Source: Brachyhypopomus gauderio
Lineage: Eukaryota > Chordata > Actinopteri > Gymnotiformes > Hypopomidae
Reading direction: 5' to 3'
DNA length: 64,000 bases
NCBI RefSeq assembly: GCF_052324685.1
Contig: NC_135211.1
Location: 8,854,914-8,918,913, forward strand
The notes beneath the pieces were generated by a model. It was not told the origin of the DNA. It did no database searches and worked only from the letters and a program-made list of their open reading frames with translations. This document shows positions 1 to 64,000 of this stretch, piece by piece (within the stretch, counting starts at the first letter, position 1; each line of letters opens with the position of its first letter). Position numbers and translations under genes: made by a program.

Positions 1-1239
1 AGCACCTCTACCAGTGCATGTCACACAGTATACATAAGAGTGCTATGAATTCTGTTTACAAGCATTATACATAATATTGACATTCATTTTTAAAATGTAT
101 TGCATTTACAGCCTACTCATAAAGAGATCACAGAGTATGCTCCACATAAAAACCCTCAAACATTCACAGTACATTATAAATGTAATTTTTTTCCCAATTT
201 TTTCCTCAAGTCATATATGAATGCCAACCAAGATTCATTCGTCATTTAATGTCAGCTAGCAGTCTTCTGGATTGAAATCCATCCTAATCTCAAGAAAATG
301 CAGAGAAAACCCTGAAGTAGAACCTTCAGTAGGACATCTGTGCAGCTCTGGGTCTGCATAGTCTCTTAGGCAAAGGACACACTGACCCAACTATCGGCTG
401 CCAGACGGGGTCAGGCACTGGTGACTGGGTGTTGCACCATACTGAGTGCGTTCTGTACCACTAGCTCTAGCTGGTCCTTGTCAATGGTGTTTTGATCAAT
501 TGTGCATGATGAAACATGACAACATGCAACATAAGCATATAATGTCACAAATTAACATTATAGTTAATGTTAGATTTTAGTTTTTAGTAGTTCTATAAAA
601 ATATTTGAAATTGAAAATAAAAAAGGAACACCACTGCGAGTCATCAAGATTTCGAGTTTGAAGACTTACATAGACAGACAAACGACACTCATGTGGTGAA
701 CTCACTAATGGGTCTTACCCACCAGAAAGATGAACACAACGTAAAAATGACAAGACAAACATGAAATACTGTCATTGCTGACCGTGACATGGGACCTACT
801 GTATGTTATATATACAAAATACAACTAAACTATACAAAACATTACATACTTAAAATTATGTGTGAGAGCACTATGCAATATCATTTAACCTCTAGGCTAA
901 ATTCTATGGCTAAACTGATTGACAATTGCAACTCTGGTGAGGACAGGATCCTTTGTTGCAAAGTATGATTTGCAGGTGTAACATTCCTAAATGTTTTAAG
1001 CTATAATTACATAAAGCTTTAATTAAAACAGAAAAAAATAGTATAACCAATAACCAATCATGTTGGCAGGAAAACAAAAAATTTAAGTATGAAAGGCATC
1101 ATAATCAACCAGCAGTGGGCTGCAGTCCACTTGTTAAAGGTTTTATCTTTTGTTGTGCTGTAACCAATCTATGTTAAGCATATGATTCATTCACTATTTA
1201 TATTAAAATCCAAGTTAATATAAAAATGTATATAAGGAC
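1..1239. other. AT-rich sequence without a recognised gene
   Basis: No long ORF and no repeat family that I recognise. The only coding hint is a short minus-strand stretch at 411-476, listed separately. Confidence 0.5.
411..476 (-). CDS. Possible last coding exon of an unidentified minus-strand gene
   Basis: Read on the minus strand, an AG at 477-478 is followed by 21 codons starting DQLELVVQNALS and ending HPVTSA, then TGA at 411-413. The peptide looks protein-like: balanced, hydrophobic at helix spacing, no low complexity. The upstream 100 bases hold no other AG and are fairly T-rich, which suits an acceptor, although the bases next to it are not a strong pyrimidine tract. The frame also stays open further upstream to about 525. 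I do not recognise the protein, and chance is a real alternative. Confidence 0.2.
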   Translation of the reverse strand, partial: DQLELVVQNALSMVQHPVTSA

Positions 1240-1395
1240 TTCCGGTTCGACGCATCTATGGACTAGATGCTTACTTTGGTGGCTCTTGAGAGAAAGTATT
1301 ATTTTATCTGCTGTTATTCAGTTTTGCTCGATTTGTTTGAGTATAATTGTTACTCTCACTTAGTTGTGTTCGTTTGTTTTGTTGTGCACGTTAAA

Positions 1396-2326
1396 ATGCT
1401 TGCAAAACTAAGTAAAACGACGAGTTCTTTGCAGCCGCTTATCAGGCCTGTTTTGCAGACCGTTTCTCCTCCATCTGGTGCATTGGCCGCCATTACGAGC
1501 GATTCACTAAAGTCGGAGTTGGTTAGCGCCATTGTATCTGAACTCCAAACTATCTTGAATGATCATCATTCTAAGATTAGGATGGAATTTCAGGACATGA
1601 AGGCTGAATTATCCTGGGACTTTGCAGCGCTGAGATCCGAGCTGGCGTCTCGGAGATGGAACACTCTTGATCTGTGTGTACTGATGATACAGCGGTGCTA
1701 CAGAATAACGTGGAGCTTCTAACTAAAGAAATGACCAAATTGGATGCAAAATGCAACGATTTAGAAGGGAGGTCACGTCGCCAAAATGTCCGAATCGTGG
1801 GAATTCCGGAGGATGGTTATTTCACTGTGAGCAGCGAAAATGTAGCCAAACTGCTAAAAGACGCTTTCATTTTGGAGAAGTGCCCGATGGTGGACCGAGC
1901 CAGCCCCGTCGACAGGGGGGGACAACCGGGTCTGTTGTCCCGGGCCCCAGGGCCAGGGGGACCCATCAAAGAGCCCAGCAATTTATTTTTTATTTAAAGT
2001 CTATAATTTTAAATATAATCTTGAAATTTTTCATTAATATAAAATTCTGTACTCAAGCTCAATGGCTAAAATATATATGTTTTTTACCTATCTGCATATT
2101 TTCCATTAAGTGCATACACCCCCGCCTCCCACTGAAAAATGGTTTGATCCAGCACCGACCATAGCCGGCTGCTTTTAATAATGTCCGCCGACTTCTCCAT
2201 GATATGGAGGGAGTTAAATATGGCCTGTTCTACCCAGCTCGACTTCGGATCACACAGGACGGTAAACATCGAGATTTCACTTCACCTGAGGAAGCGATGA
2301 GATTCATTAATTCATTAACTAAGTGA
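1396..2326 (+). pseudogene. LINE ORF1 remnant (coiled-coil RNA-binding protein), interrupted
   Basis: The frame starting MLAKLSKTTSS at 1396 runs through an amphipathic, heptad-like part (QDMKAELSWDFAALRSEL) and, after a frameshift near 1660-1680, continues as NNVELLTKEMTKLDAKCNDLEGRSRRQNVRIVG in separate pieces. That last block (LEGRSRRQNVRIVGIPE) is the typical start of the L1 ORF1 RNA-recognition fold. A 260-bp repeat splits it at about 1897-2170. The C-terminal part resumes after it, with DMEGVKYG, LRITQDGK and SPEEAMRFINSLTK, and ends at TGA 2324-2326. The protein would coat LINE RNA; this copy cannot be made intact. Confidence 0.75.
1897..2170. repeat. 260-bp interspersed repeat inserted in LINE ORF1 (copy 1)
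   Basis: A GC-rich head (GGGTCTGTTGTCCCGGGCCCC) is followed by an AT-rich body and an end near CAGCACCGACC. It matches 46905-47165 nearly base for base over about 250 bp, with small indels. It breaks the ORF1 reading frame of the surrounding LINE, so it is younger than the LINE. Ends are approximate and no terminal inverted repeat was seen. The family is not identified; it has no coding capacity. Confidence 0.7.
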
Positions 2327-2949
2327 TTCCACCAGACGGATTTCCAGACTGGTTTGTTGCACCACTTTAATAACAGGTTTTTGGGGTTTATTTATTTATT
2401 TATTTTTTACTTTTTTGTGTTCCTGCACCCCCCTCCTCCCCCTTTGAGCTTAGCCCTGAATTCACAACTATACCGAGACTGCCAATGGACAATCTGCAAT
2501 ATTATTAATACACTTTATTTACTGATCTTTCAACTTTACTATTTTATTTAAAAGCGCTTTCTAAGTGTATTATATTGATCCCTTTATAAAAGATTGTGTT
2601 TATGTGCAGTTACTTAACCAATAATCTACACGAGTGACGCATTTATAGTTAATTAATTTCTTTTTTTTCTTTATTATTTCTTTGCATTAGTTTGAATGAA
2701 TAATCCCTTGGGTCCCACCTGTCGAACCATGATGTGCAAACGGAAGTCCTGGTTTTTGGGGTTTGGCTCCCAGGTGAGCCTAATCAGTCCTCATTTTTGT
2801 GTGTTTAGAGGACTTTGGGTAGGTTTTTCTCCTTTTCTTGTGGGTGGGTTAAAATGTGTGTTTGAGCGTGTGTTTATGTATATGTGTCTGTTTGTGTTCC
2901 CCTCTCAGCTGGCATTGTTTTCATCCTTAAAATTAACACAGTAATTTAT

Positions 2950-5900
2950 ATGACTGATTCCTTGTCTTATAACTTAAGGTATGGGCCCTCAGTGAGATTT
3001 GTAAGCTGGAATGTCAAGGGTCTTAACAGTGCAGTTAAACGGTTAAGGGTATTTGCCCATTTGAAACAATTCAATGCAGATATTATTTTTTTTACAGGAG
3101 ACCCATCTTAGGAATAACGATCATTGTAGACTTAGATGTTCCTGGATAGACAGAGCATTTCACTCAGTATTTGACTCTAATACTAGAGGGGTGGCAATAA
3201 TGGCCAGAAGGGGAACTCAGCTTATAGAGGATAGGGTCATCTCAGACCCAAATGGCAGATTTCTTATTCTTCAAGGTTCTTTATTTAACACTCCAGTCTT
3301 ATTGGTTAATGTTTATGCACCTAATTTTGACAATCCAAATTTCATGAATAAATTATTTAGCTCCCTTCCTTCTTTGAATTCTCACTCCCTTATAATGGGT
3401 GGAGATTTTATTTGTACAATAGATCCAATATTAGATCATTCCAATCCCCGCACATCATCTCAATCTTCCATGTCCCAATCAGTTTATGATTTTATCAGAA
3501 GAAATCCTGTTATCGACCCTTGGAGATTTCGCAATCCTTCCATTAAAGAATATTCTTTTTATTCACATCCACATGAGTCTTATTCCCGTATTGACTATTT
3601 CTTTTTAGATAACACTCTAACTTCTAAAATCAGCTCAATTAACCATCACCCTATAATCATTTCAGACCACGCTCCTCTCACTTTGAGCATAGCTCTTCCT
3701 GGCCGCCCTATTTCTTTTCCACCTTGGAGATTTAATTCTTTATTACTGTCTGATAAAGCATTTGTCACATATATTCCCACGTCAATAGAAGACTTTATAG
3801 CTTTAAATAAGAATGATACTGTCTCATTTTCTTTGCTTTGGGAAACTCATACTTGCGTGGCCAGACAATTTCTTATTCAGCTTATTCCAAAAGAGTGCAG
3901 AAATCTAGGTTACAACACTTGCTGTCAAAGATTGTAGATTTGGATAAACTTAATGCTGCTAGCCCATCACCCACATTATTGAAACAGCGTCTGGAGTTAC
4001 AGACCGAATTTGATATTCTTACAACCACAGAGGCTGAACAGTTGCTACTGTGCACACGTAGTAATTATTACGAACATGTTGACAAGTCCTCTAGACTTTT
4101 GGCTCATCAGCTTAAGAGACAGGCTGCGTCTCGTATGATTCCTCAAATAAAGGATTCATCCAGGCGCGTTTACACGGATCCACTATCAATAAATTCCATA
4201 TTTAAGTCTTTTTACTCCAATTTATATGATACTGAATACATTGCAGATGCTATGGCAGATTTTCTAGATGGTCTGGTGTTTCCTATTGCTGAACCAGAGA
4301 CAGCATCTGACCTAGACTCACCATTACGTCTAGAGGAAATTAAAATAGCAAATAAAATTATGCGAACCAATAAGGCACCCGGTCCTGATGGACCCATTCG
4401 AATTTTTTAAAACATTCATTGATAAATTAGCACCACTTCTTTTGGAAGTCTATAATGAATCTTTATTATCTGGTTCGTTACCCCCAACCATGACCCAGGC
4501 TTCTATATCTCTTCTTTTGAAGAAGGCTGGGGACCCGACTAATTGTGCCTCATATAGACCCCTGTCTCTTTTAAATGCTGATGTTAAGATTTTGGCTAAG
4601 GTTCTGGGACTGCGTTTGGAGAATGTTCTTCCGAGTATAATTTCTCCGGATCAAAATGGATTCATCAAAGGGCGTCAGCTCTCTTTCAATGTTCGCACAC
4701 TTTTAGATGTAATTTTTGCAAAGCAGTTTTCCTTTACACCAGAAGTCATGATCTCTCTGGATGCAGAAAAGGCATTTGATCGTGTTGAATGGAGTTATTT
4801 GTTTGCAGTTTTACAGAGATTTGGTCTTGGAAACACATTTATATCATGAATCAGATTACTGTACTTTTCTCCAAGAGCCAGTGTTTACACCAATGTTGTA
4901 CAGTCTGATTATTTTTCTCTGTATCGTGGAACTAGACAGGGGTGTCCTTTATCTGCCTTGTTATTTGCTCTTGCTATCGAACCTCGATCTATTGCATTGA
5001 AGTCTCTTACTTCCTTTCAGGGAATTTCTTGATCAGTCATTGAGCTTAAATTACCATTGTATGCCGATGACTTATTGTTATACGTTACAGATCCAGCTTG
5101 TAGTCTTCCTTCTGTTTTATCCCTTTTACAGAGATTTGGCACCTTTTCAGGATACAAAGTGAATGTACAGAAGAGTGAGTGTTATCCAGTAAATTCAGTT
5201 GCACTTTCACTGAAACAGTCAGATATTCCTTTTAAATTTGCTGCTGCAGGGTTTAGATATCTGGGTATTCACATTTCTCGCACCCTGACATCCCTCTGAC
5301 AATAATTTTGCTCCACTAATGCAAAAGCTTAAATTGGACTTACAAAAATGGAGATCACTGTCATTATCTTTAATAGCCAGAATTAATATTATTAAGATGA
5401 ATGTTTTACTCAGGTTCCTTTTCCTGTTCCAAAACATCCCATTGATGCTACCCAAGAAATTATTTAAGTCTCTTGATCAAAGTGTTGCTGACTTTATATG
5501 GGATGGGAAGTCCCCAAGAATGAGCTTCTCTATTTTACAGAGATTTAGGTCGGCCGGTGGGCTAGCTCTCCCCAATTTCTTATTCTATTACTGGTCTGCT
5601 CATATACAAAAGACACTTTACTGGCTTCATACACCAGATTTACAGTGGTGCAGACTAGAAGTTCATTCTTGTTCCCCATTCTCCGCTCTTGCATTGCTCA
5701 CATCTCCTTTGCCTCACAAACTTTCGAGGTGTTCTGGTAATCCATTGGTTCTGTCTAGTTTGTGTATATGGCATCAGTTTAGAGGCCATTTCAAATTTGC
5801 ATCTCCATCCACTAAAATGCCTATATTGAGTAATCATTTGTTTCCTCCAGCATTGTGTGACAATGCTTTTAAATTATGGCATGACACAGGTTTAAGATCT

Positions 5901-6672
5901 GTACATGACATGTTTGAGGATGGCACATTTCGAAGCTTTTTACAGCTATTGAACGAGTTCCACTTGTCGTCTTCACACGTTTCGTTATTTTCAAGTGAGG
6001 CACTTTGTATCTGCCAATTTTCCAAATTACCCAAATTTGCCTGTTGACCAGCCTTGGGATGATTTGTTGATTATGGCCCCTTTCCCGAAAGTCACTAATT
6101 TCAAAGATTTACAAGTATCTAATGGAATGGAATATTAAATCTCCCTCTAAAGTTAAGAGTACCTGGGAAGAGGAATTGGGTTTGGTATTTTCTGAGGGCT
6201 GGTGGGAGAAGGCAGTCAACAAAATACAATCAAGTTCACTTTGTGCTAGACTCCAGCTCATACAATTTAAGGTCTTACATAGGATACACAGATCCAAATT
6301 TCATCTTTCTAAATTTTACCCAAATGCAATTGATAATCGGTGTGGTAGATGCTCTGGCTCACAGTGCCATTTGAGTCATATGTTTTTTCTTTGTCCCTCA
6401 CTAAACAAATTTTGGACAGATTATTTCAATATAGTTTCCAAGGTTTTGGGTGTCATCTCCCCGTGCCCTTCTGTTGCAATATTTGGTTGTATGGCTGAAC
6501 CTTGCACACTGACTCGTGTTCAGGAGGATGTTTTGACCTTTACCTTATTATTGGCTAGACGTCGAATTTTATTGTAGTGGAAATCCTCTACACCACCTGT
6601 GGTCTCCCTTTGGCTCCACGACGTTATGTATTTTTTGAAATTAGAAAAGATTAAATATACGTTAAAAGGTAA
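2950..6672 (+). pseudogene. LINE ORF2 remnant: APE endonuclease plus reverse transcriptase
   Basis: Read across at least five frameshifts. The endonuclease part shows SWNVKGLNSAVKR, then GGDF, SRIDYFF and ISDHAPL (about 2998-3690). The reverse transcriptase shows NKAPGPDG (4369-4392), SYRPLSLLNADVKILAKV, DQNGFIKGRQ, SLDAEKAFDRVEW (4755-4793), RQGCPLS (about 4935) and the catalytic block YADDLLLY (5060-5083). A C-terminal Cys/His motif, CGRCSGSQCHLSHMFFLC, is at about 6342-6395. The frame stays readable to LHDVMYFLKLEKIKYTLKG just before an LTR fragment. In GGDF the next residue is Ile where family members usually have Asn, one more sign of decay. Family known: nicks DNA and copies its RNA at the nick. 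Confidence 0.85.
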
Positions 6673-6906
6673 CACGATATCACGCAGACACGAAACTTTA
6701 GACAAAGACGAGAACAAGACACTGCGCGAACGCACATTAAATAGGTGATTAACACAAACCCTCGTGATCTCGAGACAAGGCACAGGTGAGACTACGAACA
6801 CGCTCACAGACAACCCACACCCACGGAAGTACATACATGGACATAACGACACGCAGACAACGTAGCGGCAAGCCCACAGGGAAGGGTCCGGAGCTGTCAC
6901 CGTAAC
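6672..6906 (-). repeat. Partial solo LTR, minus orientation
   Basis: The stretch around ACTGCGCGAACGCACATTAAATA and the following CACAGGTGAG closely matches, in reverse, the LTRs of the complete element at 53531-55657. The right end (GTAACA) corresponds to the LTR 5' end. The left part is missing or too diverged. It sits near the end of LINE ORF2, before the LINE tail, so it entered after the LINE. Confidence 0.6.
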
Positions 6907-7002
6907 ACTTGGTTTTGTACATATCATCTTTTAAATTTAAATTCATTTTAAATTATTGTTTATTCATTGTAATGCCTGCTTTATTCCTCAATAAAAATAT
7001 AT

Positions 7003-8204
7003 GAAGAGTTTGGTTCCAAAATGCTATAAATCCATTTTGATCAATTTGAATAAAAATGTGTTTTCTTTAGCAAGAAAGTGGTAGGCTGAAAACCACTGTT
7101 TTCTGTTTCAAACTATCAAATACCATACTAAGGTTAAAAAAACACAAACAAAATAAATCAAGATTTTAATATTTAAAGATTTATTTTTTTTTTTAAATCG
7201 TTTTTTCGCAAAACACAATAAATCCATGCCATGTTTTTTTTCAAAATGTCTTGTATATCGTTTGGCATCAATAGAACATTTTTTGGACTGAAAATGTGCA
7301 AAATACAATAACAAATAACTGTAATTTGTACATCTTAATATAATAGTTTGACCATTGGGCCTAAAAACACAAATTTCAAAACATTTCAATAACGAACAAG
7401 ACATTGTCACGCTACAGCCCCGAACCCCTCCCTTCAAGCGTGTGTTAATGTTGTCCGTGTCTTTATATGTACGTCCGTTGGTGTGTGTGTGTGTTCGTTC
7501 ACTTGTCTCGTTAAGACTAATGTGTTTCACGCGGTGCTTGTTAGGCTACGTGTATATAGTGTGTGTGTTTGTATCGTTTGGTGCTCGTCTTTAACGTGAC
7601 ATTCATTGTGTGTGTACTGTGTAGTGTATTCTACTGGTGTTATGATGCACCGTGAGCGTTTACTAGTGTGATTGACAGCTGTTTCAAGACGCCGTGAGTG
7701 TGTCCATCGTCAAGCTCGATAAACGTAGCCTTTGAACGCACCTCGTCTTTGCATCCTCGACTCCCTCGCACCCGTTACAGACATAAATAGTAAAATAGTA
7801 TAACTATTAACATAAATAGTATAACTGCTATACGAACAGGCTCCTCTATACTATCAAAACCGTTCATTTTCGCGGACTTTGAGAGTGAAAAACGAGATAT
7901 ATTTTAACAAAGTAGGCTACAAGAAATGCCGGGTGGCTCAACAGGTCGCGTTCTATGATGTTTCCATATGTGGTGGTGCGCTGTGATTGGATGAGTGGAG
8001 ATGTGGCGTTCTGCGGGAAATCAGGATTGGCGTTTGTTGCATTTTGGAAGGAAAGAGAGAAAGCAGGGCAGTATTACACGGCGGATGTGTCGTTTTTATA
8101 AAAATTGAATATTGGCTTTTCAAGAGTGGTCACATACCATTCTGATTCCTGCTCTAACTCTTTTTTTTTTATGGCGTTTATCGCGTTTTGGAACCAAACT
8201 CTTC
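7003..8204. mobile_element. Non-autonomous DNA transposon with inverted ends, carrying a solo LTR
   Basis: The left end reads GAAGAGTTTGGTTCCAAAA and the right end is its exact reverse complement, TTTTGGAACCAAACTCTTC. Similarity continues inward (TGCTATAAA against TTTATCGCG). Both ends are flanked by TATA, a possible short target duplication. No transposase is visible. A 375-bp solo LTR lies inside at 7405-7779, so the original element was about 0.8 kb. Superfamily not assigned. Confidence 0.65.
7405..7779 (+). mobile_element. Solo LTR with 5-bp target duplication GACAT
   Basis: Starts TGTCACGC and ends CCGTTACA. GACAT occurs directly before (7400-7404) and after (7780-7784). This TG...CA structure with an exact 5-bp duplication is what remains when a full LTR element recombines between its two LTRs. 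Internal sequence is diverged from the 53.5-kb element, although the ends and duplication size agree. Confidence 0.85.
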
Positions 8205-8217
8205 ATATATTTTTTTA

Positions 8218-8734
8218 AATGTATATAAAAATTCAAGACAATATGCTTTTACTTGACATTCAGGTGGTACATGTAGGGTTACATCTAAAACAGTTATAGG
8301 CCTAGATGGTGATAGTTCAAACCTGTGTCTAGTTTGTGTCCTTGTTAGTTGCTGTATTTAAACTCTGTGTTTTGTCTTCCTGACTTCCCTCTTGTACATG
8401 TTGGCATATTTTATATTCGATGCTAGTTCTCTGCCCATAGTCGTGGTCAGTTTTATCCTTGTCAGTGGTCATTTTCTCCTTCTAACCGTGTTAGACTTCA
8501 TTACTGTGTCCAGCCCTGTGAGACCCAGCATTACAAGATGTCACTGCAAAGTAGTTGGTGACTACTCTATACATTTTCTGCCAGATACTGTAAAACGATG
8601 ATTTGAAATGGGGGTGGCGGCGAGTTTAAATTGTTAAAAGTGCTAATGAAGGAACCAAGAGAAAACATCTGAGATTAGTCATGAAGAAACATGAAAGCTT
8701 CAACATTGGTAGTAAAACACACTATATAACAAGG
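8218..8734. other. No feature recognised
   Basis: Mixed AT-rich sequence. The open frame at 8392-8601 has no recognisable motif and no splice context; I treat it as chance. Confidence 0.4.
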
Positions 8735-9757
8735 TACACTATATTGCCAAAAGTATTCGCTCACCTTCCTTGACTCACGTATGAGCTGACATCCCATTCC
8801 TAATCCATAAGTTTCAATATGATGTTGGACCTCCCTTTGCAGATAGAACAGCTTCATCTGGGAAGGCTGTCCACATGGTTTAAGTTTAATAGTGCATTTA
8901 TTTTTGACCATTCTTCCAAAAGCACATTTGTGAGATTGCATACTGATATTGGACTAGAAGGCCTGGTTCTCATTTTCCACTCTAATTCATCCTAAAGGTG
9001 TTCTATCGGGTTGAGGTCAGGACTCTGTGCAGGCCAGTCAAATTCATTCACACAAGACATGTGTTTATGGACCTTGCTTTGTGCATGGAGTATGGAATTG
9101 TCCAAAATGTCTCGGTATGCTAAAGCGTGCAAAGTTCCTTTCAGTGGAACTCTGGAATGGGTGAGTGAATACTTTTGAAAAACAACCCCACATCATAATC
9201 CCCCCTCCACCAAACTTTATACTTGGCACAATGTCGTCAGACAAGTACAGTTCTCCTGGCAACCATCAAACCTAGACTCTTTCATCTGGCAATCTGATGG
9301 AAAAGCGGTGATTCCTCACTCCAGAGAACATGCCTCCACTGCTCTAGAGTCCAGTGGTGGCGTGCTTTACACCTCTGTCTCCGACACTTAGCATTGCACT
9401 TGGTGACAGTGTTAATTTCATTGACGAATAATTTGTCATAGTTTTCGTCAACTAACCGTTTTTTCATGACGAAAATGAGACGATAACTAAATAAAAACTA
9501 TACAAAGGGATAAAAACGGTAACTAAAATAATAGACATTTAAAAACAAGATGAAAATATTGGCCAGGGACGACATTCAATCAGACCTGTTTTAGTTTTGT
9601 GAAAGGTAGTGATAAGTTAAGAAGCGATCCAACCGTAACAACCGTAACGACAAACCGGGTAACCGTCTAATCAGTACCAACATCTTCAAATCGCACCGAA
9701 CCCGGGAAGACCATACCAGCCTGTGAACTGTGGTCACTCATGAAATTCAACTCGAAA

Positions 9758-11291
9758 GGCGCATTTCCACTAGGGCCTGCTTGGCGCGGTACGGTTCGAT
9801 ACGGATCGATTCGCAACGGAACGGTCGCGTTGTGTTTCCATTACAATGGTGGACCAACACAATGTGGGTGAAGTCGCTGTTGGCGCGCGGGTTGTAGTGT
9901 CGTGACATCATTTGTATGCGACCACAACACCGGTCGATGCCCCTTAACACATACCATTATTGTATCTTATTTATCTTTATCTTCATTATTGTATGTGGTT
10001 GCTCTAATTATTTATAATTTTGATATTACTCAAACAGGCTGAACACACCCTGCATAAAAAGCATCAGTCATACAATCAAATGAAATCAAACTTTATTATG
10101 AAATATAGATATTTAAAGTACAACATATGTAAATAATAGTTATAGTTAAAAAAAGTGCAAAAAGCAAATTACCTAAAAATAACGTATAGCTTTATATGAA
10201 ATAAATATTTATAGTACTACAAGCAACATTTTGTGTGCTTTTACTGGCGTCTGTCTCGCATGGTGTTCACAAGTTCGCCAAGCACCCCGAGGAAAGCCCG
10301 GTTGAAGGAAACATTTTTCGCCAACTCCGCTCGCCTCGTCAGGGGAAGGGGAATCTTGAACGTAAAAAATAACAAATATTAAACACAAGCATTCCCGTGA
10401 AAGCAACAACAATATAGCATAACTGCACAAAATGTGTAGCACATCATCGCTGCTCATGCTTTGTTTATGGCTACAGCTAACTAGCAACTAGCAAGGCTAA
10501 GAGCTAGCTATTGTACAGTAGTGACTGTGGTGGTAACATTAACTACAAACACAGCTCTAAATTCCTGCGTTTAGAATAGATGCGTTCATATTACGTTCAT
10601 ATTACGTCTTTTACGAGCCTAGTAAAACTGAAATCACAATACACTCACCATTTTCCGTGGCCTCCAGCACCGACATTGCCGTGTCTGTCCAGCACGTTTT
10701 CTCTTCCGTTACTGGCTGGCCGGTGACCGTATATGACATCCATTTGCTGGAACCATTTCCAGTCTTTGCGGTTTGCTCCGCTGCGTCCGTTATGGTCCTT
10801 CACCGCCCGGTAATCTCGTTAAGCTTTTTTAGCTTGGACCGACCGGCACTGCTGAACGGACCGCTGGTAGCCATGAGTGGCCATTAGCGTGGAAACCTCG
10901 CTAAAAACCTTTACATTTCTAGTGGGCCCCGTCCAGTTCGCCCTGGATTTTTTGATCGCTGATTATTAACAGAAAGGTTTGTACCTCGGCGTTTGACCAG
11001 GGAACAGACTTCGCTCCTTGGGTTTTAAAAATGGCTGAGGAGTCCATAGCATAGCGGAGGAGTCGGTCTCCTGTCGCAACCTGTGACGACACTCCCTGGC
11101 CAATCAGTGTCATGCTGTTCCTCCACATCACAGAACTGTACCGCTTCGAAACGGTTAGAACCTCGAGCGAGTAGGTACGAAAATAGTACCCCAAGGGACC
11201 GGCTAACTGGGAACTGGTACTAATGGAAACACTCACAAACCATCGCGAATCGAACCGTACCGCGCCAAGCAGGCCCTAGTGGAAATGGGCC
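9758..11291 (-). mobile_element. DNA transposon with 40-bp inverted ends carrying a Myb/SANT-like gene remnant
   Basis: The left end contains CATTTCCACTAGGGCCTGCT and the right end its complement AGCAGGCCCTAGTGGAAATG. The match extends through about 40 bp (GGCGCGGTACGGTTCG). Between them lies a broken minus-strand ORF with a Myb/SANT-like DNA-binding domain. Fish PIF/Harbinger elements carry such a second protein, so I lean to that superfamily, but no transposase is present and I found no clear 3-bp target duplication. Confidence 0.6.
10240..11046 (-). pseudogene. Myb/SANT-like DNA-binding protein remnant
   Basis: From ATG at 11046 the minus strand reads MDSSAIFKTQGAKSVPWSNAEV in pieces, continuing QTFLLIISDQKIQGELDGA. 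After a one-base frameshift near 10918 it continues RNVKVFSEVSTLMATHGYQR, then SVQQCRSVQAKKA, a stop codon, and RDYRAVKDHNGRSGANRKDW followed by KWFQQMDVIYGHRPASNGRE. These are the tryptophan-spaced helices of the Myb/SANT-like domain found in many fish transposon-derived proteins. A splice donor (GTGAGT, about 10651) and an acceptor before 10355 suggest a further C-terminal exon to about 10245. Frameshifts and the stop make it non-functional. Family role: DNA binding for the transposase. Confidence 0.65.
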
Positions 11292-12056
11292 ATAAGTTAA
11301 CTCAACAATGTCAGCAGGGAGAAAGATGAGAGGCGATATATGGACACATAGCTCCTTTGAAACAAGACGGTGTGTAAACCATGTGGGACGATGATGTCGG
11401 GAAAAATACGACAAATGAAGCGACATCTGCGCTCTATGGCATTGCTGTTTTTACAGCACCCAGTTTTATATAGAATGTAATATGTATTGTTCATAACAAA
11501 CTCCATATGTTTTTCAGGTAGAGCGGGCTTACTGGTCATCAATCTTTTGTTACTGTTATGCTCAATAACTATTAGTTCAGGTCAATAAAGTTTTTGTGCA
11601 TATTGCACATACCAACAATACTATTCTGTAACTGGTCAATAAATGTTTTGTGCAAGTGTATATAATGACTATATTACACCTTTTATATTTTAGTCAACTA
11701 AATTCTTTTGATAATTAGTCGACTAATGATAATTTGTCGACTAAAACCAGACTAAAACTAAAAACAACTCCAATGACTAAATTATGACTAAAACTAAATG
11801 ACATTTTAGACTAAAATTATAAGACTATATTTAAGTCTTTTATTTATTTATTTAAGACTAAAACACATGCACATGTGGCATCCTATCACAGTTCCACGCT
11901 GGAATTCACTGAGCTCCCGAGTGTGACCAATTCTTTCACAAATGTTTGAAAAAACAGTCTGCAGGCCTAGGTGCTTAATTTTATACACCTGTGGCCATGG
12001 AATTGATTGGAACACCTGATTGGGTGAGCGAATACTTTTGGCAATATTGTGTATAT

Positions 12057-12562
12057 CATGTACGGTTATAAGCCTGCAGACAAAAAACATTTCCAGTCAC
12101 TAACAAAAGTGTAAGAAAAACCTGTTAATGTGACAGATTTAGACAGAACATGAGTCACTTCCTATTTAACAAAGCTCGTCCTGTTTAGAATTAAGTACAT
12201 CTGGATTAGCAGAATATACAGTTTTACTATAAAAACAGACTAAGGGGACCGTTATGATAATATACATGTTTGTAGATTGCAAAAACCTGTTCCGACTGCA
12301 GTTTGCGAAATATGGATCCATATGCTGACAACCTGCTACCACTGGATGGGGATCCTAGTACTGTACTGCTCTATTTAACATACCCTTATACTATACCATA
12401 CGTAATCTCAACTCCGATGTAACCAATGGTTTCTGGACTGTTCCAGATGCACAAGATAGGCATTTTGGTTTGGTTTGGTCTGCAGAGAATAAAGTAGTGC
12501 ACATTCCCTAGATTAAGTCAATACTCCAAAACTCACTAAGTCTATTTCATCATCCTCTAGCA
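12057..12562. other. No feature recognised
   Basis: AT-rich spacer between two transposons; no ORF or repeat structure that I can support. Confidence 0.4.
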
Positions 12563-13422
12563 CAGGGATGGGCAACTTCCATGATAAAGAGGGCCAACAT
12601 TTTTTCAGCACTATTATTGGAGGGCCACATGACCACGCACTTCAAATAATTGGATATAAAAGACACTACAAATTATTCTCAATAAGAACACATTTTAAAT
12701 GAATTCAGATCTGTATGTTTATTGCACCAACATACATCTATTTTCTGCATATAAATGCATTAACATTTCCTTAATAAGCAACAAAGACAAAACATTTGCT
12801 TAATAAAAAAGTACAAAAAGGAATTTGAATTCCTTCATATCAAAGAACTAACCCTAAGCTCACGCTGCGGAGCGAGGAGGCGGACACAAACGCTGAGAAG
12901 AGCGAGATTTAATAAAGGGAATTCCATAAGCGAAGTTGTTTGTACAGGCACGGGTCAAAACGGGAGAGCCATCAAAGTGGTCAACAGGACAGGCAGGAGT
13001 TGTAACAGAAGAGCCATTCACAACGGAGAGAAACAACGGAGACGGAAAATACCAGAACAGCGATGACAGAGATAATCCACAAAACCGAACAAACCACAAA
13101 TAACCGACAACGGGCGAAACACAGAGATACAAGTACACAGGACTAAACTAGACACAACTGAACACAACGACGACATGTGCGTGGCAGACAGAGGGAAACA
13201 AGGGCAACAGACACGCAGGGTGGGATAACCGGGCAAGGAACAACACCGACGACGAACAGGGACACCGGAGTGACAGCTAGGAGAGGGGGGAGTAGCCCTA
13301 TGTGACAAGAACAAAAAAGTCCTGTTTTTTTTCTTTTAATTATTAAATTATTATTGATCTATTTGCGGGCCGCACTGAGTGAGGATGAGGGCCGTGTGCA
13401 GCCCGCCAGTTGCCCATCCCTG
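12563..13422. mobile_element. hAT-type non-autonomous element with exact 8-bp duplication, split by a solo LTR
   Basis: Left end CAGGGATGGGCAACT and right end AGTTGCCCATCCCTG are perfect inverted copies. CTCTAGCA is repeated exactly on both sides (12555-12562 and 13423-13430). Eight-base duplications with CA...TG ends are typical of hAT transposons. After removing the inserted LTR (12849-13307) the element is about 400 bp, too short for a transposase. Confidence 0.85.
12849..13307 (-). mobile_element. Solo LTR, minus orientation, 5-bp duplication AGAAC
   Basis: Flanked by AGAAC at 12844-12848 and 13308-13312. Read on the minus strand it starts TGTCACATAGGG and ends near TTA. It contains AATAAA-like signals (TTTAATAAAGG on plus at 12908). 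It lies wholly within the hAT-type element, so it arrived later. The last dinucleotide is TA rather than CA (minus strand), a point change from the usual LTR end. Confidence 0.75.
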
Positions 13423-14351
13423 CTCTAGCAGATATTATAGCAGGCCACCATGAGATTAGGGGTGCGGGAAAAATTGATTTGAGCTTGAATCGCATTTCTA
13501 ACATTGAACGATTCAGAATCGATTCTCATTTTCAAAAAATCTCATTTTTTTGGGTGCGCGTGTGCCTTCTCAGCCACCGTAGTGCTAGGCAAAACAAGGC
13601 AACAGCTTTGACTATGTGCAGGCATGCTAGTATAGCGGGTTGTGTAGTGTACGGTATTTGTTGTTGCACCGCTAAAGTATGAAGTCCAAGACGGCTCCGC
13701 GGTCTTTGAAAGCAATCATTTGGAAACAATTTTGACCGTCAACCCGGCCCGGATAAGAATGGGCTTGATCGTTTGCACACGCATAAAGACACTACAGATA
13801 ATATTCGGGAGTTACAGTGATTATAACTCCTGGTAAAATAAAGTTAAAATAAAAATAACTTAGTTCATTGAGCACTCTAAATATCTAGTTAGGACAAAAC
13901 TAGACATAATACTGCTGTAATACTGCAAAGTCGTGGTCAGAGGTGAACTTCGTTATAGCCAGTGTGTATTTTATTTAAAATAATTAACACTCTTGAGCCA
14001 CTGTGTGTTTGGACCTAGATAATGCCGTTTGTGATGGATAATTAATGCCTAGCTCTTATTTATGCATAGAAACGTAAATCGACAATATAATCTGTAGCGT
14101 CTTTATGCGGATAAACGAGGGGAGTCGGAATTCGCCACAACACTGTCACACATGAAATGCTACAGACACCGTTCAGCAACTGATCAGTTCAGTTAAATGT
14201 ATTCAGTTTAGTAGATATATCTGGCTTTTAGAAAATACGGTATATATATATTTTTCATCTGTGAAGTGGAAGTTCTAGCAGCTAACGTAAGCCTACCCAT
14301 TTTATTAATGTAACAGCACTTTTATTTTTGCAAGCACTTTCATATATTTTT

Positions 14352-14639
14352 AGGGTTCACACACGTAGTGTGGGAAACCTATTGTAATTGCTCGAATTTT
14401 TCTTTTTTCTTCTTATTAGGGTTCACACACGTAGTGTGGGAAACCTATTGTTATTGTTAGGATTTTTCTTCTTTCTTTCTTTCTTATTATTAGGGTTCAC
14501 ACACGTAGTGTGGGAAACCTATTGTTATTGTTAGGTTTTTTCTTCTTTCTTATTAGGGTTCACACACGTAGTGTGGGAAACCTATTGTTATTGTTAGGTT
14601 TTTTCTTCTTTCTTATTATTATTATTATTTTTCTCCGCA
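14352..14639 (+). repeat. Four tandem copies of the repeat's 5' terminus
   Basis: Starts at 14352, 14418, 14492 and 14555. Each is about 65-75 bp: AGGGTTCACACACGTAGTGT, a short TATTGTAATTG-like stretch, then a T/C-rich run ending in TTATTA. Only the last leads into a full unit. Confidence 0.85.
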
Positions 14640-16133
14640 TAAAACGCATACTGCAGCCTAAACCGTAAGGCCCAGGGAGACCAAACTTGGCAGACTGGTG
14701 TAGTCTGTTTGCGGGACCGTGCTTAAGTACAGACACCCAAATTGGCCTGATGGTGGCGCTATAGCGCAGCATTTTGCGTTTGGGTTCATATCTCCCACCC
14801 CGTAGGTCGTAGAAACAAAATTCCACTTCAGGTGCATTCCTTGGCTCCAGACAAACAAAAAAGCCTCAAGAACCATTAAGCTCCGCCTACTTAGATTTTT
14901 GCTAATTTGCATAATATGCAAAACCTTCTTTTTCATACTAGTCCCTGGTTTTTCATCTGATCACCACAATCTTGGTGTCAAAATATTCACAAGAATCTCA
15001 TTATCAAGGAACATCAACAAAACTGTGACATTGGTATACAGTCTGGTTGTCACATGTCAATCAATAGCTCTGAGGCGTGGCCAAATTGACTTCAGCAGCT
15101 ATATCTCAGCATTGCTTTGACCTATCTTTATGAAAATTTATCAGTTGTTAGGGCACATGACTCAGAGGTCACAGGTCAAAGCTGGCCACGATTGTCCAAA
15201 AGGGGGCGCTATAACATGGGGAAATTTGTTTCTCAGAAACCATTAGTCACATCAAGCCCAAACTTTACAGGCATCATCAGGGGCCCAAGTGGTATCAAGG
15301 CACACAATGATGACCTCATCACTCAAAAAACATGGCCGCCATGAGCCAATTAATTTTTATTTGAATTAATTGGCCATTTGACAGACTTACCATTGGCCAA
15401 TCAACATGAAACCTCATCACTGTGCATATCCCAGGACTATGTGTCATACTGTGCAGTGTTGAAACATTTGGCCACTAGGTGGCGCTATTTGTGAAAATCA
15501 TGCATAACTCCTCCAAATTTTCACTTAGGAACATGCAACTTGTTTCTTTTTATACCTTGCAGTAGACCTGACAACTTTGCAATTACAAGTCCTATTAAAA
15601 AATGCATACTTTTGTCACATTCATCAATTGTTTGAAAATAGCTCTTTAAGAACTAGTCCTAGGAATTTGATCCAATGATGGCAAAAATGGCATAGGCATA
15701 ATCAGTAGACACTGTAGTTAACTAAATATGGAAAAAATATTGCATTTTTATTTTTCTGATTGGTCAATTTTTCCATTATATCCTTCTGGCCATGCCATAA
15801 ATGACCTTTATTGCTATAACTCATAAACCATGTAAGTGATCAACTCCCAATTTGAAAGGCTTTTATACACTGAAGTCCTTGAGTGAAATGTCTTTTATAT
15901 CCTGAAGTCCTTGTGAAGTCCATGGTTGAATTGAATGTTTTGTCACATTGATTTACTTATGCATTTTTTCCACTCAAACAGCTTCTATTCACTTTTGGGT
16001 CTAAAGGACCTATTGGGCTTCTTTTTGCCTATTGAGGCCAAGAGGCCAATTTGTTGGTCTAAAAGACCCTTTGGGCTTTTTTGCCTTTTTTTGTGTGAAC
16101 CCGCCAATCGCCGCTTGCGGCTATATTTATTAT
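14555..16133 (+). repeat. Array unit 1
   Basis: Complete 5' hairpin and 3' end. Nearly identical to unit 2 at an offset of 1511 bases over about 1.25 kb (14641-15890); I saw only a handful of single-base differences. It then lacks about 400 bases present in unit 2 before rejoining at TTGAATTGAATGTTTTGTCAC. Confidence 0.75.
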
Positions 16134-18033
16134 TATTATTTTTCTCCGCATAAAACGCATACTGCAGCCTAAACCGTAAGGCCCAGGGAGACCAAACTTG
16201 GCAGACTGGTGTAGTCTGTTTGCGGGACCGTGCTTAAGTACAGACACCCAAATTGGCCTGATGGTGGCGCTATAGCGCAGCATTTTGCGTTTGGGTTCAT
16301 ATCTCCCAACCCGTAGGTCGTAGAAACAAAATTCCACTTCAGGTGCATTCCTTGGCTCCAGACAAACAAAAAAGCCTCAAGAACCATTAAGCTCCGCCTA
16401 CTTAGATTTTTGCTAATTTGCATAATATGCAAAACCTACTTTTTCATACTAGTCCCTGGTTTTTCATCTGATCACCACAATCTTGGTGTCAAAATATTCA
16501 CAAGAATCTCATTATCAAGGAACATCAACAAAACTGTGACATTGGTATACAGTCTGGTTGTCACATGTCAATCAATAGCTCTGAGGCGTGGCCAAATTGA
16601 CTTCAGCAGCTATATCTCAGCATTGCTTTGACCTATCTTTATGAAAATTTATCAGTTGTTAGGGCACATGACTCAGAGGTCACAGGTCAAAGCTGGCCAC
16701 GATTGTCCAAAAGGGGGCGCTATAACATGGGGAAATTTGTTTCTCAGAAACCATTAGTCACATCAAGCCCAAACTTTACAGGCATCATCAGGGGCCCAAG
16801 TGGTATCAAGGCACACAATGATGACCTCATCACTCAAAAAACATGGCCGCCATGAGCCAATTAATTTTTATTTGAATTAATTGGCCATTTGACAGACTTA
16901 CCATTGGCCAATCAACATGAAACCTCATCACTGTGCATATCCCAGGACTATGTGTCATACTGTGCAGTGTTGAAACATTTGGCCACTAGGTGGCGCTATT
17001 TGTGAAAATCATGCATAACTCCTCCAAATTTTCACTTAGGAACATGCAACTTGTTTCATTTTATACCTTGCAGTAGACCTGACAACTTTGCAATTACAAG
17101 TCCTATTAAAAAATGCATACTTTTGTCACATTCATCAATTGTTTGAAAATAGCTCTTTAAGAACTAGTCCTAGGAATTTGATCCAATGATGGCAAAAATG
17201 GCATAGGCATAATCAGTAGACACTGTAGTTAACTAAATATGGAAAAAATATTGCATTTTTATTTTTCTGATTGGTCAATTTTTCCATTATATCCTTCTGG
17301 CCATGCCATAAATGACCTTTATTGCTATAACTCATAAACCATGTAAGTGATCAACTCCCAATTTGAAAGGCTTTTATACACTGAAGTCCTTGTGAGGTAG
17401 GCCAAGTTTGGTTCAAATTGGCCTGTTGGAGGCGCTACAGTACCCAAAAACCTGAGAAATCATAAAAACTCACGCAGCAATCTTGTTATGCAGAATACAG
17501 ACAAGTAATGGGGCTTGTATGATTCAGATCAATGAGGTCTATAACATTGCAAATACAACTCATAACAAAAAGTGCACTGCCTGACCAGAAATGAACCTTT
17601 TAATTCACCAAAATGTCATTGCATTACTGAGATTAATGAGATATCAGTATGATAGTACTTGGGCTCCATCTAGTGGCCAAACACCGAAACTGACTGAAAA
17701 CAATTGCTCACATGAAACACCACACAAATGCACACAATGCTGATCTCAGCATGTGATTTAGTTCCGTGATCTGAATCATTTTGCCAATACACATTATTTT
17801 GATCCTTTTGGGCCTTTAGTGCCTCAGTTGAATTGAATGTTTTGTCACATTGATTTACTTATGCATTTTTTCCAATCAAACAGCTTCTATTCACTTTTGG
17901 GTCTAAAGGACCTATTGGGCTTCTTTTTGCCTATTGAGGCCAAGAGGCCAATTTGTTGGTCTAAAAGACCCTTTGGGCTTTTTTGCCTTTTTTTGTGTGA
18001 ACCCGCCAATCGCCGCTTGCGGCTATATTTATT
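16134..18033 (+). repeat. Array unit 2, lacks the 5' hairpin
   Basis: Begins directly with the TTATTATTATTTTTCTCCGC junction after the unit 1 end, so the 5' terminal module is absent. It retains the segment around GGAGGCGCTACAGTACCC (about 17430) that unit 1 has lost. Confidence 0.75.
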
Positions 18034-20655
18034 AGGGTTCACACACATAGTGTGGGAACCCTATTGTAATTGTTAGGATTTTTCTTTCTTCTTCTTCTTC
18101 TTATTATTATTATTCTTTTGCCCATTTTTTGACCTAAAACGCATTGTGCAGCCTAGACCGTAAGGCCTAGAAACACCAAACTTGGCAAATTGATAATGTA
18201 TGGTCCAAGGACCAGACTCAAGTACAGAGACCCACATTGGCCTGATGGTGGCGCTATAGCACACCATTTTGTCGTTTGGTCCATATCTCCCAATCCGTAA
18301 GTCATAGAAACAAAATTCCACTTTTTATGGATTCCTTGGCAAAATTCAATAGGACTATTCATATACAACCATTAAGCTCCGCCTACTTAGATTTTTTGCT
18401 AATTTGCATAATATGCAAAACCTATTTTTTTATACTAGTCCCTGGTTTTTTATCTGATCACCACAATCTTGGTGTCAAAATATTCACAAGAATCTCATTG
18501 TCAATGAATATCAACAAAACTGTGACATTGGTATACAGTCTGACTGTCACATGTCAATCAATAGCTCTGAGGCATGGCTAAATTTACTTCAGCAGCTATA
18601 TCTCAGCAATGCTTTGACCAATCTTCATGAAAATTTATCAGTTGTTAGGGCACATGACTCAGAGGTCACAGGTCAAAGCTGGCCACGATTGTCCAATAGG
18701 GGGCGCTATAACATGAGGAAATTTGTTTCTCAGAAACCATTAGTCACATCAAGCCCAAACTTTACAGACGTCATCAGGGGCCCAAGTGGTATCAAGGCAC
18801 ACAATGATGACCTCATCACTCAAAAAACATGGCCGCCATAAGCCAATTAATTTTAATTTTAATTAATTGGCCATTTGGCAGACTTACCATAGGTACATAC
18901 ACATGAAACTGACATGGTATGTTCATGTACACACCCTCTAAGACATACTCATGTTAGAAGGGAATTGCACCACTAGGTGGCGCTATACTAGAAAATCCAC
19001 AATTTCTCCTACATATTTTCACTTATCAAGAAATGCTTGCACTCATATGATTGTATGCAGAATTCCTAGCAACTTTGTAATTACATGTGCTTTGCAAAAA
19101 TGTACCACTTTTTCACTATTATCAAATATATATAACTTGTCATTTTCATACTAGTCCTAGCATTTTAACTCCATCCCCTTTAAATCACACCTTGTAATAC
19201 TCAGCAGACTCTGAAATGCTAAGATTAGGGAGAAAATCCTAAGGTTTTCACAAATTAATATTTTTCATATGCATCACAATGCTACCATCGTAACACATCA
19301 AATTCACAGTTCAATAACTACACCATAGTATGTCTGATTGTTATGAAAATTGACATCCACATTCACATGACCATTGTGGTGCTGTGTGCCAAGTTTGAGC
19401 CAAATCCATCCACAAACAGCTCTACAGTGAATATTTTCATTTTCCATACTGAGCTGTGCAGGGAGAAGACGAGAGCTGCTCAGCCCACACGCACGTGCCA
19501 TTCTCGCACACGCTGCCCCCCTCCTCCACTCTCCCATCCTTCTAACATTTTACAACCCTTGGGCTCTCCCTCCTCCCTCTCTCTCTTTCACATGCACTCA
19601 CAAAAACAAAGGCCTCTCTGGCCTATAGGTTTTACATACACACTAATTCTAGCCATTACTACCAATTACCCAGTGACTAATATACAGATATTTAGCTTCT
19701 TTTTTCCACACACCCTCACACATGACTTCCTATATGCTTCATATATACATTTCTCTAGCCATTTCCAACACACTAACTGATATTATCTTCATTTTTCCAT
19801 CCACACTCTCAACTCATGCCCTCTATACATCCTGAAATGACATAAGAGAGGACAGACATATGTAATTCACATTTCACACACAACCTCTATATAACTGCAT
19901 GCTTTACTTATCATCAAAGTCTTGTTAGATACACATTTCTAGTGGCCTCCCTACTATGGGCACAACAGTGAGAACATGTCAGAGTAGGGATGAGAACATC
20001 ATGAACAGGCAAAGATAAGAATATTTGTGTTATTTTATTGTATAGTAAGCCATCACTCTTTGGTTTGTTTGAGATTCACATGTGACAGATTTTGTCAGCT
20101 AAATGAAAAGGGTTAAAGAGTGGTGTTTACATGTGGGGCATTAACAAGAGCTCTCCTGCTGCTATGTTCACAACTTCTGACAAATTCAGCCAAAGGTATA
20201 TTTATTTGACTAGGCCCCTGGGTCAGTGTGTCAGTGCTTTTAACCTAATCTCAGCATTTGATTTAGTTGTATGGTCTGAATCATTTTGTTTAATATCTTC
20301 CACACTGTATGGCCTAGAAACAAAATTCTACTTCAGCTGTATTCCTTTGCTCAAGCCAACCAAAAAAGCCTCAAGAAGCCCTTACTGCATACATGAAAAA
20401 ACACACAAACACACACATACAAAGCTAATCACAGCATTTGATTAACTTCTAAGATCTGAATCATTTTGCCATGACATTTTGTTTTGATCTTTTGGGCCTT
20501 TATTGCCCCAGTTGAATAATTTTTTGCAAATTACTTTATCTGTCCATTTTTTGGACTGAAGTAGCTTCATATCACTTGTTGGTCTAAAAGACCCTTTGGG
20601 CTTTTGTGCCTTTTTTTGTGTGAACCCGCCAATCGCCGCTTGCGGCTATATTTAT
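18034..20655 (+). repeat. Array unit 3, complete 5' end, with a CT/CA-rich middle
   Basis: Has the 5' hairpin (ACACATAGTGTG). Its first 350 bases are diverged from units 1 and 2. A middle part (about 18880-20560) with short CA- and CT-rich stretches is shared with unit 4. Confidence 0.75.
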
Positions 20656-23600
20656 TATTATTTTTCTCCGCATAAAACGCATACTGCAGCCTAGACCGTA
20701 AGGCCCAGGGAGACCAAACTTGGCAGACTGGTGTAGTCTGTTTGCGGGACCGTGCTTAAGTACAGACACCCAAATTGGCCTGATGGTGGCGCTATAGCGC
20801 AGCATTTTGCGTTTGGGTTCATATCTCCCACCCCGTAGGTCCTAGAAACAAAATTCCACTTCAGGTGCATTCCTTGGCTCCAGACAAACAAAAAAGCCTC
20901 AAGAACCATTAAGCTCCGCCTACTTAGATTTTTTGCTAATTTGCATAATATGCAAAACCTACTTTTTTATACTAGTCCCTGGTTTTTCATCTGATCACCA
21001 CAATCTTGGTGTCAAAATATTCACAAGAATCTCATTATCAAGGAACATCAACAAAACTGTGACATTGGTATACAGTCTGGTTGTCACATGTCAATCAATA
21101 GCTCTGAGGCGTGGCCAAATTGACTTCAGCAGCTATATCTCAGCAATGCTTTGACCTATCTTTATGAAAATTTATCAGTTGTTAGGGCACATGACTCGGA
21201 GGTCACAGGTCAAAGCTGGCCACGATTGTCCAATAGGGGGCGCTATAACATGGGGAAATTTGTTTCTCAGAAACCATTAGTCACATCAAGCCCAAACTTT
21301 ACAGACGTCATCAGGGGCCCAAGTGGTATCAAGGCACACAATGATGACCTCATCACTCAAAAAACATGGCCGCCATAAGCCAATTAATTTTAATTTTAAT
21401 TAATTGGCCATTTGACAGACTTACCATAGGTACATACACATGAAACTGACATGGTATGTTCATGTACACACCCTCTAAGACATACTCATGTTAGAAGGGA
21501 ATTGCACCACTAGGTGGCGCTATACTAGAAAATCCAGAATTTCTCCTACATATTTTCACTTATCAAGAAATGCTTGCACTCATATGATTGTATGCAGAAT
21601 TCCTAGCAACTTTCTAATTACATGTGCTTTGCAAAAATGTACCACTTTTTCACTATTATCAAATATATATAACTTGTCATTTTCATACTAGTCCTAGCAT
21701 TTTAACTCCATCACCTTTACATCACACCTTGTAATACTCAGCAGACTCTGAAATGCTAAGATTAGCAAGAAAATCCTAAGGTTTTCACAAATTAATATTT
21801 TTCATATACATCACAATGCTACCATCGTAACACATCAAATTCACAGTTCAATAACTACGCCATAGTATGCCTGATTGTTATGAAAACTGACATCCACATT
21901 CACATGACCATTGTGGTGAAGTGTGCCAAGTTTGAGCCAAATCCGCCTGCAAACGGCTCTACAGTGAATATTTTCATTTTCCATACTGACCAGTGCAGGG
22001 AGGCATAGACAGCTGCTAAGACACGCACGTTCTCACACACGCTGCCCCCCTCCTCCACTCCCCCATGCTTCTAACACTTTACAACCCTTGGGCTCTCCCT
22101 CCCCCTCTCTCTCTTTCACATGCACTCACACAAACAAAGGCCTCTCTGGCCTATAGGTTTTACATACACACTAATTCTAGCCATTACTACCAATTACCCA
22201 GTGACTAATATACAGATATTTAGCTTCTTTTTTTCCACACACCCTCACACAGGACTTCCTATATGCTTCATATATACATTTCTCTTCCATTTCCAACACA
22301 CTAACTGATATTTAGCTTCATTTTTCCATCCACACTCTCAACTCATGCCCTCTATACATCCTGAAATGACATAAGAGAGGACAGAGATATGTAATTCACA
22401 TTTCACACACAACCTCTATATAACTGCATGCTTTACTTATCATCAAAGTCTTGTTAGATACACATTCCTAGTGGCCTCCCTACTATGGGCACAACAGTGA
22501 GAACATGTCAGAGTAGGGATGAGAACATCATGAACAGGCAAAGATAAGAATATTTGTGTTATTTTATTGTATAGTAACCCATCACTCTGGTTTGTTTGAG
22601 AATCACATGTGACATATTTTGTCAGCTAAATGAAAAGGGTTAAAGAGTGGTGTTTACATGTGGGGCATTAACCAGAGCTCTCCTGCTGCTATGTTCACAA
22701 CATCAGTCAAATTCAGCCAAAGGTATATTTATTTGACTAGGCCCCTGGGTCAGTGTGTCAGTACTTTTAACCTAATCTCAGCATTTGATTTAGTTGTATT
22801 GTCTGAACCATTTTGCTAATATCTTCCACACTGTATGGCCTAGAAACAAAATTGTACTTCAGCTGTATTCCTTTGCTCAAGCCAACCAAAAAAGCCTCAA
22901 GAAGCCCTTACTGCATACATGAAAAAACACACACACACATACAAAGCTAATCACAGCTTTTGATTAACTTCTATGATCTGAATCATTTTGCCAATACATT
23001 TTGTTTTGATCTTTTGGGCCTTTATTGCCTCAGTTGAATAAGACACGCACGTTTGCCATTCTCACACACGCTGCCCCCCTCCTCCACTCCCCCATGCTTC
23101 TAACACTTTACAACCCTTGGGCTCTCCCTCCTCCCTCTCTCTCTTTCACATGCACTCACAAAAACAAAGGCCTCTCTGGCCTATAGGTTTCACATACACA
23201 CTAATTCTAGCCATTACTGTCAATTACCCAGTGACTAATATACAGATATTTAGCTGCTTTTTTCCACACACCCTCACACAGGACTTCCTATATGCTACAT
23301 ATATACATTTCTCTAGCCATTTCCAACACACTAACTGATATTTAGCTTCATTTTTCCATCCACACTCTCAACTCGTGCCCTCTATACATCCTGAAATGAC
23401 ATGAGAGGACAGAGATATGTAATTCACATTTCACACACAACCTCTATATAACTGCATGCTTTACTTATCATCAAAGTCTTGTTAGATACACATTCCTAGT
23501 GGCCTCCCTACTATGGGCACAACAGTGAGAACATGTCAGAGTAGGGATGAGAACATCATGAACAGGCAAAGATAAGAATATTTGTGTTATTTTATTGTAT

Positions 23601-24208
23601 AGTAAGCCATCACTCTTTGGTTTGTTTGAGATTCACATGTGACAGATTTTGTCAGCTAAATGAAAAGGGTTAAATAGTGGGGTTTACATGTGGGGCATTA
23701 ACAAGAGCTCTCCTGCTGCTATGTTCACAACTTCTGACAAATTCAGCCAAAGGTATATTTATTTGACTAGGCCCCTGGGTTAGTGTGTCAGTGCTTTTAA
23801 CCTAATCTCAGCATTTGATTTAGTTGTATGGTCTGAATCATTTTGCTAATATCTTCCACACTGTATGGCCTAGAAACAAAATTCTACTTCAGCTGTATTC
23901 CTTTGCTCAAGCCAACCAAAAAACCCTCAAGAAGCCCTTACTGCATACATGAAAAAACACACAAACACACACATACAAAGCTAATCACAGCACTGATTAA
24001 CTTCTATGATCTGAATCATTTTGCCATTACATTTTGCTTTGATCTTTTGGGCCTTTATTGCCCCAGTTGAATAATTTTTTGCAAATTACTTTATCTGTCC
24101 ATTTTTTGGACTGAAGTAGCTTCATATCACTTGTTGGTCTAAAAGACCCTTTGGGCTTTTGTGCCTTTTTTTGTGTGAACCCGCCAATCGCCGCTTGCGG
24201 CTATTTTT
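20656..24208 (+). repeat. Array unit 4 with an internal 1-kb tandem duplication
   Basis: Lacks the 5' hairpin. The part from about 22015 (AGACACGCACGTTCTCACAC) to 23038 is repeated from 23041 (AGACACGCACGTTTGCCATT) to about 24065. This direct duplication explains its extra length compared with unit 3. Confidence 0.75.
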
Positions 24209-26068
24209 ATTATTATTATTTTTCTCCGCATAAAACGCATACTGCAGCCTAGACCGTAAGGCCCAGAGACACCAAACTTGGCAGAATGGTGTAGTCTCTT
24301 TGCGAGACCGTGCTAAAGTACAGAGACCCACATTGGCCTGATGGTGGCGCTATAGCGCACCATTTTGCGTTTTGGTCCATATCTCCCAAACCGTAGGGCC
24401 TAGAAACAAAATTCCACTTCTGATGGATTCCTTGGTTCAAGCCAAACAAAAAAGCCTCAAGAACCATTAAGCTCCGCCTACTTAGATTTTTTGCTAATTT
24501 GCATAATATGCAAAACCTACTTTTTTATACTAGTCCCTGGTTTTTCATCCAATCACCACAAGTTTGGTATCAAAATGTTCAGAAGAATCTCATTATCAAT
24601 ATTCCTGGAAAAAATTGTGACATTTGCATACAGTGTCGTTGTGACATGTCAATCAATAGCTCTGGGGCGTGGCCAAATTTACTTAAACAGCTATATCTCA
24701 GCAACGCTTTGACCGATCTTCATAAAATTTTAACAGTTGTTAGGGCACATGACTACGAGGTCATAGGTCAAAGCTGGCCACAATTGTCCAATAGGGGGCG
24801 CTATAACATGGGAAAAACTGTTTCTCAGAAACCATTAGTCACATCAAGCCAAAACTTTACAGGCATCATCAGGGGCCCAAGTGATATCAAGACACACAAT
24901 GATGACATCATCACTCAAAAAACATGGCCGCCATGAGCCAATTAATTTTTATTTGAATTAATTGGCAATTTGACAGACTTACCATTGGCCAAACAACATG
25001 AAACCTCACCACTGTGCATATCTCAGGACTATGTGTCATGCTGTGCAGTTTTAAAACATATGGCCACTAGGTGGCGCTATTTGTGAAAATCATGCATAAC
25101 TCCTCCAAATTTTCACTTAGGAACATGCAACTTGTTTCATTTTATTCCTTGCAGTAGACCTGACAACTTTGCAATTACAAGTCCTATTAAAAAATGCATA
25201 CTTTTGTCACATTCATCTATTGTTTGAAAATAGCTATTTACAAACTAGTCATAGGAATTTGATCCAATTATGGAAAAATTGCTATGACCATAATCAGTAG
25301 ACTCTGTAGGTAAAAACTGAGTAAAAAAATGTTGGATTTTTATTTTTCTGATTGGTCCATTTTCCCATTATATCATTGTGGCCATGCCATATATGACCTA
25401 TATTGCTATAACTCATAAACCATGTATGCAATCAATTCCCAATTTGAAAGGCTTTTATATCCTGAAGTCCTTGTGAGGTATGCCAAGTTTGGTTCAAATT
25501 GGCCTGTCGGGGGCGCTACAGTACCCAAAAACCTAAGAAAACATAAAAACTCATGCTGCAATCTTGTTATGCAGAATACAGACAAGTAATTGGTCTTGTA
25601 TGATCCAGATCAATAAGTTCTATAACATTGCAATTGCATCTTATAACAAAAAGTGCACTGCCTGACCAGAAATGAACCTTTTAATTCACCAAAATGTCAT
25701 ATTGCATTACTGAGATTAATGAGATATCAGTATGGTAGTACTTGGGCTCCATCTAGTGGCCAAACATCGGAACGGACTGAAAACTATTTCTCACATGAAA
25801 TACCACACAAACACACACACAAAGCTGATCTCAGCATGTGATTTAGTTCTGTGGTTTGAATCATTTTGCCAATACACATTATTTTGATCCTTTTGGGCCT
25901 TTAGTGACCCAATTGAACATTTTTTTGCACATTGATTTATTTGTGCATTTTTTCCACTCAAACAGCTTCTTTTGGGTCTAAAGGACCTATTGGGTCTATT
26001 GCCTATTGAAGCCAAGTGGCCTATTCGTGTGTGAACCCGCCAATTGCCGCTTGCGGCTATATTTAATT
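24209..26068 (+). repeat. Array unit 5, most diverged copy
   Basis: Same order as unit 2 (GGTGGCGCTATAGCGC, GGGGGCGCTATAACAT, GGTGGCGCTATTTGTG, GGGGGCGCTACAGTAC) but with many base changes. The 3' hairpin is CAATTGCCGCTTGCGGCTAT. It borders the right half of the hAT-like element. Confidence 0.75.
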
Positions 26069-26594
26069 TTTGTGATTTGTTAAGGAAAAACGTGTAATTT
26101 TGTTTCTGGAAGTGGCATGTTCTCAGAAATAGGCAGCTAGCCTAAGCCTAATTCTTGTACGAAGCAATTTGTTGTTTTTACAGAAAGAGCAGTATTTTTG
26201 TATAATAAAATTTTTGAGTGGCCAGTTCTGGCAGCTAGCCTAAGCCTACCAATTTTGTTTATTTTACTACAGTTTTATTAGTTTAATGTAGTGTTCTGAG
26301 TGTCAGCCTCAAACAGACATGTTGTCTTGGATTTACTTTTGTGTGTTTACATTATTGCAATATGTTGATAAAACCTTTACAATTATAATATCTTTATAAA
26401 TGTACTCTGCTTTCATGCCAGCAGGCCGGAGTAGCTCGTTTTGAATTGAGACTCGCTTTTGAATCGGAAAATAATCGTTTTTTAATCTAATCGTTGGGAT
26501 CTGAAAGAATCAGGAAAAAATCGAATGGTAACCCCAAGAATCGATTCTGAATCGAATCGTGGGATTCCCAAAGATTCGCAGCCCTATCTGAGAT

Positions 26595-27804
26595 AGCATC
26601 ATATTATCCAATATATAGACCCACCTCTTCTAGCAATTTTGATAGAATCAAAAGACGTTCTGCAGTGTCTGGCGATGGGTACAAAAGACAGCAAAAATAT
26701 TTAGGTGTGGTTAATTGGTCAATCAGTGGTTTAACTACATGCATTAACTATACACATGTGAAGCCACTTGAACTTGAATGCTGACACCAGCACACACAAT
26801 GGTTTAAGGTTTAGGACTTGCACATGTCTATCAGCAAATGAGTTTCCCATGTAGGAATTGTGCAGATGTTTCACAAGGCTATATACAACCAGTAGCAGTG
26901 AGCAGTACTAAACCGGTAGCAGTGATTTAAATAAATGCACATACCAAGAAAACAGACCACCATCATTCCAAGCAATAAATAATAAATGGGTAAAGAAAGC
27001 TGCCAGTCAATATGTGACCTAAAACAACTACAACTTCAAGGATCCAGGCAGACACAATATCAGATGTGTTGTGCCAGATTGCTAGGTCAGGCGACACATC
27101 AGGCGACATGCATTTAGTGTAAGAATATGATAGCAACGTAGATCCATGCAACTTACTGTGCAGTTACCATAAGATCTCAAATGTCCATTATTAAACATTA
27201 AACATCTACAAAAAGAGGGTGTCCCAACAAGTGTCCCAGCATGTGACGTGGTTACTGACAGATATAATCCCAAGCTGGAATGCATGCTAATTTCATAATA
27301 ATCAACAATAGATGAGACTAGAAAATAGAAATAGTTACCAAAATCTGGGGCCAGTACTGTTTGTATTGCTGTCTAATAGGTCAAATTACAACAGACATTT
27401 TGGTGCTTAATTTCTGTGCCACGTAAAGGGATAGATCAGAGAAAAGTTACAATTATATGATTATAATTTTCCCAGATGCAGTTTATCAGCAAAAACACTC
27501 TTGGAATCTAAATTATGCTTCTTTCGTTTAGAATACCTGCTAATATTGTCCAACACTGTAAGCCAACAGCAACAATAACAGCCTTTGTAAACAAGTTACA
27601 TGTCCAATACGAGTCCAATCTTCTCTCAACAAGCTTAGACCTCATGCAGGTCACTGCCTGTAGCTGTGACATTTGAATAATTTTTTATAGCTCGAAGTGA
27701 GTCATGCATTCATAAATGTCATTGACTAGTCCGTCAAACCTTCATTATAACCGGAGTGCAGTTTGAGCAAGCTGAGAGAAGTTTGTGGCTAATTATTTAC
27801 TATG
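26595..27804. other. No feature recognised
   Basis: AT-rich sequence without a supported ORF, splice-site pair or repeat boundary. Confidence 0.4.
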
Positions 27805-28142
27805 TGTGACGTTGGCGTCGGAGAGACGGACGAGACACGAGTCCGATGGTTTACGCACAATCACTTCTTTAATTCAACAGATATTGCGCAATCAGCGCAC
27901 GATAAACATGAACACAGTACACAACGTGCAGACTTAAGACAACGACGAGCACAGGACACTGCGCGAGCGCACATTAAATAGACAAACCACATTAGCCCCA
28001 CGTGATTACGAGACGATTCACAGGTGAGACACATTATTCACACGACATAGCCATCACCACAGAGTTCCACTGACGCAGACAAAGCACGTGGACTACGTAT
28101 ACACACGCCCAAAGGGGAGGGGCCGGGGTCCTCAACGTGACA
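27805..28142 (-). mobile_element. Solo LTR of the 53.5-kb element family, duplication CTATG
   Basis: Minus orientation; ends TGTGACGTTGG...CAACGTGACA. CTATG flanks both sides exactly (27800-27804, 28143-28147). Long stretches match the LTRs at 53531 and 55319 in reverse, for instance ACTGCGCGAGCGCACATTAA and the run AATAGACAAACCACAT. It is therefore a relative of that element and shows that the family has moved elsewhere. Confidence 0.9.
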
Positions 28143-28425
28143 CTATGGCTATTTAGGTTGCTTTTGACTTCCAGCTTTAGTTATCATACACGTGTTAGCA
28201 GTTAGCATCTTTTGATGAAAATGAATGAAGAAAAACCTGAACTCCAAACATTTTTGGAATACATGCATTTTTTTTTTTCTAGTGGCAAGTGTTTTATTTG
28301 CTATGCAACTCCATTTAAGCTAAAAGTACTATATACATCTAGACTAAAAGTGTTATGGCAGCCAAATAAGGCTGATTCTTAATGTAAGATTTAGGCAAGA
28401 AGCTGTAAATGTCACCCAAACTAAC

Positions 28426-28557
28426 CTGTCTGCTTTCTCCCTTTGAGAGGAATCTTTTGAGCCTAGTGATGAAGTCTTGGTGATGGACAACAGCTCCATG
28501 CTGTACTTGTATGCACTGGTCTCCTGTGACCACTGCAGCACCAGGCCTTGGATTCAT
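28426..28557 (-). CDS. Candidate internal exon of an unidentified minus-strand gene
   Basis: Minus strand: acceptor TTTTCATTAG, 132 open bases (44 codons, divisible by three), donor CAG|GTTAGT. One frame reads MNPRPGAAVVTGDQC and on to FLSKGESRQ. A second frame is also open for most of the stretch (LQWSQETSAYKYSMELLS), so the coding frame is uncertain. Neither peptide is recognised. It lies downstream of arfgap1 and could belong to another minus-strand gene whose promoter might be the GC-richer segment near 31.9-32.05 kb. Confidence 0.25.
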
Positions 28558-28959
28558 CTAATGAAAATACTGGTGTGGGGTTCTGGTAGGAAAATACTGG
28601 AGTGGGGCTCAGTATGAGTCACACACATCCTCCTCCACTCCTCCGACTCCTAGGGAGTTGGATTCTCTGGAAGAGGTGTGCACACGACACACACACAGTC
28701 TCAAGAAATAAAAAACTAAGGAAGGAATATGAAAAGAGAAATACCAGGGACTTAAAGCTGCAGGACTGACTCCAAAGATCAGGAATTACATAATTAATTG
28801 CAAAATCCTAAGAATGGTAAAAGTAATGCACCACACCCTCAAAATATGACCACTATTTGGAGCTTGCTTTCCTATCTCTGTAGGATACTTGGAACATTTA
28901 GTGGAGTTAATAATGATTATTAATAATAATATAATTAAACAGATTACAAATACTGGATA

Positions 28960-29095
28960 TGTGAGTACTTCTGGGCAATGACCTTCACAAGGTGATGGAC
29001 CTCAGGTCGTAATAAGTTTCTTCTTTTCTTCTGTGAAGCACTTTGAATTGCCAGTGTGTATGAAAGGTGCTGTATAAAAGAAGTTGCCTTGCTTT
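28960..29095 (+). repeat. Tail of a fish SINE or L2-type LINE
   Basis: Contains GTGAAGCACTTTGAATTGCC and GAAAGGTGCTGTATAAA, the widely shared 3' tail in fish and other vertebrate SINEs and L2-type LINEs. Head not found. Confidence 0.5.
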
Positions 29096-29825
29096 GGCTT
29101 GTCACTCGCTTATTTAATTAAAAAGCTCTTGTAGGACAGCATAAAGATATACGATATGAATTTAAACAAACACTTATTTTAAGTCAAATTTTGTAAGACT
29201 GAAAAATGCTCATATGAAAATTAATATATGAATATCAAATGAACTCATATGACAGATATGCATTTTGTCAGTTAAAACTCATACAGATACATATGGGCTG
29301 GAAATGTTTTAGTCAGTGTAAATGCTGTCATGCTACTAAATTGAGCATTAACAGCATCTTGCCAAAAAGACATTTCTTCCAAATTACTTTTTGATTTTTG
29401 TATATTTAAACAGTTGTGTTTAAATATACAACCCTTTGATAAGCCAAACTAATGTTTTGTACATGAGAAAACACAGTACTGCACAGTGCTTCGGTTCTCT
29501 GGCTGCCCAACTACATCATGTTAGATTGATTAACAAACTTAATCTAGGTTCAACTTCTAACATTGCAACCTCTGATTTTCCACAAATAACATGCTAAAAC
29601 AGTGAAAATGCATTGATACACTTCCAAGTATAAAATGCCTTGTGTTTCAGAGTTAAAATTATGAAAACCAACTGAAACAGTTCAGATGGTGCAGACACTG
29701 ACAAGACGTGTAACATTAATAACATTCAGCTGTGCAACATTTGGGTGACACGTGGCAAATAACACTGCAAATTAGGGGTGCTACACTGCTTGCCTCCTCA
29801 AGAAGAGCTTGATCAGCAGCACTGA

Positions 29826-29922
29826 TAGCACATCCGAGGTACTAAAAAGGCACATCTGGGATACTAAAGGCACATCAGAGATACTAAAAAGGCACATCTG
29901 AGCACATCCGAAATACTAAGGA
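29826..29922 (+). repeat. Short minisatellite, unit about 20-28 bp
   Basis: About four imperfect copies of AAAGGCACATCTGGGATACTA-like units with varying spacing. Confidence 0.6.
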
Positions 29923-31854
29923 CACACACATATGGATTACTTATAAAATGTTTGGCCCATGAACCTACACTACATTGTTTTATGAACCCTTACACTTCAT
30001 ACATTTGCACTTCATCTGTTACTTAAAAAAAGAAATAGACCCCCAACCCCCCAAAAAATAATTCAGTAGGTCTCCTCTTACTCATATTTGAATTCTTTAT
30101 TAAATCCAACATGTAAATCAAAAACTCTCAATATTTTTTGAGACGATACCTGATATGGTTTGAAGTTACCTGAAATGAAAGTGCTCAGTGAGTCCAATTC
30201 CAGTTTTTCCTAGCCTTTAAATGTGTTGTTGACACCCCTAAAACAAATACAGGAGTGCTAATGAAGTCAGATATTCACTCAAGTACACTTTAGATTGCTA
30301 TCTAAATCACTGCTAGATTAGAACATCCATAAAGATGGATGGATGCCATACTTGCTAAGTACAACACAAGGGAGAGAGACATGTTCCAACCATTTTGCAT
30401 TAAGAACAGGTATTTACTAAGATATTTTCCCTAAGATTTTCAGTCATAGCATACCATACAGAATTCTGAAGAATTTTAGGAAGATTGGGATGTGTGTCTG
30501 GTATAGGCCATGACACAAAGAACCCACTCATAGACCTATGATACAATTAGAATTTAGTTTTCCAGCATTTCCCGTTTCCAAAGATGCAACCAATCAGTAC
30601 AACTCCAATCAGTTCCACAGAAAACTGGAAGGAAAAATGTGTTTAGACAGATGAGATTATAGATTATGAAGTTACATAAGCCTTACAGTTGAAATGCAAA
30701 CACAAAATATCTTTAAACATAACCACCAACCAATTGTGAGTACATGTAGCAAATGTACCTCTACATTCACTTAAAAATTGGCAGGACTCCCATCTGAAAA
30801 GCACTTGTAACTAAACTTTGTTTAAAAACACTGTGTACCTAAAGGTTAGAAATGAACATGGGTTCATGAGGTACAGGTCTAGTCGCAACAATGTAACATA
30901 ATTTTCTTGAATTATGGTACTACAAAACACATAAATTAAAGTAGGATACTTACCAATTAAAAATTTCCGGAGTTTTAATGTGTCTTGTCAGATGATTACG
31001 ATCATCTCTAACATTATTTGGTTTTCATTCGCATGAGTCCAAAAGTGCGGACGCTTATGTTTAATGTCTCAAGTAATTTCAGTTAGAATGAATGCATCCA
31101 AACTGCTGTGTGACAACGGCTACTGAAAACCAGGTTGATTTTTTATTATTTTATTTTTTAACTGACCATGTCTTTTAAATTATGGTTTAATGTCCACAAT
31201 ACATTGAGCCATAGACTGTAGATTACTAAGACAGTTTGCAGGCTTTGTTTAACTATTTCTGTACAAGCTTTGAAAAGCAGGTTTAATTTATGTTACCATA
31301 TTTGGGCTACAAGTTATTGCCAGCATTCAGAATTATTAACAATTAAACTAAACTGCAGTTGACGGTATGATTATTTTTAAATCCATTTTACAGTATTATG
31401 CCTACTTGTAAGTCACCTGATACTCATTAAGTCATTAAGTAATTAGGCCCGTTACAATTTCTTATCTACATTGGTACCTGAGCAACAAAAATTAATCTAT
31501 TATTTGCATGCATTCCATTATTCGGTCTTGCGGGAATCGACGGTTCAAGCTAGTGAGACTCGTGAGATCACTGGCGTTGATACAGCTTAAGCTATCGTTC
31601 GTTTTGAACCTCTCATGCAAAACCAAATGTGACCAGTGAACATTTAAAACGTAATATTGTACATTCATCCGCAGCCTTCTGAAGCTTTTCAAGTCTGTCG
31701 GTGATTCATCTCGAGCTTGTAACCTACGTTACAAAAGACGTCTCGACTGACAACAACAGATTCTCATAGCTTCAGCTGACCTGCCATCTATTCAAGAACA
31801 AGACAGGCCTTGCTGATTTAATCTCTTCACATAAAAAAATATATATAATTACCT

Positions 31855-32060
31855 TTATAGTTTTATCACTTGATGGTCGATGCACGATATCCAAAGCAGC
31901 GTTGGTCTTACTCCATAATCTAGGATTTTCTTTTTCCGCCGTTCTGCTCCTCTTCTCAGTCTTAAAGGATGGATGCTTCGCCTTCGCGGCGTTATGGGGA
32001 AAACGCGCCTCGTAGGCGGGAGCCGAACATTTGCTCTTCGCGATAGGTCGCTCTTCATGT
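31855..32060 (-). promoter_or_regulatory. GC-richer segment, possible minus-strand 5' exon or promoter
   Basis: Locally GC- and CpG-rich compared with the AT-rich surroundings. On the minus strand a possible donor GA|GTAAGA lies near 31910. No transcript start is provable from sequence. It could serve an unidentified minus-strand gene toward 28 kb. Confidence 0.2.
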
Positions 32061-32901
32061 CATTTAACTTTGCTAAGAGTGGGTTTTACCGGAATTTACG
32101 CCCCTATGCACCGGGATTGTAAGAACGCATTAGCAAATAAGATGCATTTCTTACATGTTTTTTTTACACATAGGCTATTTTTGCGTATAAAATCCAAGCT
32201 AATAAACATGATTGTTGAGACATTCATTACTCTTCTAATATATATTTTAGAAACGACTTTAGAGGTATATCGTATTTATTTCATAATTTATTTCAATTCC
32301 CCCCACAACGAAAAAGTTATCTAAACCTGCCTGCATAACAAATACAGCTGTTGTCGGCAGTGCTTTACAGCGGTCTTTGAAAAGGAAATTAAAAAGGATA
32401 TTGCACACATGCCCAGAGTTCAAGTTACTTTCCACTTATTATTGACATGGAGTGCAGAATTCAAAATCAAAACAAAGCAATATAGATTTGAGAATTAAGG
32501 TAAAAAAAATATTTGTCTACAGGGAAAGGATGTCAGTTAATGGGAGCTATAATAAATTTCATTTAAAAAAATAAAGTCTTACATGAAAGTAATCTAGAAT
32601 TTGTTCTGAATCACTCAATAGGGCACAGGAGTTTTACACATACCAGATACAACCTCCAAGTCTGTAATTGCAAAGTCGAGTAGCATGTACCATTTTATGC
32701 CTTTCATCAGTATTATATCTGACCATGAAACATTGAGGTTATCTGAAAAGTGTTTTTAAAAATGTGTCACTTGAGAAAAATAATGCTTGTTTTACTAAAT
32801 TTCACTGAAAAAAATTAAACAAATGTTTCAGCTACCAATCGTTTAATCATTTTTTTAACTGTTGCTTCTATTTCATGCACACAATGACATTTTAAGGATA
32901 C

Positions 32902-32903
<2 letters not shown>

Positions 32904-32997
<94 letters not shown>
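32904..32997. repeat. (TA)n microsatellite
   Basis: About 47 uninterrupted TA units. Confidence 0.95.
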
Positions 32998-32999
<2 letters not shown>

Positions 33000-33000
<1 letters not shown>

Positions 33001-34320
33001 TTTTTTAAACATTGGTCACATTGTTCTTTCTGTGAGCATTAAAATGTTAAGGCATGTAACGGGTTTTGAACAAAGGAGAATAGCAGAGTAGAGCATGTAC
33101 AGATGCATCACATTTCAGAAGAATATTGCTTCTGAGAAGGAAAATAAAGCACAAACATCTCAACATTGATACAGTCCTATAATCATTTGCAAACAGTAAG
33201 AGAGTTTTGATTAGTAAAGAGTACTGCCTCAGACATTCAGCACCACAGAAAAAGCACTCGGGATTGGGCAAAGAGCAGTTCAGTGAGCAAATTTGCACTG
33301 AATTCAGTGCCCCATGAGGAGAAAGAGCTTTGTGCATGTGTCCCCCCCAAAACAAAAAAAAACACTGTGGATGTTCTGTGCTCGAGCATAAACTCAAGAA
33401 TGCTGGGGTTGTGATCTGAAACAAAGTAAAGACCTAGTTTACAAGAATACTTCTTGGGGAATTTGGTTTTTATTTAATAAAACTTAAAAAGATTTACCAA
33501 CACTAAAATCTGTAGAAAAGAATTCCAGAATACGGATGAGACACCATGATGTGTATAATTGACAGCTTTTAGAACGTTTTCACTGAAATTCTTAAACTAA
33601 TTATAATTTAGTTTTAGAATCAATTTAGCAAGATCGTCTAAGAACTTTAGAAAAAACATCCTCAAAATATCTCACTATTTTGTTGAGTTCATTTGAAGCT
33701 ATTCATTTATTAAATGTAATTGTAAATGTAATTGTAAATGCAATTGTATGAGACAAAATCATAACCTAATTCTCCCCATTTAAAATACAATACATTAAAT
33801 TACTGCTTAATGACTTCTTTCACAGAATATCAAAGTAGGCTAAAGTAATGAGGAAAAAGGCTTGTTTTTTTTCTTGCAAAAACATAACAAAAAAGTGTCT
33901 CCTCTATGGAAAACAGAACATAAGTGCAGGGATATAATAATGGAATGCAACTGAAAAACACATAGGTCCTCATCAAAGGTTGCATCAACATGATGTGTCA
34001 AAATATAACCCTAGAGACATTCCAATCAATACAGTGTGTTGCACAGCAAATACAGAGTCTAAATTACTACCGTGCAGAAACTGACCCAGAATCAGTTCAG
34101 AAATTCAATTCCAATCTCAACCTGAACTCAGCAAAGACAATGATGAATAATATCTATGGAGAAGGCATTCACATCATTAGAATTTCTGGAATATATTTCA
34201 AACCAAACAGGTTACTCCAAAACACATCTGATAACAACACATAGACTACATCCAACCTCCAAAGTGATGAGAGAATGACCACAAATAGTCCATTGCAAGT
34301 CAATTTGAAAAGGGGGCCTT
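33000..34320 (-). other. Region downstream of the arfgap1 stop codon, includes its 3' UTR
   Basis: The 3' UTR of arfgap1 must begin at 34320 and run leftward. Several minus-strand AATAAA signals (TTTATT on plus, for example near 33471 and 33707) could end the transcript; I cannot choose between them. Confidence 0.4.
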
Positions 34321-37300
34321 CTACCAGTCAGCATTATCCCACAAATCCTCCTCAGGTTTAGTAGGGCTTTTCTTTGGTTTCTTCTCTCCAGCACTTTCCC
34401 AGTTGTTGTCCCAGGCTTCCCAGCTATCTCCAGTGCTATGTTTGTTATTGGACTGGGCCTCAGATCCCCAGTTATCCCAGCTGTCTGAGCTCTTCTTTTC
34501 AGCAGAGTTGTCAGCAATGGTCCAGCTGTCACTACTGGGGGACTTGGGTTTACTGCCAAAGGTGTCCCAGAAGTTCTGACCGGCTCCGTCACTCTCTTGA
34601 TAACCAGTAGAAGAATCCATGTTCTGATAGCCTTCACCACCTACAGACCTAGTGGCATGCATCAAAACATTAACTTTTTTCATTTGAATCATGACATTAC
34701 TAAAGACTAAAGGTCTTTAATATTCATAATCTTGTGTAGTCCAGTCCTTGTGAACAATGTGTGTTAAGTTACCCATCAGCAGGGTCCCCTGGTTTGCCAG
34801 AAAAGAATGAGCTCATGTCCTTCCAGCCTTTTGTTCCAGCATCCTGCAGCTAGACACAGCAAAATATTTCAGTACATTTGTGATTAAATAAAGTCATAGA
34901 AATACAGCATACTGCATAAGCTCCTAAGATAGATGGCAAAGCAATTAGAGATTATGACTGTATGTAAATCTCACACATCAAAATGTACAATTAAAAATGC
35001 AAATGCATCAGTGCTGTTTAGATCAATCTGAGAAAACATTCTCAAAATTGTTATTCAAACTACCACTAACCTATATTATATACATGATATACTCACCATT
35101 ATAATAACAATAGCAGCACAAAGAAATGGACAAAAAATGCAAATTAACTTTCAGATGAATTACTGTATACCCAAAACCTCCTCCTCTGAGAGAACACCTA
35201 GGCAATAAATAACTGTTTACTTTGCACGTCACTTTGCAAGCAGAGTTAGGCCTGTATCTTCTGATTTGCTACTACCTGTAAACCTTGTGTCTCAGAGGAA
35301 GTCAGCAGTGGGTTAGTGCGGTGACAGCTTATGTCATACCTTAGAGGCAAACCCTGTGATGCCCACTGCCATTTCATCAAATAACTTTCCATCTTTTACC
35401 TAAATAAGTCAAATCAATGTTAATACTGAATTTCAGCAGTAGTCTGGACAACAGAATATGCAGACAAGTTATACATGTTCAGTAAGCTTGTAAAGGTTTT
35501 GGATCACAACCTTGAATCTGGACTCCACAATTTCTATACAATATATATGTGAAGTGTTTTTGTTTTACCTAGTGAGAAAGAGTTCATCGGTGCACTCTCA
35601 CATGACTTTATACATAGAAAATCTAACAGTTCAGTCAAACAGTTTATTCTTCAAACTATAAATAAAGCTGCACTCTTGAGTTTTACAAATCTAAAGAAAT
35701 CTCAGTTTAAAATCTCAAAAGCCATTTTAAAAATAACAGAGGACAATACACTGAGGAACATATGTTTATATTGCGCTTGGCTGAAAATAACTAATAACTT
35801 ATGACTAATATGAGTGACTAATGACTAATAATAATAGCTTATTTCAAAATCACACATTTAGAATACTATTATTTCAGAGAAATAGTACAGACTGCTCCAC
35901 TACCTGGCCATACAGTAGTTACTATCACCATGGTAGCATTTCTATTTTCCATTTATAAATTCCAAAAAGTCATAACCTTTTACCTATGTAATAAAATAAA
36001 ATCACAATTTAATAGAAAAATACTACTTTAGTAACTAAAGTCTAGACCATATTCAATCACCATTGGAACATTTCTGCTATCCTGACCCATTCTGAAACCC
36101 TCAAAACTGGTTACTGGTTTAAAATACATTACAAAGACTAGTGCGACTCTGCATTAAAGAAAAAGGAGCTCTGACACCAAACTATGGCTCAAAACCAAAG
36201 CAAGAACCAAACCATTACACACCTACTGTTCAAAAAAAGCAACCTCATAATAAAAAGCTATTTTGTAGTCTGATAAACATTACAACATTTGATTACATTT
36301 CCACATATCTTTAGTCAAAAAATTTGCAATTACTTCTGATCAAGTTCACCAAAGCAGTACTAAAATATATGAATAATGTTTTGTAACTGTTTGTGTGTAT
36401 TGTTTCATACACCATTTTAATGGTAAAGTTTGTTTAAACAATTACATTATCTCTACATTTCCTTTTCTGCTCTTATGTAAATGCAAGACTCTAAAGTAAA
36501 AATAAACTCTAAACAAAACATCCTTCTGGCCAACAAGCATTAGGTTGCCTAGGTTGATGTACAACCCACCACCAAAGAAGCACTGACTGCAAACATTAGT
36601 TACCTTTTCTTGAGTTGGTTTGACTACATTTTCATTTAATGTTTGGCCTAACTCAGCAGCCTAGTTGAGAGTAGAAAAGGAAGAATATGTATGAAGATAA
36701 TATGAACAGACATAAAATGAAAAATTTAATCAAGGAGATTTGACAATATGTACTCAATTTCTTTGTGCACACCAAAGACAGGAGACAACGAGTCATTTAG
36801 CAATTGTGGTATGAATGGATACACCAAAACAAAAATCTTTACCTGTGTTCAACAGAGTATAAACTTTGATTACAAACATAAAGGGCATAAATATATATAC
36901 CCAAAGCCCTTAATGCACATTCTGATAGGTAATTCCTTGTCAAATCATTAGAGCTCAAAGCCATCAATCACAATATTAATAAGGTACAAAGCCGTGCTAA
37001 TGAGACTGTTTAAATAAATATTTCAGCCTTTTTCAACCTAATCTCCATCTACTGCAGTAGTTGAGGAAAAATTTGATATAATTGGGGAAAATATAAATGG
37101 TAAAATAAATAATAAAAAAAAACTATTTGTTATCACTTTGCTAGAACAATAACAGGGCAAAATGGATTCATGTAATTGGGGTATAATGTCTATTGTTGTG
37201 TCTCATATTGCCAGATGTTTCAGACAAAGTGAAGCAAAGAAGATGCTCCCTCATCATCTCCTACCACATACAATAAGATGTTATCATATTTTCTTGACTT

Positions 37301-40300
37301 TAGTTTTTGGCTGATTACTGTAACTTTTCTTGATCTACTGCATCTGTAGCATATGGGCAAAAATTCCCTGGACGTCCATAAAAAGTTCTCTGGACTTCCA
37401 TAAAAAGAGCAGAAAATCTATGTGATATACTCAAAGAAGGGCAGCTATATAGTTGTCAACAGCTCCCTTTAGGCTTCCATTTTACGTTTTTGAGTGATCG
37501 TGGTTTCTCACTCTTAGCTAAGCATAGAAACATACAAAATATTGTCCAAATAGCTACCTATGTGCTGCAGACGTGGTAGAGAATTAGGTTGAAAAACACT
37601 AGCACCTTAAATGGGGTGGGGAGGTGGTGGTGGGTGCTTACACCAAACAGTGCATTCATTAGGGCTGGGTGGCTGAAACCAAGATACAGTATATCAAAAC
37701 TAGTATCAGTACTTGGTATTAGGGTTGAGCAACAGGGGGGGGGGGGGGGGGGATTAAAATTTACATATCAATTTTTTGCGACTCATTGAGGATTCTCAAT
37801 TACGATTTAATTGTTTTTTTATCCTTACATAAAAGAAAACTGAAAAGGACAATTCAAAATGTATTTTTACCTATTAGAATGATTTTTTTTAGAATAGATG
37901 TGGAAAAATAATGACAAGCATAATCTATAGATACTTAAAAAATTTAAATACCCATAACAGACTAAAAGATCATTAGAATACAAAAAATACTCAGTCTCAG
38001 TCATTTTTCCTGGTGTGTGAAATGTACTACAACTACACCATTTGGGTGGGAGGCCAGCTTGTATTTGTGTTTGCGTCATAGCCTATGTGCTGTAATATGT
38101 AAGGTATGGTAAAAATGTCTGTAGCAGCACTATAAATTTGTTACCTTATCCCACGTCTGGCTTTTCAAATCCAGACTTTGGTGCAATTTCCACTTTAGTG
38201 CCAGAGTTGGCATGGCATTACCCACCATGTGGCTTTATTTGAGTTTTTCTGTCTGCACCCTTGTCTCGTGTTTTGTATATCTGCACACTTCACTGTGTAT
38301 GTACAATCTACTTGTGTATGTATACATTGTATACTTATCACTGTTTTCTAATTTACGTGGTTTTGCTTTTTTATTTAAACCATTTTCTGCCCACTTTGTC
38401 TAACTATGGGCAATAACTAAATGAGCACACATTTGCTAAATAAAAGTTACTCATCACTGCATAGGTATCCTGCATCAATTCACTTTATCTTAAAATAAAG
38501 TGATTTCTACCTGAGATTTCACCTATTTTATCTGCAATCTGCTGCTTGTTTTCAATGTTTTATTTTTATTATTTTAATCACACTCAATTGTCACATTTAG
38601 AAAAATCACCACTACTAGGGATTTGGTACTGGTACCAAATTGGTACTTTTGTTGGAGTGTGAATGCTTTTTTTCCACAATACGCAGTTTTTAAACAAAAC
38701 AATATCAAACTTCTTATATGTTTACACGTTTAATATGGTCTTAATTAGCAGTATAACTCCCACCAGCTAGCAATGTTACCTAAAATCTTATGGGATGCAG
38801 CCTATTTTTAAAATGTGAGTGAATTAATTAAAACTTGAAGTTCAATGAAAAAAAAAGTGAGAATCATCAGCCTTTATCAATGGACCACTCAGAATAATAA
38901 GATATGGCTGTTCAGAGATTTCGTCAAAACACAAAAAGGTTCGGACATTCAGTCTGCAGTCCTAGAATTCCATTATATTTTACCCTGACCATCATTCACA
39001 TTCAGGGATACACTAAAATAAACAAAATGAATCAACAAGCTCTGTGAAATAATGAATATTACACAATCATCAATACAAGTAAATGCAAATGCAACAGCTA
39101 CAACAACACAAGACAGACAATATTACAAAGCGAGCGAGTCATGCATGGTTTTACCGGCTCAGGGGGTGGCTTATAGCCCCTTAACTTTTATCCAGAGTAA
39201 GCAGTTGGAAGTAAAGTATGCAACAATGTTCTCACTACACAATCATCAGGTATTAGAATTTTTGATGGACATTTAAAACAAACTTGAGTTCCAAGTTTTT
39301 CTTTCAAGCCTTAATATGCTCAAGATCATAGCATATAGGATAAACACTTTAGATAGGCATCGAGGAAAACTGATATGCTTGATCTTGAATTGCTTATGCC
39401 ATTAAACAGAAAATCATATGAGTTAATATTTACAAGCCTTTTAATTTCAACAATAAACAGGGGTGCATTTCAGCACTGAGGTGGTGGAACTCACCTTCAA
39501 AGACGCCTGGCTGGCAAGTTTTGTTGTCTGTTTCAGAAAAGTAAAAAATGTATGTTTTGATTTTCATTTTAACTGAAATGTTAATACATAATTTATGCAA
39601 AACAGTTCAATCAAATTTCAAATGCATTAACATTTATGCTTATGGGTCATCGGATATACTACACTCTAAAATCAATATCAGCTCTTGAAAACCCAAGCAG
39701 GCCAACCACTAATGGCAAGTCAAGAACAATGACGAAAGTACATACATTGTACTTACATTGTCTTTTGCGACAGCTGCAAACTTACTTGCTCCAACGGTGA
39801 AGCTGTTCCAGCCCTATTTGAAAACCAAAAAATATCAATCTATAAAGAACAGTAGGGATGAATCAACCATAGTGAAGTTTTCAAGAAGCTTTTTTTATTT
39901 TTAAAAAATGGGGTGAAATCATACCGAGTAAATGGAGGACATTGCATTGTTAATGAAATCTTCATCCTTCTTTGGAACATTAGGTGTGTTACCAAATCCC
40001 ACATATCGATTTCCTTGGCTACTTCCACTGCAGGAGTAGATCAATTCAATTACTATGAGATAGGGACTAAATTTCATCATAACACTCTAGCAGATCCTTT
40101 GAGTCATCACTTCATTAGGTACACCTGCTCTATAGCTGTCATTCCACTGCAGATTCTGCCAGACTGTTAAGTCCAAGTTTCAATTTACTACTGCTGGCAC
40201 TATTATTTGTTGTACTCTGTGTGTCTGTCATTATTGGCCTCTTCCATGATGGATACAGTGACCCAAAGGACATGTATTTATACTTTTGTAAACAGAAAAA

Positions 40301-43300
40301 CAAGAAACACAAACAAATAATTAATGCTACTGGAATCACAGACAAACAAAGTTAATATGATTTAGCCTCACAGTACAACTGATGATAAGACTGGCAGCCT
40401 ATAGAATAAGTCCACCTAATATACAGCTGTGGTCAAAATGTTAAAGACCACTTCAATTTTTTTTATTAAATCATCACTACATGGCAGCCATGCCATTCCA
40501 GTCTGTTGAATTCCAAAACAGGTAGACCTACAACTAAGGTACAGATTAGGTTATCACCTTAATTAAATCTTATTTATAAAAGAAAAGTATATAAAACACC
40601 ACAACGGTCATCACCATCCTCCTACATTAGGCCAAATATAATGGCAAAAACCTAACACCTAAAATGCAGATTTTTTTTTTCTATTGAGTATTCCAAAAGA
40701 GTGTAACAGAAACGTATTGAGTGAGGAAAAGTAGGGTTCAATCCTGGCTTTACACTCTTGGATAGTGAGTAACAGGGAGCTTTCATTCTTATTTTCAGTT
40801 CAGCAATTCTTAAGAAAGTTGTCAAACGGCAGACCTTGGCGATAACAAAACTACAGACTGGCAGAGGGTGAAAATGACTCTCCACTGTCTGGGATGACTG
40901 CCAACTCACTCGAACGTCACTCACCAATTAAAGAACGGCATCAAGTGACCCACAAAAAGAATAGGAAATGGCAGTTGGGGTAAACCATACAAGAATGTAT
41001 GGTCAAAACGGGCTCCTAGGTGCAGGGCTGAAATCGTGCAAAGCGACAAAAAAAGGCCCTCATAAATGAGAAGCAAACAAGAGCCACTCTTTGCAAAAGG
41101 CCAAAAGGATTGGAGGCCATAGATGCCTGAATTGACCTAGTCATCTCTGACGAATTTTCAGCTTGACCTTCTTCTTCTTCTTTCGGCAATTCCCATTTAG
41201 GGGTCGCCACAGCGGATCAAACTCCTCCATCTGGCCCTGTCCCGAGTGTCCTCCACTGACACACCAACCACTCTCATATCCTCTACCACTGCATACATAA
41301 ACCTCCTCTTAGGTCTACCTTTCCTCCTCTTGCCTGGAAGTTCCATCCTCAAGACCCTCCTACCAATATACCTCTCCTCCCTCCTCTGTACATGTCCAAA
41401 CCATCTCAATCTTGCTTCTCTAACTTTATCTCCAAAACATGCTACATGTGCTGATCCTCTAATTAACTCATTTCTGATCTTATCCTTCCTCGTCACTCCA
41501 AATGAGAATCTCAACATCTTCATCTCAGACACCTCCATCTCCCTCACCTGTCTCTTTGTCAGTCCCACCGTCTCCAGTCCATACAACATAGCAGGTCTCA
41601 CTACTGTCCTATAAATCTTTCCTTTCATTCTAGCCGACACCCTTCTATCACAGATCACCCCAGACACTTTATGACATCCACACCACCCTACCTGCACTCA
41701 CTTCTTTACCTCTCTTTCACTTCCTCCATTACTCTGTACCCTCGGCCCTAAGTAGGTAAACTCGTCAACCTTCAATTTTCAGCTTGACCGAACACTATAT
41801 TTTTATGACTATCCTAAATACAATTTTTGGGCCCCGGACATTTGACAATAATCAACAGTATATTTGAGATTAAGACATTGAATGTTTCAATGTCCACCAA
41901 ATTATATTTGCCATAACAGGTTTATTAACAGTGTGCTTTAGCACTAATATTAATAAAACATACTTAATTACTAAAAAAAAGTTGCAATACAGTATCTGCT
42001 AGGTCTGTACCCTCCTCTTAATACAAAGAAAATAAATAATAGACGCACATATAACCATAGACAGACATACAATTTAAGAACAACAGCAAGTGGTATCAGC
42101 TGAGTTAGTGCTCTTATAGAAAAGTAACAACTTTGTATTCGTGAACATGAACCTTATTTGTATATTTAGATGACCACCGAGCTACCACTTTAGCTCACTA
42201 GCTAAATGTACTGATAGAATTTTAGTACTCTTCACCGGCTTGGTATATGACTTGGTCAAATGAGTCATGACTGCTTCTCTGCTACCTTTAGTTTTAGAGG
42301 AGAAACATTTGATGGCCAAGCCAAAACCACCCCCCCCCAAGAAAAATATCACTACCTATCGAATGAATGAATGAATATCCAAATATAATAATATTTGGGT
42401 CTATCCCTAAATAGTTTATTATTTGGAAATAGACAAAAATGTGTGTAGGTTATAGTAAAAAATAAAAACAGAGATACTGAATTTTGCAGTGGTCTATTTT
42501 TTTTCCAGAGCTGTAGACTGTGACACATAATGCAACTTGATCTGCTTATGTGCATGTTGAAGGATCCTATAGATACCATGAATACAAATTATCAAACGCA
42601 CCTTTGGTAAGAGTTGACATCGTCACTGAGCCAGTCTTCAAACACAGTGTCAGAGTGTGAAGAATTCTGTCCCAGACCAGCTGTGCTTCTGCAACAACAT
42701 TTTTCCACATGATGGTAAATGTATATATAAGATGTATGCAGCTCTGAAATGTATGCAGCTTTGATGCACACTTTAATATTTCAACATCTTAGACTAATCA
42801 TAGTAAAAAACATATGCAGAAACCCACAAGTGTGAAACTATAGTACTTCATAAAAGGCCAAAGTACCTAGTAAACTTAGATTTCATTTCTTAAATAGTTT
42901 ATGTAGATAATGTTAGTGCATTACAATGAGATACATTTCATTTACATGTGCTGTAGCATAAAATCAGTGCTGAGACACTACACTGGGTAAACTATAAATG
43001 TAATGATTGACTTGCCGATGAGCAGTAGAGAGTCCAGTCTTTGGCTGAGGAGGAGCCCAGTCTTTAGCAGGCGAGTTTTCAATAGACCATTCTTTCCCCT
43101 CTGCTAGAGTAGCAACCTAAGCACAGAATCCACACCTAAATGTCGCATAATGCTTAGAAATCTTTTACATACGAGGAGGTTTTGTGTGTCCGAGTACATT
43201 TACACAAGTACCTACCTTGTCCCTAAAAAGAGCAGCAGCCCTGCTGTTGTATTTTTCTTGTAAGGTCCAGTTGGAATCATAGTCATCCTGGAGCTCCAAA

Positions 43301-43867
43301 AATAACTGAAATTTCTCATTTCCCCCAACCTTCATCTTATCTAGTTCTATATCCTTCCATTTGTCCATTGAAACAGACCTCACAAAGCTATAAAAGAAAT
43401 TGGGTGGGTGTAAGAAAGGCTCAAACTGTAAAAATGAAAAATATAAATATACAAACATCCCACAAACACACATGTATATAAAGCACTGAAGAACTTGCAT
43501 GGCTGATGAAGGACTTTTGTCTGAAAACATAGTTCTTTGTTCTTTCATAGAGCCTTGTGTACTATGCTGGCTAAGACACAAAGTGGTAAGTGTGCAGTAA
43601 ATAAACTTACCTTAGGTGGACCCCAAGGCCCCTATGTTTTCCAGAGCATTCCAGACAAATCCATATCCCATAGGTCACACTCACCCATTGGGGATTGAAT
43701 GCACCACATTCAAAACAAACCTAAAACGGCAGAAATCATGGTTTGACAGTAGTACTCACCTGGCACCTGTGTGAAATTCTAATAGAAACAAACTAATTAA
43801 TACACACATTATTTCCATTATGGGTCCGAACTTCTTTCAGAACACGTCTTGTCCTAGGGCTGGCCAT
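34321..43867 (-). CDS. arfgap1: ADP-ribosylation factor GTPase-activating protein 1
   Basis: Activates GTP hydrolysis on Arf1 at the Golgi, driving COPI coat release. Coding exons (minus): 43867-43808, 43720-43611, 43387-43216, 43116-43016, 42688-42602, 40027-39925, 39813-39757, 39527-39495, 36660-36604, 35399-35340, 34849-34773, 34648-34321; phases agree throughout and give 414 aa (human protein about 406). Start [14 protein letters not shown] is the family start. The ArfGAP zinc finger has C22, C25, C42 and C45 (C-x2-C-x16-C-x2-C) and the arginine finger R50. Residues 201-230 ([16 protein letters not shown]) form the ALPS membrane-curvature sensor; a second ALPS-like part is near 266-300. 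The tail has repeated SSDSW/WDNW motifs and ends LWDNADW, the COPI-binding aromatic type. The exon ending at 43016 uses a GC donor. Introns contain transposons. Well-conserved ends suggest a working gene. Confidence 0.95.
37735..37752. repeat. (G)18 run in an arfgap1 intron
   Basis: Eighteen consecutive G; a potential G-quadruplex and a likely sequencing or assembly error point. Confidence 0.9.
40103..40425. repeat. Possible small inverted-repeat element
   Basis: CATTAGGTACACCTGCT near the left and AAGTCCACCTAATATA near the right are roughly inverted. ATTAGGTACACCT is a common fish repeat start. Ends imperfect, no duplication seen. Confidence 0.35.
41169..41773 (-). mobile_element. 5'-truncated RTE-type LINE with 16-bp target duplication
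   Basis: Flanked by AATTTTCAGCTTGACC on both sides (41153-41168 and 41774-41789), an exact 16-base duplication. Minus-strand text [18 protein letters not shown], then [23 protein letters not shown] and RGRPKRR-like text is the C-terminal end of an RTE-clade reverse transcriptase. It ends in a (GAA)n tail on the minus strand next to the left duplication, as RTE elements do. Only the last 600 bases were copied, the usual 5' truncation. Confidence 0.9.
41197..41697 (-). pseudogene. RTE LINE reverse transcriptase, C-terminal fragment
   Basis: Open frame of 166 codons from 41697, lacking the catalytic YADD block that lies upstream in full elements. Ends [11 protein letters not shown] followed by a stop, typical for the family. 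No independent function is expected. The frame is still intact, which suggests a fairly recent insertion. Confidence 0.85.
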
Positions 43868-44451
43868 TTTGTCTGTAAAGTAGAGTTAATAGTTCTCTTT
43901 ATAAATATATAAATTTTTTCTGTGTCTAATTTTTACATTTACATATTACATTTATTAAATGCATACAATGTCACTAATAATGTTTCATTATAAAAAGAGA
44001 TAAAAGGGATACCGACATTACCGGAGTACTTAACTCTCAATAAAGATGGCACTTTGCCTAATTTTGCCACACTTTCTAATGGTAATTCTGGTTTGAAAGC
44101 ATAAAGAAGTTCCATGAGCACAAAAGCAGCCAACTAGTAAACCTGAGTTTCAAATTACATACTTCCTTCACGATTTCAAAGTCTGACAACATTAGGATCT
44201 AGCTACTGACTTCGTTTTTTCTGACTTCTATATTTAGCAATGATTTCTTACGTTTCTTTGAAACCCCTTCGTAACTGTATACAAATCGCAAATACAGCTA
44301 GCTAAGCAGTCATCGTCTTTTGGTGAAGACGAAAAACTGACAGCATTGTTTAAATAAACGAAAAAAAGAAAAAACGATTAATTATATTTAATAATTGACA
44401 GAGGATTTACACAATAACAGAAAATGAACAAAGCTCGTCGGTTTAACTTAC

Positions 44452-44547
44452 GTCTTAAAGAAAAGACTGTTTCTCCGATCAACCTGTGGAGGACTTAGAA
44501 GCCAAAGGAAGGTGGCTTATCCTGCTGATGCCGGGCTTGACTACTGA
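44452..44547 (-). other. arfgap1: Probable arfgap1 non-coding 5' exon (second)
   Basis: Minus strand: acceptor CGTTTTGTTTCAG and donor AAGAC|GTAAGT enclose 96 bases without a start codon leading into the CDS. It lies directly upstream of the first coding exon. Inferred from splice signals only. Confidence 0.45.
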
Positions 44548-44903
44548 CTGAAACAAAACGTCAAAACGTAGGTAATCGATAGCTATCTATCCAATCATCT
44601 AATTAGAGACAATAATTCCGGTTTCCTGATCCAGAGATCTAAACATGACAAACATCAAACCCAGTTAGCTAGCTGGTAACCAGCCACATCACCGGTATAA
44701 TACAACCAGAAGAGCGGGGTGTACTACAACAGCCAAGCCGACCTTCCCAACACAGACGACGGGTAGAAAGGACTGATCATCGAGGAACTAAGCAACTAGC
44801 GTAGCTAAACCAAAATGATCTCGTAAGTTGTTCCAAGTGCAAAGAATACAAAAACCCCAAACAGGTTAGCCATCGGCTAGCTGTAGTGTTAGCATACACG
44901 TAC

Positions 44904-45090
44904 CTGACCGGGAATGCCGACGTTTAGCTCGCTGCTCACCGCTTTTCTGAGATATTACTAGCTTGTGATTGATAAGCGTCAAGAGTGATAAGTGGTCTGA
45001 TCAAAATCTCGCTAGACCAGTAACTACAATTATTTGGTGTTTACTGCTTATGTGCTAAACGGATCTAGTTTCACGCCAGTCTTAGTATAT
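44904..45090 (-). promoter_or_regulatory. arfgap1: Probable arfgap1 first exon and promoter area
   Basis: A strong minus-strand donor, GGTCAG|GTACGTG, lies at 44904. Upstream sequence to about 45090 is the likely first exon and core promoter. No TATA box is evident, as usual for a housekeeping gene. The start site is not determinable. Confidence 0.4.
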
Positions 45091-45494
45091 AATACTTTTT
45101 GGCCCTAAGCAGCCATGATCCGTGACTTCACGTACGTAAGGACGAGTGAGTTGCTACGTTGGCAATGCAAGGCATTTCGGGAGAGCCCTTTGACGTCATC
45201 ACCGACGGGGAGGCGCGTTCATACCAGAGACCGTACAGTCGCTTGTTCATACCAATAGCGGGACTCGACGAGAAAGCGTTACTTCATATTACACGCCGGT
45301 GGTGGATTATTCTAGCCTTAACAGACAACTCTGCTATTTTGTATATATAAAATTATATTTGTGTGTGTGTATGTATGTATGTATGTATATATTACTATTA
45401 TTGTTATTATTATTACTGTTAAGCCCACATAAATCCACAATAATTAATTGTAATAATCTAATATATAATATTACATAAGAATAATTTTATATAT
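45091..45494. other. Upstream flank of arfgap1
   Basis: GC-richer to about 45260, then AT-rich with short (TATG)n and ATT repeats. No coding sequence supported. Confidence 0.4.
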
Positions 45495-46192
45495 TGTTAC
45501 GACTACTCTAGGCTATAGCCCTAACAGAGAGTGAGTATGATATGGAAAAGAGGGAGTGAGATAGATATGAATGAAATGACGAATTTATTCAAAGTATGGC
45601 CAAGGGATGTAACTCCAGGACACGACACAATGCTCAAAATAACAAACAAAAACGTCTCTAACCAAAATAATATCAACTACCTAACCTGATGCGATTTAAA
45701 GAAACGAAAGTAAATAACAATAACCTACCCTAACTACCTATGACAAAACAAAGAGAACAGTATAACCAAAAGAGCGTCGTGTCCTTTCTTCCCGTCTGGG
45801 CCGAACTAACAAGCAGGATATTTATACTTATACACTATTTACATATATATACACATACATTATATACATAAACACATACAATATATATACCAGCTACCAA
45901 GACCAAAAGGGGCAAATCCAGACTCAAGTTCAGGGACGAAATAATACAAAGTCAAATACCAGAAAACCAACTTAACAATCGAACGCTACTATCACACACC
46001 AAAAGCCTATGTGGAGAAAGATCTCGTCCTGCTAATTCGTCGGTCTTTTAAAGGTGGGACTTCGGGTCTTGGGCGGTGAACAGCCAATCCACAACAACCA
46101 GGAAGAGGGAGAGTGACATGGTTGGAGGAGACACGCGGCTGGACCTGTAGCGTCAGATACCAGCAACGCAGCGACCAGCAGTGGTCGTAACA
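45495..46192 (-). mobile_element. Solo LTR, about 698 bp, distinct family
   Basis: Perfect inverted ends TGTTACGAC and GTCGTAACA. Flanks are TA-rich, so the duplication (TATAT/ATATA) cannot be read clearly. On the minus strand a TATA-like TTTAAAAGACC and an AATAAA (TGAATAAATTCG) lie in the right order for an LTR promoter and poly(A) site, which sets the orientation. Internal sequence does not match the 53.5-kb LTRs. Confidence 0.7.
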
Positions 46193-46904
46193 ATATATAT
46201 ATTACCCAAGTAATTACTAAAAGTCAGTTTTTGAGATGGGATTTCTTAATACAGGGAGTGCGTTAGACCAGGGGCTCATCTCCTGTTTCCAAAATGCATC
46301 AATGACTGCTTGAGGAAGCTGTTCTACTTTGATACTTGAAGAAAAAAAACATGCTCAATAAAATGTAGGCTACTCGTGTTCAACAGTTTATTGATTTAAA
46401 CATGAATTTGTAAGCCTACATATTGTACTACATTAAAGGGGGTTGATAACATGTTTATTCAGCTAAACATGATATTTGAAATGTAAGCCAACATTTAGTA
46501 CATTTAACCTCACGGACGTAATTTGGGGGGGACTTTTTCAAAAGCCGGTTTTGGTCCTCTGCAATTTTAACGGTTAAAAAGAAATATTTAAATAGCGACA
46601 AATCTAGCGCTGGGACCATGCAGAAAACGACCGCTCCGAGCTCCCCTCCGGTAACACTTTACGCTCCTAAAAATGAATTTTCCATGAAGCAAACCTGGCG
46701 ACTTCGTGGCTGCATCCATATAAACACACGAAGTTTACTGTGCAATTTGGTTAGGAATACAGCCGAGCTAAACTATCAAGTTGAAAGTCATCATAATTTG
46801 CTTACCCATTTTGACCCAGTTCCCAACCCAACTTTAAGAATAGACTAACGGCGATAACGCCCGATAAGAGTATCAAATTAACGAACGCCGTTAACGGCCA
46901 ACCA
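46193..46904. other. No gene recognised
   Basis: AT-rich sequence. The open frame at 46618-46848 has no motif. Confidence 0.35.
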
Positions 46905-47165
46905 GCGGGTCTGTTGTCCCGGGCCCCATGGCCAGGGGGGCCCATCAAAGAGCCCAGCAATTTATTTTTTATTTAAAGTCTATAATTTTAAATAATCTTG
47001 AAATCTTTCATTAACATAAAATTCTGTACTCAAAAAAAGCTCAATGGCTAAAAATATATGTTTTTTACCTATCTGCATATTTTCCATTAAGTGCATACAC
47101 CCCCGCCTCCCACTGAAAAATGGTTTGATCCAGCACCGACCGTATCCGGCTGGTACCCGCCCAAC
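46905..47165. repeat. 260-bp interspersed repeat (copy 2)
   Basis: Same family and orientation as 1897-2170, beginning GGGTCTGTTGTCCCGGGCCCC and ending CAGCACCGACCGTATCCGG. Differs by a few substitutions and small indels. Confidence 0.8.
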
Positions 47166-48150
47166 AGCGGGAAATACAGTGGTGGATAGTTAAAGTAAAT
47201 ACAGAAATCTGGAGCCCAGAAAAGAAAGGAAAAACATTTACCTGACGAATTTTAATTTTGCATTGTGTTTCAGGTTTGAAAAGTGCTAAAGTAGGCTAAA
47301 GTACTTGAAAATACTTGAAACTGTAACTACTTCGTTTCACAAGCTGTTTGACTGAATAGTTCTCTTGTATTACGTTAACAAATACGAGCCTCTTGTAATT
47401 CCAGGACGAAACATGAGAGAACGTGAAGACGTTAAGATTGGGCGTTTTGAAAATAAACAACAAACAAATAATGTGATTAAAAAAGCGAACTATTTCGAGT
47501 ATATGTATAAATATTTAACTTAATTAAGTTTAACGTTCTGTGAAATATTGAAATGGACCTTTAAAGTGACGTACAAGTGCTTTAATTCCACCTTATAGAG
47601 GTGTACGAGCCCTGCAAACACGACTTTGTTCATTGCGCTGAAGCGCAGAGCGCGAAGTTACAAAATTCGAGAGGTGCAGGACCTTGCGAATCGACGGGCA
47701 CGTAATTTTCGCCGCGCGGACCCTTGCGCCACTCGTGACGCGTCAAGTATAGACCAGTCAGCTGTCGGAAATTCAAATGATATAAGCGGGGGGGGGGGGG
47801 CACATGAAACTTTCTTGTCTCGGGCCCCAGCAAGGCTGTCAACGGGCCTGTATATATACACACCATTAAACCTGAGCCCGCTACACACTCTCTCCCTCCC
47901 CCCCCCCCCCAAATTTTTTTTCCTCTCCTAATAAACTGCACTAAAGAATAAAGGAAAAACCGAGATGACAGTATAGCTTTAGAAATGCATTCAAATAACA
48001 TTTGTACTAGATAACTTGTTAAGCAAAATAAGTTTCCAAACAAAATAAGGTTTCACAGCTCCGTGGTTCTCGCAGGCGGAATATGTAAATGAGGACGTCA
48101 AAGGGCCGAATCGAAACTAGCTAGCGGCGGTAGGCTAACGGCAGCTAGCG
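47166..48150. other. GC-variable spacer with poly-G and poly-C runs
   Basis: Homopolymer runs near 47790 (G) and 47899 (C). Overlapping open frames on both strands are driven by these runs and GC-rich sequence; none looks like a protein. Confidence 0.4.
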
Positions 48151-48345
48151 TCGCCACAGCGGGCGGAAATTATCATACAGTTAAGCCCGCCCACTAAGAG
48201 GGAAGATATGATTGGTCAATTTTATTGTCATTTGAAACTGGTATTGCGCTGAATTATAACTGCCTGGCCCTCTGTAAACGAACAGCGGGCATCACAGTCC
48301 TGATAGGGGGAGACACAGGCTCACAGGCTTCCACTTAACCCCTCA
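48150..48345 (-). repeat. Interspersed repeat, inverted partner of 62520-62740
   Basis: Contains CATACAGTTAAGCCCGCCCA, CTGCCTGGCCCTCTGTAAAC and CACAGGCTTCCACTTAACC. Reverse-complemented, it follows 62520-62740 over its whole length, apart from a short stretch missing here. Confidence 0.75.
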
Positions 48346-48530
48346 CCTTCCAACACAGATTGAATAGACACGGTTGAATATTTTATTTGCTTATATTTTT
48401 GTAATTGTTTAGATGTCGATTGTAAAACTGTAAGTAGATAAAATAAAATTGGATAATTATATATATAATGTTTTAAGAATATTTTAGGCCCTCAGAGAGG
48501 GCGTAGAGGACCCTGACGGTTCCCCACTGA

Positions 48531-48534
48531 TACA

Positions 48535-48581
<47 letters not shown>
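48531..48581. repeat. (CA)n microsatellite
   Basis: About 25 CA units with one early interruption, directly abutting the Tc1 left end. Confidence 0.9.
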
Positions 48582-48583
<2 letters not shown>

Positions 48584-49441
48584 CCGTTCAAAAGTGCACT
48601 TTTTTCGTACCATTCGTACCGTACGATCAAGCTGCTCCCACAACAGCTCAATGGGGTTGAGATCTGGTGCCTGCGCTGGCCACTCCATTACCGATAAAAC
48701 ACCAGCTGCCTGCTTCTTCTCTAAATAGTTTGTGCATAATTTGGAGGTGTGCTTTGGGTCATTGTCCTGTTGCAGGATGAAATTGGCTCCAATCAAGCGC
48801 TGTCCACAGGGTACGGCATGGTGTTGCAAAATGGAGTGATAGCCTTCCTTATTCAAAATCCCTTTTACCTTGTTCAAATCTCCCACTTTACCAGGACCAA
48901 AGCAACCCCAGACCATCACATTACCTCCACCATGTTTGACAGATGGTGTCAGGCACTCTTCCAGCATCTTTTCAGTTGTTCTGCGTCTCACAAATGTTCG
49001 TCTGTGTGATCCAAACACCTCAAACTTTGATTCACCTGTCCATAACACTTTTTTCCAATCTTCCTCTGTCCAATGTCTGTGTTCTTTTGCCCATATTAAT
49101 CTTTTTCTTTTATTAGCCAGATATGGCTTTTTCTTTGCCACTCTGCCTTGAAGGCCAGCATCCCGGAGTCGCCTCTTCACTGTAGACATTGACACTGGCG
49201 TTTTGCGGATACTATTTAATGAAGCTGCCAGTTGCTCAGTTGTGCAGCGGGGCCTTCCACTTCTCCTTCTACTCTGGTTAGAGCCTGTCTGTGCTCTCCT
49301 CTGAAGGGAGTAGTACACACCATTGTAGGAAATCTTCAGTTTCTTGGCAATGTCTCGCATGGAATAGACTTCATTTCTCAGAACAAGAATAGAATGTCGA
49401 GTTTCAATTGAAAGGCCATTTTGTGAGTTTAATCGAACCAA
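48581..49441 (-). pseudogene. Tc1 transposase, long ORF with lost catalytic aspartate
   Basis: 286 codons, family length about 340. N-terminal paired-like helix-turn-helix part (STVKRRLRDAGLQGRVA; GRPRCTT) is shortened between the two DNA-binding halves. The catalytic core has WTGESKFEVFG where active relatives have Asp at the Gly position (first D of DD34E). The second Asp is present in LQQDNDPKHTS and the Glu in APDLNPIELLWE. The C-terminus ends early and oddly (DRTVRMVRKKC) by joining into the terminal repeat. The frame is open, so the loss is recent, but the missing Asp and truncation mean it should not cut DNA. Confidence 0.85.
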
Positions 49442-49836
49442 AAATTGTAATGCTCCAGATTCTCAACTAGCTCAAAGGAAGGTCAGTTTTATAGCTTCTC
49501 TAATCAGCAAAACTGTTTTCAGCTGTGCTAACCTACTTGCACAAGGATTTTTAAGGGTTTTCTAAATATCCAATAGCCTCCCTACAGAGTTAGCAAACAC
49601 AATGTACCATTAGAACACTGGAGTGATGGTTGTTGGAAATGGGTCTCCATACATCTATGTAGATATTGCATTAAAAACCAGATGTTTACAGCTAGAATAG
49701 TCATTTACCACATTAATAATGTATAGAGTGTATTTTTGATGCATTTAATCTTTAATGTTAGCTAAATTGAAAAAAAAAACTGCTTTTCTTTCAAAAATAA
49801 GAACATTTCTAAGTGACCCCAAACTTTTGAACGGTA

Positions 49837-49842
<6 letters not shown>
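48582..49842 (-). mobile_element. Tc1 transposon, one end truncated
   Basis: Left end ACTACCGTTCAAAAG and right end CTTTTGAACGGTAGT are inverted copies. The right end continues into the full terminal sequence (CCCCAAACTTTTGAACGG; AAGTGACCC), whereas the left side jumps straight into transposase sequence, so part of the left terminal region is deleted. Microsatellites border both sides: (CA)n left, (TA)n right. Confidence 0.85.

Positions 49843-49914
<72 letters not shown>
49840..49914. repeat. (TA)n microsatellite
   Basis: About 37 TA units at the Tc1 right end; Tc1 inserts at TA, so the element may have landed in or seeded this run. Confidence 0.9.
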
Positions 49915-49917
<3 letters not shown>

Positions 49918-51215
49918 GAAGCTGTGAAAATAAAAAGAAGCGCATCTCTCTCACTCTCTCTGTGGTAGGCCTACTGCAGTGTAGTGTAGTAAAAGATATA
50001 ATTAAGGAAACACTGGAGAAACAGGACATGAAGCACTATGCTTGGACAGCTCACGAAGGATCTCTATTTCAAACGTCTTGTTTGTTTGGGAAGGTTGTGT
50101 ACGTCACTGCAATTTTTACTATATATAACTGGTAAACTAATCTATACCAGTGTAGATTGTGACAAGATTTTTGTCAACACATTAACGGATCCAGTGTCAG
50201 CAAGTCACGTCTATGTTGAGTTTCACTTCGGATCTCATAGCAGCCAAGATGCAAAGTGAGTCTGTTAGCATCTGAAAGTTAATGCATCTTCGTGTAAATG
50301 AATGTGCCATGTCACACTGAAAAGAATACTGTGCAATACTGTTGGAAAAAACAGTATTACTCAAGAGTGACACTTAGTGGACCATACTGGTATCAGCTAG
50401 AACTTTGGGGGCGCTCTAACACTTTGGGTGTTTGTTGTGATATATTTGTCCTGGCATTTTTACAATTTGCACCAATTTCAACCAAGGAAAAGCAGGAGCA
50501 AAACTAATGCCAAAATTCATAGACAAACCTCCACTTGTTTTCTTCAACAAGGCATCACTGCATACCAGCTCCTGTGGCTTTAGAAGAGTTTTAGCACTGC
50601 AGGTGATATCACCTGTGCTCAGCACTAAAAATACAGAACCAGAGTTGGAGTTCATATAAAGAGGTGCATTTATAAACCTCTCCTTTCTTTTGGTTTGTAT
50701 CAGATATGTATCAGATTGTATCAGATTTAATCTAATTGTATATTGATACTGAAGCAAAATCATAGCCCTTAGTCTTGAATCAACGTGAACTGTTTCTTGT
50801 TTAACTGTGCTTTTTGCATCATATCATAAACTGTGTATTTATAATATAAAGTATTTTTATATTATATATAAATATTAAATAAATTATATTTATAATATAA
50901 AGTATTGTGTTAAAAATTAGAAGACATCCAGGCAAAACTACCTTTGTTAAGACTTCAAAGGCCATTTCTATAACTCATTGAACCTGTCTGAAAGAGAATG
51001 CAGTGTATTCTGTATTTTGACTGAAATCAGGTTTCATGTTGATGTGTTTCACTCTACCGTCAGTCTCCATGTCTACCACAGGTAAACACATTTTCACAAC
51101 ACCGCCCTCATTCCCCGTCACTGTACACTCTCACTAAGGCAACACGCCCCTGTCCACCAGCTGATGAAACAGGTCATCCCAAATTTTAGCTTCTGTGGCT
51201 AAAGAAGTAGGCTAT
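49915..51215. other. No gene recognised
   Basis: The longest frame (50416-50763 minus, 115 codons) has no start context, motif or splice signals that persuade me. Confidence 0.35.
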
Positions 51216-51310
51216 AAGTCAAAGTCAAATTTATTTGTATAGCGCTTTTCACAACACATGTTGTCACAAAGCAGCTTTACAATCTTTACAAGATTTACAA
51301 GCACTAAATC
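51216..51310 (+). repeat. Fragment of an abundant fish repeat (TTTATTTGTATAGCGC motif)
   Basis: Contains AAATTTATTTGTATAGCGCT and AAAGCAGCTTTACAA, a block seen in very many fish loci. A companion block GGTTCCTCTCAAGGTTTC, which usually belongs to the same repeat, lies at 52640-52657. Confidence 0.55.
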
Positions 51311-52267
51311 CGCCTTATGGCGGGGAATCAAACTACTTCAGTGCAGGTGCAGTAGTAAATTTATTCAAATCAAATATAATTTAGGGGAAACAACTACAGT
51401 TATTACTGCAGGTAACAGCTACCAAACATACACATGCACAGCCAAACAGCCAGACAAAAAGAGATCAAAAAGGACAATGAGCCCCAATTTATGTTACAAA
51501 ACTACTACAGCTATAGGGCCAACAAGATAATAATAAATATCAGTAATAACCCGCATTAGGAAAAAAACAATTCATCGTCAAATCACTAGTTGGCTCTCGA
51601 GTCCAGTAGCTGATGAGACTGTCGACCGCCTGTCTAGATCCTAGAACTGTGGATCAAAAACCACCTGAAAACCACCTGTGGGCTAAATTAACCTATTATG
51701 CTCATTTCAATGTTCATATTTTATTTTTGAGGTCTACTAAAATAGATTTATATGCTTCAATATTCAAAAATCAGATTACTTTTCTCAAACTAGTGCATTT
51801 GTTTTCTCTGTTTGTACTTACAAGTTGTAAACCCAAATCTCCCCCTGGGCCACACAAAGTTGGAACGTCCCTCAGGAATAAGAGATGTGAATGTGCAGTA
51901 TTGAACTGCACATGATTGAAGAAGTCCGCTGAGGAGTTCTCAGCACACAATTAAATATTTGGAACAGTGGAGGGATCCATGGTAAAAAAGAATTTCATCC
52001 AATTACATCTTTGTGATTTTACCTTAGGCAGAGTATACAAAGAAGATTTCCTCTCACAATTTACAACACAGTGTCTTCATGACATGGTTACAAAACTGAA
52101 AATAATTACTTCCTATGTTTTATGTAAGTTTGCTTTTATACAGGCAGTATGGAAAGTTTTACAAGACATTATGTCATCTTGTAACAACAAAAAGTGCTAA
52201 AAAAAATTCTTATTTCATATTTTGCTGTTCGCTGTTAACATTTACATTATTGTTATTGTGGTGTCTG

Positions 52268-52593
52268 TGTCATGTGGTCCTGCCCCCCCCCCCCCCCCCC
52301 CGTCAGTCTTGTCTTTTGTTTTGTTATTTTGACATTTCCTAGTTGTCTCTGTTGTGGGTTATTGTTGCTTGTAAGTTGAACGTTGTATGTTGTCGGTCGA
52401 AAGTTGCCAGTTAAGCATGCTAGATGTTTAGTAGTGGTTTTTGTTCAGTTTGTTCATGCTCTCTGTGTCTTTTTGTGTTAACTTGCTTGTCATCTTTGGT
52501 CTTTGTATGTATTATACTCTTTTGTGTTAGTCGTTTATATTAAACCTCCAGATTCTGCATCTGCGTCCTACCTGCCCAGCCTTGTTCGTTACA
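52268..52593 (+). mobile_element. Solo LTR with duplication GTCTG
   Basis: Starts TGTCATGTGG and ends TTCGTTACA. GTCTG flanks both sides exactly (52263-52267, 52594-52598). It contains a run of 19 C at 52283-52301. Same end pattern and duplication size as the other solo LTRs; internal sequence differs, so it is a separate subfamily. It splits the abundant fish repeat whose other block follows at 52595. Confidence 0.85.
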
Positions 52594-52594
52594 G

Positions 52595-52690
52595 TCTGTT
52601 GCCTACCAGAGGAGGATATGTCCCCCTTTGAGTATTGGTTCCTCTCAAGGTTTCCCCTACCATATCAATAATTATTGAGGTAAATTTTGC
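52595..52690 (+). repeat. Continuation of the abundant fish repeat
   Basis: CTGTTGCCTACCAGAGGAGG and GGTTCCTCTCAAGGTTTC, familiar from many fish interspersed repeats; follows the solo LTR directly. Confidence 0.5.
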
Positions 52691-53023
52691 CTACAGAGAG
52701 TGCATGAAATACTAAGTGAAGGTATGCTAATAAATTTGAAAAATATTTCAGAAAAACAAATCTTATTATACATATTCTAAATGCAATGGAGTTGCTGTCA
52801 TTCTTGGTCTGCTGTAATTGCAGTTCAGTCCTTGTACTGAAGAATGGTCTGAGTTTAAATAGCTATTGATCTTCACTCCTTAAATCAATTTTATGTTACT
52901 CCAAACAACAAAACAAAAACTGTATGTTTTGTTGTTTGTGATAGTAATGATGATTTGATGTTGCAGTCATGTTGCTTCAGATACAGTCTGACTACATTTA
53001 TACTGAGATCAAAGGAAAATCCC

Positions 53024-55946
53024 TCAGACGTGGTTGGCATAAGCCTCATTACTGTCATGCTTCTTCCTCCTAATATGTTCCATGTCCACTGATGCATACA
53101 GGTCTGACATAATTGAACATGTGTCCTTCTCCTGTGTGTTGTCTTCTTGTTCAGCAGTGGCCTCGGAAACTGCCTTCATTTCTGAATACTGGATTTGTGA
53201 AACAGGAGAACTCCGTCCTGAAGCTGATTTAGGAACTTTCAGGGTCAAATTGGCATAACATTCTCGTCCACTGGAGGGCGTCTAAAGAAAGACAGACAAC
53301 CATAACTAAATGCTAGCACAGATCTATGGAGACAACTTGTCTTCATTTGATTATCTCCTTTTTATCTGTGATGCATCATGCATTTGCAACACATGTTTTG
53401 CTGTAAACCACAAAACAAAGAATACTACTTATTCTAACAATATGTACAGTGTAGGATTGTGTTCCATTCATGGAGGTAAATCTGTTGCAAAACTTGAGAA
53501 CGTGAAGGACATGATTTAGGAACTTGTAAATGTCATGTTGAGGACCCCGTCCCCTCCCTTTTGGGCGTGTATCTACGTCGTCTATGTCTACTCGTCTGCG
53601 TCTGTGGATCTCCGTGGGTGTGGTTATGTCTTGTGACAATCCGTCTCACCTGTGGCTCATCTCGTAATCACGCGGGGCTTATGTGGTTTGTCTATTTAAT
53701 GTGCCCTCGCGCAGTGTCCTGTGCTCGTCGTTGTCTAAAGTTTACTCGTTGCTGTGTCACTTCAGTGTTCTACGTGCACTATACGCGCTATCTGTGTATG
53801 AGAATAAAAGTGACGTCTGTCGCAGCCAAGGATCCCGTGTCTCGTCCTTCGCGATACCCTGAACGTCACAGAACGACGAGCCTTCTGAGACACCCAAGAC
53901 AATGCCAGGCTACACCACCCAGCCGAAGAAGAGCAAGCGCTTCAGCAAACGGCACCACCGTACGTCTTCCTCCCCCCAGCACCGCGAAGCCACTCCGACG
54001 CTGGAGCAGCTGGAATCAGACCCGGTGTGTTCTTACATGCTGTGCGCTGCTCGGGAAACCTCTGCCCCCGAGAAGGCAGCTTACTACCGCGAGGAGGCGG
54101 TGCGGGCGTGGCAGGAGATGCATCCCTCGTCTTCCCGGGAACTCTCGCCCCTGCGGGTGGGCATCCACGAGCTGGGCGCCACCGCATCAACCCCAGAGAG
54201 CGAGTTTGAGGAGGCGGATTCCAAGGGGGAGGGTGAGGAAGACCATCCGCCGCTCGTGTGTCCCTCTCCCGCCGTAGGCTACGGTGAGGTGGAAGAGGAA
54301 GATGAGGAAGAGGACTACCTGCCATCGGTATGCTCTGCTCCCACCGTAGACTACGGTGAAGAGGAGGAGGAAGACGAGGAAGAGGACTACCCTCCGTCAG
54401 TGTGCTCCGCCCCCACCGTAGACTATGGTGAGGAGGAGGAGGAAGACGAGGAGGAGAATTGCCCTCCGACTGTGTGTTCGGCTCCCACTGTATACTACGG
54501 TGGGGGCGAAGAAGACCATCCTCCGTCCGTGTGCTCGGGTGTCTCCGAGTGCACGGACAGCGAGATGTGTACAGAAGATGAGGGTAGTCCACCCCCCTCT
54601 GAGCGTGCTGCCAGGTCTATCAAGGGGAGGAACAGCCCGGGGGTGAGTGCTCTCTCCTACCGCTCCGAGGAGAGTACGATGGACTGCTCCCATGAAGGGA
54701 GTCCAGCCACTTCTATGAGCTGGAGCCGGGGCCGTGAGGGGGAAGAGGAGATGGAAGCCCACACTGTCCGCTCCGGAGCGCGGTCGAGAGGCGAAGGGGG
54801 AGGGTCCTACGGCCCACCGAGAGGGGAGATCGGCTGCACTGCACCAGGCGCGTCCGCCAGTCGCGCTGCACCAGGCGCGTCCGCCAGTCGCGCTGCACCC
54901 AGCGGAGGATTCGCGGCAAAGGCTGGAGGAGGACCGTCCCCTGCAACACCTGCACCTCCCGGTCTCTCTCCCCTGATAGCTATCCTCCTGGCGCGTAGCT
55001 TGGCGCCTGTTTTGTGTTTGTCTGTCCCAGTGTTTGTGAGTCTTCCCATATGTGTGCCTAACCCCTTTTTCCCTTTCGTGCCTCTATGTGTTATAGTACC
55101 AGTCTGTGTGTCTGTGTCCGTCCCGTTGAATGTGTCTAACGTCTTTTCCCCGGTCTTCCCAGGGAGGGTGTTCTAGGCAGTTCGTGGCGGGTGCTTCGCC
55201 GAGGGTGGTCACCTCCCAGACGCAGGACTGAGCGTGTCGGATCCGCCCATCGACGTGGGTTCGGAGCACTCGGTCCTGTTGGCACCCCGGGACGGATAGT
55301 GCCCTTGGTAGGGGCGTCTGTCACGTTGAGGACCCGTCCCCTCCCTTTTGGGCGTGTGTCTACGTCGTCTACGTCTTCTCGTCCGCGTCTGTGGATCTCC
55401 GTCGGTGTGGTTGTGTCTTGTAATAATCCGTCTCACCTGTGGCTCGTCTCGTAATCACGCGGGGCTTATGTGGTTTGTCTATTTAATGTGCGCTCGCGCA
55501 GTGTCCTGTGCTCGTCGTTGTCTAAAGTTTACTCGTTGCTGTGTCAGTTCAGTGTTCTACGTGCGCTATACGCGCTATCTGTGTATGAGAATAAAAGTGA
55601 CGTCTGTCGCAGCCAAGGATCCCGTGTCTCGTCCTTCGCGCCACCCCGAACGTCACAGTAAAATACATCTGTAGCCTACATGTATTTTACATTTTTTGAG
55701 AACTTGTAAACTAAAAGTTGCACAAAAGTTGAAATTTGTGGTTCAAATATTTTTAAACAAAAAACAAAAACCGTAAGATCAGACAATGGTAAGAAAATAT
55801 GAATGCAAAATACAATTAAGGATGTCTTGAGTTAAAATAAATGAAAGCATATGCAGTCGTACCTCTGAAGGACATTCTTCCTCTTTATTATATCCTGTGT
55901 ACAGCATAAAAAAACAACAGCTTTTATTTTCTTTTTTCTTATTATG

Positions 55947-56011
<65 letters not shown>

Positions 56012-56371
56012 TCTCTCTCTGTAACAGGCTTACTGGTCTGTCTGTAGGTGATGTTGCCATAGATAGGGTTGTCCTCCATATTCCGTTTCAGACTTGTGAT
56101 AAAGAAGAACACACAATGAACAACAATATGTTAACGAAACTGATTATGCATCCAGCAGCGGAGCCAGCAAGATGAAGCATGATGGTGACATGCAAGGTCC
56201 TTTGGTATTTAGATTATATTTTACAAATAACATTTATGTAAAAACACTAGTTACAGCAGAACCTGAATGGCTTAATGCATTGTAACTGGTGAAGCAATAA
56301 CTGACCTGTTTTATTGTTTTTATAAATGCTTTATAAATGTTAATTTATAATATAATATAAATTATAATTAT

Positions 56372-56469
<98 letters not shown>

Positions 56470-59285
56470 GTATAATTATTGTTGGATATACTGAACACTA
56501 AATATATTTAAATATTGAAATATTGATTTTGAACTGCAATTGAATTAACAAAGATCATTTTACTAATGACTGCTAGATTTATCAATAAAAGCAACCAAAG
56601 AACTGAGTGATCAGTGTGTGCTGTAGTCTTTATGTTTGAACACATACCTCTTCCTGAAACAAGGAAGAAAAGCCTTCCCTGTAGCTGAAGAGAAATAAAA
56701 GAATTAATAGAATTTCTTAAAGAAAATCTGCATTATATGAATAAAAATCAACTGACATGAAATTAAACTAACAAAAACTACAATTCACCCTTCTTGACCT
56801 TGCTTACAACAACCTCACTAAACAAAACAGGATATCAGTAGCCCTGATTTGCATTTAAATCTTTTTTAACCTTGTTACTGTTGGCATTTATGTTGAGCAG
56901 AGGTGGAAAGAGTACTGAAAAATTGTAATTGAGTAAAAGTATCATTACTTTGCCTAAAATCTACTCAGAGTAAAAGTAAAATTACACATCTCAAATTTAC
57001 TCGAGTAAAAGTACAAAATTACTTCATTTAAAATGTAATTTGAGTAAAAGTTACTTAGTTACTTTCAGTTATTTAATGCATGGATGAATCAAATTCAGCA
57101 CAAGTTGTTTTAATCGATTTCAAAGCGTATTTAAGTGCACATCCACACTTGCAAAAAGATCAGCTGGGCTCAGGAACATACTTCCTCACAGCACAAGGAC
57201 AGTCACAACCTGTACCATAAAGTGCAAACAATTTTCAGTCCAATTGTCCGACGGACAACACTATGATAAGAATAAAGAAATTTAAATTACAAATTATTCA
57301 AAAAACAAAATGCACACAAAATTAAGTGCCCACAAGATGCCACAAATCAAACTAAAATGCAACAGGATTCCACTACTCACAATAAAATGCCCACAGGATC
57401 CCACATCAAAAATTAAAAAATGCTCATAGGATCCCACAATTTAAAAGTAAGTGCTCACAGGACCCAACTATTCAAAATACAGTGCCCACCGGATCCCACT
57501 AATCACAATAAAATGCCCATAGATTGCCACAACTCAAAATAAAATATAAAATGACCACAGGATCCGACATCTCAAAATAAAACAAAATGCGCACAGGATT
57601 ACACTATTTAAAACGCTCACAGGATCCAACTATTCAAAATACAGTGCCCAACAGAACCTGATAGATAGAAGATTTAAAGGTAGAACAATCTCATCCTTTT
57701 GGGAAAAAAAAAGTGCACCAGATTACGACCTGATTATGAGACAATGGAAAGGGCACACGCAAGGCAAGGCCACGTAATTGGCCTTCAGTTCTGGGACTCA
57801 GAAGTTTAAATTTCTGCCTGCATTTAATTTTTCACCATCAGTATTTTTTTACTCAGTAATGTGAGGGCGTTCAAATGTAGTGAAGTAAAACTACTTGGGT
57901 CAAAATGTACTCAAGTAAAAGTAAAAATTACATATTTCAAAAACTACTCAGAAAATTATAAATTACTCATAAAAAGTACTCAATTACAGTAATGTGAGTA
58001 AATGTAATTAGTTACTTTCCACCCCTGATGTTGAGATAGTGTTTCTAACAGTCATTCTTCCATGTCAATGAATGGATATTTTTATATAAGAACACTCGCA
58101 AACTTTATAATAAACACCATTTATGTTGTTTAAACACTTTTGTGCATTTGTTGCCATGCTTAAATTATCTGTCTCTGGTCAATTTATGAACACATAGCTG
58201 CTGGTAACTAAATATTATTGGGTAGTGAACCACTCCACCAGAGCAACACTAATGACCATGTCACCACCATGCCATGTCATCAGCTGCCCTGGGATAAGAT
58301 ATTGACCCCTTATGAATTGTACATGGCATGTCCCGGGACATGTACAAAGCCCAGTTTCCCAAAAGCATTTTGGTGTTAAGATCATCTTAAATGGAAGACA
58401 GAGTGTTTCATGTAATACTTGCTTTATCCCTTAAAGAATATATTTGTGTTACAATGCTTTTTGGGAAATGCTGCTCAGATTGGTGTATTTCAAAACTGCA
58501 GCAAAACATATTTGAAATATATAAACAAATAAAGCAACTGCACCTAATATAATTGTTATAGAGATTGATATTGCTGTAGTTCCAGGAGGGTTTTCCTGTT
58601 TCTGCTTTGTCAAGCAATAAGATATCAGCTACAAGTATACAATAAAGTCACAACTGAAAGACTACAGAATAACAACAGCAGACTCTTAGCAATCAAGCAC
58701 CATTCTGAGTTGTGTGCTAATGCTGAGTACAAAGTAAACATAATTACAGAATGGATTTTTATAAAGAAAATGTTTTAAAGCTTGAAAACTATTAAATGAG
58801 TGGAAATCTATGAGGATAAAAGAGAGAACAGAAAAGTAAGAAGGTGATTCATCTACTTTGATGAATTTGTGAATCTGGTTCATTGCAAGCATGAATGAAA
58901 TAACGAGAAAAGTCAGAACTGGCTAAAAATAAAATTTTGATTAATATTATTATGGCTTACCGGTCCAGTGTTTTTGGATACAGCAGAGAATATTCCAACA
59001 CAGAGAAAAGATGAGCATTCCACTGACCACTCCAAAGACAATACAGAGTTCTTTGGAACCAGAGAAAACCCCAGTAATGTCTGTAAAATTACATAAAAAT
59101 CTAAATTACAGCTAGGTTGAATCATTTATGTTACCATTTGTAAAACATAAAAATTTCACATTTCTAAATGGAGAGTATGTGTGACTTTTGTGATAAGCAA
59201 TTTAGTTATGCAGAGTGTCAGACTATAAGGCAAAGACATCCATGAATGACTTACCAGTTTGGGCTGTGCTACAATTGTTCACCAT
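53024..59285 (-). CDS. sit1: Signaling threshold-regulating transmembrane adaptor 1 (SIT1-like)
   Basis: Exons (minus): 59285-59255, 59080-58961, 56684-56648, 56092-56034, 55894-55863, 53281-53024. Phases match at every junction and give 178 aa (human SIT1 196). Short extracellular N-terminus with sequon NCS at 4-6, next to Cys5, as in the human NCT. No signal peptide. Transmembrane segment about 23-45 (CIVFGVVSGMLIFSLCW), ending in CC. The tail carries YGNI (74), YANL (102), IQYSEM (123-128), DLYASV (153-158) and EAYANHV, in the same order and similar surroundings as human YGNL, YTSL, VKYSEV, LYASV and YANS. Family known: disulfide-linked dimer in lymphocytes that binds SHP2, Grb2 and Csk and damps receptor signalling. 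Odd: the ITIM-like motif has Met at +3. Introns carry a hAT element and an LTR element. Motif order is the main evidence; overall identity is low. Confidence 0.8.
53531..53870 (+). repeat. 5' LTR
   Basis: TGTCATG...CGTCACA, 340 bp, with AATAAA in GAGAATAAAAGTGACG near 53800. By eye about 16-17 differences from the 3' LTR (about 95 percent identical), so the insertion is not new. Confidence 0.9.
53902..55176 (+). CDS. Acidic repeat protein of the LTR element, unknown function
   Basis: 424 codons filling most of the internal region; the start lies 31 bases after the 5' LTR, first ATG of the internal RNA. N-terminus is basic (KKSKRFSKRHHR), then a folded-looking part (residues about 33-75, LEQLESDPVCSYMLCAARE). 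Next come about five repeats of 20-25 residues with the core PSVCSAPTVDYG and runs such as EEEEEDEEED (about 110-215). A 10-residue duplication (GASASRAAP) is at about 313-335. The end is proline/hydrophobic with a long valine/leucine-rich stretch (about 358-420) that could be membrane-seeking. The frame is intact and GC-rich. No similarity that I recognise, neither Gag nor enzyme; a highly changed Gag or a captured host sequence are possible. Confidence 0.6.
   Translation: MPGYTTQPKKSKRFSKRHHRTSSSPQHREATPTLEQLESDPVCSYMLCAARETSAPEKAAYYREEAVRAWQEMHPSSSRELSPLRVGIHELGATASTPESEFEEADSKGEGEEDHPPLVCPSPAVGYGEVEEEDEEEDYLPSVCSAPTVDYGEEEEEDEEEDYPPSVCSAPTVDYGEEEEEDEEENCPPTVCSAPTVYYGGGEEDHPPSVCSGVSECTDSEMCTEDEGSPPPSERAARSIKGRNSPGVSALSYRSEESTMDCSHEGSPATSMSWSRGREGEEEMEAHTVRSGARSRGEGGGSYGPPRGEIGCTAPGASASRAAPGASASRAAPSGGFAAKAGGGPSPATPAPPGLSPLIAILLARSLAPVLCLSVPVFVSLPICVPNPFFPFVPLCVIVPVCVSVSVPLNVSNVFSPVFPGRVF
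55319..55657 (+). repeat. 3' LTR
   Basis: TGTCACGTTGAGG...CGAACGTCACA, 339 bp, same signals as the 5' LTR; followed by the GTAAA duplication. Confidence 0.9.
55949..56010. repeat. (CA)n microsatellite in sit1 intron
   Basis: About 30 CA units lying between the 32-bp exon (55863-55894) and the 59-bp exon (56034-56092), close to the donor at 56033. Confidence 0.9.
56383..56460. repeat. (TA)n microsatellite in sit1 intron
   Basis: About 38 TA units, preceded by ACACACACAC. Confidence 0.9.
56896..58027. mobile_element. hAT-type non-autonomous element with exact duplication ATGTTGAG
   Basis: Left end CAGAGGTGGAAAGAGTACT and right end AGTTACTTTCCACCCCTG are inverted. ATGTTGAG flanks exactly (56888-56895, 58028-58035). 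Both arms contain many GAGTAAAAGTA-type repeats, the pattern of a common fish hAT MITE. No transposase. It lies in a sit1 intron. Confidence 0.85.
57300..57660. repeat. Degenerate minisatellite (GCCCACAGGATCCCAC units)
   Basis: About nine imperfect units of 30-45 bp, each with a variant of AAATGCCCACAGGATCCCAC and an AAATA-like spacer. Lies in the middle of the hAT-type element. Confidence 0.7.
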
Positions 59286-60986
59286 GTTGAAAAATGACTT
59301 GTAAAAAGCCACTACGCTGTTTATACTTAAGGTTATGCGCTAACAATAAAAATATTTGAAATTCAAGATTTTAAGTAACAAACTAAAAAGAACACGAGGA
59401 GTCAAGGATGGGTGTAGAGGTTTTGTTGCAGGAAGTAAGCCCCATGTTTTAAAGCACAAATCAGCAAAGCAATTTTGCAGAAAACCACATCCCTTCCAGT
59501 GATACTTTTACACCTGAGAGGAAATTTGCTGCATGCAGACTGAATTTTATATAAAGCAACATTATGCACATGATTAGAAAAAAAAACTGGCAGCCAGACA
59601 AAAATAATTTGTGATGACTCATGATCATTTCATGTAACTGAACTTCACGAGATTTTATTAGTTGAATGAAATGATCAAAAGATTATATATTCTTTCTCTA
59701 TTTTTATATTAGTTTTCTATAAGTTATTTTAGTATTTTGTAAGTGGTCCTTATGTTATGGTATTAAATCATGAATAATTTTTTTACATACACTGCACATT
59801 CACAAACAGCTTAATGTTCACACCACACTTTTGATATACTGTATGTAGAATACATGTGTACACACTGATCAAGTCCAGAAACACTGTGCAGGAAGTTAAA
59901 TTAGGGTTGTTTGATCAAAGAAAGGGAAAACATGGGATCAAAAATCTTAGCTCTCAAGGGACAAACTATGACTACTTTTAATCAATAGAAACTAGAACTT
60001 TGTACATTGTCATTATATCACAAAGGAATTTGACAAAAACTGCTTTGTTGTCTCTATTGAAGAAATTCTTATATTTGCCTGCATTCTCAGACCACCCTTA
60101 AGTTTGAAGTCTGTTATATATATTTTTGGTATTTCTGCTTTGATGGAAAGTTATGTTTTCATGGTTAAAAGTAGAACAAAAATGTTTAACTTATTATATA
60201 CAGAAGAGCTGTCCCTGGTTGAAAGGCTGGTTTTAGTAGTGTGGAAAGGCTGTTGTTAGTTCTTTGTAGTGCACGATGACCTGAAAGACTTCCCACACTC
60301 TCTGGGTCACAGTGACAAGAAGCTGAGGGTACATAGTGCACAGCACAGACACTGATGTAGATATTCCAGATGGTTTGTTTATTAGCTACATTCACCAATC
60401 ATGCAGTGAAAATAAATAAATAAACACAAATGCATCTGTAAAATATAGAAATACATTTTCTCTTGGAATTTGAGCTTCCAGATATTATTGAACAATTAAA
60501 CAATAAAACTCAGGCCTAGAGGATCTTTAGTCAAAGTAAGCTTAATTGCCATACTTTCTCACCATAACATGTTAAATGAGAAATAAATTGTAATTTCCCC
60601 AACAGGAGATGTTACAATTAACAAAAAATTGCTGCAGAAAATACTGCAAATGATGTAAACAGTGTAAATATGATAAATACAGACTGGAGAGTGAACAGGA
60701 GAGTGAAAAATATTGATGCATGCAATTAATATGCAAACTACAACGCTATACAACACTATACAAACTATGGAAAACTGTACAGCACATTTAACAATAAATA
60801 AGCACAAGACAGAACAGTAAACTAGAAAGCAGGCATTTTATATGCATTATACAGTGCATGCTGATAGCTCTTAATATATTTTTGCAGATTACACATTGCC
60901 AAAGGAGCAGATAAACTGAATTATGTTTAATCTGAAGTGTAACGCGACTGGTGCAGGGTATGTGAGAATCGATGTGAGAATCGATC
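59286..60986. other. Upstream flank of sit1
   Basis: The sit1 5' UTR and promoter should lie in the first few hundred bases above 59285; no TATA box can be singled out. The rest is AT-rich without supported features. Confidence 0.4.
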
Positions 60987-60987
60987 A

Positions 60988-61063
60988 GGGGTGGGTTTCC
61001 CGAAACGTTTCATACGAGGTTACGAAGTACTTGGCGCTACGAACGTTTCGGGAAACCCACCCC
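60988..61063. repeat. 76-bp palindromic element with 22-bp perfect arms
   Basis: GGGGTGGGTTTCCCGAAACG(TT) and its exact complement enclose 32 bases that include short internal inverted parts (TACGAAGTA; GGCGCTACG). It looks like a foldback MITE. Confidence 0.8.
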
Positions 61064-62099
61064 AGATTGATGGTGTAGGTGTCCATTGGAAAGTCTGCTC
61101 AGCAGAGGGTGCCTGTGAGTGTAGTGTAGTAGTGTAGAGCTCTGCAGCCTACGTCCCGACGGGAAAACCAGTAATGCACTGGGCAGCCTTCACCGCCTGC
61201 TGCAGAGATGTCCTGTTTGAAATGGAGCAATGTCTGTATCACACAATGATGCTACTGTAGGGCAGGATGCTTTTTTTTTACACTTGCACCAATAGAAATC
61301 TTCGTTCGGCACTTCCTACGTGCCGAATAAATCATTCTGATCGGCCAAGTGACACCTAGTGGTTAGCAGAAATTATAGCTCTTTAAAATCGACAATTGCT
61401 GGAAACGAAGTTGCTGATTTCTTATTTTCTGAAAATAAAATACCTAATGATAATCTTCAATGAAAATATTCATCTTTTGTTTGCATTTTGGTAACTGTCA
61501 AAAACAAAATATTCACACAAAACACCTCTTTAATAATTAAAACTATTTTGAGAACATTCACTGCAGCGTTTCTTCCACACGTGCCTAAATATTTGTGCAG
61601 CCCTGTAGGTCAGTTCCAAACCTTTTGAAGCAGTGCCACCCTAATCAGTGTATCAGTGACATCTGATGCTGTAGATACCATTAGCCACATTATAGTAGGC
61701 TAGTTACTTTGATACAAGCACTGTGTCAAAACAGTATGCTTTTTAATTGTGAAATGAACTTTAATGCCTCTTCTCATTAAGCAAGACTGTATTAGGTGTT
61801 TCTAACTTCAAGATTTGTGGAGGTGCGCTCAGTAAACAAGATTTACTGTTATATGTTAGGAGTGTCTAAAGAGCTCTGAGGTAATTGTAACCAGACAATA
61901 TAATGCCTTATTTAACTGAAGACCAGCTTGCAGTGGACTGTTTTCTCTTTTAATGTAAGTGATCCGACATCTGAAAATGGGAAAGTGTCTGTCGTACGTC
62001 GTACGTTTCATATGGCCCTCATCTTCATTTGTTTATTGTAATTATCCTGATGCTTCTGTTTCCTCTATGCCCTCCTCCTATTCTATGTCGCTCCCTGGC
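61064..62099. other. No gene recognised
   Basis: A somewhat GC-richer part near 61080-61380, then AT-rich sequence. No ORF or repeat border that I can support. Confidence 0.35.
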
Positions 62100-63015
62100 C
62101 TAATGCCATAATGGTTATCACCTGCCTCCACTGCACTCTGGATACAAAAGATGCTGGAAAATAATCTAATTTATTGGAAGGTCCTCCAAACATTTTGCAG
62201 GTCATTCATTCCAACAGCTGTGAGACTGTATAACACATCATGATGTCATGAGTCACTTGGACAATTTAGTCTGCTGCCGTCAAATTTACTTTTATTTAAC
62301 CAGAAATTATATTTTTGACTGGAAATTACACAGGCATCTCCCAGGAGATAATATGATGATGTACAAGAGGCATCATTGTGGGAAAAAATATTTCTCATCT
62401 TTTATTCACATTTGAACAAAAAATGGCATGTCCAAAATTATTCATACCCTTTGAAAACCGATACATGATGTTCATTAAAGGGCCGGATCTGGCCCGCGGG
62501 CCGCCAGTTGAATAGCCCAGGGTTAAGTTAAGTGGAAGCCTGTGAGCCTGTGTTTCCGCCTATCAGCACTGTGATGCCTCCGCAGAATGTTGGTGATTGG
62601 TGGGCCCGCTGTTCATTTACAGAGGGCCAGGCAGTTATAATTCAGCACAATACCAGTTTCAAATGACAGTAAAATTGACCAATCATATCTTCCCTTTTAG
62701 TGGGCGGGCTTAACTGTATGATAATTTCCGCACGCTGTCACGATCACAACAAATTTTTTCGGAGGGGGGGTAGGTTTAATGGTCACGGTTCGCTACTGCT
62801 TTTTACATATGGTACATATACATTGTATTTATCTACAATCCCACCCATAATGAATACTGTGTATGCTATGTACAAATTGCAAATTACCGGCCACATATTT
62901 TTTATGTATGTAGTGTTTTATATTTTGTTCTATTTTTATTTGACTTCATCCATACCTGTACGTGAGCTGCTATAAAATTTTCCCGAGGTGGTATCATGAA
63001 AGTCTAATCTTATCT
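62100..63015 (+). mobile_element. Remnant of an L2/Rex1-type LINE, interrupted
   Basis: At 62195-62240 the plus strand reads RSFIPTAVRLYNTS-like text (GGTCATTCATTCCAACAGC), the usual C-terminus of these LINE proteins. The 3' tail follows at 62940-63015: GAGCTGCTATAAAATTTTCC, then GAAAGTCTAATC and (TCTTA)n. A separate repeat (62520-62740) lies between them. Confidence 0.55.
62520..62740 (+). repeat. Interspersed repeat, partner of 48150-48345
   Basis: GGTTAAGTTAAGTGGAAGCC to GATAATTTCCGCACGCTG; matches the other copy in reverse. Includes a short segment (CCGCAGAATGTTGGTGATTG) absent from the other copy. Confidence 0.75.
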
Positions 63016-63615
63016 TATCTTATATAATCCACAGACATAGGCCTTGCCAGACCACCCTACAGTTCAGAGGCCAACCAATAACCAACCTGGAAGATAACCT
63101 AGATAGGTTATGAAACCTCAGCTTACTAGAAACCTGGCCAGCAAGAGCCAGCTGTGCTCTTCAGAACTGTTTTGAGGACACCACCTTTGCCACGTCAAAC
63201 TGGAGGAGTATACAGCATTGATCTATATTACAGATCAATGGTATACAGCATCAGTGACTGGTTACATCAGCAACTGTACTGTAACGGTCAGAGACCGGTC
63301 TTTGGTAACTGTACATGCTGTATGCCATCGGATCAATAAGGGAGCGGAGAGACACATAGCAAGTAGGTCTTCTGTTAAATAGAATACCGTCCTCTGAGCA
63401 GAAAATTGGTTATTTGGTTCCTCTTCTACAGTATCTTTAAAACACGTATTTAAGAATTTGATTGCAAATACAATGCAGGTATCCCTCACGCAGTCCTGTG
63501 TGAATCCAGCATCGACGTCATTACGTGGTATAAGTGGGCGTTTCTGAAACACGTCCACTCAAACCCGCCTGAGTAGCTCTTTTCTACTCTTAACACGGAC
63601 GGTGTTGAAGTTAAA
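63016..63615. other. Spacer and probable promoter of the right-edge gene
   Basis: The last 100 bases before 63616 are richer in CpG (ACGTCATTACGTGG, CACGGACGGTG) and hold a CRE-like ACGTCA, compatible with a promoter. Nothing else supported. Confidence 0.35.
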
Positions 63616-63685
63616 ATGTTTCGGGTTTGGTCGAAGTTATTGTTGGTGTTTCTCTTTGCATTTCCATCTGGCTATAATACTGTCG
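63616..63685 (+). CDS. Signal-peptide exon of an unidentified gene (5' end only)
   Basis: ATG at 63616 in context TTAAAATGTTTC opens MFRVWSKLLLVFLFAFPSG, then YNTV and a strong donor G|GTGAGT at 63685 (phase 1). A basic start, a leucine/phenylalanine core and small residues before YNT form a clear signal peptide, so the product is secreted or a type I membrane protein. The remainder lies beyond the window. In mammals SIT1 lies next to CCDC107, which also starts with a signal-like segment; that link is a guess from synteny only. Confidence 0.6.
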
Positions 63686-64000
63686 GTGAGTTATTACAAA
63701 CGTAAACGTTACATCATTTTAAACCCGCTTATCCGAGTTATAGATCCGACTGACGTGGCATAAACTTTTTTTGATAAGTGCCTCATTCATTGTACTTTTT
63801 TAGCGTTTTTGGTTTTGTTTAGATCAATGTATCTAAATACAGCGTAGCCTACAGCTTTTTAGAGCTAATGTAAAAGTTGTTGAATTTTGTTAATCGTTTT
63901 TATTGGATTTTGGCTAGCCGTTACATTTCGTGCAAACTGGACCATATATTTGCTCAGTTTACACGATAGAGAGTATAATGCTTTGTATAGAACATACTGG

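Follow-up and report, generated by a model that had tools for sequence, protein, structure and literature searches.

A predicted self-priming, non-autonomous LTR element family of Brachyhypopomus gauderio with a single constrained ORF of no recognisable relation to Gag or Pol

The common view of non-autonomous LTR elements is that they are gene-less or encode Gag only. An element with a single long gene of a different kind is located at positions 53531-55657 of the window, i.e. the whole 64,000-nt stretch of DNA analysed here (Brachyhypopomus gauderio contig NC_135211.1, positions 8,854,914 to 8,918,913). The initial annotation described it as a complete LTR-mediated insertion with LTRs about 5 percent diverged, no gag-pol and one intact 424-codon ORF of unfamiliar kind, and each of these points was borne out. 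The 5' LTR (340 nt, 53531-53870, + strand) and the 3' LTR (339 nt, 55319-55657, +) have TG...CA ends and the insertion is flanked by the 5-bp target-site duplication GTAAA on both its 5' side (53526-53530) and its 3' side (55658-55662). Alignment of the two LTRs gave 323 matches, 16 substitutions (11 transitions and 5 transversions) and one gap, corresponding to a K2P distance of 0.049. An AATAAA motif is present in each LTR (53803-53808 and 55590-55595, both +) and the 3' LTR is preceded by a purine-rich stretch, GGTAGGGGCGTC (55307-55318, +), which was picked by eye as a weak polypurine-tract candidate. The 1448-nt interior has a GC content of 62% and one long sense ORF, and no match to gag or pol was found in it by ORF scanning and Pfam profiles.

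The ORF (MPGY...PGRVF) extends from 53902 to 55176 on the + strand, stop codon included. When the interior was shuffled 2000 times with dinucleotide composition preserved, the longest ATG ORF had a median length of 103 aa and never exceeded 371 aa, and 424 was reached in none of the shuffles. The basic start, acidic repeats and hydrophobic end noted at first sight were recovered: residues 1-30 have a pI of 11.6, residues 113-235 include 42 D/E vs 1 K/R and residues 346-424 have a GRAVY value of 1.37. The repeats, which had been counted as five, do exist, but as four in-register 72-nt units (54226-54513, +) of which the first and last are diverged, followed by a partial fifth, and not as five equal copies. 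An AlphaFold2 model built from 11 sequences (mean pLDDT 54.5, pTM 0.30) contained a confident three-helix domain at codons 31-77 (53992-54132, +; helices 34-39, 41-52 and 56-73; block pLDDT 95-98 for residues 31-70 and 74 for residues 71-80) and, after a low-confidence helix, a hydrophobic beta hairpin at codons 372-408 (55015-55125, +; block pLDDT 80-93, weaker if folded alone), with most of the remainder at low confidence. The model has no capsid-sized domain, a result that at this depth of 11 sequences does not exclude one. Searches of Pfam, PDB and fold collections with the protein gave no significant match, and the Gag-model search suggested by the initial annotation gave none in 10 family members with a profile library that detects Gag in two autonomous elements of the same genome (L099 and L101, described below).

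How such an element could start cDNA synthesis is suggested by the sequence next to its 5' LTR. One base past the LTR lies a primer-binding site, AACGACGAGC (53872-53881, +), which is the exact complement of GCTCGTCGTT inside the LTR (53723-53732, +), the predicted self-primer and putative RNA 5' end; the 3' LTR has a copy of GCTCGTCGTT at 55510-55519 (+). Of 20000 shuffled LTRs, 172 gave a 10-nt match no more than two bases from the LTR end. Among 35 readable loci of the family, 24 had the exact 10-nt complement, in each case one base away from the LTR end, and 11 lacked it. The primer starts 30 nt from the TATA-like box TATTTAA (53693-53699, +), and this spacing was the same in 22/22 measured loci. 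When RNA folding was started at position 53721 the primer helix closed the leader (z -2.1), and when it was started at 53715 the helix was not formed.

The site and the primer also vary together. Loci with the site AAAGACGAGC carried the primer GCTCGTCTTT in 18 of 20 sampled cases and the ordinary primer in none (no primer was found in the other 2), and loci with the site AACGACAAGC carried the primer GCTTGTCGTT in 11 of 20, the other nine having the ordinary primer (4), another variant (4) or none that was found (1). Loci of the AACGACAAGC kind that lack the matching primer are expected if part of these sites arose by CpG decay of the first type. Paired changes of site and primer were also found in L027 and L029, in which both LTRs were read. 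Given the complementarity between primer and site and three co-occurring site/primer variants, self-priming of the Tf1/sushi type is indicated, and at the level of sequence the covariation is the strongest evidence for it. The family is thus almost certainly a self-priming and non-autonomous one, with an RNA 5' end that is placed by prediction, and it offers, for a vertebrate, evidence of self-priming from natural covariation. According to the accessible part of PMC3601003, hairpin priming is said to be used by some chromoviruses, and Table 3 of that paper gives TGTYANR and CNTNACA as the LTR-end motifs of Sushi. The ends of the window LTRs (TGTCATG / TGTCACG and CGTCACA) fit these motifs, but they fit the rGmr1 motifs as well, and the LTR ends therefore do not decide between Sushi and rGmr1.

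The size of the family was estimated in the B. gauderio assembly (796.5 Mb in 840 contigs). The string GTCACAGAACGACGAGC, which joins the LTR end to the first type of primer site, had 404 + 377 = 781 exact matches and its reversed control 0; the second-type junction ACAGAAAGACGAGCC had 298 + 277 = 575 (control 0) and the third-type junction ACAGAACGACAAGCC had 54 + 45 = 99 (control 1). The first and second types together represent more than 1300 exact primer-site junctions of one family in one fish genome. Searches with the LTR (best 40 scored of 4550 candidates) and with the ORF (best 99 scored of 8748 candidates) gave access to individual copies, and no internal stop was present in 26 of the 30 best ORF loci. 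Among 50 ORF-bearing loci (L009-L058), an LTR pair was found in 39 and a target duplication matching at 5/5 positions in 34, one of which (L011) consists of a run of T. The LTRs differed by K2P < 0.01 at 24 of these 50 loci, so that the LTRs of many copies are identical or nearly so, and seven loci combined zero LTR divergence with a 5/5 duplication; this set favours good copies because its loci were found through the ORF. Copies were also sampled through the primer site, for the first type by taking the first 24 sites listed on contig C1 and removing the window copy and three loci that the ORF search had already supplied, which left 20. The element ORF was found directly behind the primer site in 39 of 40 sampled copies, i.e. 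in 20/20 of the first type (within the 1.6 kb read) and 19/20 of the second type (within the 0.4 kb read). The exception was L081 (C1:837125-837695), a second-type site with what by eye is a Tc1-like insertion right behind it. A frame with the family start and end was kept in only 4 of the 20 first-type copies, the other 16 being broken. The window element is a copy of a large, recently active, non-autonomous family, on which a literature search found no paper. ORF copies spaced 1.8-2.0 kb apart in tandem were seen at C16:5125627/5127591, C12:16197044/16198853/16200689 and C2:13358235/13360069, and these apparently share LTRs, as if produced by LTR-LTR recombination.

The initial annotation took the open frame beside diverged LTRs as a hint of pressure to keep the protein. 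Such pressure is supported, but only weakly by that argument. Under neutrality, the probabilities of acquiring no stop (0.49) and no frameshift (0.20-0.73) give a chance of about 0.10 to 0.35 that the window ORF would have stayed open, and the open frame of this copy is therefore weak evidence for selection; the evidence comes from the family comparison and from the internal repeats of the ORF. Adjacent 72-nt units differ mostly at third codon positions (5, 6 and 13, 0, 1 and 9, and 3, 3 and 11 differences at the three codon positions). The pooled pN/pS of the repeats was 0.18 in frame and at least 1.39 in four of the five other frames; the mirror antisense frame gave 0.20, but it contains six stops within the repeats. 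In neutral simulations with five mutation schemes and 2000 runs, the low nonsynonymous counts observed for the three pairs were reached in 1-42, 0 and 0-2 runs. The comparison of full copies that the initial annotation had proposed gave the same picture, the ORF being kept with dN/dS below 1: for 41 intact copies (40 distinct) dN/dS was 0.39, 0.28, 0.29 and 0.32 in distance classes of rising order, in a set that was chosen for intact frames and whose pairs are not independent. Two findings that it had named as counter-evidence were not obtained. Within the 1.6 or 0.4 kb read behind the 40 sampled sites, 39 had the ORF and one the Tc1-like insertion, and the ORF copies, most of them broken, had not changed at neutral rates, since pN/pS against the nearest intact copy was 0.40 for the 4 intact and 0.51 for the 16 broken members of the primer-site sample.

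The measures of constraint do not all agree along the protein. For the largest distance class dN/dS was 0.37 in the N-terminus, 0.30 in the middle and 0.19 in the C-terminus, the latter having a value of 0.64 in the closest class. In a protein-level test of the annotated family, 22 of 105 N-terminal columns were invariant (10 sequences) vs 7.9 ± 2.6 under neutrality, a count reached in 0/500 simulations, and tryptophan and cysteine residues of the helical region were kept at 0.80 vs 0.50; no excess of conservative changes was found for the N-terminus as a whole (101/500 simulations). Conservative changes were in excess in the C-terminus (1/500 simulations), where no excess of invariant columns was found (240/500 simulations reached the observed count). 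Given that only 4 of the 20 copies are intact, selection acts during copying rather than on each insertion. Judged from these comparisons, copies decay after insertion and the copying lineage is constrained, and the protein has very probably been selected during the copying of the element. Intact copies thus show clear constraint on a protein that cannot be recognised as either Gag or Pol.

Candidate helpers were sought with the Pfam RT_RNaseH_2 profile. Many of the best 150 hits scored (of 3912 candidates) sit in open frames of 1290-1696 aa, and four of the loci (L099-L102) were examined with 2.6 kb of upstream sequence. Two of them, L099 (C76, 1549-aa frame) and L101 (C27, 1569-aa frame), show the LTR end CGTYACA followed by G, a 10-nt self-complementary site and C, and the site complements a primer 237 or 280 nt upstream, which is the geometry of the window element. 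By our own estimate, roughly 1 in 20 loci would be expected to give such a match by chance. A Ty3-type Gag lies behind the site in both (Retrotrans_gag E-values 1.4e-14 and 1.6e-11; Ty3_capsid 3.4e-11 and 1.8e-8), and on this alignment of parts the element ORF occupies the gag position of two Gypsy families of the same genome. No self-priming site was seen in the stretch read for L100 and L102. None of the four loci resembled the window LTR to a significant degree, and no helper was found whose LTR is like it. A tandem array of Gypsy polyprotein frames, each of 1343 aa and spaced about 5767 bases apart, was also observed at C9:3401494/3407261/3413027.

With respect to known element types, TRIM and LARD are defined by absent coding capacity; like the window family they are non-autonomous and helper-dependent, and they were rejected as a class for it because the family keeps a selected ORF (repeat comparison, dN/dS). 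The Tf1/sushi group of self-priming Ty3/Gypsy elements shares with the window element a primer site that adjoins the LTR and complements the predicted RNA 5' end, as well as 5-bp duplications, and the geometry is also that of the two autonomous families described above. In contrast to this group, the window element lacks gag, protease, reverse transcriptase and integrase and has one unrelated ORF instead, and an assignment to autonomous Ty3/Gypsy elements was rejected given the absence of gag and pol matches. Zebrafish BHIKHARI-1 and BHIKHARI-2 (crestin) are, in the available part of PMC10996621, likewise recently active fish LTR elements, each with one long ORF that had been of uncertain kind for a long time, and the plant TR-GAG elements are, in that of PMC8704663, likewise non-autonomous elements with LTRs and one ORF that are mobilised in trans. 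However, the ORF product is a Gag containing a capsid domain in BHIKHARI and GAG in TR-GAG, whereas the window ORF has no Gag-profile match and its low-confidence model shows no capsid domain; on the profile result, membership among Gag-only elements is improbable. The additional ORFs of Grande, RIRE2 and Retand are extra proteins of little-known role that are kept in most family copies (PMC7264820 and PMC11963269, in the parts available), but most of them follow pol and precede the 3' LTR in elements that also have gag-pol, whereas the window ORF is the sole gene and stands at the gag position. Gag-only elements and plant elements with additional ORFs are the closest precedents, and none of those described in the accessible portions of these sources is a family with a single non-Gag ORF.

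The window element is probably a copy of a helper-dependent, satellite-like, self-priming LTR family whose protein would aid its own RNA. The RNA would start near 53721 and its 5' end would fold back on the primer site to begin cDNA synthesis, while Gag, reverse transcriptase and integrase would be supplied in trans by autonomous self-priming Ty3/Gypsy elements. The ORF protein may act chiefly in cis, on its own coding RNA, an action we infer because selection is most easily maintained where copies encoding a good protein transpose more than neighbouring copies encoding a bad one; cis-acting help of this kind is slightly favoured in our judgement. The basic N-terminus might bind the element RNA, and the helical domain, acidic repeats and hydrophobic tail might bring it to the helper particle or to a host compartment; that the protein is specifically such an RNA-to-particle adaptor is a more doubtful proposition. 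The family could, tentatively and with odds just short of even, represent a class of vertebrate satellites that gave up gag and pol and evolved or captured a non-Gag protein of their own with which to win helper particles in cis, i.e. a selfish packaging or priming adaptor on self-priming Gypsy elements.

The ORF might instead be a very diverged or rebuilt Gag, in the manner of BHIKHARI or TR-GAG, and the protein a structural component of the particle. The single-ORF LTR elements known from fish and plants do encode Gag (PMC10996621 and PMC8704663, as far as their available text goes), the ORF stands where L099 and L101 have their Gag, and a basic N-terminus and a small predicted helical domain would suit such a protein. 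Nevertheless, the 10 family members have no match to profiles that find the Gag of L099 and L101, BLASTP against these two Gags gave no similarity and the model lacks a capsid-sized domain (which 11 sequences cannot exclude), so that we consider a Gag origin improbable. The same low probability is given to an action in trans, directed at helper expression or at silencing by the host, by which the protein would be kept since active subfamilies as a whole spread better. A protein that is disordered and acidic and whose basic start resembles a nuclear signal could act in this way, and accessory ORFs in plant elements are considered regulatory in the accessible text of PMC7264820, but products acting in trans serve broken copies too (16/20 are broken), which should weaken selection, and dN/dS is near 0.3 even among close copies. 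It is this argument, that broken copies would profit from a shared product too, that leads from selection on the protein of a non-autonomous element to action in cis.

It is very improbable that the ORF is a captured host gene, or one that serves the host, with selection acting through the host. Annotated gene models do carry the ORF, one of them (P0012) fused to an Ig-domain receptor-like protein, but no relative was found outside the family (at limited sensitivity), copies decay after insertion with 4/20 intact, and the family contains many young copies. Still less credible is an open frame that is a by-product of GC-rich sequence or of constraint at the RNA level, the protein being irrelevant. 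The interior is indeed GC-rich (62%) and has long chance frames on other frames, but 424 codons were reached in 0/2000 shuffles, the differences in the sense frame fall on third codon positions and dN/dS is 0.28-0.39.

A strategy based on a cis-acting helper protein is known from LINE-1 and, to our knowledge, not from LTR elements. With the family described here, the question whether such a protein can be encoded by an LTR satellite becomes open to test.

Protein searches found 13 relatives of the ORF, all of them B. gauderio 'uncharacterized protein' models, and none outside the family at the limited sensitivity of these searches. In the model P0012, the fusion of the receptor-like protein to the element ORF enters via the LTR end and primer site, which read SVTERRA, and it is possibly an exonisation or a model error. 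The annotated proteins P0002 and P0004 have their start upstream of that of the ORF and include VTERRA, fitting the LTR end and primer site, and they appear to be element copies, not host genes. Users of the B. gauderio annotation should be warned that its gene models include element ORFs, one of them joined to a receptor-like protein.

The window also contains a solo LTR of this family at 27805-28142 (-), with CATAG on both flanks and the full primer GCTCGTCGTT kept, and an old LTR fragment of the family at 6693-6906 (-), with a primer region, TCTCGTCTTT, that is nearest to the second primer type. The fragment adjoins what we take, by eye, to be a LINE-like ORF region at 3065-6577. Frames at 34212-34716 and 43165-43611 (-) have the look of host-gene exons, perhaps from an ARFGAP1-like gene, and a long open frame at 48581-49462 (-) resembles by eye a Tc1/mariner transposase. 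Downstream of the element, CA and TA microsatellites are located at 55949-56009 and 56371-56470.
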